Part shown: in pieces, positions 1 to 41,283 of the stretch
Layout of the letters: every line of letters starts with the position of its first letter
Numbering within the stretch: position 1 is the first letter of the stretch
From: Burkholderiales bacterium
GTDB taxonomy: Bacteria; Pseudomonadota; Gammaproteobacteria; Burkholderiales; UBA11063
Direction: 5' to 3'
Length of the DNA: 41,283 bases
Assembly: GCA_019748155.1 (NCBI GenBank)
Contig: JAIEPY010000069.1
Location: forward strand, 1 to 41,283
Made by a program: the position numbers and the translations under genes
Notes under the pieces: model-generated
What the model was told of the DNA's origin: nothing
The model's input: the letters and a program-made list of their open reading frames with translations, nothing else
Database searches by the model: none

Positions 1-26
1 TTTACACCTTAGATATTACTATGGTG

Positions 27-64
27 GTGACATTTCTATTTCAGCTAAGTGACATTTCTATTTC
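27..64. mobile_element. Probable insertion-sequence end (two direct repeats)
   Basis: A 16-base unit, GTGACATTTCTATTTC, occurs at 27-42 and again at 49-64, a 22-base period. Repeated TGACATTTCTATTT-type motifs near an element end are what I associate with transposase-binding repeats of integrase-type IS elements. The repeats stop just where a glycosidase-like reading frame begins at about 68, which fits an insertion junction. No transposase is inside the window, so the element, if intact, lies to the left. The family is not determined. Confidence 0.45.
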
Positions 65-67
65 GGG

Positions 68-256
68 TTGATAAAAAGTTTTCTAGTCGTGTGTAACTTT
101 CGTGGCGTGATTACTAAGTTTAATACGCAGGTAAATAATTTAAAAACTGCAAAATTATTGTTACATAATTATAATTTTACTCCTAAAATAGACCAAAGCA
201 CAATACAGTTGCAACCATTTGAGGCCTTGGTTTTTGAAGTAACTTCTGATAAATAG
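68..256 (+). pseudogene. 3' remnant of a GH13 alpha-glucosidase/amylase-type gene
   Basis: The 62 codons read like the C-terminal beta-sandwich of family 13 glycoside hydrolases (maltase, oligo-1,6-glucosidase, TreC type): a FLVVCNF strand, then a KLLLHNYN segment, then a closing LQPFEALVFEV strand equivalent to the usual LRPYEAxVY ending. The catalytic barrel is absent. The frame is closed upstream by a stop at 50-52 inside the repeated IS-like end, and the only start is a TTG at 68 without a clear ribosome binding site. I infer that an insertion removed or displaced the 5' part. The family call rests on three short strands, so it is moderate; expression as a functional protein is unlikely. 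Confidence 0.55.
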
Positions 257-468
257 TGAAGAAACCAGAAACCTATCTATCATGAGTAACTATCAGATCT
301 CACGATAACTGCTATCATAAATCAGCTATTTTAAAGGTGATTAGTCTTTAGCTACAATACAGTCCGGCACTAGCATTTACTTGCTAGGTTAAGGTGCTTT
401 AGCTGGTTTTGGGGTTTTATTAAATAAGATAATTTTTAGTTTAGTGGTATTTTAAGGGTTTAATCAGA

Positions 469-3246
469 ATGAGAAATAGTGTTTTATCAATAGTCAAGGT
501 TTTACTAATGCTAAGCGCATTGAATGGCTGTAGCTCAGGTGGCAAAGATGCGGCAACTGCCGATATTCGTCAGGCTGGAGTGACGATAAGCACTAGCCCG
601 GTTTTTCCTTATGACCCACTGAGTGCTAATCAATACACACTGCTAGTTTCAAATCATACCACACAAGAAGTATCCTTAGTTGATAGTAAGATTTTAAACA
701 GCTCTTTGCCAGAATCAGTAAATCTGAGTGAGATAGTCTATACTAGTTCATGTCAGGAGATTGCCGCTGGAGCTAATTGTAGCCTGAGTGTAAAATTGCC
801 TTATGTCAAAACTAATGGCTATCTTGATTTTAGTCTGGATTATCAGGATAAACTAACGGCTAAAAACTATCCAATAACTAAGCTTATTGCCTTTAGCCGT
901 AATATAACTGAAAATAATGGTATGCTGTATAGCCTGAAATATAGCGAGCGGATTATCGTCAATTCAGATAAGTTTACTTTTGCTTTACCCTTGAGTTTAA
1001 AACAGGATTATGCCAAGTTAGAGCTACAACTAGCAGGGCAGAAAGCTAGTGGCTATAGCGCGATTAACTGTGACCATGAATCAAGCTATAGCAAATATAG
1101 CAACTGTACCGCAATAGTTGAGCTTGACGGTCATATCGCTTATCCAAAGCTAAGCTTAAAAACTACCGATAAAAATGGTCTTGAAAATATAATCAATCTT
1201 AACTTAAGCGTTGTATTTAACAATACCGCACATCTGATTTATCTAAATGCTCCGCTAATAGTCAGGGCAACAGATGCTCCTCTAAACGTAACCGTAGTTA
1301 ATATCGGTACCGCTACAGCAACTAACGTGACTACACCATGGACACCATCAGCAACTATTGATTTAACGTTAACGCGAGGTCAAGGCTGTGTCGCAGATTT
1401 AAAACTCAACGCAACTTGTCAGCTTAGCTACAAGCAGGAACTAGGAGAATCAGGCGGAGTTGGTATGCAACAGCAAACGATAAACTACTTTGGTGGAGCG
1501 CAAGGCGTCCAAACTGATAAATTTAATGTTTATCGTAATAGCGCAGCTCTCATTGTACCAAGTATAGACAGTATCTACATAGATAATATCAAATATCAGA
1601 GGTCTGCTATTGTTGTAGATAATGCCAAACCAGTGATAACCGTGAGATTTACTCAGGCGGTTAATTCTAATACTATCAATAATCAGACATTTTATCTAAG
1701 CTCAGAGAGTGACACAACAACACCCTTAGCCGGAAGTATCGTCTTTCGCGAAAGTGGTGTGATAACCTTTACCCCAACAGATGATTTAATCCGTGGTGGT
1801 GCATATAAGTTTACCCTCAAGACAGGCCAAATCGGCAATAGTGCTGGTAAGGTAGATAGCGATCAAAATGCAACAGAAGAAGTTGAGTTTACGATTAAGC
1901 AACCCACTATTACAATCATCCCAGATTCGGCTGAGCAGGTTATTATGGGTGATAGTTTTAGGTTTACTGCCCGCATTAACGATACGACCAGTCAGACAAT
2001 TAGCTTAGTAGTTAATGCGGAATTTGTCGATCCAAGCGTTGTTGGAACCATAAGCTCTACTCCCGGGTCTTGTGAATTAAATGCTGGTAGTGGTACTAAG
2101 AGCTGTAGCTTTACTGCCACAATTAATAAATACGAATCGTGGGATCCTGCTAAATTGGGTAATGGTTTAACTGACAACTATCAAATAAAAGTCTCAGCAA
2201 CCGGTTCTGATATTAAATTAATTGGGGAATCATTAAGCTTTAGCATGAATACGCCAACAGTCTATCTAGCCGCAACCGGACAAACCACAAGTTATGTGAC
2301 GGGGGATGATGGCAACTATAACGCTGGAGTAACAGTTAATCCACGCTTTACAACAGTCGGAGACTGTATTACGGATAATTTAACTGGCTTAATGTGGGTT
2401 AGGGATTTGAGTGGAGTAAATGGTGGTCAGGCTACAACTTGGCAAAACGGATTAAACCTAATCGATACTGCCAATGCTAGTAATGCTTACTGTGGATATA
2501 ATGATTGGTATTTACCTACGCTTAATGATTTATCTAGTTTGACTAATTATAGTCAAAAAAGCTCAGTAACGTGGTTAAATACATTAGGCTTTAAGAATCT
2601 ATTACCGGATCGTTCTTTTTATAGTTCTACTACTTATACGAATAGGATGCCTTGGATATCATATTTCAACTGGGGTTCTACTGGCGTAGTCCTTAGTACT
2701 GATAACTATTATATTTTGCCAGTACGAATGGCTAAAAAAAATACTCCAGCTAAAATCCCGGTAACTGGTGAAAATAACGGTGTACGAGGCTCGGCTAGCG
2801 GGGAGTCATGGCCACAGCCGCGTTTTATCGTGGGTAATGAGAGTGGTGCTAGCGCTAATTGCGTTACGGATAAATTAACTGGCTTAATGTGGGTTAGAGA
2901 TTTAAACACAGTGGAAATTATTAACAGTCCTAAAAATGGTGAAAGTACTACTTGGGAAAATGCCATAAGCTCGGTTGAAAAAGCTAATTACTGTGGTTAT
3001 ACAGATTGGCGCTTACCGAATGTAACTGAGCTAAAAAGTCTAATAAATTATGGTGAATCAAACCCAGCCACGTCTCAAGTATTTGCTAATGTTTCACAGA
3101 AAAATGGCTATTGGTCGTCCACTAGCTACGCATTTAATGATAGTTTAGCGTGGTACGTTCCTTTCCGTGGTGACGGCGGTGTGAATGTGCCCAATAAAAC
3201 TAATAATAACTATGTATGGCCAGTGCGCGGTGGTCGACAACCATGA
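469..3246 (+). CDS. Large lipoprotein with Ig-like and two Lcl_C/DUF1566 domains
   Basis: The N-terminus is a lipoprotein signal with lipobox LNGC (Cys21), so the mature protein should be lipid-anchored in the envelope. Residues ~25-360 form beta-rich repeats with paired cysteines. Residues ~365-470 (IDSIYIDNIKY to KTGQIGNSAGK) look like a Big_5/SbsA-type Ig domain. The C-terminus holds two Lcl_C (DUF1566) domains, at about 630-765 and 795-925; each starts with a TGLMWVRDL segment and has a CGY-DW-LP motif, and the second ends with an aromatic WPVRGG strand. The DNA of the two domain starts is nearly identical, so the second copy is a duplication. The start is supported by AAGGG a few bases upstream. 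Function is unknown; these domains occur in surface or adhesive proteins. No partner genes are adjacent. Confidence 0.85.
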   Translation: MRNSVLSIVKVLLMLSALNGCSSGGKDAATADIRQAGVTISTSPVFPYDPLSANQYTLLVSNHTTQEVSLVDSKILNSSLPESVNLSEIVYTSSCQEIAAGANCSLSVKLPYVKTNGYLDFSLDYQDKLTAKNYPITKLIAFSRNITENNGMLYSLKYSERIIVNSDKFTFALPLSLKQDYAKLELQLAGQKASGYSAINCDHESSYSKYSNCTAIVELDGHIAYPKLSLKTTDKNGLENIINLNLSVVFNNTAHLIYLNAPLIVRATDAPLNVTVVNIGTATATNVTTPWTPSATIDLTLTRGQGCVADLKLNATCQLSYKQELGESGGVGMQQQTINYFGGAQGVQTDKFNVYRNSAALIVPSIDSIYIDNIKYQRSAIVVDNAKPVITVRFTQAVNSNTINNQTFYLSSESDTTTPLAGSIVFRESGVITFTPTDDLIRGGAYKFTLKTGQIGNSAGKVDSDQNATEEVEFTIKQPTITIIPDSAEQVIMGDSFRFTARINDTTSQTISLVVNAEFVDPSVVGTISSTPGSCELNAGSGTKSCSFTATINKYESWDPAKLGNGLTDNYQIKVSATGSDIKLIGESLSFSMNTPTVYLAATGQTTSYVTGDDGNYNAGVTVNPRFTTVGDCITDNLTGLMWVRDLSGVNGGQATTWQNGLNLIDTANASNAYCGYNDWYLPTLNDLSSLTNYSQKSSVTWLNTLGFKNLLPDRSFYSSTTYTNRMPWISYFNWGSTGVVLSTDNYYILPVRMAKKNTPAKIPVTGENNGVRGSASGESWPQPRFIVGNESGASANCVTDKLTGLMWVRDLNTVEIINSPKNGESTTWENAISSVEKANYCGYTDWRLPNVTELKSLINYGESNPATSQVFANVSQKNGYWSSTSYAFNDSLAWYVPFRGDGGVNVPNKTNNNYVWPVRGGRQP

Positions 3247-3253
3247 TGGGTGA

Positions 3254-3373
3254 TTAGCTTATTAGTGCCTCAACTACATCAGCAAAAAATCTAATCGCAA
3301 TTGGCGCAAAAAGTCTTGGCGTGTCCCCAAAAGTGATAAGTATTCCAGTTAGGGCAAAGTCGTTTATCTTTTC
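3254..3373 (-). pseudogene. Possible C-terminal relic of a LysR-type regulator
   Basis: On the minus strand a 39-codon open stretch ends at 3254-3256 and reads FALTGILITFGD, then RLFAPIAIRFFADVVEAL. The second part resembles the end of LysR substrate-binding domains, where a P-xx-R-x-F-x-D-F-hxxxL helix closes the protein. There is no start codon context and a stop lies immediately upstream (3374-3376), so it cannot be a working gene. It fills most of the 207-base gap between the lipoprotein and sbcD. The assignment rests on one helix and could be chance. Confidence 0.3.
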
Positions 3374-3410
3374 TTAAGCGTATGTTACCCTCATAGTATA
3401 TGGGCTTATT

Positions 3411-3419
3411 TGATATAAT
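3411..3419 (+). promoter_or_regulatory. Extended -10 promoter for sbcDC
   Basis: TGATATAAT is a perfect extended -10 (TG-N-TATAAT) 35 bases before the sbcD ATG. I see no good -35 at 16-18 bases, which extended -10 promoters can do without. Confidence 0.5.
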
Positions 3420-3453
3420 ATTGACTAAATTTTTTTATTAAAAATAAATAGTT

Positions 3454-4692
3454 ATGAAAATATTCCACACTTCAGATTGGCACTTGGGACGCACTTTATA
3501 CGCTAAAAAACGCTATGTTGAATTTGAAGCTTTTCTCAATTGGTTAATCGAACAAATTCAACTTAAATCACCAGACTTACTGATAGTAGCTGGTGATATT
3601 TTTGATACTACCACACCAAGCAATAAAGCACAGGAACTCTATTATCAATTCTTGTGTAAAGTAGCGGCTAATACTGCTTGCCGCCACATGGTAATTGTTG
3701 GCGGAAATCATGATTCACCAAGCTTGCTAAATGCACCTAAACAACTCCTCAAGCAGCTTAAAATTCATGTCGTGGGTAATATCAGCCCGGATTATCGTGA
3801 TGATGTACTGGAATTAAAAGACCTAAACGGTATAACTCAGGCATTAGTTTGTGCTATCCCATATCTACGCGATCGTGATATTCGGATTCTTGAGGAATAT
3901 GAGTTAGCCGAAGATAAAGATAAAAACTTCATGCAGGCAATTCAAGATTATTATGCTAAAGTTTGTGAACATGCGGAGGTATTGCGTCAACAGTTAGAAC
4001 ATCCAGTACCAATTATTGCCACCGGACATTTATTTGTTACAGGTGGCAAAACTCTCAAGGATGACGGGGTGCGTGAATTATATGTCGGTTCTTTGGCACA
4101 GTTTGCTGCCAATGATTTTCCGCCTAATATTGATTATCTGGCACTAGGGCATTTACATGTTCCGCAGATAGTTGCCAGTAAAGATAATTACCGCTATAGT
4201 GGTTCACCACTAGCAATGGGCTTTGGTGAAGCTCGCCAGCAAAAGATAATTATTGAAGCTGATGTTAATGTGGGAAATGTAACTATCACGGAAATAGCAA
4301 TTCCAAAATTTCAATCTCTGGAACGTGTCGCTGGTGATTTGAATACGATTAAGCTAGCACTGACGAATTTAGTTAATCGTGATGAATCAATTTGGGTTGA
4401 GGTTGATTATACTGGGCAAGAAATCGTTACTAATTTGCAGCAAGAATTACAAACTGTCGTAATAAACACACAAGTTGAATTAATCAAAATCCATAATAGC
4501 CAGTTATTAGCGCAAGTCTTATCCTCTGCTGAATATGATGCTGGGATTGAATTAGCTAACTTGAATCCAGAACAAGTATTTGATAAATGTTTAACTATGA
4601 ATAATATTCCAGCTAAGCAGCAAGAGGAACTAAAAGAGTGCTTTGCCCAAATCATGCAAGATTTAGCGACTCATGATGTGAGGGCAGAATAA
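3454..4692 (+). CDS. sbcD: SbcD nuclease subunit of the SbcCD complex
   Basis: Mre11-family metallophosphoesterase that, with SbcC, cuts DNA hairpins and protein-blocked ends during repair and replication. The metal-binding motifs are present in order: DWHLGR (Asp8, His10), GDIFD (Asp48), GGNHD (Asn85-His86-Asp87), a GHLF histidine near 190 and a LGHLH motif near 230. At 412 aa it is a normal length for the family, with the C-terminal cap domain that binds the SbcC coiled-coil base. Its TAA shares its last base with the ATG of sbcC (TAATG), so the two are translationally coupled. The region upstream has an extended -10 box but only a weak ribosome binding site. Identification is firm. Confidence 0.96.
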   Translation: MKIFHTSDWHLGRTLYAKKRYVEFEAFLNWLIEQIQLKSPDLLIVAGDIFDTTTPSNKAQELYYQFLCKVAANTACRHMVIVGGNHDSPSLLNAPKQLLKQLKIHVVGNISPDYRDDVLELKDLNGITQALVCAIPYLRDRDIRILEEYELAEDKDKNFMQAIQDYYAKVCEHAEVLRQQLEHPVPIIATGHLFVTGGKTLKDDGVRELYVGSLAQFAANDFPPNIDYLALGHLHVPQIVASKDNYRYSGSPLAMGFGEARQQKIIIEADVNVGNVTITEIAIPKFQSLERVAGDLNTIKLALTNLVNRDESIWVEVDYTGQEIVTNLQQELQTVVINTQVELIKIHNSQLLAQVLSSAEYDAGIELANLNPEQVFDKCLTMNNIPAKQQEELKECFAQIMQDLATHDVRAE

Positions 4693-7600
4693 TGAAAATC
4701 TTAAAGCTACACTTCAAAAATCTCAATTCACTAGTCGGGGAATGGACAATTGATTTTACCGATGCAGAATATAGCGAGCAGGGGATATTTGCGATAACCG
4801 GACCAACTGGCGCGGGTAAATCTACGATACTCGATGCAATTTGCCTAGCACTCTATGGACGTACCCCACGCTTAGAACGAATTAATGCCAGTCAGAATGA
4901 AATCATGTCGCGTCAGTGTGGCGAATGTTTTGCTAGCCTTGAATTTCAGACTTCATCTGGTACATACCGTACTTTGTGGTCACAAGCTCGTGCACGTAAA
5001 AAAGCTGATGGTAACTTACAAAATGCGCAACATATCATCGAAGATTGTGTAAATAATAAAACCCTTGAAGATAAACTAAGTAAAACGCCACAAGCAGTAA
5101 CTGAAGTTACAGGGATGGACTTTGAGCATTTTACCCGTGCGATGCTGCTTGCACAAGGTGGCTTTGCCAAGTTTCTGCAATCCTCAGCCGATGAGCGCTC
5201 ACCAATCTTAGAAAAAATTACGGGTACAGAAATTTATAGCCAAATTTCGAAGCTGGTTCATGAACGCAAAACCAGCGAAGAAAATGTTCTAAATAATATC
5301 AATGCCAGATTAGCGGGTATTAACTTGCTAAATAGCCAAGAAATAGACGGGTTACAAGCCGAATTAGCTGAATTAACTCAGCAAATCACGACATTAATAA
5401 CTAATAAAAGCACTCTGGAACAACAACAGACTTGGCTAATCAATTTGCAAAAATTAGGTAATGAATTAATTGTAATTCAGCAAGCGCAGCAGCAATTGCA
5501 GATACAACAGGAACAATTTGCTGCCGATGAATTACGCCTCAAAGATGCGAAACTGGTCGAAGAAATAAATAGTGATATTTACATCCAGTTGCAAGAGCTA
5601 CGCAAACAGCTAACGACTATCAAAGCTAACCTTAGTGCGAATCAAGAACAGTTACCCAAGCTGCAAGAATTGCTAACTACACAACAAACTCAAGTAAGCC
5701 AAGTACATAGTGAACTACTTAGCTATAAAACCAACTATGCGCTGAATCTTAAAATTTTGCAACAAGTTCGCTTACTTGATGCAGAGATCTTAACTAAACA
5801 AGATGGATTAGCTAAAGCTACAACTAAATTAAATACTAGTCGTAGCGAATTAGATAAATTACTAACTGAGCAGCAGGGTTTTGCCAAACAACAAATCAAC
5901 CAGCAACAACAGCAAGTTCAAATTGATAATTATCTAACAGAGCATCATGCTGACGCTACATTGCTAGGTGCCTATAGTGGTATCTGTGCCGAATTGGATA
6001 ATTTATTGACTTTAGATAGCAAGCTAAAGGGTAATCAAATTGAACAAATTTCTACGCAAGACAAGCACGATAAATTAATAGAGCTAATCACTGAACAAGA
6101 AAGCACGCAAACTAAATACAGCACGCAACAAGGTGAGCTAAACAGTCAAATTACGCAACTACAACAAACCATTCAACAATTAGCTAATGGTAAAAATGTG
6201 GCAATGCTCAAAGATGAGATTTTACAGCTCAATAGCCAACATACCGATTACCAGGAATTGGCGAGACAGCTACAAGAGAAAGCTAATTTAGCCCTGAAAT
6301 TACAGCAAGTCCGGACTGAATTAACTAATGAGCGACAGTCTAGTACTGAGATTAAACCACAGCTTGAGCGTGATAATGAGCTTTTAGGTTATACCACTCA
6401 GTTGCTGGATAATTTAACCGCTCAGAAACTCTTGCAAAGTAAAATTATTAGCCTGAGTGATGAACGCGCCAATTTGCAAGCTAATCAACCATGTCCGTTA
6501 TGTGGTGGGTTAGATCATCCATATGCACAGGATGGCGTAGCGGTTAATAATGAGCTTGATACTCAAATTGCTCAAGCTAAAACCAAGATTGGTCAATTAC
6601 AAGCTACACTAAACACTCTTAATACGCAGCTTGCTACCAATAACGCGAATATAGCTAAACTAAGTGAACAGCAAAACGAACTAATTAGCCGCCAAGAACT
6701 CTTACAACAAAGTATTACTAATCTTGTTGGTAAATATGGCTTAACGATCAGCCAAATAAGTGATACGTTTATACACGGGCAATTAAGCGCAATAGCTGAA
6801 CAAATAAATCAGCTCAATCAGCAAATTAAAACATTACAAGATTGTGAGCAGCAATTAGCTGATTATCAAGCCAAACTACAAGAGTTAGAAAAATCATTGC
6901 ATGAGATTAAGCTCAATTTTGCACGATTGACTGAACAAAAATTTGCCAGTGAAAAACATTTGGCTGAACTTGCTCATGAGATTAACCAATCAAGTGGTGA
7001 ATATGACAAGTTATCAAATGTACTTATGACTAGATTAACCAGCTATCAAGTCCCAATAATTACATCTGCGACAATTCCGGCAATTAAAGATAATTTAGCC
7101 AAACGCCGCGATGCATGGCAAAACACAGAGCAACAAGCCAATACCCTCAAACAAGAGCTGCAAAAATTAGCTCACCAACTGGAACAAAACAGCAGCTTGC
7201 AAATAGCGCTGAATAGACAGATTACTGAGCAACAACACGAAGTTAGCACCCTGCAACAAAGTGTTAATGAGCTAACTACGAATCGAAGCACTTTATTTGG
7301 TGATAAAAACACTGATGCAGCCGAAACACAGTGGCAGCAAGAACTACAGGCACTTGAAGAAAAAGCCAAAGCTGCCGAGACTGAGTTCAATCAATTGAGC
7401 CAACAGCAAACGGCACTAATTGCACTGATAGAAAAAGATCGCGCGCAGCTCCAAACACTTCAAACCACTCAAACTCAACTAGAAACGCAATTTATAGCGC
7501 GCCTAAATCTAGTCAATATCGCCAGTGAAGCTGAGTTTATTGCCAAGCGCTTATCGCGTGACGAAATGATGGCAATTGGGCAGACCGCGGATAATCTGAA

Positions 7601-8366
7601 ACAGCAAGCGATTGAACTAGCCAGTCGCCTAAAACAAACTAGCGAAGCTTTGGCAAATGAACAGGCTAAACAATTAACCGATAAAGCACATGACGAGCTG
7701 CAAACTGAGATTGACAATATCCAAACTAACTATGAACACTCTAATCAACGTATCGGCGAAATTCGTGGGCAACTAAGCGCCAATCAACAAGCCCAAGAGC
7801 AGCAACAAGACACTTTAGCGCTGCGCGATAAACAGCTTATAATTACCGAGCGCTATCGCCGACTCCATGTCTTAATTGGCTCTAGTGATGGTAAGAAATT
7901 CCGTAACTTTGCGCAGGGTTTAACTTTTGATCTAGTGGTGAAACATGCCAATCAACAACTCCACCAGATGTCAGATCGTTATTTACTTATCCGCGATAAT
8001 GATGCACCACTTGAACTAAACGTAATCGATAACTATCAAGGTGGCGAAATCCGCACCACCAAAAACCTCTCCGGTGGTGAAAGCTTTGTGATCAGCCTGG
8101 CACTGGCTCTGGGATTATCCAAACTATCCAGTAATAAAGTTCAGGTTGATTCGTTATTCCTTGACGAAGGCTTTGGTACTCTCGATGAGGACTCGCTACA
8201 AACCGCACTTGATGCACTCGATAGCCTACAGCGTGATGGCAAACTGATCGGGGTGATCTCACATGTCGGCGCGCTCAAAGAGCAGATTAATTTGCAGATT
8301 CAGGTTGAAGCATTGAGTGGTGGCGTGAGTAAGATTAGCGGTATTGGCTGTAGTAGGAAAGACTAA
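4692..8366 (+). CDS. sbcC: SbcC SMC-like ATPase subunit of the SbcCD complex
   Basis: Rad50/SMC-type ATPase that powers and regulates the SbcD nuclease. Walker A is GPTGAGKST at residues 37-45. The protein then has long Gln-rich coiled-coil arms on either side of a zinc hook, CPLC (Cys601, Cys604), exactly at the midpoint, where two SbcC molecules dimerise. The C-terminal lobe has the ABC signature LSGGES (1126-1131) and Walker B ending in LDE (Asp1158, Glu1159). The 1224-aa length is slightly above the E. coli protein (about 1050) because of longer arms. It overlaps sbcD by one base. All catalytic elements are intact. This gene marks the left border of the accessory island. Confidence 0.96.
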   Translation: MKILKLHFKNLNSLVGEWTIDFTDAEYSEQGIFAITGPTGAGKSTILDAICLALYGRTPRLERINASQNEIMSRQCGECFASLEFQTSSGTYRTLWSQARARKKADGNLQNAQHIIEDCVNNKTLEDKLSKTPQAVTEVTGMDFEHFTRAMLLAQGGFAKFLQSSADERSPILEKITGTEIYSQISKLVHERKTSEENVLNNINARLAGINLLNSQEIDGLQAELAELTQQITTLITNKSTLEQQQTWLINLQKLGNELIVIQQAQQQLQIQQEQFAADELRLKDAKLVEEINSDIYIQLQELRKQLTTIKANLSANQEQLPKLQELLTTQQTQVSQVHSELLSYKTNYALNLKILQQVRLLDAEILTKQDGLAKATTKLNTSRSELDKLLTEQQGFAKQQINQQQQQVQIDNYLTEHHADATLLGAYSGICAELDNLLTLDSKLKGNQIEQISTQDKHDKLIELITEQESTQTKYSTQQGELNSQITQLQQTIQQLANGKNVAMLKDEILQLNSQHTDYQELARQLQEKANLALKLQQVRTELTNERQSSTEIKPQLERDNELLGYTTQLLDNLTAQKLLQSKIISLSDERANLQANQPCPLCGGLDHPYAQDGVAVNNELDTQIAQAKTKIGQLQATLNTLNTQLATNNANIAKLSEQQNELISRQELLQQSITNLVGKYGLTISQISDTFIHGQLSAIAEQINQLNQQIKTLQDCEQQLADYQAKLQELEKSLHEIKLNFARLTEQKFASEKHLAELAHEINQSSGEYDKLSNVLMTRLTSYQVPIITSATIPAIKDNLAKRRDAWQNTEQQANTLKQELQKLAHQLEQNSSLQIALNRQITEQQHEVSTLQQSVNELTTNRSTLFGDKNTDAAETQWQQELQALEEKAKAAETEFNQLSQQQTALIALIEKDRAQLQTLQTTQTQLETQFIARLNLVNIASEAEFIAKRLSRDEMMAIGQTADNLKQQAIELASRLKQTSEALANEQAKQLTDKAHDELQTEIDNIQTNYEHSNQRIGEIRGQLSANQQAQEQQQDTLALRDKQLIITERYRRLHVLIGSSDGKKFRNFAQGLTFDLVVKHANQQLHQMSDRYLLIRDNDAPLELNVIDNYQGGEIRTTKNLSGGESFVISLALALGLSKLSSNKVQVDSLFLDEGFGTLDEDSLQTALDALDSLQRDGKLIGVISHVGALKEQINLQIQVEALSGGVSKISGIGCSRKD

Positions 8367-8377
8367 TTGATGCATGT

Positions 8378-8391
8378 ATAGATATGTCTAT
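8378..8391. promoter_or_regulatory. Inverted repeat upstream of the Fic gene
   Basis: ATAGA-TATG-TCTAT is a perfect 5-base inverted repeat with a 4-base centre, in the 87-base gap between sbcC and the Fic gene. It could be an operator, but five-base arms in AT-rich DNA occur by chance. Confidence 0.2.
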
Positions 8392-8453
8392 GAACGTATT
8401 TATGGTGTGCTAAAATTGCAATATCTGCAAAGGGGTGGTATTATTTTTTTGTC

Positions 8454-9275
8454 GTGATTATTAATACCCCAAAATCATTTTATAAAATTGAACCATCGGA
8501 TAATATAAAAATGCAAATACAAACAATAGCGTTAATTAAGCAAATTGATGCCAGAAAAGTGGCGTTAGATAATAAGCGCCCATTTAATAATGAACAGTTA
8601 TCCAGAATCAAAAGAATTTTTGATGTTGATTTAACTTATAATTCTAACGCAATTGAAGGTTCTACTATGACCTTTAATGAGACCAAGTTAGTTATAAATG
8701 AAGGATTAACCATCGGTGGTAAAAAATTAAATGAGCATCTGGAAATTATCAACCATAAATATGCGATAGATTTTATTGAAGAATTAAGTAAAAATCAAGT
8801 GATTACTCTGCGGGATATTAAAGATATTCACGGGTTAGTCTTACGTGGCATTGATGATAAATACGCGGGTAAATTTCGCGATACCTTAGTTGGCGTACGC
8901 TTAAGCAATGGTCAAATTAGGAATTTTACGGATCCATTATTGCTTGATGAGGCAATGAATAAATTTATTATAAATTTGAATAATACTCAGGAGCATCCAT
9001 TAATTAAAGCAGCACAAGCTCATTATGATTTTGTCACGATTCACCCATTCATTGATGGAAATGGACGAACTGCAAGGCTACTGATGAATTTAATTTTATT
9101 ACAACATGGCTACCCACCAGCAATTATTCGCATAGCTAACCGCGCTAATTATATTCTAGCTTTAGAATCTGCACAAAATGGCGGTGAATTGGATGGGTTT
9201 TATCAAGTAGTTATTGAAGCTGTTGCCGAGAGTATTGAGAGTTATTTGATTATGTTAGCTCAGGAAGTTAAATAA
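8454..9275 (+). CDS. Fic family protein, probable AMP-transferase (class II)
   Basis: Fic enzymes usually transfer AMP from ATP to a hydroxyl on a target protein. The active-site motif HPFIDGNGRTAR is complete at residues 197-208, including catalytic His197 and the phosphate-binding GNGR. An inhibitory helix motif (S/T)xxxE(G/N) is present as SNAIEG at 64-69, ahead of the Fic fold, which makes this a class II, self-inhibited Fic protein. The 273-aa length fits single-domain members; no C-terminal wHTH follows. The GTG start is the only one giving the usual N-terminal extension; a GGGG-containing stretch lies about 15 bases upstream, which is far, and the ATG at 8511 is an alternative. Fic genes are common passengers of type I restriction loci, in keeping with the hsdR relic at 17028. 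The target is unknown. Confidence 0.85.
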   Translation: MIINTPKSFYKIEPSDNIKMQIQTIALIKQIDARKVALDNKRPFNNEQLSRIKRIFDVDLTYNSNAIEGSTMTFNETKLVINEGLTIGGKKLNEHLEIINHKYAIDFIEELSKNQVITLRDIKDIHGLVLRGIDDKYAGKFRDTLVGVRLSNGQIRNFTDPLLLDEAMNKFIINLNNTQEHPLIKAAQAHYDFVTIHPFIDGNGRTARLLMNLILLQHGYPPAIIRIANRANYILALESAQNGGELDGFYQVVIEAVAESIESYLIMLAQEVK

Positions 9276-9356
9276 TCTAAATTAGAGCGTAAAAACTGGT
9301 ACAACTTTATAAAAATTATCCTCAGAATTTAAACAGTATAATAAGGTCGTATATAA

Positions 9357-9656
9357 ATGGGTGTTCAAATTAAAAATCATGCAAAAGAATATTTGTCTGA
9401 GTTTTCTCAGAACCAAAAATTATGGTACAGGTATCTGATTACAGAAGCAATAAATACAAATGGCAATATTTCTGATGAAGTAATGGCAAAAATTTATATC
9501 TGTTTAAAAGGTGACTTAAATATAGAACGATTCATTTCAACTATTCATCCACGTGATAACTTAGATAATATTAGTGAAAAAGTAAAATTACGAATATATA
9601 ATGATCTAATAGAAGCAAAACATCTTACTTTAAAAGAAATTTTTGAGAGTAAATAA
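9357..9656 (+). CDS. Small protein preceding the STAND NTPase
   Basis: A 99-aa, mostly helical, charged protein with no signal peptide or membrane segment. The N-terminal half (WYRYLITEAINTNGNISDE followed by an hxxIYxxLKG pattern) resembles a short helical module I associate with the N-termini of some large AAA-type ATPases; that is from memory and weak. AAGG lies ten bases before the ATG and a TATAAT lies at 9337-9342. The gene ends at 9656 and the STAND gene begins at once (a TTG at 9658, or overlapping at 9643), so the two are coupled. It could be a free accessory subunit of the STAND protein, or the detached N-terminus of an originally longer protein, since the frames differ by one base. 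Strongly AT-rich, like the next two genes. Confidence 0.7.
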   Translation: MGVQIKNHAKEYLSEFSQNQKLWYRYLITEAINTNGNISDEVMAKIYICLKGDLNIERFISTIHPRDNLDNISEKVKLRIYNDLIEAKHLTLKEIFESK

Positions 9657-9657
9657 C

Positions 9658-12600
9658 TTGTTTAGTAGAAATTTTTTTGTAAGAAATTATAATAAAGCCA
9701 AATCATTAGCTGGTAATAGATTCACACCAGAGCTACATGTTGAGTTACCGATTTCCAATATTTTTGACTATTTAGTCAGACATCAAAGATGTTATACAGC
9801 TCTCAGAAAAATTTATGGTATTATCCATAAAAAGAGTCAATACTTAACCTCTAATGTTGTAAATGACCAAGATAGTAGCCTTAAGAATTTTTATACAAAC
9901 TCTAAAACTCTTAATGATGTGTTAAATCATATCCGAGAATATAATACTAATAGTATTGATTGGATCAAAATAAATGAATTGTCAGAAAATCTTATTGATA
10001 TATCCTATGGCTTGATAAATGCTGTCAATGGGTCTCCATCTTCATATATCAAGACGAGAGAACATGATAGTAGATCAACAACAGACAGAACTAATTATGT
10101 TATACATGATTTTCACGAATATATCAAAAATATTAGAAAAATACATGATTTATCTCAAGATACTGAAGCCCAAATATTTAATAGTCCATATCTATTACTG
10201 ACTGGAGATGCTGGCATCGGTAAAACACACCTACTATGCGACTTAGCAGGTAGATTAATTAATGAGAATGAAGATAAAATAACACCGTGTATCATTTGTT
10301 TTGGTGAACAATTTAATGATGCGGAAAATTTTTGGGAAACTCTTTTTAAATTTTTAGAAGTAACAACAACTAAAAATGCATTTCTATCTGAATTAAATAC
10401 ATTAGCAGAACAAAATAATCAAAGAGCACTAATCATTATTGATGCACTAAATGAAAATGTACTCTCATCACCTAATTATTGGAAAACAAACCTACTTCAG
10501 ATTTTAGAAGATGTGAAACAGTATCCAAATATTGCGCTAATAGTGAGTATTCGTTCTGGATTTGAGAAGATTGTGTTAGATAATGAGATTACGTCTTCGT
10601 TTTCGATAGTTCAGCACGATGGTTTTGCTTCACAAGAGTGGGAAGCTTTAACAAAATTTTTTCTCCAAAAAAATTTACCACTACCTGAGGTGCCACTATT
10701 AACTCATGAATTTAGCAATCCTTTATTTTTAAAATTATTTTGCCAAGCATTTGATAATCCATCAAGAACAAAGAAAGGGCAGGAGTTTTTCAAAGGGCAT
10801 ATCGGTGCAACAACTATTTTTGAGAATTATGTTGATACCGTGGCATATGTATTAGAGGATAGGTTTAATATAAGTCATCTAAAAAATAAAAATATATGGG
10901 ATACTGTAATTGAAAACATTGCTAAAGAAATGTCCTTAAATTATAGTGATAGAATACCACTTGACAAACTTATCGAGATAGTCAAAAATAATCATCCTAG
11001 CGTTGATCATGCTAAGTTAATTGAGTCTTTAGAACAAGCTATGTTAATAAGTAAAATTCCAAATTATAGTAGCAATGAATCTAATTTGAACTTTGAAATC
11101 AGGTTCCCATTCCAAAAGTTTAGTGATTTCTTAATTTCTAGATACATCTTTAAGAAATTACACTCAGAAATTGAAGGTAGAATTACTTTTGATGTAGCAA
11201 AAGAGTACTTCTGTATAACAGACGGCATTTTTGATGTTATTCTTAAGAAAAATTATAATTTAGGATTAATTGAAGCATTGTCAATAGCTCTCCCTGAACA
11301 TACAAGAGGTGATATTGAATTAATTGGATTATTTGATGTTTATGCACAACATTCTGGTTTTAAGAGTCATTTCCTTGAAGCATTTATTCAAAGTATAATA
11401 TGGCGATCAACAAGTGGATTTAATGACGATTTACCAAAAATAATTAGCACAATAAATAATTACATCGTTAACGATGATGGCTTACATACAAAATTTATAG
11501 ATGCACTATTAGCCGTTTCATCGGTTTCTGACCACCCATTTAATGCTGAATTTTTACATAGTCATCTAAATCAGTATTCAATGGCTGAAAGGGATGCTTG
11601 GTGGTCAACTTTCTTACATTATACTTATAATGAAAATAAGTCTGTTGATAGATTATTAAAATGGGGTATATCTAATTCAACAAAATCACTAATAAATGAT
11701 TCAACATTATTGTTAACTGGTATAACTTTAGTGTGGTTCCTAACATCATCAAACAGATTTATAAGGGATAAGGCAACAAAATGCTTGGTCAATATTTTTA
11801 CTAGTCGTTTAATTATCTTAAAAGATTTATTAGTTAAATTTGAGAATGTAAATGATATTTATGTATTAGAACGCATCTATGCCGCTGCTTATGGATGCAT
11901 CATGTTGAGTAATCAAAGTAGTTGTAAAATCGATGATGTACGAAACTTAGTCGACTATATTTGTGATTATTTCTATGTGAAAAATAACCTGCCAGTTCAT
12001 CTACTATTACGTGATTATATAAGAGGAATTGTTGAGTTATCTGTAAAAAAATTTAATTTATGCATAAATACGAAATTTACAATTCCTCCGTATAGTTCTA
12101 TGCTTGATTTAAATGTGCCAAGTGCTGAGACAATAAAAAAACAATACTATGATGACAAAGATAGTGGTTATACTCAGATAGTTTCATCTGTCATGTACAA
12201 CTTAGGATTCTTGGCTGATTTTGGAAATTACGTTATTAACTCTAAGTTAAGGTATTGGAGTTCTGGTAAGATTCAAGATAAAGAAATTAATAGAATATTT
12301 ATCTTCGAAATTTTTATTAAGAACTTGAGTAGTTATCAAAAACAATTGTGGAGTAATTTAATTAATTATATCAATAGCTCACGTGCGTATGATTCTGAAA
12401 TGCTTCATACTATATTGTATTCTAATGAAGCAAATGTTGCGAACATCAATATTTCATTTGATCATAACGTTGATGAAAGAAGCGCTAAGTTATTAAATTT
12501 TAAAAAATCATTATTGTTAGAGCAGCAAATATATTACGTCATAGAAGTTGAACCGTACCTAAATTATAAGTATGAAGTTACACAACCTAAAAATGAATTT

Positions 12601-13770
12601 GATACTGGTTTAGCACAAAGATGGATTTTTACGAGAGTTTTGAGTTTAGGTTTTGACCCTAATATCCATAGTTATTTTGATGAAGTAGTAAGTAGAAATA
12701 GTCATAGAACAGAGCATAAAGCTGAAAGAATTGGTGAAAAATATCAGTGGATTGCTCTACATGAGTTCTTAGCATTTGTTTCGGACAATTATAGACCTAT
12801 TATAGAATCATGGGATAATGATAATAAACAATATCAAGGATCATGGGATCCATTTATTAGAGACATTGATCCATCATTTTTATTACAATGCGATAGTTTA
12901 AAAAGCAATGACTTACCTTTAAAACAATGGCGGAGAAATTTGTTATCTTATGATGCATGGGGCAACCAAGTATCTATAGCTGAGTGGGTAACTACTTTGG
13001 ATGACATACCTAAGTTAGTTGATTTAGTTAACATATTGGATGACAATAATAGTGAGTGGATTTTGTTAGACGGTAGTTTCAAATGGGATGATCACAAAGA
13101 TCCTGCTTTTGAAAAATACGACATCGGGTATAGAAGTTTATGGATCATGATAACAAGTTTAATTGTCAAAAAATCTGAGTATAGATTAATTGTAGACGAT
13201 TTGAAACAAAGAGATTTGTATAATATTAATATTGACTTTGTAAATCGTGTTTATGAAACGTTTCTTGGTGAATATCACAACTCATCTGCTTTTGAATGTA
13301 AATATGGCGAAGACTTATGGCAAGAGTTTTCAATATCTGGCAATAAAACTATTGATGTTCTTCCAACATTTCAATATTATTTGAATGAGTTTACTCTAGA
13401 TTGTTCAGTTGATGATGTATCATCAATAAAAATAAAATTACTGTGTAAGGAAATAGTAGATGATTTAAATCTTCATCATACCAATTTAGATGGTAAATTT
13501 TATGATGTAGATGGAGCTTTAGTTGGCGTATATCAGCCAATATTTGAAGAATCACAATTTGAGACTTTACTAATAAAAAAGGAAACCCTCACTAAGTTTT
13601 TAGAGTGTCATGACTATTCAATATTGTGGATATCTAAATTAGAAAAAAATGTTGTTGAACGCATGAGTTTGAGCACATATTGTGATTTCGGAGGTTTATT
13701 ATTTTATAATGAACAAAATAATTTAGATATGCATATTGTTAAATCTAATAGTAATAGTTTTATTACGTGA
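9658..13770 (+). CDS. Avs-like antiviral STAND NTPase
   Basis: About 1370 aa. Residue numbers count from the TTG at 9658, which has GAGAG eight bases upstream; an in-frame TTG at 9643 would add five residues. Near the N-terminus a TPELHVELPI segment (about 24-33) matches a stretch I know from Avs-type ATPases. Walker A is GDAGIGKT (183-190), Walker B is LIIIDALNE (Asp262, Glu266), followed by a SIRSGFE sensor motif and a SNPLFLKLFC segment typical of STAND NTPases of antiviral (AVAST) type. The remaining ~800 residues should be the helical sensor region; no motif is recognised there. No nuclease, TIR, SIR2 or protease domain is visible before the NTPase. AGA arginine codons and very low GC set it apart from sbcC. 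Its stop lies six bases before the next ATG. Confidence 0.8.
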   Translation: MFSRNFFVRNYNKAKSLAGNRFTPELHVELPISNIFDYLVRHQRCYTALRKIYGIIHKKSQYLTSNVVNDQDSSLKNFYTNSKTLNDVLNHIREYNTNSIDWIKINELSENLIDISYGLINAVNGSPSSYIKTREHDSRSTTDRTNYVIHDFHEYIKNIRKIHDLSQDTEAQIFNSPYLLLTGDAGIGKTHLLCDLAGRLINENEDKITPCIICFGEQFNDAENFWETLFKFLEVTTTKNAFLSELNTLAEQNNQRALIIIDALNENVLSSPNYWKTNLLQILEDVKQYPNIALIVSIRSGFEKIVLDNEITSSFSIVQHDGFASQEWEALTKFFLQKNLPLPEVPLLTHEFSNPLFLKLFCQAFDNPSRTKKGQEFFKGHIGATTIFENYVDTVAYVLEDRFNISHLKNKNIWDTVIENIAKEMSLNYSDRIPLDKLIEIVKNNHPSVDHAKLIESLEQAMLISKIPNYSSNESNLNFEIRFPFQKFSDFLISRYIFKKLHSEIEGRITFDVAKEYFCITDGIFDVILKKNYNLGLIEALSIALPEHTRGDIELIGLFDVYAQHSGFKSHFLEAFIQSIIWRSTSGFNDDLPKIISTINNYIVNDDGLHTKFIDALLAVSSVSDHPFNAEFLHSHLNQYSMAERDAWWSTFLHYTYNENKSVDRLLKWGISNSTKSLINDSTLLLTGITLVWFLTSSNRFIRDKATKCLVNIFTSRLIILKDLLVKFENVNDIYVLERIYAAAYGCIMLSNQSSCKIDDVRNLVDYICDYFYVKNNLPVHLLLRDYIRGIVELSVKKFNLCINTKFTIPPYSSMLDLNVPSAETIKKQYYDDKDSGYTQIVSSVMYNLGFLADFGNYVINSKLRYWSSGKIQDKEINRIFIFEIFIKNLSSYQKQLWSNLINYINSSRAYDSEMLHTILYSNEANVANINISFDHNVDERSAKLLNFKKSLLLEQQIYYVIEVEPYLNYKYEVTQPKNEFDTGLAQRWIFTRVLSLGFDPNIHSYFDEVVSRNSHRTEHKAERIGEKYQWIALHEFLAFVSDNYRPIIESWDNDNKQYQGSWDPFIRDIDPSFLLQCDSLKSNDLPLKQWRRNLLSYDAWGNQVSIAEWVTTLDDIPKLVDLVNILDDNNSEWILLDGSFKWDDHKDPAFEKYDIGYRSLWIMITSLIVKKSEYRLIVDDLKQRDLYNINIDFVNRVYETFLGEYHNSSAFECKYGEDLWQEFSISGNKTIDVLPTFQYYLNEFTLDCSVDDVSSIKIKLLCKEIVDDLNLHHTNLDGKFYDVDGALVGVYQPIFEESQFETLLIKKETLTKFLECHDYSILWISKLEKNVVERMSLSTYCDFGGLLFYNEQNNLDMHIVKSNSNSFIT

Positions 13771-13776
13771 GTTCAC

Positions 13777-14415
13777 ATGAGTAAATCAATGAATACAATT
13801 ATTATTTCAATATTAGCATCAATATTAACTACAATTGTGGGACTTAATATTCAGATAGTAGAATCAAATTATAAAATAGCGCAAGATGCAGCTGATTCAA
13901 TATTTAATAAGCGGATTGAATTAGTTTCAGATGTGAAAAAACTTGAAATGCAAAGTTTTTGGTTTGACCAATTACATACTGATAATATGGTAGATGGTGA
14001 TGTATTAAATAATATAAATTTTAGTCATAAAGTACCAGAATCAGTGGTTAATGAACTAAGGTGGTACGAGGTAGAGAGACTTTTTTTATTTAATAAAATA
14101 TCTCTTAATTATGGTGAGAGTGTTAATACGTTAATAGATGTATATAACAGTGCTGATAGTAGGATTTTTATAGGTCCAGCTCATTTATGGCGACTCCGTG
14201 TTGAAATGATGAAATCGATAAATCAGAATCCTGTTAAATATAGTATTTGGTTTGATTTATTTTGGCACTTTAAATTAATAATTTTTATTACATTGATTGG
14301 GGTTATTGTCTATTTTTATATTGCCAAAAGAAAACAACAAATTGAACGTGAGAAATATTTACATATTTTAGATCAGCATGTTTTAATGATATCTAATTAT
14401 GCAGAGACTGAGTAA
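13777..14415 (+). CDS. Two-TM membrane protein coupled to the STAND NTPase
   Basis: A 212-aa protein of no recognised family. A hydrophobic helix spans about residues 6-25 and a second, stronger one about 166-187 (HFKLIIFITLIGVIVYFYIA), followed by a basic, positive-inside stretch KRKQQ. The ~140 residues between are hydrophilic and helical, with several Trp and Phe, and would lie on the periplasmic side if both ends are cytoplasmic. The start lies six bases after the STAND stop, and GTGAG within the preceding codons can serve as ribosome binding site, so the genes are co-translated. Membrane proteins are known effectors in several phage-defence systems; that this one is the effector is inference from position. 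Its base composition matches the STAND gene. Confidence 0.75.
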   Translation: MSKSMNTIIISILASILTTIVGLNIQIVESNYKIAQDAADSIFNKRIELVSDVKKLEMQSFWFDQLHTDNMVDGDVLNNINFSHKVPESVVNELRWYEVERLFLFNKISLNYGESVNTLIDVYNSADSRIFIGPAHLWRLRVEMMKSINQNPVKYSIWFDLFWHFKLIIFITLIGVIVYFYIAKRKQQIEREKYLHILDQHVLMISNYAETE

Positions 14416-14426
14416 CTAACCATGGC

Positions 14427-14455
14427 ATCGAACAAATACAGAAAATTATCGCTAT
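14427..14455 (+). pseudogene. 5' relic of an AlbA_2-type gene
   Basis: These 29 bases match 26 of 29 bases at 17227-17255, the first codons of the second AlbA_2 gene. In the corresponding frame both read IEQIQ(K/Q)II. After about 15 codons the similarity is lost. The preceding ATG at 14422 is not in that frame. It is either the leftover start of a lost paralogue or a recombination scar. Confidence 0.5.
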
Positions 14456-14533
14456 CAACAAAAAGCTAATTAATTACGCATACGGAAAATAAGCATGGAA
14501 AACCAATTCATAACAAACCACAGAGGCTTTTTA

Positions 14534-15928
14534 ATGACTAACTCTCACGAATCACAAAATACAGAGTTTAAATCCTCATGGCAAGATGATTATCTCAAAT
14601 GGATTTGTGGCTTTGCCAATGCCATTGGAGGAATCATCTATATTGGCAAAGATGATAATGGTGAGGTTGTTGGATTAGCTGATTATGCCAAGTTAATGGA
14701 AGATTTGCCGAATAAAATCCGTAATGCGATGGGCATAATTTGTGATGTTCAGCTTCATGATGAAAATGGCAAGAAATTCATTTCTATCCGAGTTAATCCA
14801 TATTCAGTACCAGTTTCTTTGCGTGGAAGGTTTTATTATCGCTCAGGTAGTGCCAAGATGGAACTTACCGGAGTTGAACTCAATGAGTTTTTGATAAAAA
14901 AAGCCGGGAAAACTTGGGATGATATGATCGAAGATAATGCAACCGTTGCTGATATTGATGAGAACAGTATTACCAAATTTATTGCAGATAGTCAAGGACA
15001 TGGTCGCTTGCCTGAAACTGCTGGTTTAAGTGTATTTCAAATTCTGGAAAAATTAAAACTTACGGATGGTAATAAGCTCAAACGTGCTGCAATTATCATG
15101 TTTGGCAAAGACCCGCTGAAATTTTATCCCAATATACAGGTCAAAATTGGACGTTTTGGTGTTGATGCCGCTGATTTACGTTTTCAGGAAGTTGTTGAAG
15201 GTAATTTGGTTCATATGCTGCATGAAGTGCAAGTACAGCTTAATTATAAATTTTTGACTCGGCCTGTCACTTTTGAGGGTTTTCAACGCAAAGAAAATGA
15301 CATTTACCCAATTGCAGCGCTACGAGAAATATTACTTAATGCCTTGGTACATCGTACTTATATGGGGGCAACTATTCAGATGCGCGTATATGATGATCAT
15401 CTTACTCTTTGGAATGAAGGTTCTTTACCATATGGTCTAAGTCTTGAAGATCTCAAAAAAGAGCACAGTTCGCGCCCGCGTAACCCTGTACTAGCCAACG
15501 CCTGCTTTCTAGGTGGGTATATTGACTCGTGGGGGCGTGGTACTTTAAAAGTAATTAATTCGTGCAAAGAAGCAGGCTTAAAGGAACCAGAAATAATTGA
15601 AAAAAATGGCGGTATTGCCATAACCTTATTTGCACAAAATTATTCTGATAGACAAATTCACGAAATAACAAAAACGTCGGGGAAAACGTCGGGGAAAACG
15701 TCGGGGAAAACGTCGGGGAAAACGTCGGGGAAAACGTCGGGGAAAACGTCGGGGAAAATACTTGATGCAATGCGTTCAAATCCACAGATTACTATTCCAG
15801 AACTTGCACAATTGTGTGGTATTACAACTCGTTCGATAGAAAGAAATATTGAGTCACTCAAAAAATTAAAACTATTACAGCGTATTGGTTCAGCAAAAGA
15901 TGGCTATTGGGAGGTGAGTGTTGATTAA
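14534..15928 (+). CDS. Schlafen AlbA_2-domain ATP-binding regulator with TSGK repeats
   Basis: 464 aa from the ATG at 14534, chosen because AGAGG lies seven bases upstream; an in-frame ATG at 14495 would add 13 residues but has a poor site. An AlbA_2/Schlafen-like domain is at the N-terminus (ESQNTEFKSSW, then FANAIGGIIYIGKDDNG). A GHKL-like ATPase half follows (REILLNALVHR near 265, then GRGT near 335). Seven TSGK tetrapeptides (381-408) form a linker to a C-terminal winged helix (PELAQLCGITTRSIERNI). Such proteins are annotated as putative DNA-binding transcriptional regulators and often travel with restriction-modification or toxin genes. rhuM starts 45 bases downstream on the same strand. 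The natural target is unknown. A second, distant homologue lies at 17221. Confidence 0.85.
   Translation: MTNSHESQNTEFKSSWQDDYLKWICGFANAIGGIIYIGKDDNGEVVGLADYAKLMEDLPNKIRNAMGIICDVQLHDENGKKFISIRVNPYSVPVSLRGRFYYRSGSAKMELTGVELNEFLIKKAGKTWDDMIEDNATVADIDENSITKFIADSQGHGRLPETAGLSVFQILEKLKLTDGNKLKRAAIIMFGKDPLKFYPNIQVKIGRFGVDAADLRFQEVVEGNLVHMLHEVQVQLNYKFLTRPVTFEGFQRKENDIYPIAALREILLNALVHRTYMGATIQMRVYDDHLTLWNEGSLPYGLSLEDLKKEHSSRPRNPVLANACFLGGYIDSWGRGTLKVINSCKEAGLKEPEIIEKNGGIAITLFAQNYSDRQIHEITKTSGKTSGKTSGKTSGKTSGKTSGKTSGKILDAMRSNPQITIPELAQLCGITTRSIERNIESLKKLKLLQRIGSAKDGYWEVSVD
15674..15757 (+). repeat. 7 x 12-base tandem repeat (TSGK codons)
   Basis: ACGTCGGGGAAA is repeated seven times without a mismatch inside the AlbA_2 gene, encoding TSGK x7 between ATPase and winged helix. 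The period is a multiple of three, so copy-number change keeps the frame. The repeat also leaves long open frames on the opposite strand, which are artefacts. Confidence 0.97.
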
Positions 15929-15973
15929 ATGCGTTACTATTACTCGAAAATCTTGTGAGGTATTGATTTAGAT

Positions 15974-16993
15974 ATGAACAAACAACTTAGCATAAAAGAT
16001 GAGCTGACAGATTTTCTGCTCTATACTTCACCCAATGGAAAAGTAAAGATCGAAGTAATCCTAAATGAAGAAACGGTTTGGCTCACGCAAAAAGCTATCG
16101 CGGCTTTGTTTGGGGTAAAAGTACCAGCGATCAGCAAACATTTGAAGAGTATTTTTGAAAGTGGCGAATTGCTAGAAAGTGCAGTTATTTCCATTTTGGA
16201 AACAACTGCAGATGATGGCAAAAATTATCAGGTACAATATTACAACCTCGATGCCATAATCTCGGTCGGCTATCGAGTTAATAGCCATCAAGCAACTCAA
16301 TTTCGTATTTGGGCGACTAACAGCCTAAAAGAATACATTATTAAAGGCTTTATTCTGGACGATGAGCGCCTGAAAAATGGTCGCTATTTTGATAAAGATT
16401 ATTTTCGTGAGCTGTTGGAGCGTGTTCGCTCAATTCGTGCCAGTGAGCGCAGAATTTATCAGCAAATCACTGATATTTTTGCTGAATGCAGCATTGACTA
16501 TGACTCCAAATCTGATCTTACTCAAGAGTTTTATGCGTCAGTACAAAACAAATTTCATTTTGCCATACATGGACAAACCGCAGCTGAAATTGTTTTTAAA
16601 AACGCCGATGCCAATAAAGAGTTTATGGGCTTGCAAACATGGAAAAATGCACCCAACGGCAGAATTTTAAAATCGGACAGTAAAATTGCAAAAAACTATC
16701 TTAGTGAACAGGAAATAAAAAGCCTGGAGCGAGCCGTAGGTGGATTTTTCGATTACATTGAGCGGATTATTGAAAATAGGAACACCTTTACTATGGAGCA
16801 ATTTGCTTTAAGCGTAAATAAATTTTTAGAATTTAATGAGTACAAGGTTCTGGGTGGTAAAGGAATAATTTCAGCAAAACAGGCTGAAGAAAAAGCCGTT
16901 AGCGAATATGAGAAATTTAATAAAACTCAAAAAATTGAGTCAGATTTTGATTCTGCGGTTAAAATGCTGCAAAAGAAAAATAAGCTAAATTAG
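15974..16993 (+). CDS. rhuM: RhuM family protein
   Basis: 339 aa, full length for the family named after RhuM of Salmonella pathogenicity island 3. The N-terminal part has the typical NEETVWLTQKAIAALFGVK segment, a predicted helix-turn-helix, then HLKSIFESGEL and QYYNLDAIISVGYRVNS, all hallmarks. The middle has KEYIIKGFILDDERLKNG and the C-terminal half is a Fic/DOC-related fold (FHFAIHGQTAAEIV, then NAPNGRILKSD). Biochemical function is not established; genes of this family commonly sit inside type I restriction-modification loci, often next to hsdR, and an hsdR-like relic does follow here at 17028. The start has GAGG somewhat far upstream (14 bases). Intact and probably expressed. Confidence 0.9.
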   Translation: MNKQLSIKDELTDFLLYTSPNGKVKIEVILNEETVWLTQKAIAALFGVKVPAISKHLKSIFESGELLESAVISILETTADDGKNYQVQYYNLDAIISVGYRVNSHQATQFRIWATNSLKEYIIKGFILDDERLKNGRYFDKDYFRELLERVRSIRASERRIYQQITDIFAECSIDYDSKSDLTQEFYASVQNKFHFAIHGQTAAEIVFKNADANKEFMGLQTWKNAPNGRILKSDSKIAKNYLSEQEIKSLERAVGGFFDYIERIIENRNTFTMEQFALSVNKFLEFNEYKVLGGKGIISAKQAEEKAVSEYEKFNKTQKIESDFDSAVKMLQKKNKLN

Positions 16994-17027
16994 TGGTGTT
17001 CGCAAATCTAAATAGTGAAAGTTTGGT

Positions 17028-17174
17028 ATGAAATTTACTGAAGCAAAAATAAAGCAAGTGTTTGTCGAATTACTTGACGAGTATGGGTACCCACCCGTTG
17101 AAAGAACTGCGGTTTATGTTGAAATTTTTGAGCAAGCCGAGAATTTCAAAAAAAATCAAAGTGAGCATGTGTGA
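17028..17174 (+). pseudogene. hsdR: hsdR collapsed by internal deletion (N- and C-terminal ends joined)
   Basis: A 48-codon ORF. The first residues MKFTEAKIKQVFVELL match the usual start of type I restriction subunit HsdR (MKFTEAxLE...ELL). From LLDEYGYPP through IFEQAENFKK it instead matches the far C-terminus of HsdR proteins, which typically have an LLxxYGYPP helix and end with a VxEQAE helix. The roughly 700-1000 residues normally between, with the nuclease and helicase motors, are missing. The two similar stretches (ELLxxxGYP near both ends) would allow a deletion to fuse them in frame. I infer a dead restriction gene. It follows rhuM by 34 bases, the usual type I order. No hsdM or hsdS is present in the window. 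Confidence 0.6.
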
Positions 17175-17220
17175 AATCTAATGAAAACATATATTAGAGA
17201 TAAATTAAAGAAATAAACTC

Positions 17221-18714
17221 ATGAATATCGAACAAATACAACAAATTATCGTTATTGGCGAAAACACCAGCATTGAATTTAAAGAATGTAAAACCGCTCT
17301 TAACAAAGATGTCTATGAGACGGTTTGTGCATTTCTCAATCGCTCTGGCGGTGAAATCTTGTTGGGTGTAACTGATAATGGCGAAATAGTTGGGATTAGT
17401 CCTGAGAGAATAGAGCAGATTCAAAAAGAGTTTGTTACCACCATCAATAACGCCAATAAGTTAGTACCACCAACATATTTAACCATTGAGCAAGTTGCGA
17501 TAGATGGGCGAGCAATCCTATATATTTATGTGCCACCTAGTTCGCAAGTTCATCGAGTTAATAATCGGATTTTTGACCGTAATCATGATGCTGATCTTGA
17601 TATTACCGACAATACTAGCTTAGTTAGTCAGCTCTATACTCGTAAACAAAACACCTATACCGAAAATCGGGTTTATCCATTTGTAAGCTTAGAAAACCAT
17701 CTGCGCAGTGATTTAATTGCCAAAGCACGCCGTTTGGCTGGGGTGTTTAACAATAATCATCCGTGGTTAAATTTAACTGATATGGAACTATTGCAAAGTA
17801 TGCAATTATATCAGCATGATGTAATCAGCAATCAATCTGGATTTACTTTGGCTGCGATTCTATTATTTGGTACCGATAGCACTATTTTATCAGCGCTACC
17901 ACATCATAAGACTGATGCCATTTTACGCCGTGTAAATTTAGAGCGTTATGATGACCGCGACACCGTTAAGACGAACTTAATTGAGAGTTATGAGCGCTTA
18001 ATGGCATTTATTGCCAAGCATTTACCTGATCCATTCTATCAGGATGAATCTGCCAATCGGATTAGTTTGCGTGATAAAATTTTTCGTGAAGTAGTAGCAA
18101 ATATCTTAATTCATCGTGAGTATTCAAGTCCATACCCAGCTAAGATAATTATTGAACGTAATCAGGTGGTTGCTGAAAACAGCAATCGTCCGCATTTTCA
18201 TGGCGTGATTAACCTGGCTAACTTTTCTCCTTTTCCTAAAAATCCAATTATTTCAGCATTTTTTCGTGAAATTGGGCGTGCTGAAGAGTTGGGCTCGGGA
18301 GTGCGCAACTTATTCCGCTACACCAAGATTTATTCTGCTGGCATTGAGCCACAGCTAATCGAAGATAATATTTTCAAGATAATTATTCCACTTGATGAGC
18401 GATTGTTTATGGATGGGGAGTTAATTACCGCGCAAGCTACCGCGCAAGCTACCGCGCAAGCTACCGCGCAAGCTGAAGATGAATATTTAGCGCAAATTTT
18501 GCTGTTTTGCCATACTCCAAAAACTCGTGATGAGATTCAGGAGCATATCAAGATTGCTCATCGCGAGTACTTTAGGAAATATATTTTACAACCGTTATTA
18601 CTAAGTGGCAAGCTTTTACTCTCGATTCCAGATAAGCCGACCAGTCCCAAACAAAGATATTATACTAACCCACGATGCTTAACTAATCATATATCAAAAA
18701 AGGTTACTAACTAA
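17221..18714 (+). CDS. Schlafen AlbA_2-domain ATP-binding regulator with TAQA repeats
   Basis: 497 aa. The N-terminal AlbA_2 domain has ENTSIEFKE, then FLNRSGGEILLGVTDNGEIVG (residues ~13-60). The ATPase-like part carries REVVANILIHREYSSP (about 290) and GRAEELGSGVRNLF (about 355-370). Residues 403-418 are four TAQA tetrapeptides, followed by a C-terminal helical winged-helix-like region (TPKTRDEIQEHIKIAHREYFRKYI). The overall design equals that of the 14534 gene, but the sequences are distant, so these are separate acquisitions or old paralogues. The stop codon directly abuts the ATG of the glycosyltransferase. There is no strong ribosome binding site; AAAGAAAT precedes the start. Role unknown, probably regulatory. 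Confidence 0.85.
   Translation: MNIEQIQQIIVIGENTSIEFKECKTALNKDVYETVCAFLNRSGGEILLGVTDNGEIVGISPERIEQIQKEFVTTINNANKLVPPTYLTIEQVAIDGRAILYIYVPPSSQVHRVNNRIFDRNHDADLDITDNTSLVSQLYTRKQNTYTENRVYPFVSLENHLRSDLIAKARRLAGVFNNNHPWLNLTDMELLQSMQLYQHDVISNQSGFTLAAILLFGTDSTILSALPHHKTDAILRRVNLERYDDRDTVKTNLIESYERLMAFIAKHLPDPFYQDESANRISLRDKIFREVVANILIHREYSSPYPAKIIIERNQVVAENSNRPHFHGVINLANFSPFPKNPIISAFFREIGRAEELGSGVRNLFRYTKIYSAGIEPQLIEDNIFKIIIPLDERLFMDGELITAQATAQATAQATAQAEDEYLAQILLFCHTPKTRDEIQEHIKIAHREYFRKYILQPLLLSGKLLLSIPDKPTSPKQRYYTNPRCLTNHISKKVTN
18427..18474 (+). repeat. 4 x 12-base tandem repeat (TAQA codons)
   Basis: ACCGCGCAAGCT occurs four times exactly, encoding TAQA x4 at the ATPase/winged-helix junction of the second AlbA_2 protein: same place, same period and different sequence from the repeat at 15674. 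Confidence 0.97.
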
Positions 18715-19956
18715 ATGAACATTCTTTATATCAACCACTACGCAGGCTCTATCTATCACGGTATGGAGTACCGCCCGTACTACCTTGCCCGCGAATGGGT
18801 CAAGCAAGGACATAAGGTTACGATTATTGCCAGCAATATTTCCCATGTTCGCCATAAAAATGTTATGCTTGCTGAGGGGCAGGATTATCTGCATGAAACA
18901 ATTGATGGGATTGAATATATCTGGTGCCGGACTACACCCTATGGTGAAAATGGTCTCAAACGGGTAATTAATATCTTTTCTTTTCTAAATAAGGTTAAGC
19001 TACTCAAAAATAAATTAGTTCACCAGTTTAAACCCGATTTAGTGATCGCATCTTCAACTTATCCTTTTGATACTAAAGTTGCTAATTCTATTGCTAAAGC
19101 AGCTCATGCCAAATTTGTCTATGAAGTGCATGATTTATGGCCGTTAACTCCAATTGAGGTCGGTGGAATGTCGCGCTGGCACCCATTTATTATGGCAATG
19201 CAACGCGCCGAAGATTATGGTTATCGTCATGCTGATAAAGTTGTGAGTTTGCTCCCCAAAGCTAAAGAGTATATGCAGAGCAGGGGAATGAGTGAGGATA
19301 AATTTGCTTATATTCCCAATGGGATAGTCGCTGCAGATTGGCTGAATTCAACGCAAAAAATGCCTAATGAGCATCAAAATTTACTTAGTAAACTAAAGCA
19401 TGTTGAAAATAAATTCATTATTGGCTATGCTGGTGGGATGGGAGAAGCTAACGCTTTGGATTATTTACTGACCGCGGCAAAATTAATTAAAGATCAAGCG
19501 ATAGCTATAGTCTTGATCGGTGATGGAGCAAATAAAGCAGGTTTGCAGCAGCGTGTGGCTAATGAAAATTTGAACAATGTTCATTTTATGCCATCTATCA
19601 CTAAGCTGCAGATTCCATCCTTTTTACAGGCTTGTGATGCGCTTTATATTGGCTGGAATAAATTACCGATTTATCGTTTTGGTATCTGCCCGAATAAACT
19701 ATTTGACTATATGCTGGCAAAAAAACCAGTTATTCATACTGTAACTGCCGGGAATGATTTAGTTAATGAAGCTAATTGTGGAATATCTGTTGCCGCTGAA
19801 GATGTCGAAGCAATTGCCAGCGCTATGACAACATTAAGTAAGCTATCTGAGTCAAATTTAGCAGCATTAGCGCAAAATGGTTATAACTTTGTGCTCAGGA
19901 ATCATGATTATCGAGTATTGGCTACACGCTTTATTGACCTACTTGAGCACAATTAG
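18715..19956 (+). CDS. Glycosyltransferase family 4, WbuB-like
   Basis: 413 aa, two-Rossmann GT-B fold. The N-terminal half opens with MNILYINHYAGS and an EYRPYYLAREW stretch as in WbuB-type fucosaminyltransferases of O-antigen synthesis, and has VYEVHDLWP near 140. The C-terminal half has IGYAGGMGEANALDYLL, IVLIGDGANKAGL and the donor-binding region with PNKLFDYMLAKKPVI. It should transfer a sugar from a nucleotide- or lipid-linked donor at the inner face of the membrane during polysaccharide synthesis; donor and acceptor cannot be read from sequence. It begins immediately after the upstream stop codon and its own stop overlaps the lptG stop on the other strand by four bases. No other polysaccharide genes are visible nearby. 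Confidence 0.85.
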   Translation: MNILYINHYAGSIYHGMEYRPYYLAREWVKQGHKVTIIASNISHVRHKNVMLAEGQDYLHETIDGIEYIWCRTTPYGENGLKRVINIFSFLNKVKLLKNKLVHQFKPDLVIASSTYPFDTKVANSIAKAAHAKFVYEVHDLWPLTPIEVGGMSRWHPFIMAMQRAEDYGYRHADKVVSLLPKAKEYMQSRGMSEDKFAYIPNGIVAADWLNSTQKMPNEHQNLLSKLKHVENKFIIGYAGGMGEANALDYLLTAAKLIKDQAIAIVLIGDGANKAGLQQRVANENLNNVHFMPSITKLQIPSFLQACDALYIGWNKLPIYRFGICPNKLFDYMLAKKPVIHTVTAGNDLVNEANCGISVAAEDVEAIASAMTTLSKLSESNLAALAQNGYNFVLRNHDYRVLATRFIDLLEHN

Positions 19957-21035
19957 GCTTCTTTTTTGAGAATTACAATCCATCCGGCGGCAAAAAGTAT
20001 AACCGTCGGGATGGTGGCGGATAAAATCGCGTTCCAGTCAAAAAGTACTGCCATATAACCAATTAGCTTATTGCTGAAAAAGAAAGTTATTCCGATTAGA
20101 ATACCGATAAATAACTTTGCCGAGAGGTTAATGTTACGTCCATTATTGGGGATAAAACCAATTGCAATAAATGCCATTGAAATACAAGCAATCGGGTAGA
20201 GTAGTTTACTCCATAATGCGATTTCATGGCGGTTGGTCGCTTGGTTATTGGTTTTTAAATGCCTAATATATTGGATAAGTCCAAGCGCAGGCATATCTTC
20301 TGGCGAAATAACTAAAACGTTAAAATAGCTTGGATCAATCGTTGATGGCCAACTGTAATTTGTTGGTTTAGTAATAGCTATTTTATAACCAACGTAATTA
20401 TAGACTGTTACTCTCTCTAATTCCCAGGCATGTTCTTTGCTGTTATAATGTCCTGAATCTGCGGTTATATAGCGTTGGAGTTGTTGATTTTCGGTGAAGT
20501 TAAAAATTTGTATCCCAGAAATATTCTGACTGTCATTCTGGTTGATTTGTTTAATGTTAATAATGCTATGTTCACCGTCTTTGCTCCATACCCCTGAGGA
20601 TAGTTCAGTTGAAACCTGTTGATTTAGTTTATTTAGTTTATATAGTTTAGCAAAATGACTTGCGCTAGGGGCGATAACTTCACCTAATGCAAAAGTAACA
20701 AACGTAAAAAATATTCCAAATATTGCCAATACATGGGTTATATCTTTTAACGATATTCCCGAAGTGCGCATAATCGCATATTCAGAATTTTTAACCAACC
20801 CCAACATCGTTGTCATAACCCCGATCAGCACCGCCAACGGAGTTAACAAATAAATATACCCCGGTAGTAACGCACCAAGGTAAACAAACATTGATAAAGT
20901 AGTATAGTTCCCTTTACCTACATCGCCAAGCTCTGGAATAGCTGTAACAATCGTATAAATAACGGCAAATGCAAACAATAGCATTGTAGTGTTAAGCATG
21001 CATTTTTTTAAAATATAACGTGAGAGAATTTTCAT
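19953..21035 (-). CDS. lptG: LptG, LPS export permease subunit
   Basis: 360-aa inner-membrane protein of the LptB2FG transporter that extracts lipopolysaccharide and passes it to LptC. The protein begins MKILSRYILKKCM, has three N-terminal transmembrane helices (about 15-120), a periplasmic beta-jellyroll domain (~130-265) and three C-terminal helices (~270-360), the standard YjgP/YjgQ layout. The coupling-helix segment SEYAIMRTSGIS (about 83-94) is conserved. It is the second gene of lptF-lptG; its ATG overlaps the lptF stop by four bases. Its 3' end overlaps that of the glycosyltransferase on the opposite strand. Confidence 0.93.
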   Translation of the reverse strand: MKILSRYILKKCMLNTTMLLFAFAVIYTIVTAIPELGDVGKGNYTTLSMFVYLGALLPGYIYLLTPLAVLIGVMTTMLGLVKNSEYAIMRTSGISLKDITHVLAIFGIFFTFVTFALGEVIAPSASHFAKLYKLNKLNQQVSTELSSGVWSKDGEHSIINIKQINQNDSQNISGIQIFNFTENQQLQRYITADSGHYNSKEHAWELERVTVYNYVGYKIAITKPTNYSWPSTIDPSYFNVLVISPEDMPALGLIQYIRHLKTNNQATNRHEIALWSKLLYPIACISMAFIAIGFIPNNGRNINLSAKLFIGILIGITFFFSNKLIGYMAVLFDWNAILSATIPTVILFAAGWIVILKKEA

Positions 21036-22129
21036 TTGTTCTTAGATCTAAAATATCCGTTAGGTTTGCTTTTATAATAAGTAAGTCCAATAGCAAAAGC
21101 AATCAAAAGTACGTGCACCGGCATAGTCCAAAATGCAGAATAAAGCTTGTCATCATTAATCTGAGCATTAACCGTCATAATAATGTTTTGATAAACTCCA
21201 TAGATAATTGGTGGGAAAATAAATACCAAGCTTCCCTGTACCCGTGATGTTTGCATACTAAGCGGTACCGCAATTAATCCCATAACAAACGTCATAATCA
21301 TAATCGACACCCGCCACGACAATTCGCCGCGGTTATGCGCTTCATCGTAGCGCTTAATCAAATCAAGCGTGGAGTAGGATTGTGAATTAAGCTGAAGTTT
21401 ATCGCGTTCAGGGTCATATGCTTGTCTTAAAGTTGCCGTAAACGTCGCAAACTTCATAGTTAGAATATTGGAGCTTTCAAAATTACTAAGCTGATTACGC
21501 GTTCCATTATATAAAGTTAGTCCGAGCATTCCTTCATGGTTGGTTATGCGTCCCTCTGCTGCATTGATATTGTAACTAGTATTGCTTTCGTCAGTATATT
21601 GCAAAAATAAACCATGAGCATAACCATTTTCAATCGAATATTTTTCGATGTAGTATACCTCTTTACTGTCACGAGACTCTTTGAATAGTCCTTGCGATAG
21701 CGCCATTGGTGCGGCTTGCTTAGTCAGAAAATTAGCATATTGATTAGATTGACGTACCGCCCATGGCGTAATAAGCATCGAACACATTCCACAGGTAATA
21801 GCTAATGGAGCAACAAACCAAGCAGTTAATCTCAGCCATTTAAATGGAGAAATCCCGCTAGCTAACCAAATTGCTAACTCATGATCTTTGGAATAGCGAT
21901 TCATCGTGATTACTATCGCTAAAAAGCTCGCTATATTTAAAATCATGGGGAAACTAGCAAGTGTTCCATAAAGCATGAATGTAAATAAGGTTACTGTAGG
22001 AATATGTCCACTAGCTGCTTGATCTAGTAGTTTAAATAATTCCGTAATTGGTAAGATTATAACCAGTACCGTTAGAATTCGCGCTGCGTTAGCAACTAAT
22101 TCTTTGTAAAAAACGTTTTTTAATAACAT
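21032..22129 (-). CDS. lptF: LptF, LPS export permease subunit
   Basis: 365 aa, partner of LptG in the LPS transporter. Starts MLLKNVFYKELVANAARIL, with the same six-helix plus jellyroll layout; the KDHELAIWLASGISPFKW coupling segment is around residues 80-97, and a basic tail follows the last helix. It is first in a two-gene minus-strand unit and lies divergent from pepA across about 80 bases that must hold both promoters, an arrangement common in proteobacteria. No anomalies seen. Confidence 0.93.
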   Translation of the reverse strand: MLLKNVFYKELVANAARILTVLVIILPITELFKLLDQAASGHIPTVTLFTFMLYGTLASFPMILNIASFLAIVITMNRYSKDHELAIWLASGISPFKWLRLTAWFVAPLAITCGMCSMLITPWAVRQSNQYANFLTKQAAPMALSQGLFKESRDSKEVYYIEKYSIENGYAHGLFLQYTDESNTSYNINAAEGRITNHEGMLGLTLYNGTRNQLSNFESSNILTMKFATFTATLRQAYDPERDKLQLNSQSYSTLDLIKRYDEAHNRGELSWRVSIMIMTFVMGLIAVPLSMQTSRVQGSLVFIFPPIIYGVYQNIIMTVNAQINDDKLYSAFWTMPVHVLLIAFAIGLTYYKSKPNGYFRSKNK

Positions 22130-22212
22130 AATAAGTGCTAGAATATTGTAATTCTGTGTATTTTATCATAGGGAGCATATCTCTATGGCTTTTGTTTTAT
22201 AAGGACTCTGTT

Positions 22213-23664
22213 ATGCAATTCAAATTTAAACACTCAACTATTAAATTTAACATAAAACCGAAAGTTCAAAGCGGTTTTAATATTCTGTTCACTTTTGCAG
22301 AAAATGCAGAAGAAAGTTTTAGAGATCTTAACGGTAACTCCGTTGAACTTTTAATTGATGACTTGAGCGCTGCTGGAAGTTTGGCGGTCAATGGTTCAAA
22401 TTTATTGGTTAGTCTGGGTAGTTCAAATAAATATTCTTTGGCGGTTTTAAGTAATGTTGCCAGCTCATTGGCTAAATTTATTGCTACGCGCAAAATTCCT
22501 GTGATTAATATTCACCTCAATCAACTCAATACTGAAAAGATTAACACTGATTTAGAAACAGCCGCAGAAAAGTTTTTAGTAGATTTCGTGAACGATCTTT
22601 ATTATTTTGATGATTTCAAAAGCAGTAAATCTAAATTAGAATTAAAAACGCTTAATTTGATAGCTGAAGCTAAGTTAAACAAAGTGGTTAGTAATGCAAT
22701 TGCTGTTTTAGATGGTTACTTTATTGTTCGTGATCTGGCAAATAATCCATCAAATGTCGCAACGCCTACTTATTTAGGCGAAACTGCGAAAGATTTTGAA
22801 AAAATCAGTAAACACGTTAGTGCTGACGTCTTGGACGAAAAAGAAATCAAGAAATTGGGAATGCATGCATTTTTAGGCGTTGCTAAAGGTTCAAAAGAAG
22901 AGCCACGGTTTATTAAACTAGAGTATAAAGGTGCTAAAAAAGACCAAAAGCCAATTATTTTAGTGGGTAAAGGCATTACTTTTGATTCTGGTGGAATATC
23001 TCTAAAACCAGGTGCTAATATGGATGATATGAAATACGATATGTGTGGTGCAGCTACCGTATTAGGTGTGTTTGCTGCTGTTGCAAAACTAGAACTAAAA
23101 GTTAATTTAATCGTACTAGTTCCCACTTGTGAAAATATGCCTTCTTCCAAAGCGCAAAAGCCCGGTGATATTGTAACCAGTATGGCAGGTAAAACAATTG
23201 AAATTTTAAATACAGACGCAGAAGGGCGCCTAATTTTATGTGATGCGCTGCATTATGCCAAACAATTTAACCCTGAATGGGTGGTAGATGTTGCGACTTT
23301 AACTGGTGCTTGTATTATAGCACTTGGATCGGTTGCTAGTGGTTTGTATGTTAATGATGAAGAGCTACATACTGCAATTCAGGATGCTTCAATTCTTGCC
23401 AGCGATAAAGTTTGGCGGATGCCATTATTTGATGAGTACAACGCTCTAATTAAAGGTAATCACGCGGACTTACTAAATATTGGTGGTTGGGGTGGAAAAG
23501 CAGGTAGCGTAACTGCGGCATGTTTTTTACAAGAATTTACTGATTATAAATGGGCACACTTAGATGTTGCCGGAACTGCATCGACAGCAGAAGCTAAAGG
23601 AAGCACCGGACGTCCATTCAAATTATTGGTAGAATTAGTGCGTGCACATGCTAATAAGGGTTAA
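22213..23664 (+). CDS. pepA: Leucyl aminopeptidase PepA (M17)
   Basis: 483 aa from the ATG at 22213, chosen because AAGGA lies eight bases upstream; the open frame continues back to 22135 without a good start. M17 dizinc aminopeptidase that removes N-terminal residues from peptides in the cytoplasm; in E. coli it also binds DNA. The C-terminal catalytic domain has the metal-binding GKGITFDSGG (Lys253, Asp258), KYDMCGAA, and NTDAEGR (Asp335, Glu337, catalytic Arg339). The N-terminal domain is less conserved, as usual. Divergent from lptFG. A small lipoprotein gene follows three bases after the stop and is probably co-transcribed. Confidence 0.94.
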   Translation: MQFKFKHSTIKFNIKPKVQSGFNILFTFAENAEESFRDLNGNSVELLIDDLSAAGSLAVNGSNLLVSLGSSNKYSLAVLSNVASSLAKFIATRKIPVINIHLNQLNTEKINTDLETAAEKFLVDFVNDLYYFDDFKSSKSKLELKTLNLIAEAKLNKVVSNAIAVLDGYFIVRDLANNPSNVATPTYLGETAKDFEKISKHVSADVLDEKEIKKLGMHAFLGVAKGSKEEPRFIKLEYKGAKKDQKPIILVGKGITFDSGGISLKPGANMDDMKYDMCGAATVLGVFAAVAKLELKVNLIVLVPTCENMPSSKAQKPGDIVTSMAGKTIEILNTDAEGRLILCDALHYAKQFNPEWVVDVATLTGACIIALGSVASGLYVNDEELHTAIQDASILASDKVWRMPLFDEYNALIKGNHADLLNIGGWGGKAGSVTAACFLQEFTDYKWAHLDVAGTASTAEAKGSTGRPFKLLVELVRAHANKG

Positions 23665-23667
23665 ATT

Positions 23668-23817
23668 ATGAGATTATATCTATTCTTATGTATCATTAGT
23701 TTTGGCTTATTTGCTTGTGCTAATTCTGGTGATACGATTTTTGGACAAGCCGTACCAGATGAGCAGAATATTCCACTAAATCAACAAATGCCACCGAATA
23801 ATCCTAACGATCAATAA
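23668..23817 (+). CDS. Small lipoprotein, 49 aa
   Basis: Starts three bases after the pepA stop, with AAGGG eight bases before the ATG. A short hydrophobic signal (MRLYLFLCIISFGLFAC) ends in a lipobox LFAC with Cys17, leaving a 33-residue mature chain rich in Asn, Gln and Pro (SGDTIF to NNPNDQ). It has the size and composition of small structural or anchoring lipoproteins; no known family is recognised. Likely the second gene of a pepA transcript. Confidence 0.75.
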   Translation: MRLYLFLCIISFGLFACANSGDTIFGQAVPDEQNIPLNQQMPPNNPNDQ

Positions 23818-23905
23818 ATATTCTATCCTATTTATGAGCTTACAAAAATTAAAACATCACAGCTAGTAAATAGGGTAGATCACGCTGTTATACAAAGTTA
23901 GTAAC

Positions 23906-23935
23906 TTGGAGAGCGTGAATAAGGTATGATATAAT
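23906..23935 (+). promoter_or_regulatory. Promoter of the hfq operon with overlapping palindrome
   Basis: TTGGAG (23906-23911), an 18-base spacer and TGATATAAT with TATAAT at 23930-23935 make an extended -10 promoter about 115 bases before hfq. A 13-base palindrome, AAGTTAGTAACTT (23895-23907), runs into the -35, and CACGCT (23881-23886) pairs with AGCGTG (23912-23917) around it. The rest of the 232-base gap has no gene. Confidence 0.55.
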
Positions 23936-24049
23936 CAAGCTTGGTATAGAGTATAGTCGCACTTGTTATTAGTTTGCGGTATTTAAAATTTAGTCAGATA
24001 ATAAAGAGTACATCGTTACTTTTAAGACGAAATAATTCTGGAGAACATA

Positions 24050-24295
24050 ATGTCTAAACTTATCAATTTACAAGACCCATATCTTAACGGCTTGCGTAAA
24101 GAACAAATTCGTGTTTCAATTTACTTGATTAATGGTATTAAATTATCAGGAATTGTAGCTTCATTTGATCAGTACGTTGTGGTATTACGTGATGGTGAAA
24201 GCACCGTTAGTCAACTTATCTACAAACATGCAATTTCAACAATAGTTCCATCGCGCCCATTTAGTAGTAATTTTGATACCGAGGTCGCTAAGTAA
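24050..24295 (+). CDS. hfq: RNA chaperone Hfq
   Basis: 81 aa. Sm-fold hexameric chaperone that pairs small RNAs with mRNAs. Sm1 includes [33 protein letters not shown], and Sm2 has the diagnostic [11 protein letters not shown]. The C-terminal tail is only about ten residues, much shorter than in E. coli (102 aa), as in many beta- and other proteobacteria. GGAG lies seven bases ahead of the ATG. hflX starts after only three bases, so it leads an hfq-hflX-hflK-hflC transcript. Confidence 0.97.
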
Positions 24296-24298
24296 TTA

Positions 24299-25444
24299 AT
24301 GCAGAACTCCCCAAAAAACTTGGTATTACTTATCGCGGTTAATCTCAATCGCAACAGTGAGTTTGATGAAGATGTTGCCGAAGGCATCGCCTTAACTGAA
24401 TCAGCTGGTTTTTATGTTGCTCAGGTCTTGATGACTAATCGCCCCAAAGTTGACCCGAGTTTTTTTGTTGGCAGTGGTAAACTAGATGAAATCAAAACAC
24501 TTTGTGAGACACTAAAACCAGTTGCGGTAATTTTTAACCATAATATTACTCCTGTTCAAGAGCGTAATTTGGATCGGGAGCTAAAAGTTCGGATAATTGA
24601 TCGAACCCAGCTTATTTTGGATATTTTTGCTAAGCGGGTGACCAGCAATGAAGGTATCTTGCAAATTGAGTTGGCACAGCAATCATATATTGCGACACGT
24701 TTAGTGCGCCGTTGGACACACCTGGAGCGTCAGCGTGGTGGGATTGGCTTACGTAGCGGTTCTGGTGAGAAGCAAATTGAGTTAGACAAACGCGCGATTT
24801 CAGATAAGGTTACGCTGCTAAAAAAACGTTTAGCGCTAGTTGTTAAACAACGCGATACTCAACGCAAAGCTCGTTTAAAAAGTGGCTTGCCTACACTTTC
24901 AATTGTTGGTTACACCAATGCAGGTAAGTCAACTTTGTTCAATGCGTTGACTAAAGCAAAAGTTTATGCTGAAAATCGCTTGTTTGCAACGCTACAGACT
25001 ACTTCACGGCACTTATTTATTGATGAAACCAATGAAGTTGTTTTATCTGATACCGTTGGCTTTATTCGTGATTTACCACATAAGCTGGTCGCTGCATTTC
25101 GCGCAACACTTGAAGAAACAGTCTATGCCCAGTTACTTTTACATGTTGTAGATGTTGCTCATGCGTCGAGAATAAGACAGATGGAAGACGTAAATAGTGT
25201 TCTCTCTGAAATTAATGCTGATACTATTCCGCAGCTAGTGGTTTATAACAAAATTGACCTCTCAGAGAATGTGGAACCTCACATTACGTATAGTGATGAG
25301 CAAGAGCCACTGGAAGTATTTGTTTCAGCGTATCAAAATCAAGGTTTGGATTTGCTTCGACAAGCAATTATTGAAAAACTGGAATGGATAAAAAATAATA
25401 ACAATCAGCAACAGGATTTAGTATATGAGCCATGGAAAAACTGA
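24299..25444 (+). CDS. hflX: GTPase HflX
   Basis: 381 aa. Ribosome-associated GTPase that splits stalled or heat-damaged 70S ribosomes. The N-terminal nucleotide-binding-like domain has FFVGSGKLDEI (about 56-66) and NHNITPVQERNL; a helical arm with RRWTHLERQRGGIGLRSGSGEKQIELDKR precedes the G domain. G1 is GYTNAGKST (204-212), G3 is DTVGF, and G4 is NKID near 320. Somewhat shorter than the E. coli protein because the C-terminal tail is trimmed. Its last 20 bases overlap the beginning of hflK, in another frame, so the two are tightly coupled. Confidence 0.95.
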   Translation: MQNSPKNLVLLIAVNLNRNSEFDEDVAEGIALTESAGFYVAQVLMTNRPKVDPSFFVGSGKLDEIKTLCETLKPVAVIFNHNITPVQERNLDRELKVRIIDRTQLILDIFAKRVTSNEGILQIELAQQSYIATRLVRRWTHLERQRGGIGLRSGSGEKQIELDKRAISDKVTLLKKRLALVVKQRDTQRKARLKSGLPTLSIVGYTNAGKSTLFNALTKAKVYAENRLFATLQTTSRHLFIDETNEVVLSDTVGFIRDLPHKLVAAFRATLEETVYAQLLLHVVDVAHASRIRQMEDVNSVLSEINADTIPQLVVYNKIDLSENVEPHITYSDEQEPLEVFVSAYQNQGLDLLRQAIIEKLEWIKNNNNQQQDLVYEPWKN

Positions 25445-26450
25445 GTCAGCCGTAGATCGTCTGAATCGGAGGTTGGCAAGACTGATGGGGAAAAAAGATC
25501 CCAATAGCCCAATCAAAACACCGTCAATTCCTAGTAATAATAAATTTACCGCTATTATCTTTATGATGCTGCTGTTGTGGGGGCTAACTGGAATATATTA
25601 TGTACCTAATAAAAGTTACGGCATAATTCTCACTAATGGTAAAATCAACAAAGTTGTGAATGGTATGGATGTTGGTATAACTTTTCCATTCCCATTTAGT
25701 GATATAATTAATCTAGATTCCTCTCAGAATACATTAAGCTTATCATCCTCCTCTACTGAATCAGGTATTTTAGTTTCTTCTGAAGATGGTAAGTTATTGG
25801 ATTTAAGTGCTAGCTTGTCTTTTGTAATATCTGATCCGCAAAAGTATTACTTAAATTATTATCAAGAGAATAGTGAACTTAATCAAAAGATCAACTGGTT
25901 AATGTCCGCGATAGTCCAAGATTACTTTATTCATCATAGCAGCCAAGAACTAATGCAAAGTAGCACTATAATTACAGCTAATGAAATACGCAATCTAGCT
26001 ACCATGGTTTTGCGTAATTACGGGCTACAAGTTAACACCTTTAATATCAAATCACTTCAAAATATATCTCAAATTAACGCATCATTGCCTAAGAATAATA
26101 AAAGAGTAACGCCAGCTGAACAGATTGTGCTAGAAGCCACCCAATATCAAACACAAAAGTTAGCTCAGACAGAATCGATGGTTAGTGAATTCAATAAACT
26201 ACTTCCACAATATCAAGCGAACAAAACTGCTATTGTTGAATTGATGTATTACAAAATGCTAAGTGTCGTTAATTTAAAAATACCAACTGCAGAAAGTTAT
26301 CCATTGCTTAGCTTAAGTGAATCACAATTTCTACAAATAGAGAGTAATACTAGTGGTATTTATACTCAGATAAATAAATCAAGTTCAAATGATAATGCTA
26401 GGGTTTTGGACCGCAGCGTTAACCGTCAACGTGAATTTAAGGATCGTTAA
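25425..26450 (+). CDS. hflK: HflK, SPFH membrane protein
   Basis: 341 aa. With HflC it forms a large SPFH-family assembly around the FtsH protease in the inner membrane. A basic cytoplasmic N-terminus (DRLNRRLARLMGKKDP) replaces the Gly-rich head of E. coli HflK; one transmembrane helix spans about 43-60 (TAIIFMMLLLWGLTGIYYV), then the SPFH domain (PNKSYGIILTNGKINKVVNGMDVGITFPFP onward) and a short coiled coil. It is clearly shorter and more divergent than usual (about 380-420). It overlaps hflX by 20 bases and hflC follows after four bases. Position and the N-terminal SPFH strands make the assignment good. Confidence 0.85.
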   Translation: MSHGKTESAVDRLNRRLARLMGKKDPNSPIKTPSIPSNNKFTAIIFMMLLLWGLTGIYYVPNKSYGIILTNGKINKVVNGMDVGITFPFPFSDIINLDSSQNTLSLSSSSTESGILVSSEDGKLLDLSASLSFVISDPQKYYLNYYQENSELNQKINWLMSAIVQDYFIHHSSQELMQSSTIITANEIRNLATMVLRNYGLQVNTFNIKSLQNISQINASLPKNNKRVTPAEQIVLEATQYQTQKLAQTESMVSEFNKLLPQYQANKTAIVELMYYKMLSVVNLKIPTAESYPLLSLSESQFLQIESNTSGIYTQINKSSSNDNARVLDRSVNRQREFKDR

Positions 26451-26454
26451 GACT

Positions 26455-27177
26455 ATGCGTAATTACTTAATTATCTTATTAGCTATTGCTGCTACGCTAT
26501 CGAGTGGCTTTTTTGTTGTTGATCAACGAGAAGTTGGTATTGTAAAACAAACTTCAAAACAGTTACAAATCTATGCTCCTGGCTTACATTGGAAAATTCC
26601 ATTTTGGGGCGAGCTGACATTTGTTTATACCAATTTGCGTAGCTCTTATCTTGCTTCTCCACAGTTACTCCATACTAAGACCGAGCAGGCTTTTTTTGCT
26701 AATGTGATCGTTAATTGGCAGGTAGTCAGACCAGAGAGCTATTTTGTTTATCTAAACAGCAATGGCGTAAAAAATTTAGATGTAAAAATTGCCAATGTGG
26801 TTAGTAATAAACTACTTAATCTTGCGGCTAAATCATCTTCTTTGAGTGCGTTTGAAGAGCAGGTAAATTCGCAGCTTAAAAATATTGCAGAACCAGAATT
26901 AGGAATTAAATTTGTTAGTATTGCTCTATCAATGGTTAACCCTGTTATTGAAAGCACACCGACAATGGTTAGTTTAAATAAATTATCTACAGAAAGTGCA
27001 TTTAGCTTGGCACAACAAATTAAAAATAAAGCAGACGAAAGCCAACAACAAACACAAGAAAAACTACGTGCTAAAAATAGTAAATTCTATGATTATTATA
27101 TGAAAATTTATAATTTAAGCAATAGTGCGGAATCAAAGTCAGCTATTCCACAATTAAATCAACTATATATTAATTAA
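26455..27177 (+). CDS. hflC: HflC, SPFH membrane protein (short form)
   Basis: 240 aa from the ATG at 26455; an in-frame upstream start at 26389 would lie inside hflK and spoil the hydrophobic N-terminus. One transmembrane helix (YLIILLAIAATLSSGFFVV) then the SPFH domain with DQREVGIVKQ and PGLHWKIPFWGEL, as in HflC. The C-terminal part is a short coiled coil with QQ-rich stretch; the usual AEGxxxA-type extension that completes the ~300-330 residue family length is missing. Still, it begins four bases after hflK and is followed by pgi after 17, so it looks like a functional, shortened partner rather than a broken gene. Confidence 0.85.
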   Translation: MRNYLIILLAIAATLSSGFFVVDQREVGIVKQTSKQLQIYAPGLHWKIPFWGELTFVYTNLRSSYLASPQLLHTKTEQAFFANVIVNWQVVRPESYFVYLNSNGVKNLDVKIANVVSNKLLNLAAKSSSLSAFEEQVNSQLKNIAEPELGIKFVSIALSMVNPVIESTPTMVSLNKLSTESAFSLAQQIKNKADESQQQTQEKLRAKNSKFYDYYMKIYNLSNSAESKSAIPQLNQLYIN

Positions 27178-27194
27178 TTCACAGGAGATTTATT

Positions 27195-28826
27195 ATGTCT
27201 TTTTGCTCGATAGAAGCGTTAAAAAGTCATCATCAACAACTTTCTGAGTTAACTATATCAGACCTATTTAAACAAGACCAAGATCGAGCCAAGGACTTTA
27301 CGTTAGAATCAAATGGGCTTTACTTTGATTTTTCTAAAAATAATATCAATGAAAAAACTTTAGAATTATTATTAGACTTCGCTGATAAACAAAAGTTAAC
27401 AACTAAAATTCAGGCGATGTTTAATGGTGAAAAGATCAACAATACCGAAAATCGTGCGGTGTTGCACACTGCGCTACGCAGTGATAAAGAATCGATTTTG
27501 CTAGATGGGTATAATGTCATGCCTGAAATCAAAGCAGTGCGCGCACAAATGGCTGAATTTTGCCGCAAAATTCATAGCGGAGAGCATCTGGGTTACACTG
27601 GCAAGAAAATAACTACGATTGTCAATATTGGGATTGGTGGTTCTGATTTGGGACCCGTTTTAATTTGTCAGGCATTAAAACCTTATCGGGTTAGTGGAAT
27701 GAATATACACTTTATATCTAGTGTCGATGGCTATATGTTGAATGATATATTAGCAGATATAGATCCTGAAATAACCTTGTTTGTTGTTGCATCAAAAACT
27801 TTTACTACTCAAGAGACAATGACTAATGCGCACAGTACGCGTAACTGGTTTTTAGATAAAACCGCAAATAATAGCGCTGCGATTGCAAAGCATTTCATTG
27901 CATTATCCACTAACACCACAGCCGTAGAAGCTTTTGGAATTGCTCGTGAAAATATGTTTGCTTTTTGGGATTTTGTTGGTGGGCGCTATAGCTCATGCTC
28001 GGCAATTGGTTTGAGTATTGCGCTGTATATTGGTTCTGATAATTTTAACCAATTTCTTGGCGGCGCACGTGCTATGGATGAACATTTTAGTCAAACAACT
28101 GATTTACGCCAAAATCTACCCGTAATACTAGGATTAATCGGGGTTTGGTATAATAATTTCTATGATTACCACAGCTTGATTATTTCTCCATACAATACGC
28201 GTTTAACCCGCTTTCCTGCCTATATCCAGCAATTAGAGATGGAGAGCAATGGTAAATCAGTAAATAAGGCTGGGGAGCCATTAAATTATGCTACTTGTCC
28301 GGTAGTATGGGGCGACAGTGGGATTAATGGGCAGCATGCATATTATCAGTTGCTTCATCAGGGAACACAGATAGTTCCGATGGATATTATTGTTGCAACT
28401 TCAGATAAATTTAGTAATCAGGAACATAATGATATCTTATGGTCAAATGCGATAGCTCAAGCTGAAGCATTTATGACTGGTAAATCATATGCTACAGCAA
28501 AATCAGAGCTTTTAGCGCAAGGTATGAAGGAAGAGGTGGCGGCAGAAGTCGCTAAACATAAAGTATTTGCCGGTAATCGCCCGAGTAATATGATTATTCT
28601 GCCAGAAATAAATCCGCACTACTTAGGAATGTTAATTGCATTATATGAGCATAAGGCATTTGTACAAGGTGTAATCTGGGATATTAACACTTTTGATCAA
28701 ATGGGGGTTGAGCTTGGTAAAGCGTTAGCGAAGAAAGTTTTACATGATATTGAAAGCGGTCAAATTTCAGAGCATGATGCCTCAACTGTCGCAATAATTC
28801 AACATTATTTAAGCCAAAAGACCTAA
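27195..28826 (+). CDS. pgi: Glucose-6-phosphate isomerase
   Basis: 543 aa, full length. Interconverts glucose 6-phosphate and fructose 6-phosphate. Family signatures are present: NIGIGGSDLGPVL (near 140), ASKTFTTQETMTNA, WDFVGGRYSSCSAIGLSI, the catalytic-Glu region LEMESNGKSVN (about 350), and the C-terminal VIWDINTFDQMGVELGK. GGAG lies nine bases before the ATG. It is 17 bases behind hflC and likely shares the hfq-operon transcript, an unusual neighbour for hflC in better-known genomes. The Ser-Ser-Cys in GGRYSSCSAIG differs from the common SLWSAIG but the fold should be unaffected. Confidence 0.96.
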   Translation: MSFCSIEALKSHHQQLSELTISDLFKQDQDRAKDFTLESNGLYFDFSKNNINEKTLELLLDFADKQKLTTKIQAMFNGEKINNTENRAVLHTALRSDKESILLDGYNVMPEIKAVRAQMAEFCRKIHSGEHLGYTGKKITTIVNIGIGGSDLGPVLICQALKPYRVSGMNIHFISSVDGYMLNDILADIDPEITLFVVASKTFTTQETMTNAHSTRNWFLDKTANNSAAIAKHFIALSTNTTAVEAFGIARENMFAFWDFVGGRYSSCSAIGLSIALYIGSDNFNQFLGGARAMDEHFSQTTDLRQNLPVILGLIGVWYNNFYDYHSLIISPYNTRLTRFPAYIQQLEMESNGKSVNKAGEPLNYATCPVVWGDSGINGQHAYYQLLHQGTQIVPMDIIVATSDKFSNQEHNDILWSNAIAQAEAFMTGKSYATAKSELLAQGMKEEVAAEVAKHKVFAGNRPSNMIILPEINPHYLGMLIALYEHKAFVQGVIWDINTFDQMGVELGKALAKKVLHDIESGQISEHDASTVAIIQHYLSQKT

Positions 28827-28851
28827 AATACGCAAAAAAGCTAACTAATAT

Positions 28852-28881
28852 TTGGCGTTGTTGAAGGTTTTAGCGTATAAT
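28852..28881 (+). promoter_or_regulatory. Promoter of the outer-membrane protein gene
   Basis: TTGGCG (28852-28857), an 18-base spacer and a perfect TATAAT (28876-28881) lie between pgi and the signal-peptide ATG at 28906. Because the promoter occupies the first codons of the longer open frame, the 28906 start is favoured. Confidence 0.6.
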
Positions 28882-28905
28882 CACAAAAATATTTGGGAAC
28901 TCACC

Positions 28906-29730
28906 ATGCGTAAAATTTTAATTATTCTTGGATTTAGTATCAGTTGTACTTATTCTTTCGCCGCAGACGTAGCTGCTGAGAGTACGGTTTTACCCGAAAA
29001 TCACGCTTTTCAAGAGTTTGATAACCAAATCTATATTGGTTACGGTACCACTTACGGTAACTTAACCAACACTTATAATCAAAATAGTAATTACGGTACC
29101 ACTTTAATTGGTATTGGTGTAGAACGATTGTTTGATATGGGGTTATGGTTACGTTTTGACGGTACATTAATGACCGGTTATAGTAATTTTAACTCTTCAA
29201 ACCCTAATGCATTAACTGGCCCATTAGGACAAAGCCCTAGTGTCGCGGATTTGAATATTAAAGTTGGTTATGCATTTCCAGTAGTTAAAGACACATTGCT
29301 TGTAACACCATATGCATTAATGGGTAGAAATACTAATTTAACCTCCAACTCGTTAAACAATAATAATGCCTCAGGTCCTGGAGGTACTAGTACTCTGAAT
29401 GCGAATGTAACGCAAGATTATTTTTTGACTGGTGGTATTGGTGGACGTATTGAGTATAGAATTAATAGTGTTTTTGATATTTATTTTGATCAAAATGCGT
29501 TATATAATTCAGATCGCTCAGGCCCTACTTCTAATTATACTTCAGCTACTAACTATCAGTTAACTTCAACACTTGGTGCTAAATTCAACGTCTGGGATGA
29601 GCTGCAGCTTGGTTTAAACGGTTTTTATACTTATAACCAACTCTCTGGTGCCACAGCGCCTGCACAGTTCTATCAACTTTATCAGCAAAATCAAGTTGGT
29701 GGCATGGTTACCGTTGGCCTGACATACTAA
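28906..29730 (+). CDS. Outer-membrane beta-barrel protein
   Basis: 274 aa from the ATG at 28906; the frame extends upstream to 28852 but that part overlaps the promoter. Signal peptide MRKILIILGFSISCTYSFA with cleavage before ADV. The mature protein alternates short amphipathic strands (NQIYIGYGTTYGNL, TLIGIGVERLFDMG, DYFLTGGIGGRIEYRI) with Asn/Ser/Gly-rich loops, and ends in VGLTY, an aromatic C-terminal residue expected for BAM-inserted barrels. I count roughly 8-10 strands. It resembles OmpA/OmpW-sized barrels but no specific family. A hairpin at 29747 ends the unit, so it is monocistronic. Confidence 0.75.
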   Translation: MRKILIILGFSISCTYSFAADVAAESTVLPENHAFQEFDNQIYIGYGTTYGNLTNTYNQNSNYGTTLIGIGVERLFDMGLWLRFDGTLMTGYSNFNSSNPNALTGPLGQSPSVADLNIKVGYAFPVVKDTLLVTPYALMGRNTNLTSNSLNNNNASGPGGTSTLNANVTQDYFLTGGIGGRIEYRINSVFDIYFDQNALYNSDRSGPTSNYTSATNYQLTSTLGAKFNVWDELQLGLNGFYTYNQLSGATAPAQFYQLYQQNQVGGMVTVGLTY

Positions 29731-29746
29731 TCACGATTAATTTTAG

Positions 29747-29769
29747 AAATGCGCTTTTATAGCGCATTT
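29747..29769 (+). terminator. Hairpin after the outer-membrane protein gene
   Basis: AAATGCGCT, five-base loop, AGCGCATTT: a perfect 9-bp stem 16 bases after the stop. The trailing T-run is short, so strength is uncertain. The 215 bases to rhlE hold no gene; I see no clear -35/-10 pair there. Confidence 0.55.
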
Positions 29770-29945
29770 ATTTAATGTAGTTTAAATTACCTCTTATCTA
29801 TCCCCTTGTTAGTCAAGCATTGTAAGCTATTTAGTAAATAATCGGTTACGCTTGGCAAATAGTGATAAAATCCCTTCAGTAATTATTAGCTTTATTATAA
29901 GCTATACTCAAACTGATTCGATTTTAAAAAGATATAAGGAACATT

Positions 29946-31355
29946 ATGCTATTTACCAACTTAGGCTTATCTAAAGAAATTTCCCGTGCGGTTGCTGAAA
30001 AAGGCTATACCGAACCAACTCCAATTCAACAGCAAGCGATTCCAGCTGTATTGGCGGGGAATGATGTTTTAGCCGGCGCACAAACTGGAAGTGGTAAAAC
30101 AGCAGGATTTACGCTACCTATTTTACATCTTTTATCTGATAAAAGTATCAAAGGTCCGTCTGAAGGGCGACCACCAATTAGAGCTTTGATTTTGGTGCCT
30201 ACCCGTGAATTAGCACAGCAAGTAGAAGAGAGCATCATTGATTATGGTCAACATTTAAAGCTAAACTCAATGGTAATGATCGGTGGCGTTAGCATTAATC
30301 CGCAGATTCAACGCTTACGAAGTAGAGTAGATATATTGGTAGCGACTCCTGGACGTTTATTGGATCATATAGGGCAGAATACAGTTAACTTATCACAAAT
30401 TCAATTACTGGTACTAGATGAAGCTGATCGTATGTTGGACATGGGGTTTATCCGAGATATTAAAAAAATCATGGCACTACTTCCTAAAAAACGGCAGACG
30501 ATGCTATTTTCAGCCACCTTCTCTCCTGAAATTAAGGCTATGGCAAATGAGTTTTTAAATAACCCAGCAATTATTGAAACATCAGCACCTAATTCTGCTG
30601 CTGCGCGAATTACTCATAAAGTACATCCGGTAGAAACCAGTCAAAAGCGTATGCTGTTGGCTCATTTGATCAAAGAACATAGTTGGTATCAAGTATTAGT
30701 TTTTACCAGAACTAAACATGGTGCAAATCGTTTAGCTGATTATTTAGCTGACCATGGTATACCAGCTTTAGCTATTCATGGTAATAAAAGTCAGTCGAAC
30801 CGTACTCGCACATTGGCACAGTTTAAAGATGGATCTTTGCAGGTTCTGGTTGCAACTGATATTGCGGCACGTGGACTGGATATTGTAGATTTGCCTCATG
30901 TTGTGAACTATGAGTTGCCTAATGTTCCGGAAGATTACGTTCACCGAATTGGTCGTACTGGACGTGCAGGAAAAACTGGCGATGCAGTCTCGCTTGTTGC
31001 GGCAGACGAGTTTAAACTCCAACAAGCAATTGAACGAGTATTAAAAATGAAACTTGAAGTTGAAATTGTTCCTGGCTATGAAACAAAAAGTGCACCACGG
31101 GCTAGCCAAAACTCGCCACGTGGTCAGAATAATAATGTGCGTAAAGTAGTTTCTCAAGAAGCAAAGCCTACTCAATCAAAATTTAATCCTAAGCCAAACT
31201 CACTTCGTTCAGCGCTTAAAGCAAATGCAGAAGGAGGTTCGGGAACAGCTGGGAAAAGCAAAGAACATAATGAGCCAATCCGTAAAAGCGCTAATCGTAA
31301 GCCTCATGCTGCAGCATTGTTTAGTTCTCCAACTAAAAATAGGAATAAATACTAA
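29946..31355 (+). CDS. rhlE: DEAD-box RNA helicase RhlE
   Basis: 469 aa. ATP-dependent RNA unwinding, in ribosome assembly and RNA turnover. All motifs are present: the Q motif with [10 protein letters not shown], Walker A AQTGSGKT (45-52), [19 protein letters not shown] (158-161), SAT, and in the second domain [24 protein letters not shown] and HRIGRTGR. The opening F-NLGLS and the [21 protein letters not shown] segment after domain 2 favour RhlE over SrmB, DbpA or DeaD. The last ~90 residues are a basic, low-complexity tail (Ser, Asn, Lys, Arg) that likely binds RNA. Start has AAGGA five bases upstream. Separate transcription unit. Confidence 0.93.
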
Positions 31356-31415
31356 ACATAATTTAATTAGAGGAGATAATCTATTTTCAACTACACCTAA
31401 GTATTCAAAATAGCA

Positions 31416-31421
31416 TATAAT
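31416..31421 (+). promoter_or_regulatory. Candidate -10 box for ppc
   Basis: A perfect TATAAT 40 bases before the ppc ATG, in the 105-base gap after rhlE. No convincing -35 is seen, so this is only suggestive. Confidence 0.35.
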
Positions 31422-31460
31422 AACTTCTAAACCATGTACACCATACCAAAGGGGACGCAT

Positions 31461-34013
31461 ATGTTGAAGTTTTCTGACGCTATTGCTAATAACAAAATGC
31501 AAACATTTGAACGTGATGTCTTACTAAAATATCAAATTTTTAACGGACTCTTTTTGGGTTTGCCATTTGCTGATCCTGATCAAGCTGGTGCGCGCTTACC
31601 TATTTTTTCTAAAATGGCAAATGATTGGTTAGAAGCAGGTAAAACTGCGCCACAAATCGTTACAGATTTTTTGGCCATTTTACCAATTGGACCAGAAAGA
31701 CATCTGGGATTATTGCTCAAGTTTATCCAGTTTATCGAACGTCAGGTAGTATTGTTTGATTCATTGGAGGATGCAGCATTTGCAGAAGTTCAAGATATGT
31801 CGGGTTATGGAACATTGGATTATTTTCTCCACCAAGTTAATAGTGATAAAAATAAATATGCTAAACAACTAACCACCTTACTACATGATTATAAAACTAG
31901 ATTAGTATTAACCGCACATCCAACTCAATTTTACCTTCCGGCAATTTTAGTAATCATTGAAAATTTAGTTCAAGCAATTCGTAATAATGATGTAAACGAA
32001 ATTCGTAATCTTTTTCTGCAAATGGGATTGACGCGCTTTGGTAATCAAATTAAGCCAACACCTGTCGAAGAAGCAAATAGTATTATTTGGTTTTTAGAAA
32101 ATATTTTTTATATAGTTTTACCACATATTCAAAGCAAACTTTCCACGTTTAATACCAATCTGGACATTGGCTTTTGGCCTGGGGGTGATCGCGATGGTAA
32201 TCCTTACGTAACAGCAGAAATAACTCTTCAAGTAGCAGGTCATTTACGAAATTCTGTGCTGCGTAAATATTATGCTGATATTCAACTTTTACGTAGGCGT
32301 CTTACTTTTGATTTGGCGCATTCAGAGCTAAGCAGAATTGCTCAGGTAATTAAGCAGGATAAATACCTCAATGCTAATCTACTAATTACTGATTTGGAAA
32401 ATGTAGCACAAATCTTACACCATAATTATCAAGGCTTATTTGTTGATGAAGTTAACGCTTTGATTTTAAAAGTAAAATTATTTCAATTTTATTTTGCTAA
32501 AATTGATATCCGCCAGAATAGTGCTATTCATGCTCAAGTAGTAGCCTATATTTTTGCCGAAGCAAATGTCCACTCAGATTATTTAAAACTAAGCGATAGT
32601 GAGCGCAGTCAACTATTATTAAGTACTTTTACTCAAGATATACTTAGCAATATCAAATTAGATGATGCACTAGCCCATGAAATTATTGCGACAATTAAAG
32701 CCGTTGGAAAGATTCAACAACATAATGGAAGTACTTCAATAGAGCGCTATATCATTAGTAATACCGACTCAATTGCCAGTGTTTTAGAAGTGCTATGGCT
32801 AGTTAATCTGGTAAACAAAAATAATCCACAGTCTGCAATTGTTTTGGAAGTAGTACCGTTATTTGAAACTATTGATGATCTAGCTAATTCTGAGCAAATA
32901 ATGGCAACTTTATTTGAAACTCCACTATACCTCCAAAATGTCAAACATTGGAATATGTGCCAGACAATTATGTTAGGTTTTTCCGATGGAACTAAAGATG
33001 GTGGTTATTTAATGGCAAATTGGTCGATATTTCAAGCTAAGAAACGTTTAAGTAAATTGGCTAAAAAATATGACGTAAACTTGGTGTTTTTTGATGGTCG
33101 TGGAGGTCCTCCATCGCGTGGTGGAGGTGAAACCTACTCTTTTTATCGTAGTTTAGCCCGAGAAATTGATGACCATGAGATTCAGTTAACTATTCAGGGA
33201 CAGACTATCTCGGCTAATTTTGGAACGCCTGCTGCAGCGACCTATAATCTTGAACATTTATTAAGTGCAGGGCTTGCTGGACGCTTATTTAGCACCGATG
33301 GTGATACCTTAAATGCTGAACAAGAGCAGCTAATTGATAGCTTAGCCCAAAAAGCGTATGAAAGCTATACCAGACTTAGAAATGATCCTTTATTTGTTAG
33401 CTATCTTGAAGAAATCACCCCTTTGAAATATTTATCTGAAGCCAATATAGGCTCCAGGCCAGCAAAACGTAATAGTGGGAGTAAGTTAAAACTTGAAAAT
33501 TTGCGCGCAATTCCATTTGGTGGCGCATGGATGCAAATGAAACAGAATATATTGGGCTATTATGGGGTAGGGAGTGCATTAAGCCAGATAATACTTGAAA
33601 ATCACGATAATGTAGCAAAGATTAGTCAGTTATACCAATCTTCTTTGCTCTTTAAAGGCTTAATGGACAATGCTATGCAAAGTTTGGCACATACGAATTT
33701 TGCATTAACCCGCCATCTGCAAAGTGATGAAAAATTTGGTAAGTTTTGGCAAAAGATCTATGCCGAGGCTCAGTTGAGTCAACAATTATTGTTATTAATA
33801 TCAGGACATGACAGACTAGTTGCAGAAAATCAAATTAAAGGGCAGTCAATTAAGTTTCGTGAACAGATTATTCAGCCATTAGTAATTATTCAACAATATG
33901 CGATGGATAAATTACGCCATTTATCTCCAGATGATTCACAGTATGCGACGTTTGAGAAAATAGTCAAAAAATCACTTGCAGCCAGCATTAATGCCAGCCG
34001 CAATTCGATTTAA
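31461..34013 (+). CDS. ppc: Phosphoenolpyruvate carboxylase
   Basis: 850 aa from the ATG at 31461, which has AAGGGGA five bases upstream; the frame opens nine codons earlier. Makes oxaloacetate from phosphoenolpyruvate and bicarbonate to refill the citric acid cycle. Catalytic His153 lies in TAHPTQFYLP; WPGGDRDGNP (near 240) and FDGRGGPPSRGGGE (544-557) are the other active-site loops. These are the variants I associate with the Bacteroidetes-like branch (TAHPTQFYP, FDGRGGPPARGGG), not the TAHPTE / FHGRGG of E. coli. It ends ASRNSI, where the usual protein ends with RNTG. Only eight bases separate its stop from the stop of the minus-strand gene at 34022. Intact; regulation cannot be read. Confidence 0.93.
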   Translation: MLKFSDAIANNKMQTFERDVLLKYQIFNGLFLGLPFADPDQAGARLPIFSKMANDWLEAGKTAPQIVTDFLAILPIGPERHLGLLLKFIQFIERQVVLFDSLEDAAFAEVQDMSGYGTLDYFLHQVNSDKNKYAKQLTTLLHDYKTRLVLTAHPTQFYLPAILVIIENLVQAIRNNDVNEIRNLFLQMGLTRFGNQIKPTPVEEANSIIWFLENIFYIVLPHIQSKLSTFNTNLDIGFWPGGDRDGNPYVTAEITLQVAGHLRNSVLRKYYADIQLLRRRLTFDLAHSELSRIAQVIKQDKYLNANLLITDLENVAQILHHNYQGLFVDEVNALILKVKLFQFYFAKIDIRQNSAIHAQVVAYIFAEANVHSDYLKLSDSERSQLLLSTFTQDILSNIKLDDALAHEIIATIKAVGKIQQHNGSTSIERYIISNTDSIASVLEVLWLVNLVNKNNPQSAIVLEVVPLFETIDDLANSEQIMATLFETPLYLQNVKHWNMCQTIMLGFSDGTKDGGYLMANWSIFQAKKRLSKLAKKYDVNLVFFDGRGGPPSRGGGETYSFYRSLAREIDDHEIQLTIQGQTISANFGTPAAATYNLEHLLSAGLAGRLFSTDGDTLNAEQEQLIDSLAQKAYESYTRLRNDPLFVSYLEEITPLKYLSEANIGSRPAKRNSGSKLKLENLRAIPFGGAWMQMKQNILGYYGVGSALSQIILENHDNVAKISQLYQSSLLFKGLMDNAMQSLAHTNFALTRHLQSDEKFGKFWQKIYAEAQLSQQLLLLISGHDRLVAENQIKGQSIKFREQIIQPLVIIQQYAMDKLRHLSPDDSQYATFEKIVKKSLAASINASRNSI

Positions 34014-34021
34014 CTAAGGGG

Positions 34022-34432
34022 CTATTTGGCCGCTGATGAATTCGTATTTACGCCTGCTGACGTGGTGGTTTTTGCCACTTTAGGTGGGCGTACTTTACAT
34101 TTTACAAAAACATAGTCTTTATAGTAACAGATCATATAACTATGATCATCTGTATAAAACTTGACTTTATCCAGATTAATTTCATCATAAGGATCACTGT
34201 TTTGAGTCATAGCAGTACCGCCACCAGGACCTCGGTAAGTGCGTCCTGCTGGATTTTCTTCATGTTCCACAATCGTTGCATGCCGGCAATTATTGAGTAA
34301 ATCAGATTCACTGCTATTGGGCGTAATTAGGGTTTTATTGCAACTATAATTAGATTTACTAAAGTCAACCTTAGTCATTGCAAATGCAGAAACACAGTTT
34401 ACTGCTAAGATAGCGAGTAATAGTTTTTTCAT
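34022..34432 (-). CDS. Small secreted protein, paralogue A
   Basis: 136 aa from the ATG at 34432, which directly opens a signal peptide (MKKLLLAILAVNCVSAFA) and has AAGG just upstream; the in-frame ATG at 34444 adds four residues. Mature protein is about 118 aa with cysteines at NYSCNK, LNNCRH, MICYY and VKCK, probably two disulfides, plus a GPGGG turn and a Thr/Ser/Ala-rich tail. It aligns by eye along its length with the next gene upstream (34455-34847): TPNSSESDLL-NC vs TNNSSESEITLNC, and KVKFYTDD vs KMRFYDDE. Unknown family. Third gene of a minus-strand operon behind a porin-like barrel. Likely periplasmic or exported. Confidence 0.8.
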   Translation of the reverse strand: MKKLLLAILAVNCVSAFAMTKVDFSKSNYSCNKTLITPNSSESDLLNNCRHATIVEHEENPAGRTYRGPGGGTAMTQNSDPYDEINLDKVKFYTDDHSYMICYYKDYVFVKCKVRPPKVAKTTTSAGVNTNSSAAK

Positions 34433-34454
34433 GATGCCTTCCATATTTTGTTAG

Positions 34455-34847
34455 TTATTTAGATTCTTCTTGCTTGTTTAAGTTAGCTTTTTTTAGCTCA
34501 GCCTTACATTTATGTATTTTTCCATCTTCAAAATTACAAATAAATTCTTGATCCTCATCATCATAAAATCTCATCTTAAGTAATAAAATTTCCTGGGCAG
34601 GGGTAGTCATTTGTGTAATATCAGCTCCGCCACCTGATACTCTTGATGGATTGCGTCCCTCAATTCCGTTTTGTTTATAGAATGATTTTACTTTATCACA
34701 ATTAAGTGTGATTTCAGACTCACTTGAATTATTGGTCAATTTAACCTGATTGCAAGTAAAATCATGTTCATCTAAATTAACCGATGTCATAGCAAAACTT
34801 GGCGTAAAGATTGCTGATAGACACATTGTTACTACTATTTTCTTCAT
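34455..34847 (-). CDS. Small secreted protein, paralogue B
   Basis: 130 aa from the ATG at 34847, with AGGA ten bases upstream; the open frame reaches 34985 but that part lies inside the barrel gene and is not signal-like. Signal peptide MKKIVVTMCLSAIFTPSFA, then a mature part with DFTCNQ, LNCDKV, FICNF and HKCKAE, the same four cysteines as paralogue A, a SGGGAD turn, and a Lys-rich C-terminus. The pair arose by tandem duplication followed by strong divergence. It starts 31 bases after the porin-like gene and ends 22 bases before paralogue A. No known family recognised. Confidence 0.8.
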   Translation of the reverse strand: MKKIVVTMCLSAIFTPSFAMTSVNLDEHDFTCNQVKLTNNSSESEITLNCDKVKSFYKQNGIEGRNPSRVSGGGADITQMTTPAQEILLLKMRFYDDEDQEFICNFEDGKIHKCKAELKKANLNKQEESK

Positions 34848-34878
34848 TATGATAAATTTCCTGTAAGATAAATTTAGT

Positions 34879-36396
34879 TTAGTAGGCATAGAATACACCA
34901 ACTTCGGAAGACCACGCATTAGTTCCATTTGGATTTTGTGCTGGTAACCACTGATTAGCATAGACTCCAAATAAATATAGACCACGGACTTGCGGAATTG
35001 AATAGTTTAGTAACAAATCAGCCTCCTGAATCCCATTATACTGAATATTGCCACTAGTTGCCATAATATATGCTGGTGAGACAGTTAAGTTATTATTTAA
35101 AAAACCAAACTGGGTCGATAGTTTATATTCCGAGCCAGTAAAACCATTACTAATCATATTGGTTGACCAACCATTTGAGTAAGTAGGATCAACTGATTGT
35201 CCAACTGTATATGGAGATACAAATGCACCACCATTATAACCATTAGCCGCTCCCCACATAGTGTTGGCACTTAGATTTAGCTGAAACCAATCATATGTCC
35301 AGTTACCACGAATACCAGCCATATAACTTTGAATAATCGTACCATTGTATTGAGTAATTGCATTATTTGTTTGAAACCATTGCTGGTCGGTACCAGCCTG
35401 CGCTGAAATATTAAACGAAGATTTATCATTTACTGGCAGAGTTAAGCTGGTATCACTATATAAAAGTGTTCCGTAGTTATCAAACTGATAACCCCAGAGA
35501 CGCAGATTATAGTTATTGCTAAGTCCGCTATAGTTGGCTCCAACTGCTACAGTTCCATTTGATGCGGGATAACCGTTACTTGTGGAAATTCCGTTACTGG
35601 TGATGCTATAATTGGTATTACCGGTAAAGCCAGGAGCTGCACCATATTGTGCCGCATTAAAAGCTAATGCGGTTAATAACCATCCACCACCAGGATAAAC
35701 GTTAATTAGTGCTCCCTGATAGGTTGCAGGAACAGTTAGTAGATTATTTTCATAATTTCCATTTATCCATGGGCTATTATTTATTCCGATATAACCAACA
35801 TCTGCCTGAAGCGTATTTTTATACTGATACTCTACAAACGCTTCAGATATCATTGCCTGAGAGTAGGTCGTATTATAAATCGAGTAATCTTTACTCCCTT
35901 GTTGAGTTGCAAGACCGTCTTCCTGTGCCGCAAATAGCGGATTCATGGTACTAAACAAGCCCCCAACTGAAAACCCAGCAGCTTGACCTGTTTGTGCAAA
36001 TATGTTTGCGCCATAGGAGTAAGGCTGTACCGATCTATTGTAAGGTGCAGGATTATTACCACTATTGGCTGTTCCTGCAGCATTAATAGTCGTACCAGCA
36101 TACACATTGTAAGTACCATCCTCAAACCATTTTTGCCAGAAATTTTGTTGTGCTACCTGACTTTCGTTAACAACCAAGGTTCCGCCACCGGTGGTAGGAT
36201 AGTTTTCTGAATTATAAGGGTTTTGCAAATACGCACTTCGGTTAATAAATCCAGCATTGTTATTTGGGGGTGGTGGGCTTGGAATTATCGACAGCGACGG
36301 ACTATTTACTACAGCTGACTCACTATTATTATCTGCGAAAACCAATGATGGCATAGTTGCACTTACAGAACATAAAACTAATAATAACTTTTTCAT
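34879..36396 (-). CDS. Porin-like outer-membrane beta-barrel protein
   Basis: 505 aa. Signal peptide MKKLLLVLCSVSATMPSLVFA, then a Pro/Asn-rich segment (SIIPSPPPPNNN) and a conserved-looking WQKWFEDGTYNVYAGTTIN stretch that starts a series of about 16-18 amphipathic strands with Asn/Tyr/Gly-rich loops. It ends with VGVFYAY, an aromatic C-terminus expected for BAM-inserted barrels. The size matches general or sugar porins, but I do not recognise a family. First gene of a minus-strand unit with the two small secreted paralogues, which suggests they work at the same surface. No cysteines in the mature part, as usual for barrels. Confidence 0.78.
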   Translation of the reverse strand: MKKLLLVLCSVSATMPSLVFADNNSESAVVNSPSLSIIPSPPPPNNNAGFINRSAYLQNPYNSENYPTTGGGTLVVNESQVAQQNFWQKWFEDGTYNVYAGTTINAAGTANSGNNPAPYNRSVQPYSYGANIFAQTGQAAGFSVGGLFSTMNPLFAAQEDGLATQQGSKDYSIYNTTYSQAMISEAFVEYQYKNTLQADVGYIGINNSPWINGNYENNLLTVPATYQGALINVYPGGGWLLTALAFNAAQYGAAPGFTGNTNYSITSNGISTSNGYPASNGTVAVGANYSGLSNNYNLRLWGYQFDNYGTLLYSDTSLTLPVNDKSSFNISAQAGTDQQWFQTNNAITQYNGTIIQSYMAGIRGNWTYDWFQLNLSANTMWGAANGYNGGAFVSPYTVGQSVDPTYSNGWSTNMISNGFTGSEYKLSTQFGFLNNNLTVSPAYIMATSGNIQYNGIQEADLLLNYSIPQVRGLYLFGVYANQWLPAQNPNGTNAWSSEVGVFYAY

Positions 36397-36782
36397 AATT
36401 AACTTTCATATTATCTATGATGGGAGTATGCCTTAAAGTATAGAATTGGGATTACTAACTTCAGTTGCCCAGAGATTATTTTAGCCTATAAGACTAGATT
36501 AAGAATAAAAAAGATTTAAAAATAGCTAAAATCGAGTAAAATCACTAGCTGTTATATTTCCTGTGTTGTTTTAATATAGTTAAACTCTTGAAAAGTTTTG
36601 CTATCCGAACATTCTTCTCAGTTAGGAGTTTAAGCATTCAATGACATATTTGTCAATATAGAAATTCGCAAGCATTGCTCGCATTTTTACTAAGATATTC
36701 AGGTATTTTTAGAAGTGATCAGCGTAAACCCAGAATATAATGAGATACAATTTAATAAATGTTTATAAAGTTTAATGATAAT
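36397..36782. other. Intergenic region between divergent envelope genes
   Basis: About 390 bases with no convincing gene. It must hold the promoter of the porin-like gene (minus) and of the lipoprotein at 36783 (plus). A TGACA-TATT-TGTCA inverted repeat sits at 36642-36655. A few open stretches of about 20 codons on the minus strand match nothing I recognise. Confidence 0.6.
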
Positions 36783-37142
36783 ATGAATATAAAGAAAATT
36801 ATAATAATGAGTTGTCTTGGACTATTATTGTGTGCATGTAATAATAAAGATAAACATAGTGCTACAAGAGTAAATCCAGAGTTATTAGGCATATGGAAAG
36901 ATGGTGTTGGCTGTAGCTTGGAATTAAAACAAATAAATCAGGAGTTGATTTTGAGTAATTTTCATAATTCTCAAGGTATATCTAGGTCAAATGTGAAATT
37001 AAGTATTCGAAAAGACAGTGTAATGACTAGATTAATCGCGATTGATTCAACCAATAATTGGTCAGCAGTTTTTTCGGAAGGGTTTCTTATGATAGATAAT
37101 AAATTATGTAAGCAAGCGTTACATAAGGTTGATAGTAAATAA
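36783..37142 (+). CDS. Small lipoprotein, 119 aa
   Basis: Chosen start is the ATG at 36783, which puts a short basic head (MNIKKIIIM) before the hydrophobic core; the in-frame ATG at 36759 adds eight residues. The lipobox is LCAC, with the lipidated cysteine about residue 18. The mature chain has GIWKDGVGCSLELKQ and a second cysteine near the end (NKLCKQ), perhaps a disulfide, and looks beta-rich, somewhat like small lipocalin-type or META-like domains. No family recognised. Monocistronic; a strong bidirectional hairpin starts at its stop codon. Confidence 0.7.
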   Translation: MNIKKIIIMSCLGLLLCACNNKDKHSATRVNPELLGIWKDGVGCSLELKQINQELILSNFHNSQGISRSNVKLSIRKDSVMTRLIAIDSTNNWSAVFSEGFLMIDNKLCKQALHKVDSK

Positions 37143-37173
37143 AAAAGCCGTTACTGAAATTAACGGCTTTTTT
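37141..37173. terminator. Bidirectional rho-independent terminator
   Basis: A 13-bp perfect stem (37141-37153 with 37161-37173, GCCGTTA/TAACGGC core) has A6 on one side and T6 on the other, loop CTGAAAT. It serves the lipoprotein on the plus strand and the gene at 37175 on the minus strand. Confidence 0.9.
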
Positions 37174-37174
37174 A

Positions 37175-37504
37175 TCAATTAGCTGAGATAATCCGCGTTC
37201 CATTATTAGCACATAATGCTTTTAGTCCAGCATGGGTAATTATACAACGAGCAATTGTGTATGACGTGCTAGCGGGAGCTGCTACAGTTTCTGGCTCGTC
37301 GGAAGAAACCACCGCATTAGCTGCTGTACGTGAACTCATACTTGATAAATCTAGCAATTTTTCTTTTTTCAGATAAGCCATATTATAGACAAAGGTATCT
37401 TGATCAACATCAAATTGTTTAGAGTTGATTTCAACACGCTTTTCATCAGCATAAGTAGCGGATATTGATTTTAAAATTGATAACTGAAGTTCGAAATTTA
37501 ACAT
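37175..37504 (-). CDS. Hypothetical small protein, possibly winged-helix
   Basis: 109 aa from the ATG at 37504, with AAGGA ten bases upstream; the longer open frame to 37540 has no such site. The N-terminal half (LNFELQLSILKSI, then FDVDQDTFVYNMAYLKKEKLL) and the C-terminal YTIARCIITHAGLKAL look like the helix and wing of a YjcQ-like winged-helix fold, interrupted by an Ala/Ser/Thr/Glu-rich insertion at about 58-85. No signal peptide. Function unknown; single gene facing the lipoprotein across the shared terminator. The fold suggestion is weak. Confidence 0.65.
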   Translation of the reverse strand: MLNFELQLSILKSISATYADEKRVEINSKQFDVDQDTFVYNMAYLKKEKLLDLSSMSSRTAANAVVSSDEPETVAAPASTSYTIARCIITHAGLKALCANNGTRIISAN

Positions 37505-37630
37505 TGTAAATTGTTCCTTACATCTGTAAACAACAGACAAAAATGATTAAAAACACTAGATAAATCCTTGAATTATCAAGATTATACCAAACACCTGCTT
37601 ATCTTGTCCAACATTAAAAGTTAGTTGCAT

Positions 37631-37658
37631 TTGCTGGATTTGCTAAATGTGATATAAT
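37631..37658 (+). promoter_or_regulatory. Strong promoter of the gdx leader
   Basis: TTGCTG (37631-37636), a 16-base spacer and TGATATAAT, with TATAAT at 37653-37658. Transcription would start about 37665, leaving a leader of roughly 110 bases before the gdx start. Confidence 0.6.
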
Positions 37659-37715
37659 AAATCCCCGTTGAAGCTTGAATAATGGTGAATCGTAATTTAC
37701 AGCTATTGAAATAAG

Positions 37716-37749
37716 ATGTAAAAACCAGCCGGTTGGCTGGTTTTTACAT
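37716..37749 (+). terminator. Leader hairpin/attenuator upstream of gdx
   Basis: A perfect 15-bp stem (37716-37730 with 37735-37749, core ACCAGCC/GGCTGGT) with a GGTT loop and a T5 run inside the 3' arm. It lies 26 bases before the gdx start and after its promoter, so it would stop most transcripts before the gene. TTTACA at 37696-37701 can pair with TGTAAA at 37717-37722 in the 5' arm, giving a possible alternative fold. It could instead end a separate small RNA of about 85 nt. Confidence 0.6.
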
Positions 37750-37775
37750 AGATAAAAGAAATGGAGTTATTCAAA

Positions 37776-38092
37776 ATGAGTTGGATTTATTTAGTTTTAG
37801 CTGGTCTTTGTGAAATAGGCTGGCCAATTGGTTTGAAGTTAGCAAGTGGAAAATCACCATATTTATGGACATTATTTGCCATTACAGCTATGGCGCTCAG
37901 CGGTTATTTATTGTATCTGGCACAACAATCAATTCCAATGGGAACAGCATTGCTATTTGGACGGGAATAGGTGCGGTAGGTGCTTTTATTATTGGTATAA
38001 TCTGGTTTAAAGACCCTGCGACTTTATTTAGAATAATTTCAGTTTCTTTAATCGTGTTTGGTATAATTGGTCTTAAACTTTCTGCCCATTAA
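37776..38092 (+). pseudogene. gdx: Gdx/SugE-type SMR exporter, frameshifted
   Basis: Small multidrug resistance family; Gdx members export guanidinium. The start at 37776 has GGAG nine bases upstream. The first frame reads MSWIYLVLAGLCEIGWPIGLKLASG (TM1 with the essential Glu13), then TM2 and QQSIPMGTA, and hits a stop at 37968 after LLFGRE. Shifting by one base at about 37950 restores AIWTGIGAVGAFIIGIIWF through GLKLSAH, the rest of TM3 and TM4 up to 38092. The family has GTAYAxWTGIG here, so a single base of the Tyr codon is missing. I read this as a one-base deletion in an otherwise ~106-aa gene; a sequencing error is possible. Confidence 0.8.
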
Positions 38093-38213
38093 TAAACTAT
38101 AGCACGAAGTAATACTAAATATCAGATTTAAGTAAATATGTTAGCGTTAGCAAAGCAAAAAGCCGTTGCTTCGGGATAAAATAACGACTTAGTTTTAGTC
38201 AAGGGAAAATAAT

Positions 38214-39167
38214 ATGAGTCAGCTAGTAGATGCAGCAATTAGCCGTAAAGAACTCAAGGGGTCTAATTTTGAAATGACTTATGCTGGGGTAACCAGTTTT
38301 ATGCGCCGTAACTACACCAAGGATTTGACTGGAGTTGATGTCGCAGTTAGTGGTATACCATTTGATCTGGCTGTTACTTATCGTAGTGGCGCGCGTCTTG
38401 GACCACGAGCCATCAGACAAGCTTCGGTACAATTAGCCGAGTTACTAACATATCCTTGGGGCATTGATCCATTTGAGCATCTTGCGGTAGTTGATTATGG
38501 TGATTGTTTCCTTGACCCTCATAATCCCTTGACTACACGCGATGCAATTAGAGATCATATTCGTGAAATTGTGGCAAATGATGTTTTCCCACTTACATTT
38601 GGTGGCGATCATTATGTTACTTATCCGATTTTGTTAGCGATGGCTGAGAAATTTGGTAAGGGAATATCCATAATTCATTTTGATGCCCACTGCGATACAT
38701 GGCCTGATGATGAAGAGTATTCATTAAATCATGGTACTATGTTTTATAAAGCGATTAAAAATGGAATTGTTGACCCGGCAAAATCAGTACAAATTGGTAT
38801 TCGTACTTGGAATAACGATTTTATGGGTACTAATATTTTTGATGCGCAGTATGTTCATGATAATGGTTGGCAAAAAATTGTAGCGCAAATTAAGGAAATC
38901 GTTGGTAATAATCCCGTTTATTTAACCTTTGACATAGATAGCTTAGATCCTGCTTTTGCACCAGGTACAGGTACTCCAGTTCCAGGAGGCTTAAGTTCGG
39001 CTCAAGCATTGGCAATAGTGCGTAATCTGGATGGACTTAATTTAATTGGTGCAGACGTGGTTGAGGTCTCGCCAAGTTATGATCATGCAGAAATAACTGC
39101 TCTGGCAGCGGCGCATATAGCATGTGATGTAATTTGTTTACTCGCGCAGCAAAAAGCACGTGGCTAA
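38214..39167 (+). CDS. speB: Agmatinase SpeB
   Basis: 317 aa. Hydrolyses agmatine to putrescine and urea; binuclear manganese enzyme of the arginase/ureohydrolase family. The metal ligands are visible: GGDH (130-133), DAHCD (157-161) and DIDSLD with Asp240 and Asp242, followed by the APGTGTPVPGG loop. AAGGG lies eight bases before the ATG. speA, whose product is its substrate, begins about 75 bases downstream, so the two likely form one polyamine operon in the order speB-speA, opposite to E. coli. Guanidino-group chemistry is also the theme of the gdx exporter just upstream. Confidence 0.94.
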   Translation: MSQLVDAAISRKELKGSNFEMTYAGVTSFMRRNYTKDLTGVDVAVSGIPFDLAVTYRSGARLGPRAIRQASVQLAELLTYPWGIDPFEHLAVVDYGDCFLDPHNPLTTRDAIRDHIREIVANDVFPLTFGGDHYVTYPILLAMAEKFGKGISIIHFDAHCDTWPDDEEYSLNHGTMFYKAIKNGIVDPAKSVQIGIRTWNNDFMGTNIFDAQYVHDNGWQKIVAQIKEIVGNNPVYLTFDIDSLDPAFAPGTGTPVPGGLSSAQALAIVRNLDGLNLIGADVVEVSPSYDHAEITALAAAHIACDVICLLAQQKARG

Positions 39168-39243
39168 CCAAGCATTATTTAGCGGGGAGATTATTATTTA
39201 CTCACGCAGAAAACTTACTTCATTTATGAAAAGGTAATTATTG

Positions 39244-41142
39244 ATGGCTGTAGTTAAAGAAAATAATTGGAGCTATAAAAAATCAACTGATTTTTATTGT
39301 GTTCATGGCTGGGCAAATAGCTATTTTGATATCAATAAAGCTGGACAATTAACCGTTAGGCGTGGTAAATATCTTAAAGATATTCCGGTAGCTTTAGTCG
39401 ACATTATCGATGCGGCACGTTGTAAGTATCAACTACAAACACCTTTGGTTTTGAGATTTACTGATATTGTCAAAAATCGGGTTGAGCGGATTACCAATGC
39501 ATTTAATAAAGCGCGTAAACAATTGCATTACCCCGCAGAATATACTCTAATTTACCCAATCAAAGTTAATCAAAATCGTGCAGTAGTTGAAAGCATTATT
39601 GAAGCTAAAGCCAATAATGGTTTAGAGGCTGGTAGCAAAGCAGAGCTTTTAGCGGTGTTATCTTTGGTGAAAAATAATAAAACACCAATTGTATGCAATG
39701 GTTATAAGGACCGCGACTATATTAAGATGGCTTTGATCGCCCGTAAACTTGGGCGAAATATTACCATCGTTATTGAAAAAATGGTTGAAGCTCAATATGT
39801 GATTGAACTTGCTAAAGAATTAGATGTTGCGCCTTTATTAGGCGTTCGTTGCCGTTTGGCACTAACTTTAGCCGGTAAATGGTCGCATTCTGGCGGAGAA
39901 AAATCTAAATTTGGTCTAAGTACTACTCAAATTTTGGAGTTAATTAAATTACTTAAGGCTAATGATTTACTTGCTTGCTTGCATCTTATTCATTGTCATC
40001 AAGGTTCGCAAATTGCCAATGTCAAAGATATTCAGCATTATATCAATGAGTTAGTTCAGGTTTATGTTCAATTATGTAAGCTAGGTGTCAATCTTAAAAT
40101 TATTGATACTGGCGGAGGGTTAGCCGTTGATTACGAGGGTAGTCGTACTCGTAGCTTTAACTCAACTAATTACACCTTATCTGAGTATGCTATGACGTTG
40201 TTAGAAGCAGTAAAATTAATCGCGGAGAAGAATAATTTACCCTTGCCACAAATTTATACCGAATCCGGCAGGGCAATTACAGCACATCATGCTGTATTTG
40301 TAACTAATATTGTTGAGGTTGAAAGCGTTGTTGGGGAAGAAGTTCCGGATATTGGTAAAACCAATGATGAGGATCTGGTTGAATTAGATAATATGTTAGA
40401 TTCTGTTGATAGTTTGCCGATTAATGAAATTTATACTTCAAGCGTTTTAGCTATTGAAAGTTTACATAATCGCTTTTCAGCAGGGGACTTGTCACTAGAA
40501 AAACGTGCCGTTGCGGAGCAACTATTTTCGCACATTAAACTAGAAATTATCAAACGGCTTAATCCATTACATCGTTCACATCGTGATTTGTATGATATAT
40601 TGGATGAAGATTTAGCTAAAAAAATCATTGCTAATTTCTCGCTCTTTCAATCGATTCCGGATAGCTGGGCGATATCGCAGCTGTTTCCAGTAATGCCATT
40701 ATCACACCTGAATGAAGAACCAACAATGCGTTCAATTATTGAGGATATTACCTGCGATTCCGACGGTAAAATTAATCATTACATGGATTATCAGGGGAAT
40801 GAACCATCGTTGAAGCTGCCGAAATATAATGCAAAAAACCCGTATTTGCTAGGAATATTCTTAGTTGGTGCTTATCAAGAGATTATGGGCAATATGCATA
40901 ACTTATTTGGACGGGTGACTACACTAGATATTTGTCTGGATGGAAAAGGTGGCTTTGAATTTGAGGCGATTCATGATGGATTTACTAATAAGAACTCATT
41001 GGAACACGTTGGTTATGATATTGTTGAAATGCAGGATTTAGCTAAAAAATCATTGACTAGCCTAAAAGTATCTAAGGCCGAACAGCTTAATTTGTTTAAT
41101 CAGATTAAAGGAGTGTTTGATTCTCATACTTATTTAGTATAA
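39244..41142 (+). CDS. speA: Biosynthetic arginine decarboxylase SpeA
   Basis: 632 aa from the ATG at 39244 (a TTG directly before it is also in frame); AAAAGG lies about nine bases upstream. PLP-dependent alanine-racemase-fold enzyme making agmatine from arginine. Starts with the characteristic WSYKKSTDFYCVHGWANSYFDIN; PLP lysine is in YPIKVNQ (Lys107); HLIHCHQGSQ and DTGGGLAVDYEG bind the cofactor phosphate; the GRAITAHHAV loop and the C-terminal GRVTTLDICLDGKGGFEFE follow. Full length for the family. A hairpin terminator follows the stop at once. Confidence 0.95.
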   Translation: MAVVKENNWSYKKSTDFYCVHGWANSYFDINKAGQLTVRRGKYLKDIPVALVDIIDAARCKYQLQTPLVLRFTDIVKNRVERITNAFNKARKQLHYPAEYTLIYPIKVNQNRAVVESIIEAKANNGLEAGSKAELLAVLSLVKNNKTPIVCNGYKDRDYIKMALIARKLGRNITIVIEKMVEAQYVIELAKELDVAPLLGVRCRLALTLAGKWSHSGGEKSKFGLSTTQILELIKLLKANDLLACLHLIHCHQGSQIANVKDIQHYINELVQVYVQLCKLGVNLKIIDTGGGLAVDYEGSRTRSFNSTNYTLSEYAMTLLEAVKLIAEKNNLPLPQIYTESGRAITAHHAVFVTNIVEVESVVGEEVPDIGKTNDEDLVELDNMLDSVDSLPINEIYTSSVLAIESLHNRFSAGDLSLEKRAVAEQLFSHIKLEIIKRLNPLHRSHRDLYDILDEDLAKKIIANFSLFQSIPDSWAISQLFPVMPLSHLNEEPTMRSIIEDITCDSDGKINHYMDYQGNEPSLKLPKYNAKNPYLLGIFLVGAYQEIMGNMHNLFGRVTTLDICLDGKGGFEFEAIHDGFTNKNSLEHVGYDIVEMQDLAKKSLTSLKVSKAEQLNLFNQIKGVFDSHTYLV

Positions 41143-41167
41143 AAAACCGGTCTAAGACCGGTTTTTT
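41141..41167. terminator. Rho-independent terminator after speA
   Basis: A 12-bp perfect stem (41141-41152 with 41156-41167, ACCGGTC/GACCGGT core), 3-base loop, A6 and T6 flanks. It begins at the speA stop and can act in both directions. Confidence 0.9.
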
Positions 41168-41175
41168 AATTCAGA

Positions 41176-41241
41176 TTAAAACTTGGCGTAGTAAACAACA
41201 AATTCTTCTTCGTACCTTACACTTAATTCAAGATTAACCAT
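41176..41241 (-). other. Possible minus-strand small ORF at window end
   Basis: A 21-codon frame (MVNLELSVRY then EEEFVVYYAKF) ends nine bases from the bidirectional terminator, a position where a gene end would be expected. No ribosome binding site is seen and an in-frame stop lies just upstream. It may be the end of a damaged gene; confidence is low. Confidence 0.2.
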
Positions 41242-41283
41242 GTAACACACTGATTATTCTTGAATTAACCTCAAATAAATCTT

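Follow-up and report, generated by a model that had tools for sequence, protein, structure and literature searches.

The window analysed in this work, a contig of 41,283 nt from a Burkholderiales bacterium (JAIEPY010000069.1), contains a very short ORF whose two ends recall those of HsdR, which raises the question of whether it is what is left of a type I restriction gene or a small gene in its own right. The 48-codon ORF reported by the initial annotation was confirmed in coordinates and frame: it starts with the ATG at 17028, encodes 48 aa and ends with a TGA at 17174, and in-frame stops are found directly 5' of it. It begins 34 nt past the stop of rhuM, which had indeed been described as its immediate upstream neighbor, and ends 46 nt ahead of alba2, the second AlbA_2 gene. 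We consider, with a probability of roughly nine in ten, that an internal deletion in a type I restriction gene left this ORF (mini-hsdR) as a scar, most likely a functionless pseudogene. The assembly (G000) consists of 136 contigs with an estimated completeness of 99.99%, and the window corresponds to its complete contig C119. The features discussed are listed in Table 1.

Table 1. Features of the window, with the matching positions in the related locus L096 (genome G002) where available.
Feature	Position (nt)	Strand	Evidence
Variable cargo slot between sbcC and glycosyltransferase gene	8361..18712	.	homology to G022 ends at 8360, starts again at 18713
Fic protein	8454..9275	+	PDC-S04; 84% aa identity over 221 aa to gene downstream of G002 hsdR
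alba1, AlbA_2/HATPase_c_4 protein	14495..15928	+	89% aa identity to gene upstream of hsdR in G002 operon
rhuM, 339-aa open frame	15974..16993	+	PF13310; PADLOC PDC-S05
5' part: 11 nt before ATG and first hsdR codons (= L096 7883-7943)	17017..17077	+	blastn, 80% over 61 nt, E 2.95e-9
mini-hsdR, 48 codons, hsdR start and end fused in frame	17028..17174	+	Pfam, blastn, N-terminus placement
Junction, 8-nt overlap of both matches at LL(D/E) codons, possible microhomology	17070..17077	+	blastn
3' part of hsdR (= L096 10978-11068)	17070..17160	+	blastn, 79% over 91 nt, E 9e-16
alba2, second AlbA_2 protein, downstream of scar	17221..18714	+	no specific counterpart in G002 operon

The C-terminal part of mini-hsdR matches the Pfam profile T1RH-like_C (E 1.3e-6; 28.4 bits against a gathering score of 26.8), that is, the C-terminal domain of HsdR, which we take to be the one formerly named DUF3387 in Pfam. 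The match covers positions 292-328 of the 329 of the profile, its end only and not the whole domain, and in the whole-genome search it reached 24.1 bits, below the cut-off. A sub-threshold match to Pfam WIYLD (E 0.028) was also obtained, and the 48 aa gave no match in NCBIfam and nothing useful among PDB sequences (best E 1.8). The HSDR_N nuclease domain (PF04313) was not matched at E<=1, only the first ~16 residues being left, and Pfam found none of the SWI2/SNF2-type motor domains that the full homologue has.

This full homologue, an hsdR beside the same neighbors as had been suggested to be sought in related strains, is present in G002, a genome of the same genus. Its contig of 11,787 nt (C77; L096, of which L056, record JAIETT010000285.1, is a duplicate) carries hsdM, a YhcG-type nuclease gene, hsdS, an AAA_13 gene, an AlbA_2 gene, a rhuM fragment, hsdR and fic, the latter truncated by the contig end, and the operon has matches to PF02384 and PF01420. 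The estimated contamination of G002 is 6%, and the 86% DNA identity across the alba1 region argues for kinship of the two loci despite this figure. The HsdR of G002 has 1062 aa and five Pfam matches, from HSDR_N through T1RH-like_C, in contrast to the 48 aa of the window, where hsdM and hsdS are absent; however, start and end sequence, frame, the neighbors alba1 and fic and a trace of rhuM just upstream are alike. Both halves of mini-hsdR match this one gene significantly at the DNA level while its interior is missing, and the offsets of the two matches differ by 3,042 nt, or 1,014 codons, which subtracted from 1062 leaves exactly 48. These overlapping matches to an intact hsdR next to the same genes support the proposed internal deletion joining the two ends, as well as the assignment of the end of the ORF to the HsdR C-terminus, already indicated by Pfam.

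The N-terminal part of mini-hsdR alone is weak as a protein (E 0.036 when the G002 HsdR was compared with the window by tblastn), so that its assignment to the HsdR N-terminus relies on the DNA match together with the placement of its residues in full-length HsdRs. For the latter, 60 genes were found, five of which were excluded for having no start fitting the rule. In 50 of the 55 proteins used, the best ungapped placement of residues 1-13 is at the N-terminus; the exceptions are L076, offset by 7 residues, and L063, L065, L080 and L087, which were given an internal Met by the start rule. These residues share on average 6.9 identities with HsdR N-termini versus 1.1 with the HsdR stretch before the C-terminal part. 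The Pfam match spans residues 6-42, and a C-terminal origin of residues 6-14 was overruled by the DNA match and the placement.

The join falls at residues 15-17, inside the LLxxxGYPx stretch. The 27-nt blocks encoding LLxxxGYPx near both ends of hsdR share a mean of 13.3 identities in 49 full-length genes (50 were extracted and L076 was omitted for its start; L056 was omitted as the duplicate of L096), as compared with 7.7 (SD 2.4) for random end pairs of such blocks. In L096 the two blocks agree at 15 positions, and 20 of the 3,960 codon pairs score higher, which places this pair 21st; the repeat is therefore weak, and better ones exist. A microhomology of up to 8 nt is possible; the L096 copies are identical at 6 of the 8 positions, an agreement seen in 1.3% of random pairs and in 12 of these 49 genes. 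The position of the junction is thus in favor of the deletion between similar LLxxxGYP stretches that the initial annotation had suggested, and the repeat actually used is inferred. We propose that an ancestral operon with hsdM, hsdS, an AlbA_2 gene, rhuM and hsdR suffered a deletion of ~3,042 bp within these weakly similar stretches near the hsdR ends, by which codon ~16 was joined in frame to the last ~33 codons. The comparison with L096 shows both the deletion and the join, and a single event, by microhomology or slippage, may have produced them. The product lacks the nuclease and motor domains and almost the whole C-terminal domain, and judging from this domain content it should be unable to restrict; the ORF would most likely be drifting as a functionless pseudogene.

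As for the other type I genes, neither hsdM nor hsdS nor yhcG of the G002 operon matched the window by tblastn at E<=1, and its AAA_13 gene had one chance-level match only (E 0.21), outside the island; no type I operon, understood as hsdM and hsdS together with hsdR, is found in the window. Since both genes are gone from the locus, mini-hsdR has no docking partner of its own system. Other HsdM, HsdS and HsdR homologues do exist in the same genome, where they had been proposed to be looked for, the nearest HsdM being just 47% identical and the nearest other HsdR 32%; therefore, no copy of the same subtype was found in this genome. A second HsdR C-terminal stub, of 39 aa and of another subtype, was noticed in it as well (L002 1480-1599, minus strand, contig G000:C129). 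While the nuclease has been lost, the frames of alba1, rhuM and fic are open, in agreement with the view that passengers of the locus persisted, presumably because AlbA_2, RhuM and Fic proteins act alone as defence or toxin genes.

The association of rhuM and alba1 with hsdR was evaluated among the 80 listed of 507 relatives, which comprise 66 loci with a long hsdR, 7 cut by a contig edge and 7 classed as short closed frames, one of which (L049) is actually a frame of 1073 codons. In 13 of the 66 long-hsdR loci, 47 of which have at least 2.2 kb of upstream sequence, rhuM is located <=3 kb upstream of hsdR; in eight of these 13 it is <=70 nt from the hsdR open frame, and the remnant in G002 counts among the 13. 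A gene that can be aligned to alba1 over more than 100 aa was found in the same 3 kb upstream of hsdR in 13 of the 66 loci as well, with identities from 23% to 89%. Companionship with hsdR is therefore recurrent, not general. In G002, rhuM is itself a scar of ~33 codons (L096 7783-7885) between the AlbA_2 gene and the full hsdR, on the two sides of which the window is longer by 188 and 774 nt, as obtained by subtraction from the blastn matches. Opposite losses thus took place in the two genomes, from seemingly one ancestral order, with rhuM scarred in G002 and hsdR scarred in the window.

The island as a whole occupies a variable slot. The nearest genome by flanks is G022, with 96% identity in the glycosyltransferase and 79% in SbcC, and its slot (L114 6062-9525) is filled by a 928-aa ORF with weak ATPase-type PADLOC matches (best Ppl, E 7e-20) and a 105-aa ORF. 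In the stretches from G002 and G016, homology to the window likewise begins at 18712-18713. The cargo of the window consists of fic, a 99-aa ORF, an Avs2 homologue (PADLOC E 0), a 212-aa ORF, alba1, rhuM, the scar and alba2. The place of fic in the gene order differs from that in G002, and for Avs2, the 99-aa and 212-aa ORFs and alba2 no specific counterpart exists across the 11.8 kb of the G002 operon. The proposal that the island is a type I R-M locus consequently holds in part: the slot carries mixed cargo, of which alba1, rhuM and the scar, and probably fic, derive from a type I operon. The old age suggested for the locus was not supported. The match of the Avs2 homologue (9357-13770; 1375 aa, TTG start) to its best Avs2 profile begins at position 169 of 1504, indicating that the N-terminal part of the profile is missing; the 99-aa ORF shares 14 nt with the start of this homologue, matches the N-terminus of PADLOC PDC-S06 (E 3.7e-12) and has an Imm25 match below the cut-off (E 1.1e-4).

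A separate conserved family of 48-aa proteins, the observation named by the initial annotation as contrary to its reading, was sought in the genus, in the listed relatives and in 100 genomes, and was not found. No mini-hsdR was found in the remaining 22 genomes of the genus, of which several are incomplete, and their three matches are all in frames of 1048-1063 codons. Among the 80 listed relatives, seven of which are the edge-cut loci with an unjudged frame, only L018 (217-411 of the Prevotellaceae MAG contig JAISXV010000190.1) shares the architecture, an HsdR N-terminus (E 3.4e-4) joined straight to the C-terminus (E 2.6e-19); however, its breakpoints are different, after QNEG and before RDDIKSAL, and it has a TAG stop at the join. 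The remaining short closed frames, L044, L051, L066, L088 and L095, have no HsdR N-terminal match before the tail. In the 100 genomes, 40 T1RH-like_C matches extend to model position 320, and five of them, mini-hsdR included, belong to frames of <=140 aa. The other four (G000:C129, G084:C17, G031:C2 and G024:C5) also end in the HsdR C-terminus, but unlike mini-hsdR they have no HsdR N-terminal match ahead of it when searched with four N-termini at E<=1; in this search scattered chance-level matches (E>=0.03) appeared elsewhere, and L018 served as positive control with the N-terminal E value given above. When the 48 aa were used as query, matches to the C-terminal part were obtained in plasmids (13 records), phages (2 records) and viral contigs (5 loci), and none of those listed extends to query residues 1-4.

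Most of the C-terminal part of mini-hsdR is still conserved, yet its residues 27-28 are Thr-Ala, where 46 of 46 full-length HsdRs have Asp-Glu (50 genes were extracted, four being left out for block length). In the same set, the mean pN of the C-terminal part against the full genes is 0.096, as compared with 0.060 among full genes, with only 2 of the 46 as high; for the N-terminal part three of the 46 are as high, one of them mis-started. As pS is near saturation and 144 nt are short for a selection test, the two changed residues and the elevated pN are only suggestive of relaxed constraint. The frame was preserved across the deletion, for which the chance is 1 in 3, with no later stop or frameshift, and a functional ORF would look alike.

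Three other explanations can be considered. If only the 3' end of hsdR had survived and the first 14 codons were a chance start, the span of the Pfam match and the poor tblastn score of the N-terminal part would be accounted for, but the DNA match of this part, which includes 11 nt upstream of the ATG, and its preference for the HsdR N-terminus in 50 of 55 proteins make this explanation next to negligible; an ORF containing nothing other than the HsdR C-terminus is ruled out by the two-part DNA match and the placement. An assembly artefact, in which a collapsed or mis-joined contig would conceal a full hsdR, could be invoked for a genome split in so many contigs. Nevertheless, the join is codon-exact, at a shared 8-mer within a 41 kb contig, and no hsdR interior of this subtype occurs elsewhere in an assembly that is almost complete by the tool's figure, hence we regard such an error as highly improbable.

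It is also conceivable that mini-hsdR has been maintained as a small protein, with the two HsdR ends forming a peptide that docks on other type I methylases or acts on phage infection. The open frame retains both natural ends, homologues of HsdM, HsdS and HsdR are available in the genome, short HsdR C-terminal frames recur, and a Synechococcus gene consisting of DUF3387 only belongs to a two-gene operon whose disruption alters cyanophage yield (PMC5490813). This gene may be taken as a distant precedent for a retained peptide, the open frame being the sole support here. However, no mini version was seen in the 22 other, partly incomplete, genomes of the genus, two residues invariant in all HsdRs compared are altered, the four other short frames showed no match to the HsdR start before the tail, and hsdM and hsdS of its own system have been lost, all of which makes a maintained protein very unlikely. 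Equally doubtful is the broader idea that HsdR ends have been repeatedly trimmed to tiny stand-alone peptides with a kept job, of which the 48-aa ORF would be the version with both termini; if true, this job could be, for instance, to compete with HsdR for methylase docking or to alter phage replication.

As the scar of a deleted hsdR, mini-hsdR is an ordinary product of gene decay that would leave the general understanding unchanged, and it illustrates that short HsdR-like annotations can be scars, not genes. The window is a clean case of R-M operon decay around companion genes, with a mirror-image loss in G002. RhuM and Doc have been described to occur with R-M genes (PMC3710099), and the R-M neighborhoods with PrrC/RloC-like, RhuM and Fic/Doc defence proteins resemble the window in having RhuM and Fic genes with hsdR; in contrast to them, the window has lost the R-M core while the companion genes stay. 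Type I loci in which a second defence system is embedded are also described (PMC12629846), and the mirror-image loss fits the view that embedded genes can persist without the host R-M system. A natural partial loss of hsdR likewise occurs in a Zymomonas plasmid, which unlike the window retains hsdMS (PMC8088579). No natural hsdR with its N- and C-terminal ends joined was found in the published titles and abstract openings searched, a coverage that excludes preprints and most subscription journals; two H. pylori papers contain the words hsdR, internal deletion and remnant.

Some minor observations concern other HsdR tails and the AlbA_2 genes. The viral contigs L100 and L101 have in common, at 4001-4060, the final ~20 codons of hsdR, from the same subtype as mini-hsdR, adjoining an ORF that resembles a DNA methylase by eye; no further hsdR sequence was found in the L100/L101 stretch searched, and this is perhaps a prophage junction at the hsdR 3' end, in which case HsdR tails might mark integration sites. 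In L104 (2085-2477, minus strand), a 130-aa ORF apparently has an HsdR tail, weakly matched (E 0.004), fused to unrelated sequence. Finally, both AlbA_2 genes of the window contain perfect 12-nt in-frame repeats, with 7.3 copies at 15671-15758 and 4.1 copies at 18426-18474, and the translation of alba1 in G002 has fewer KTSG units, therefore the length of the AlbA_2 linker varies.
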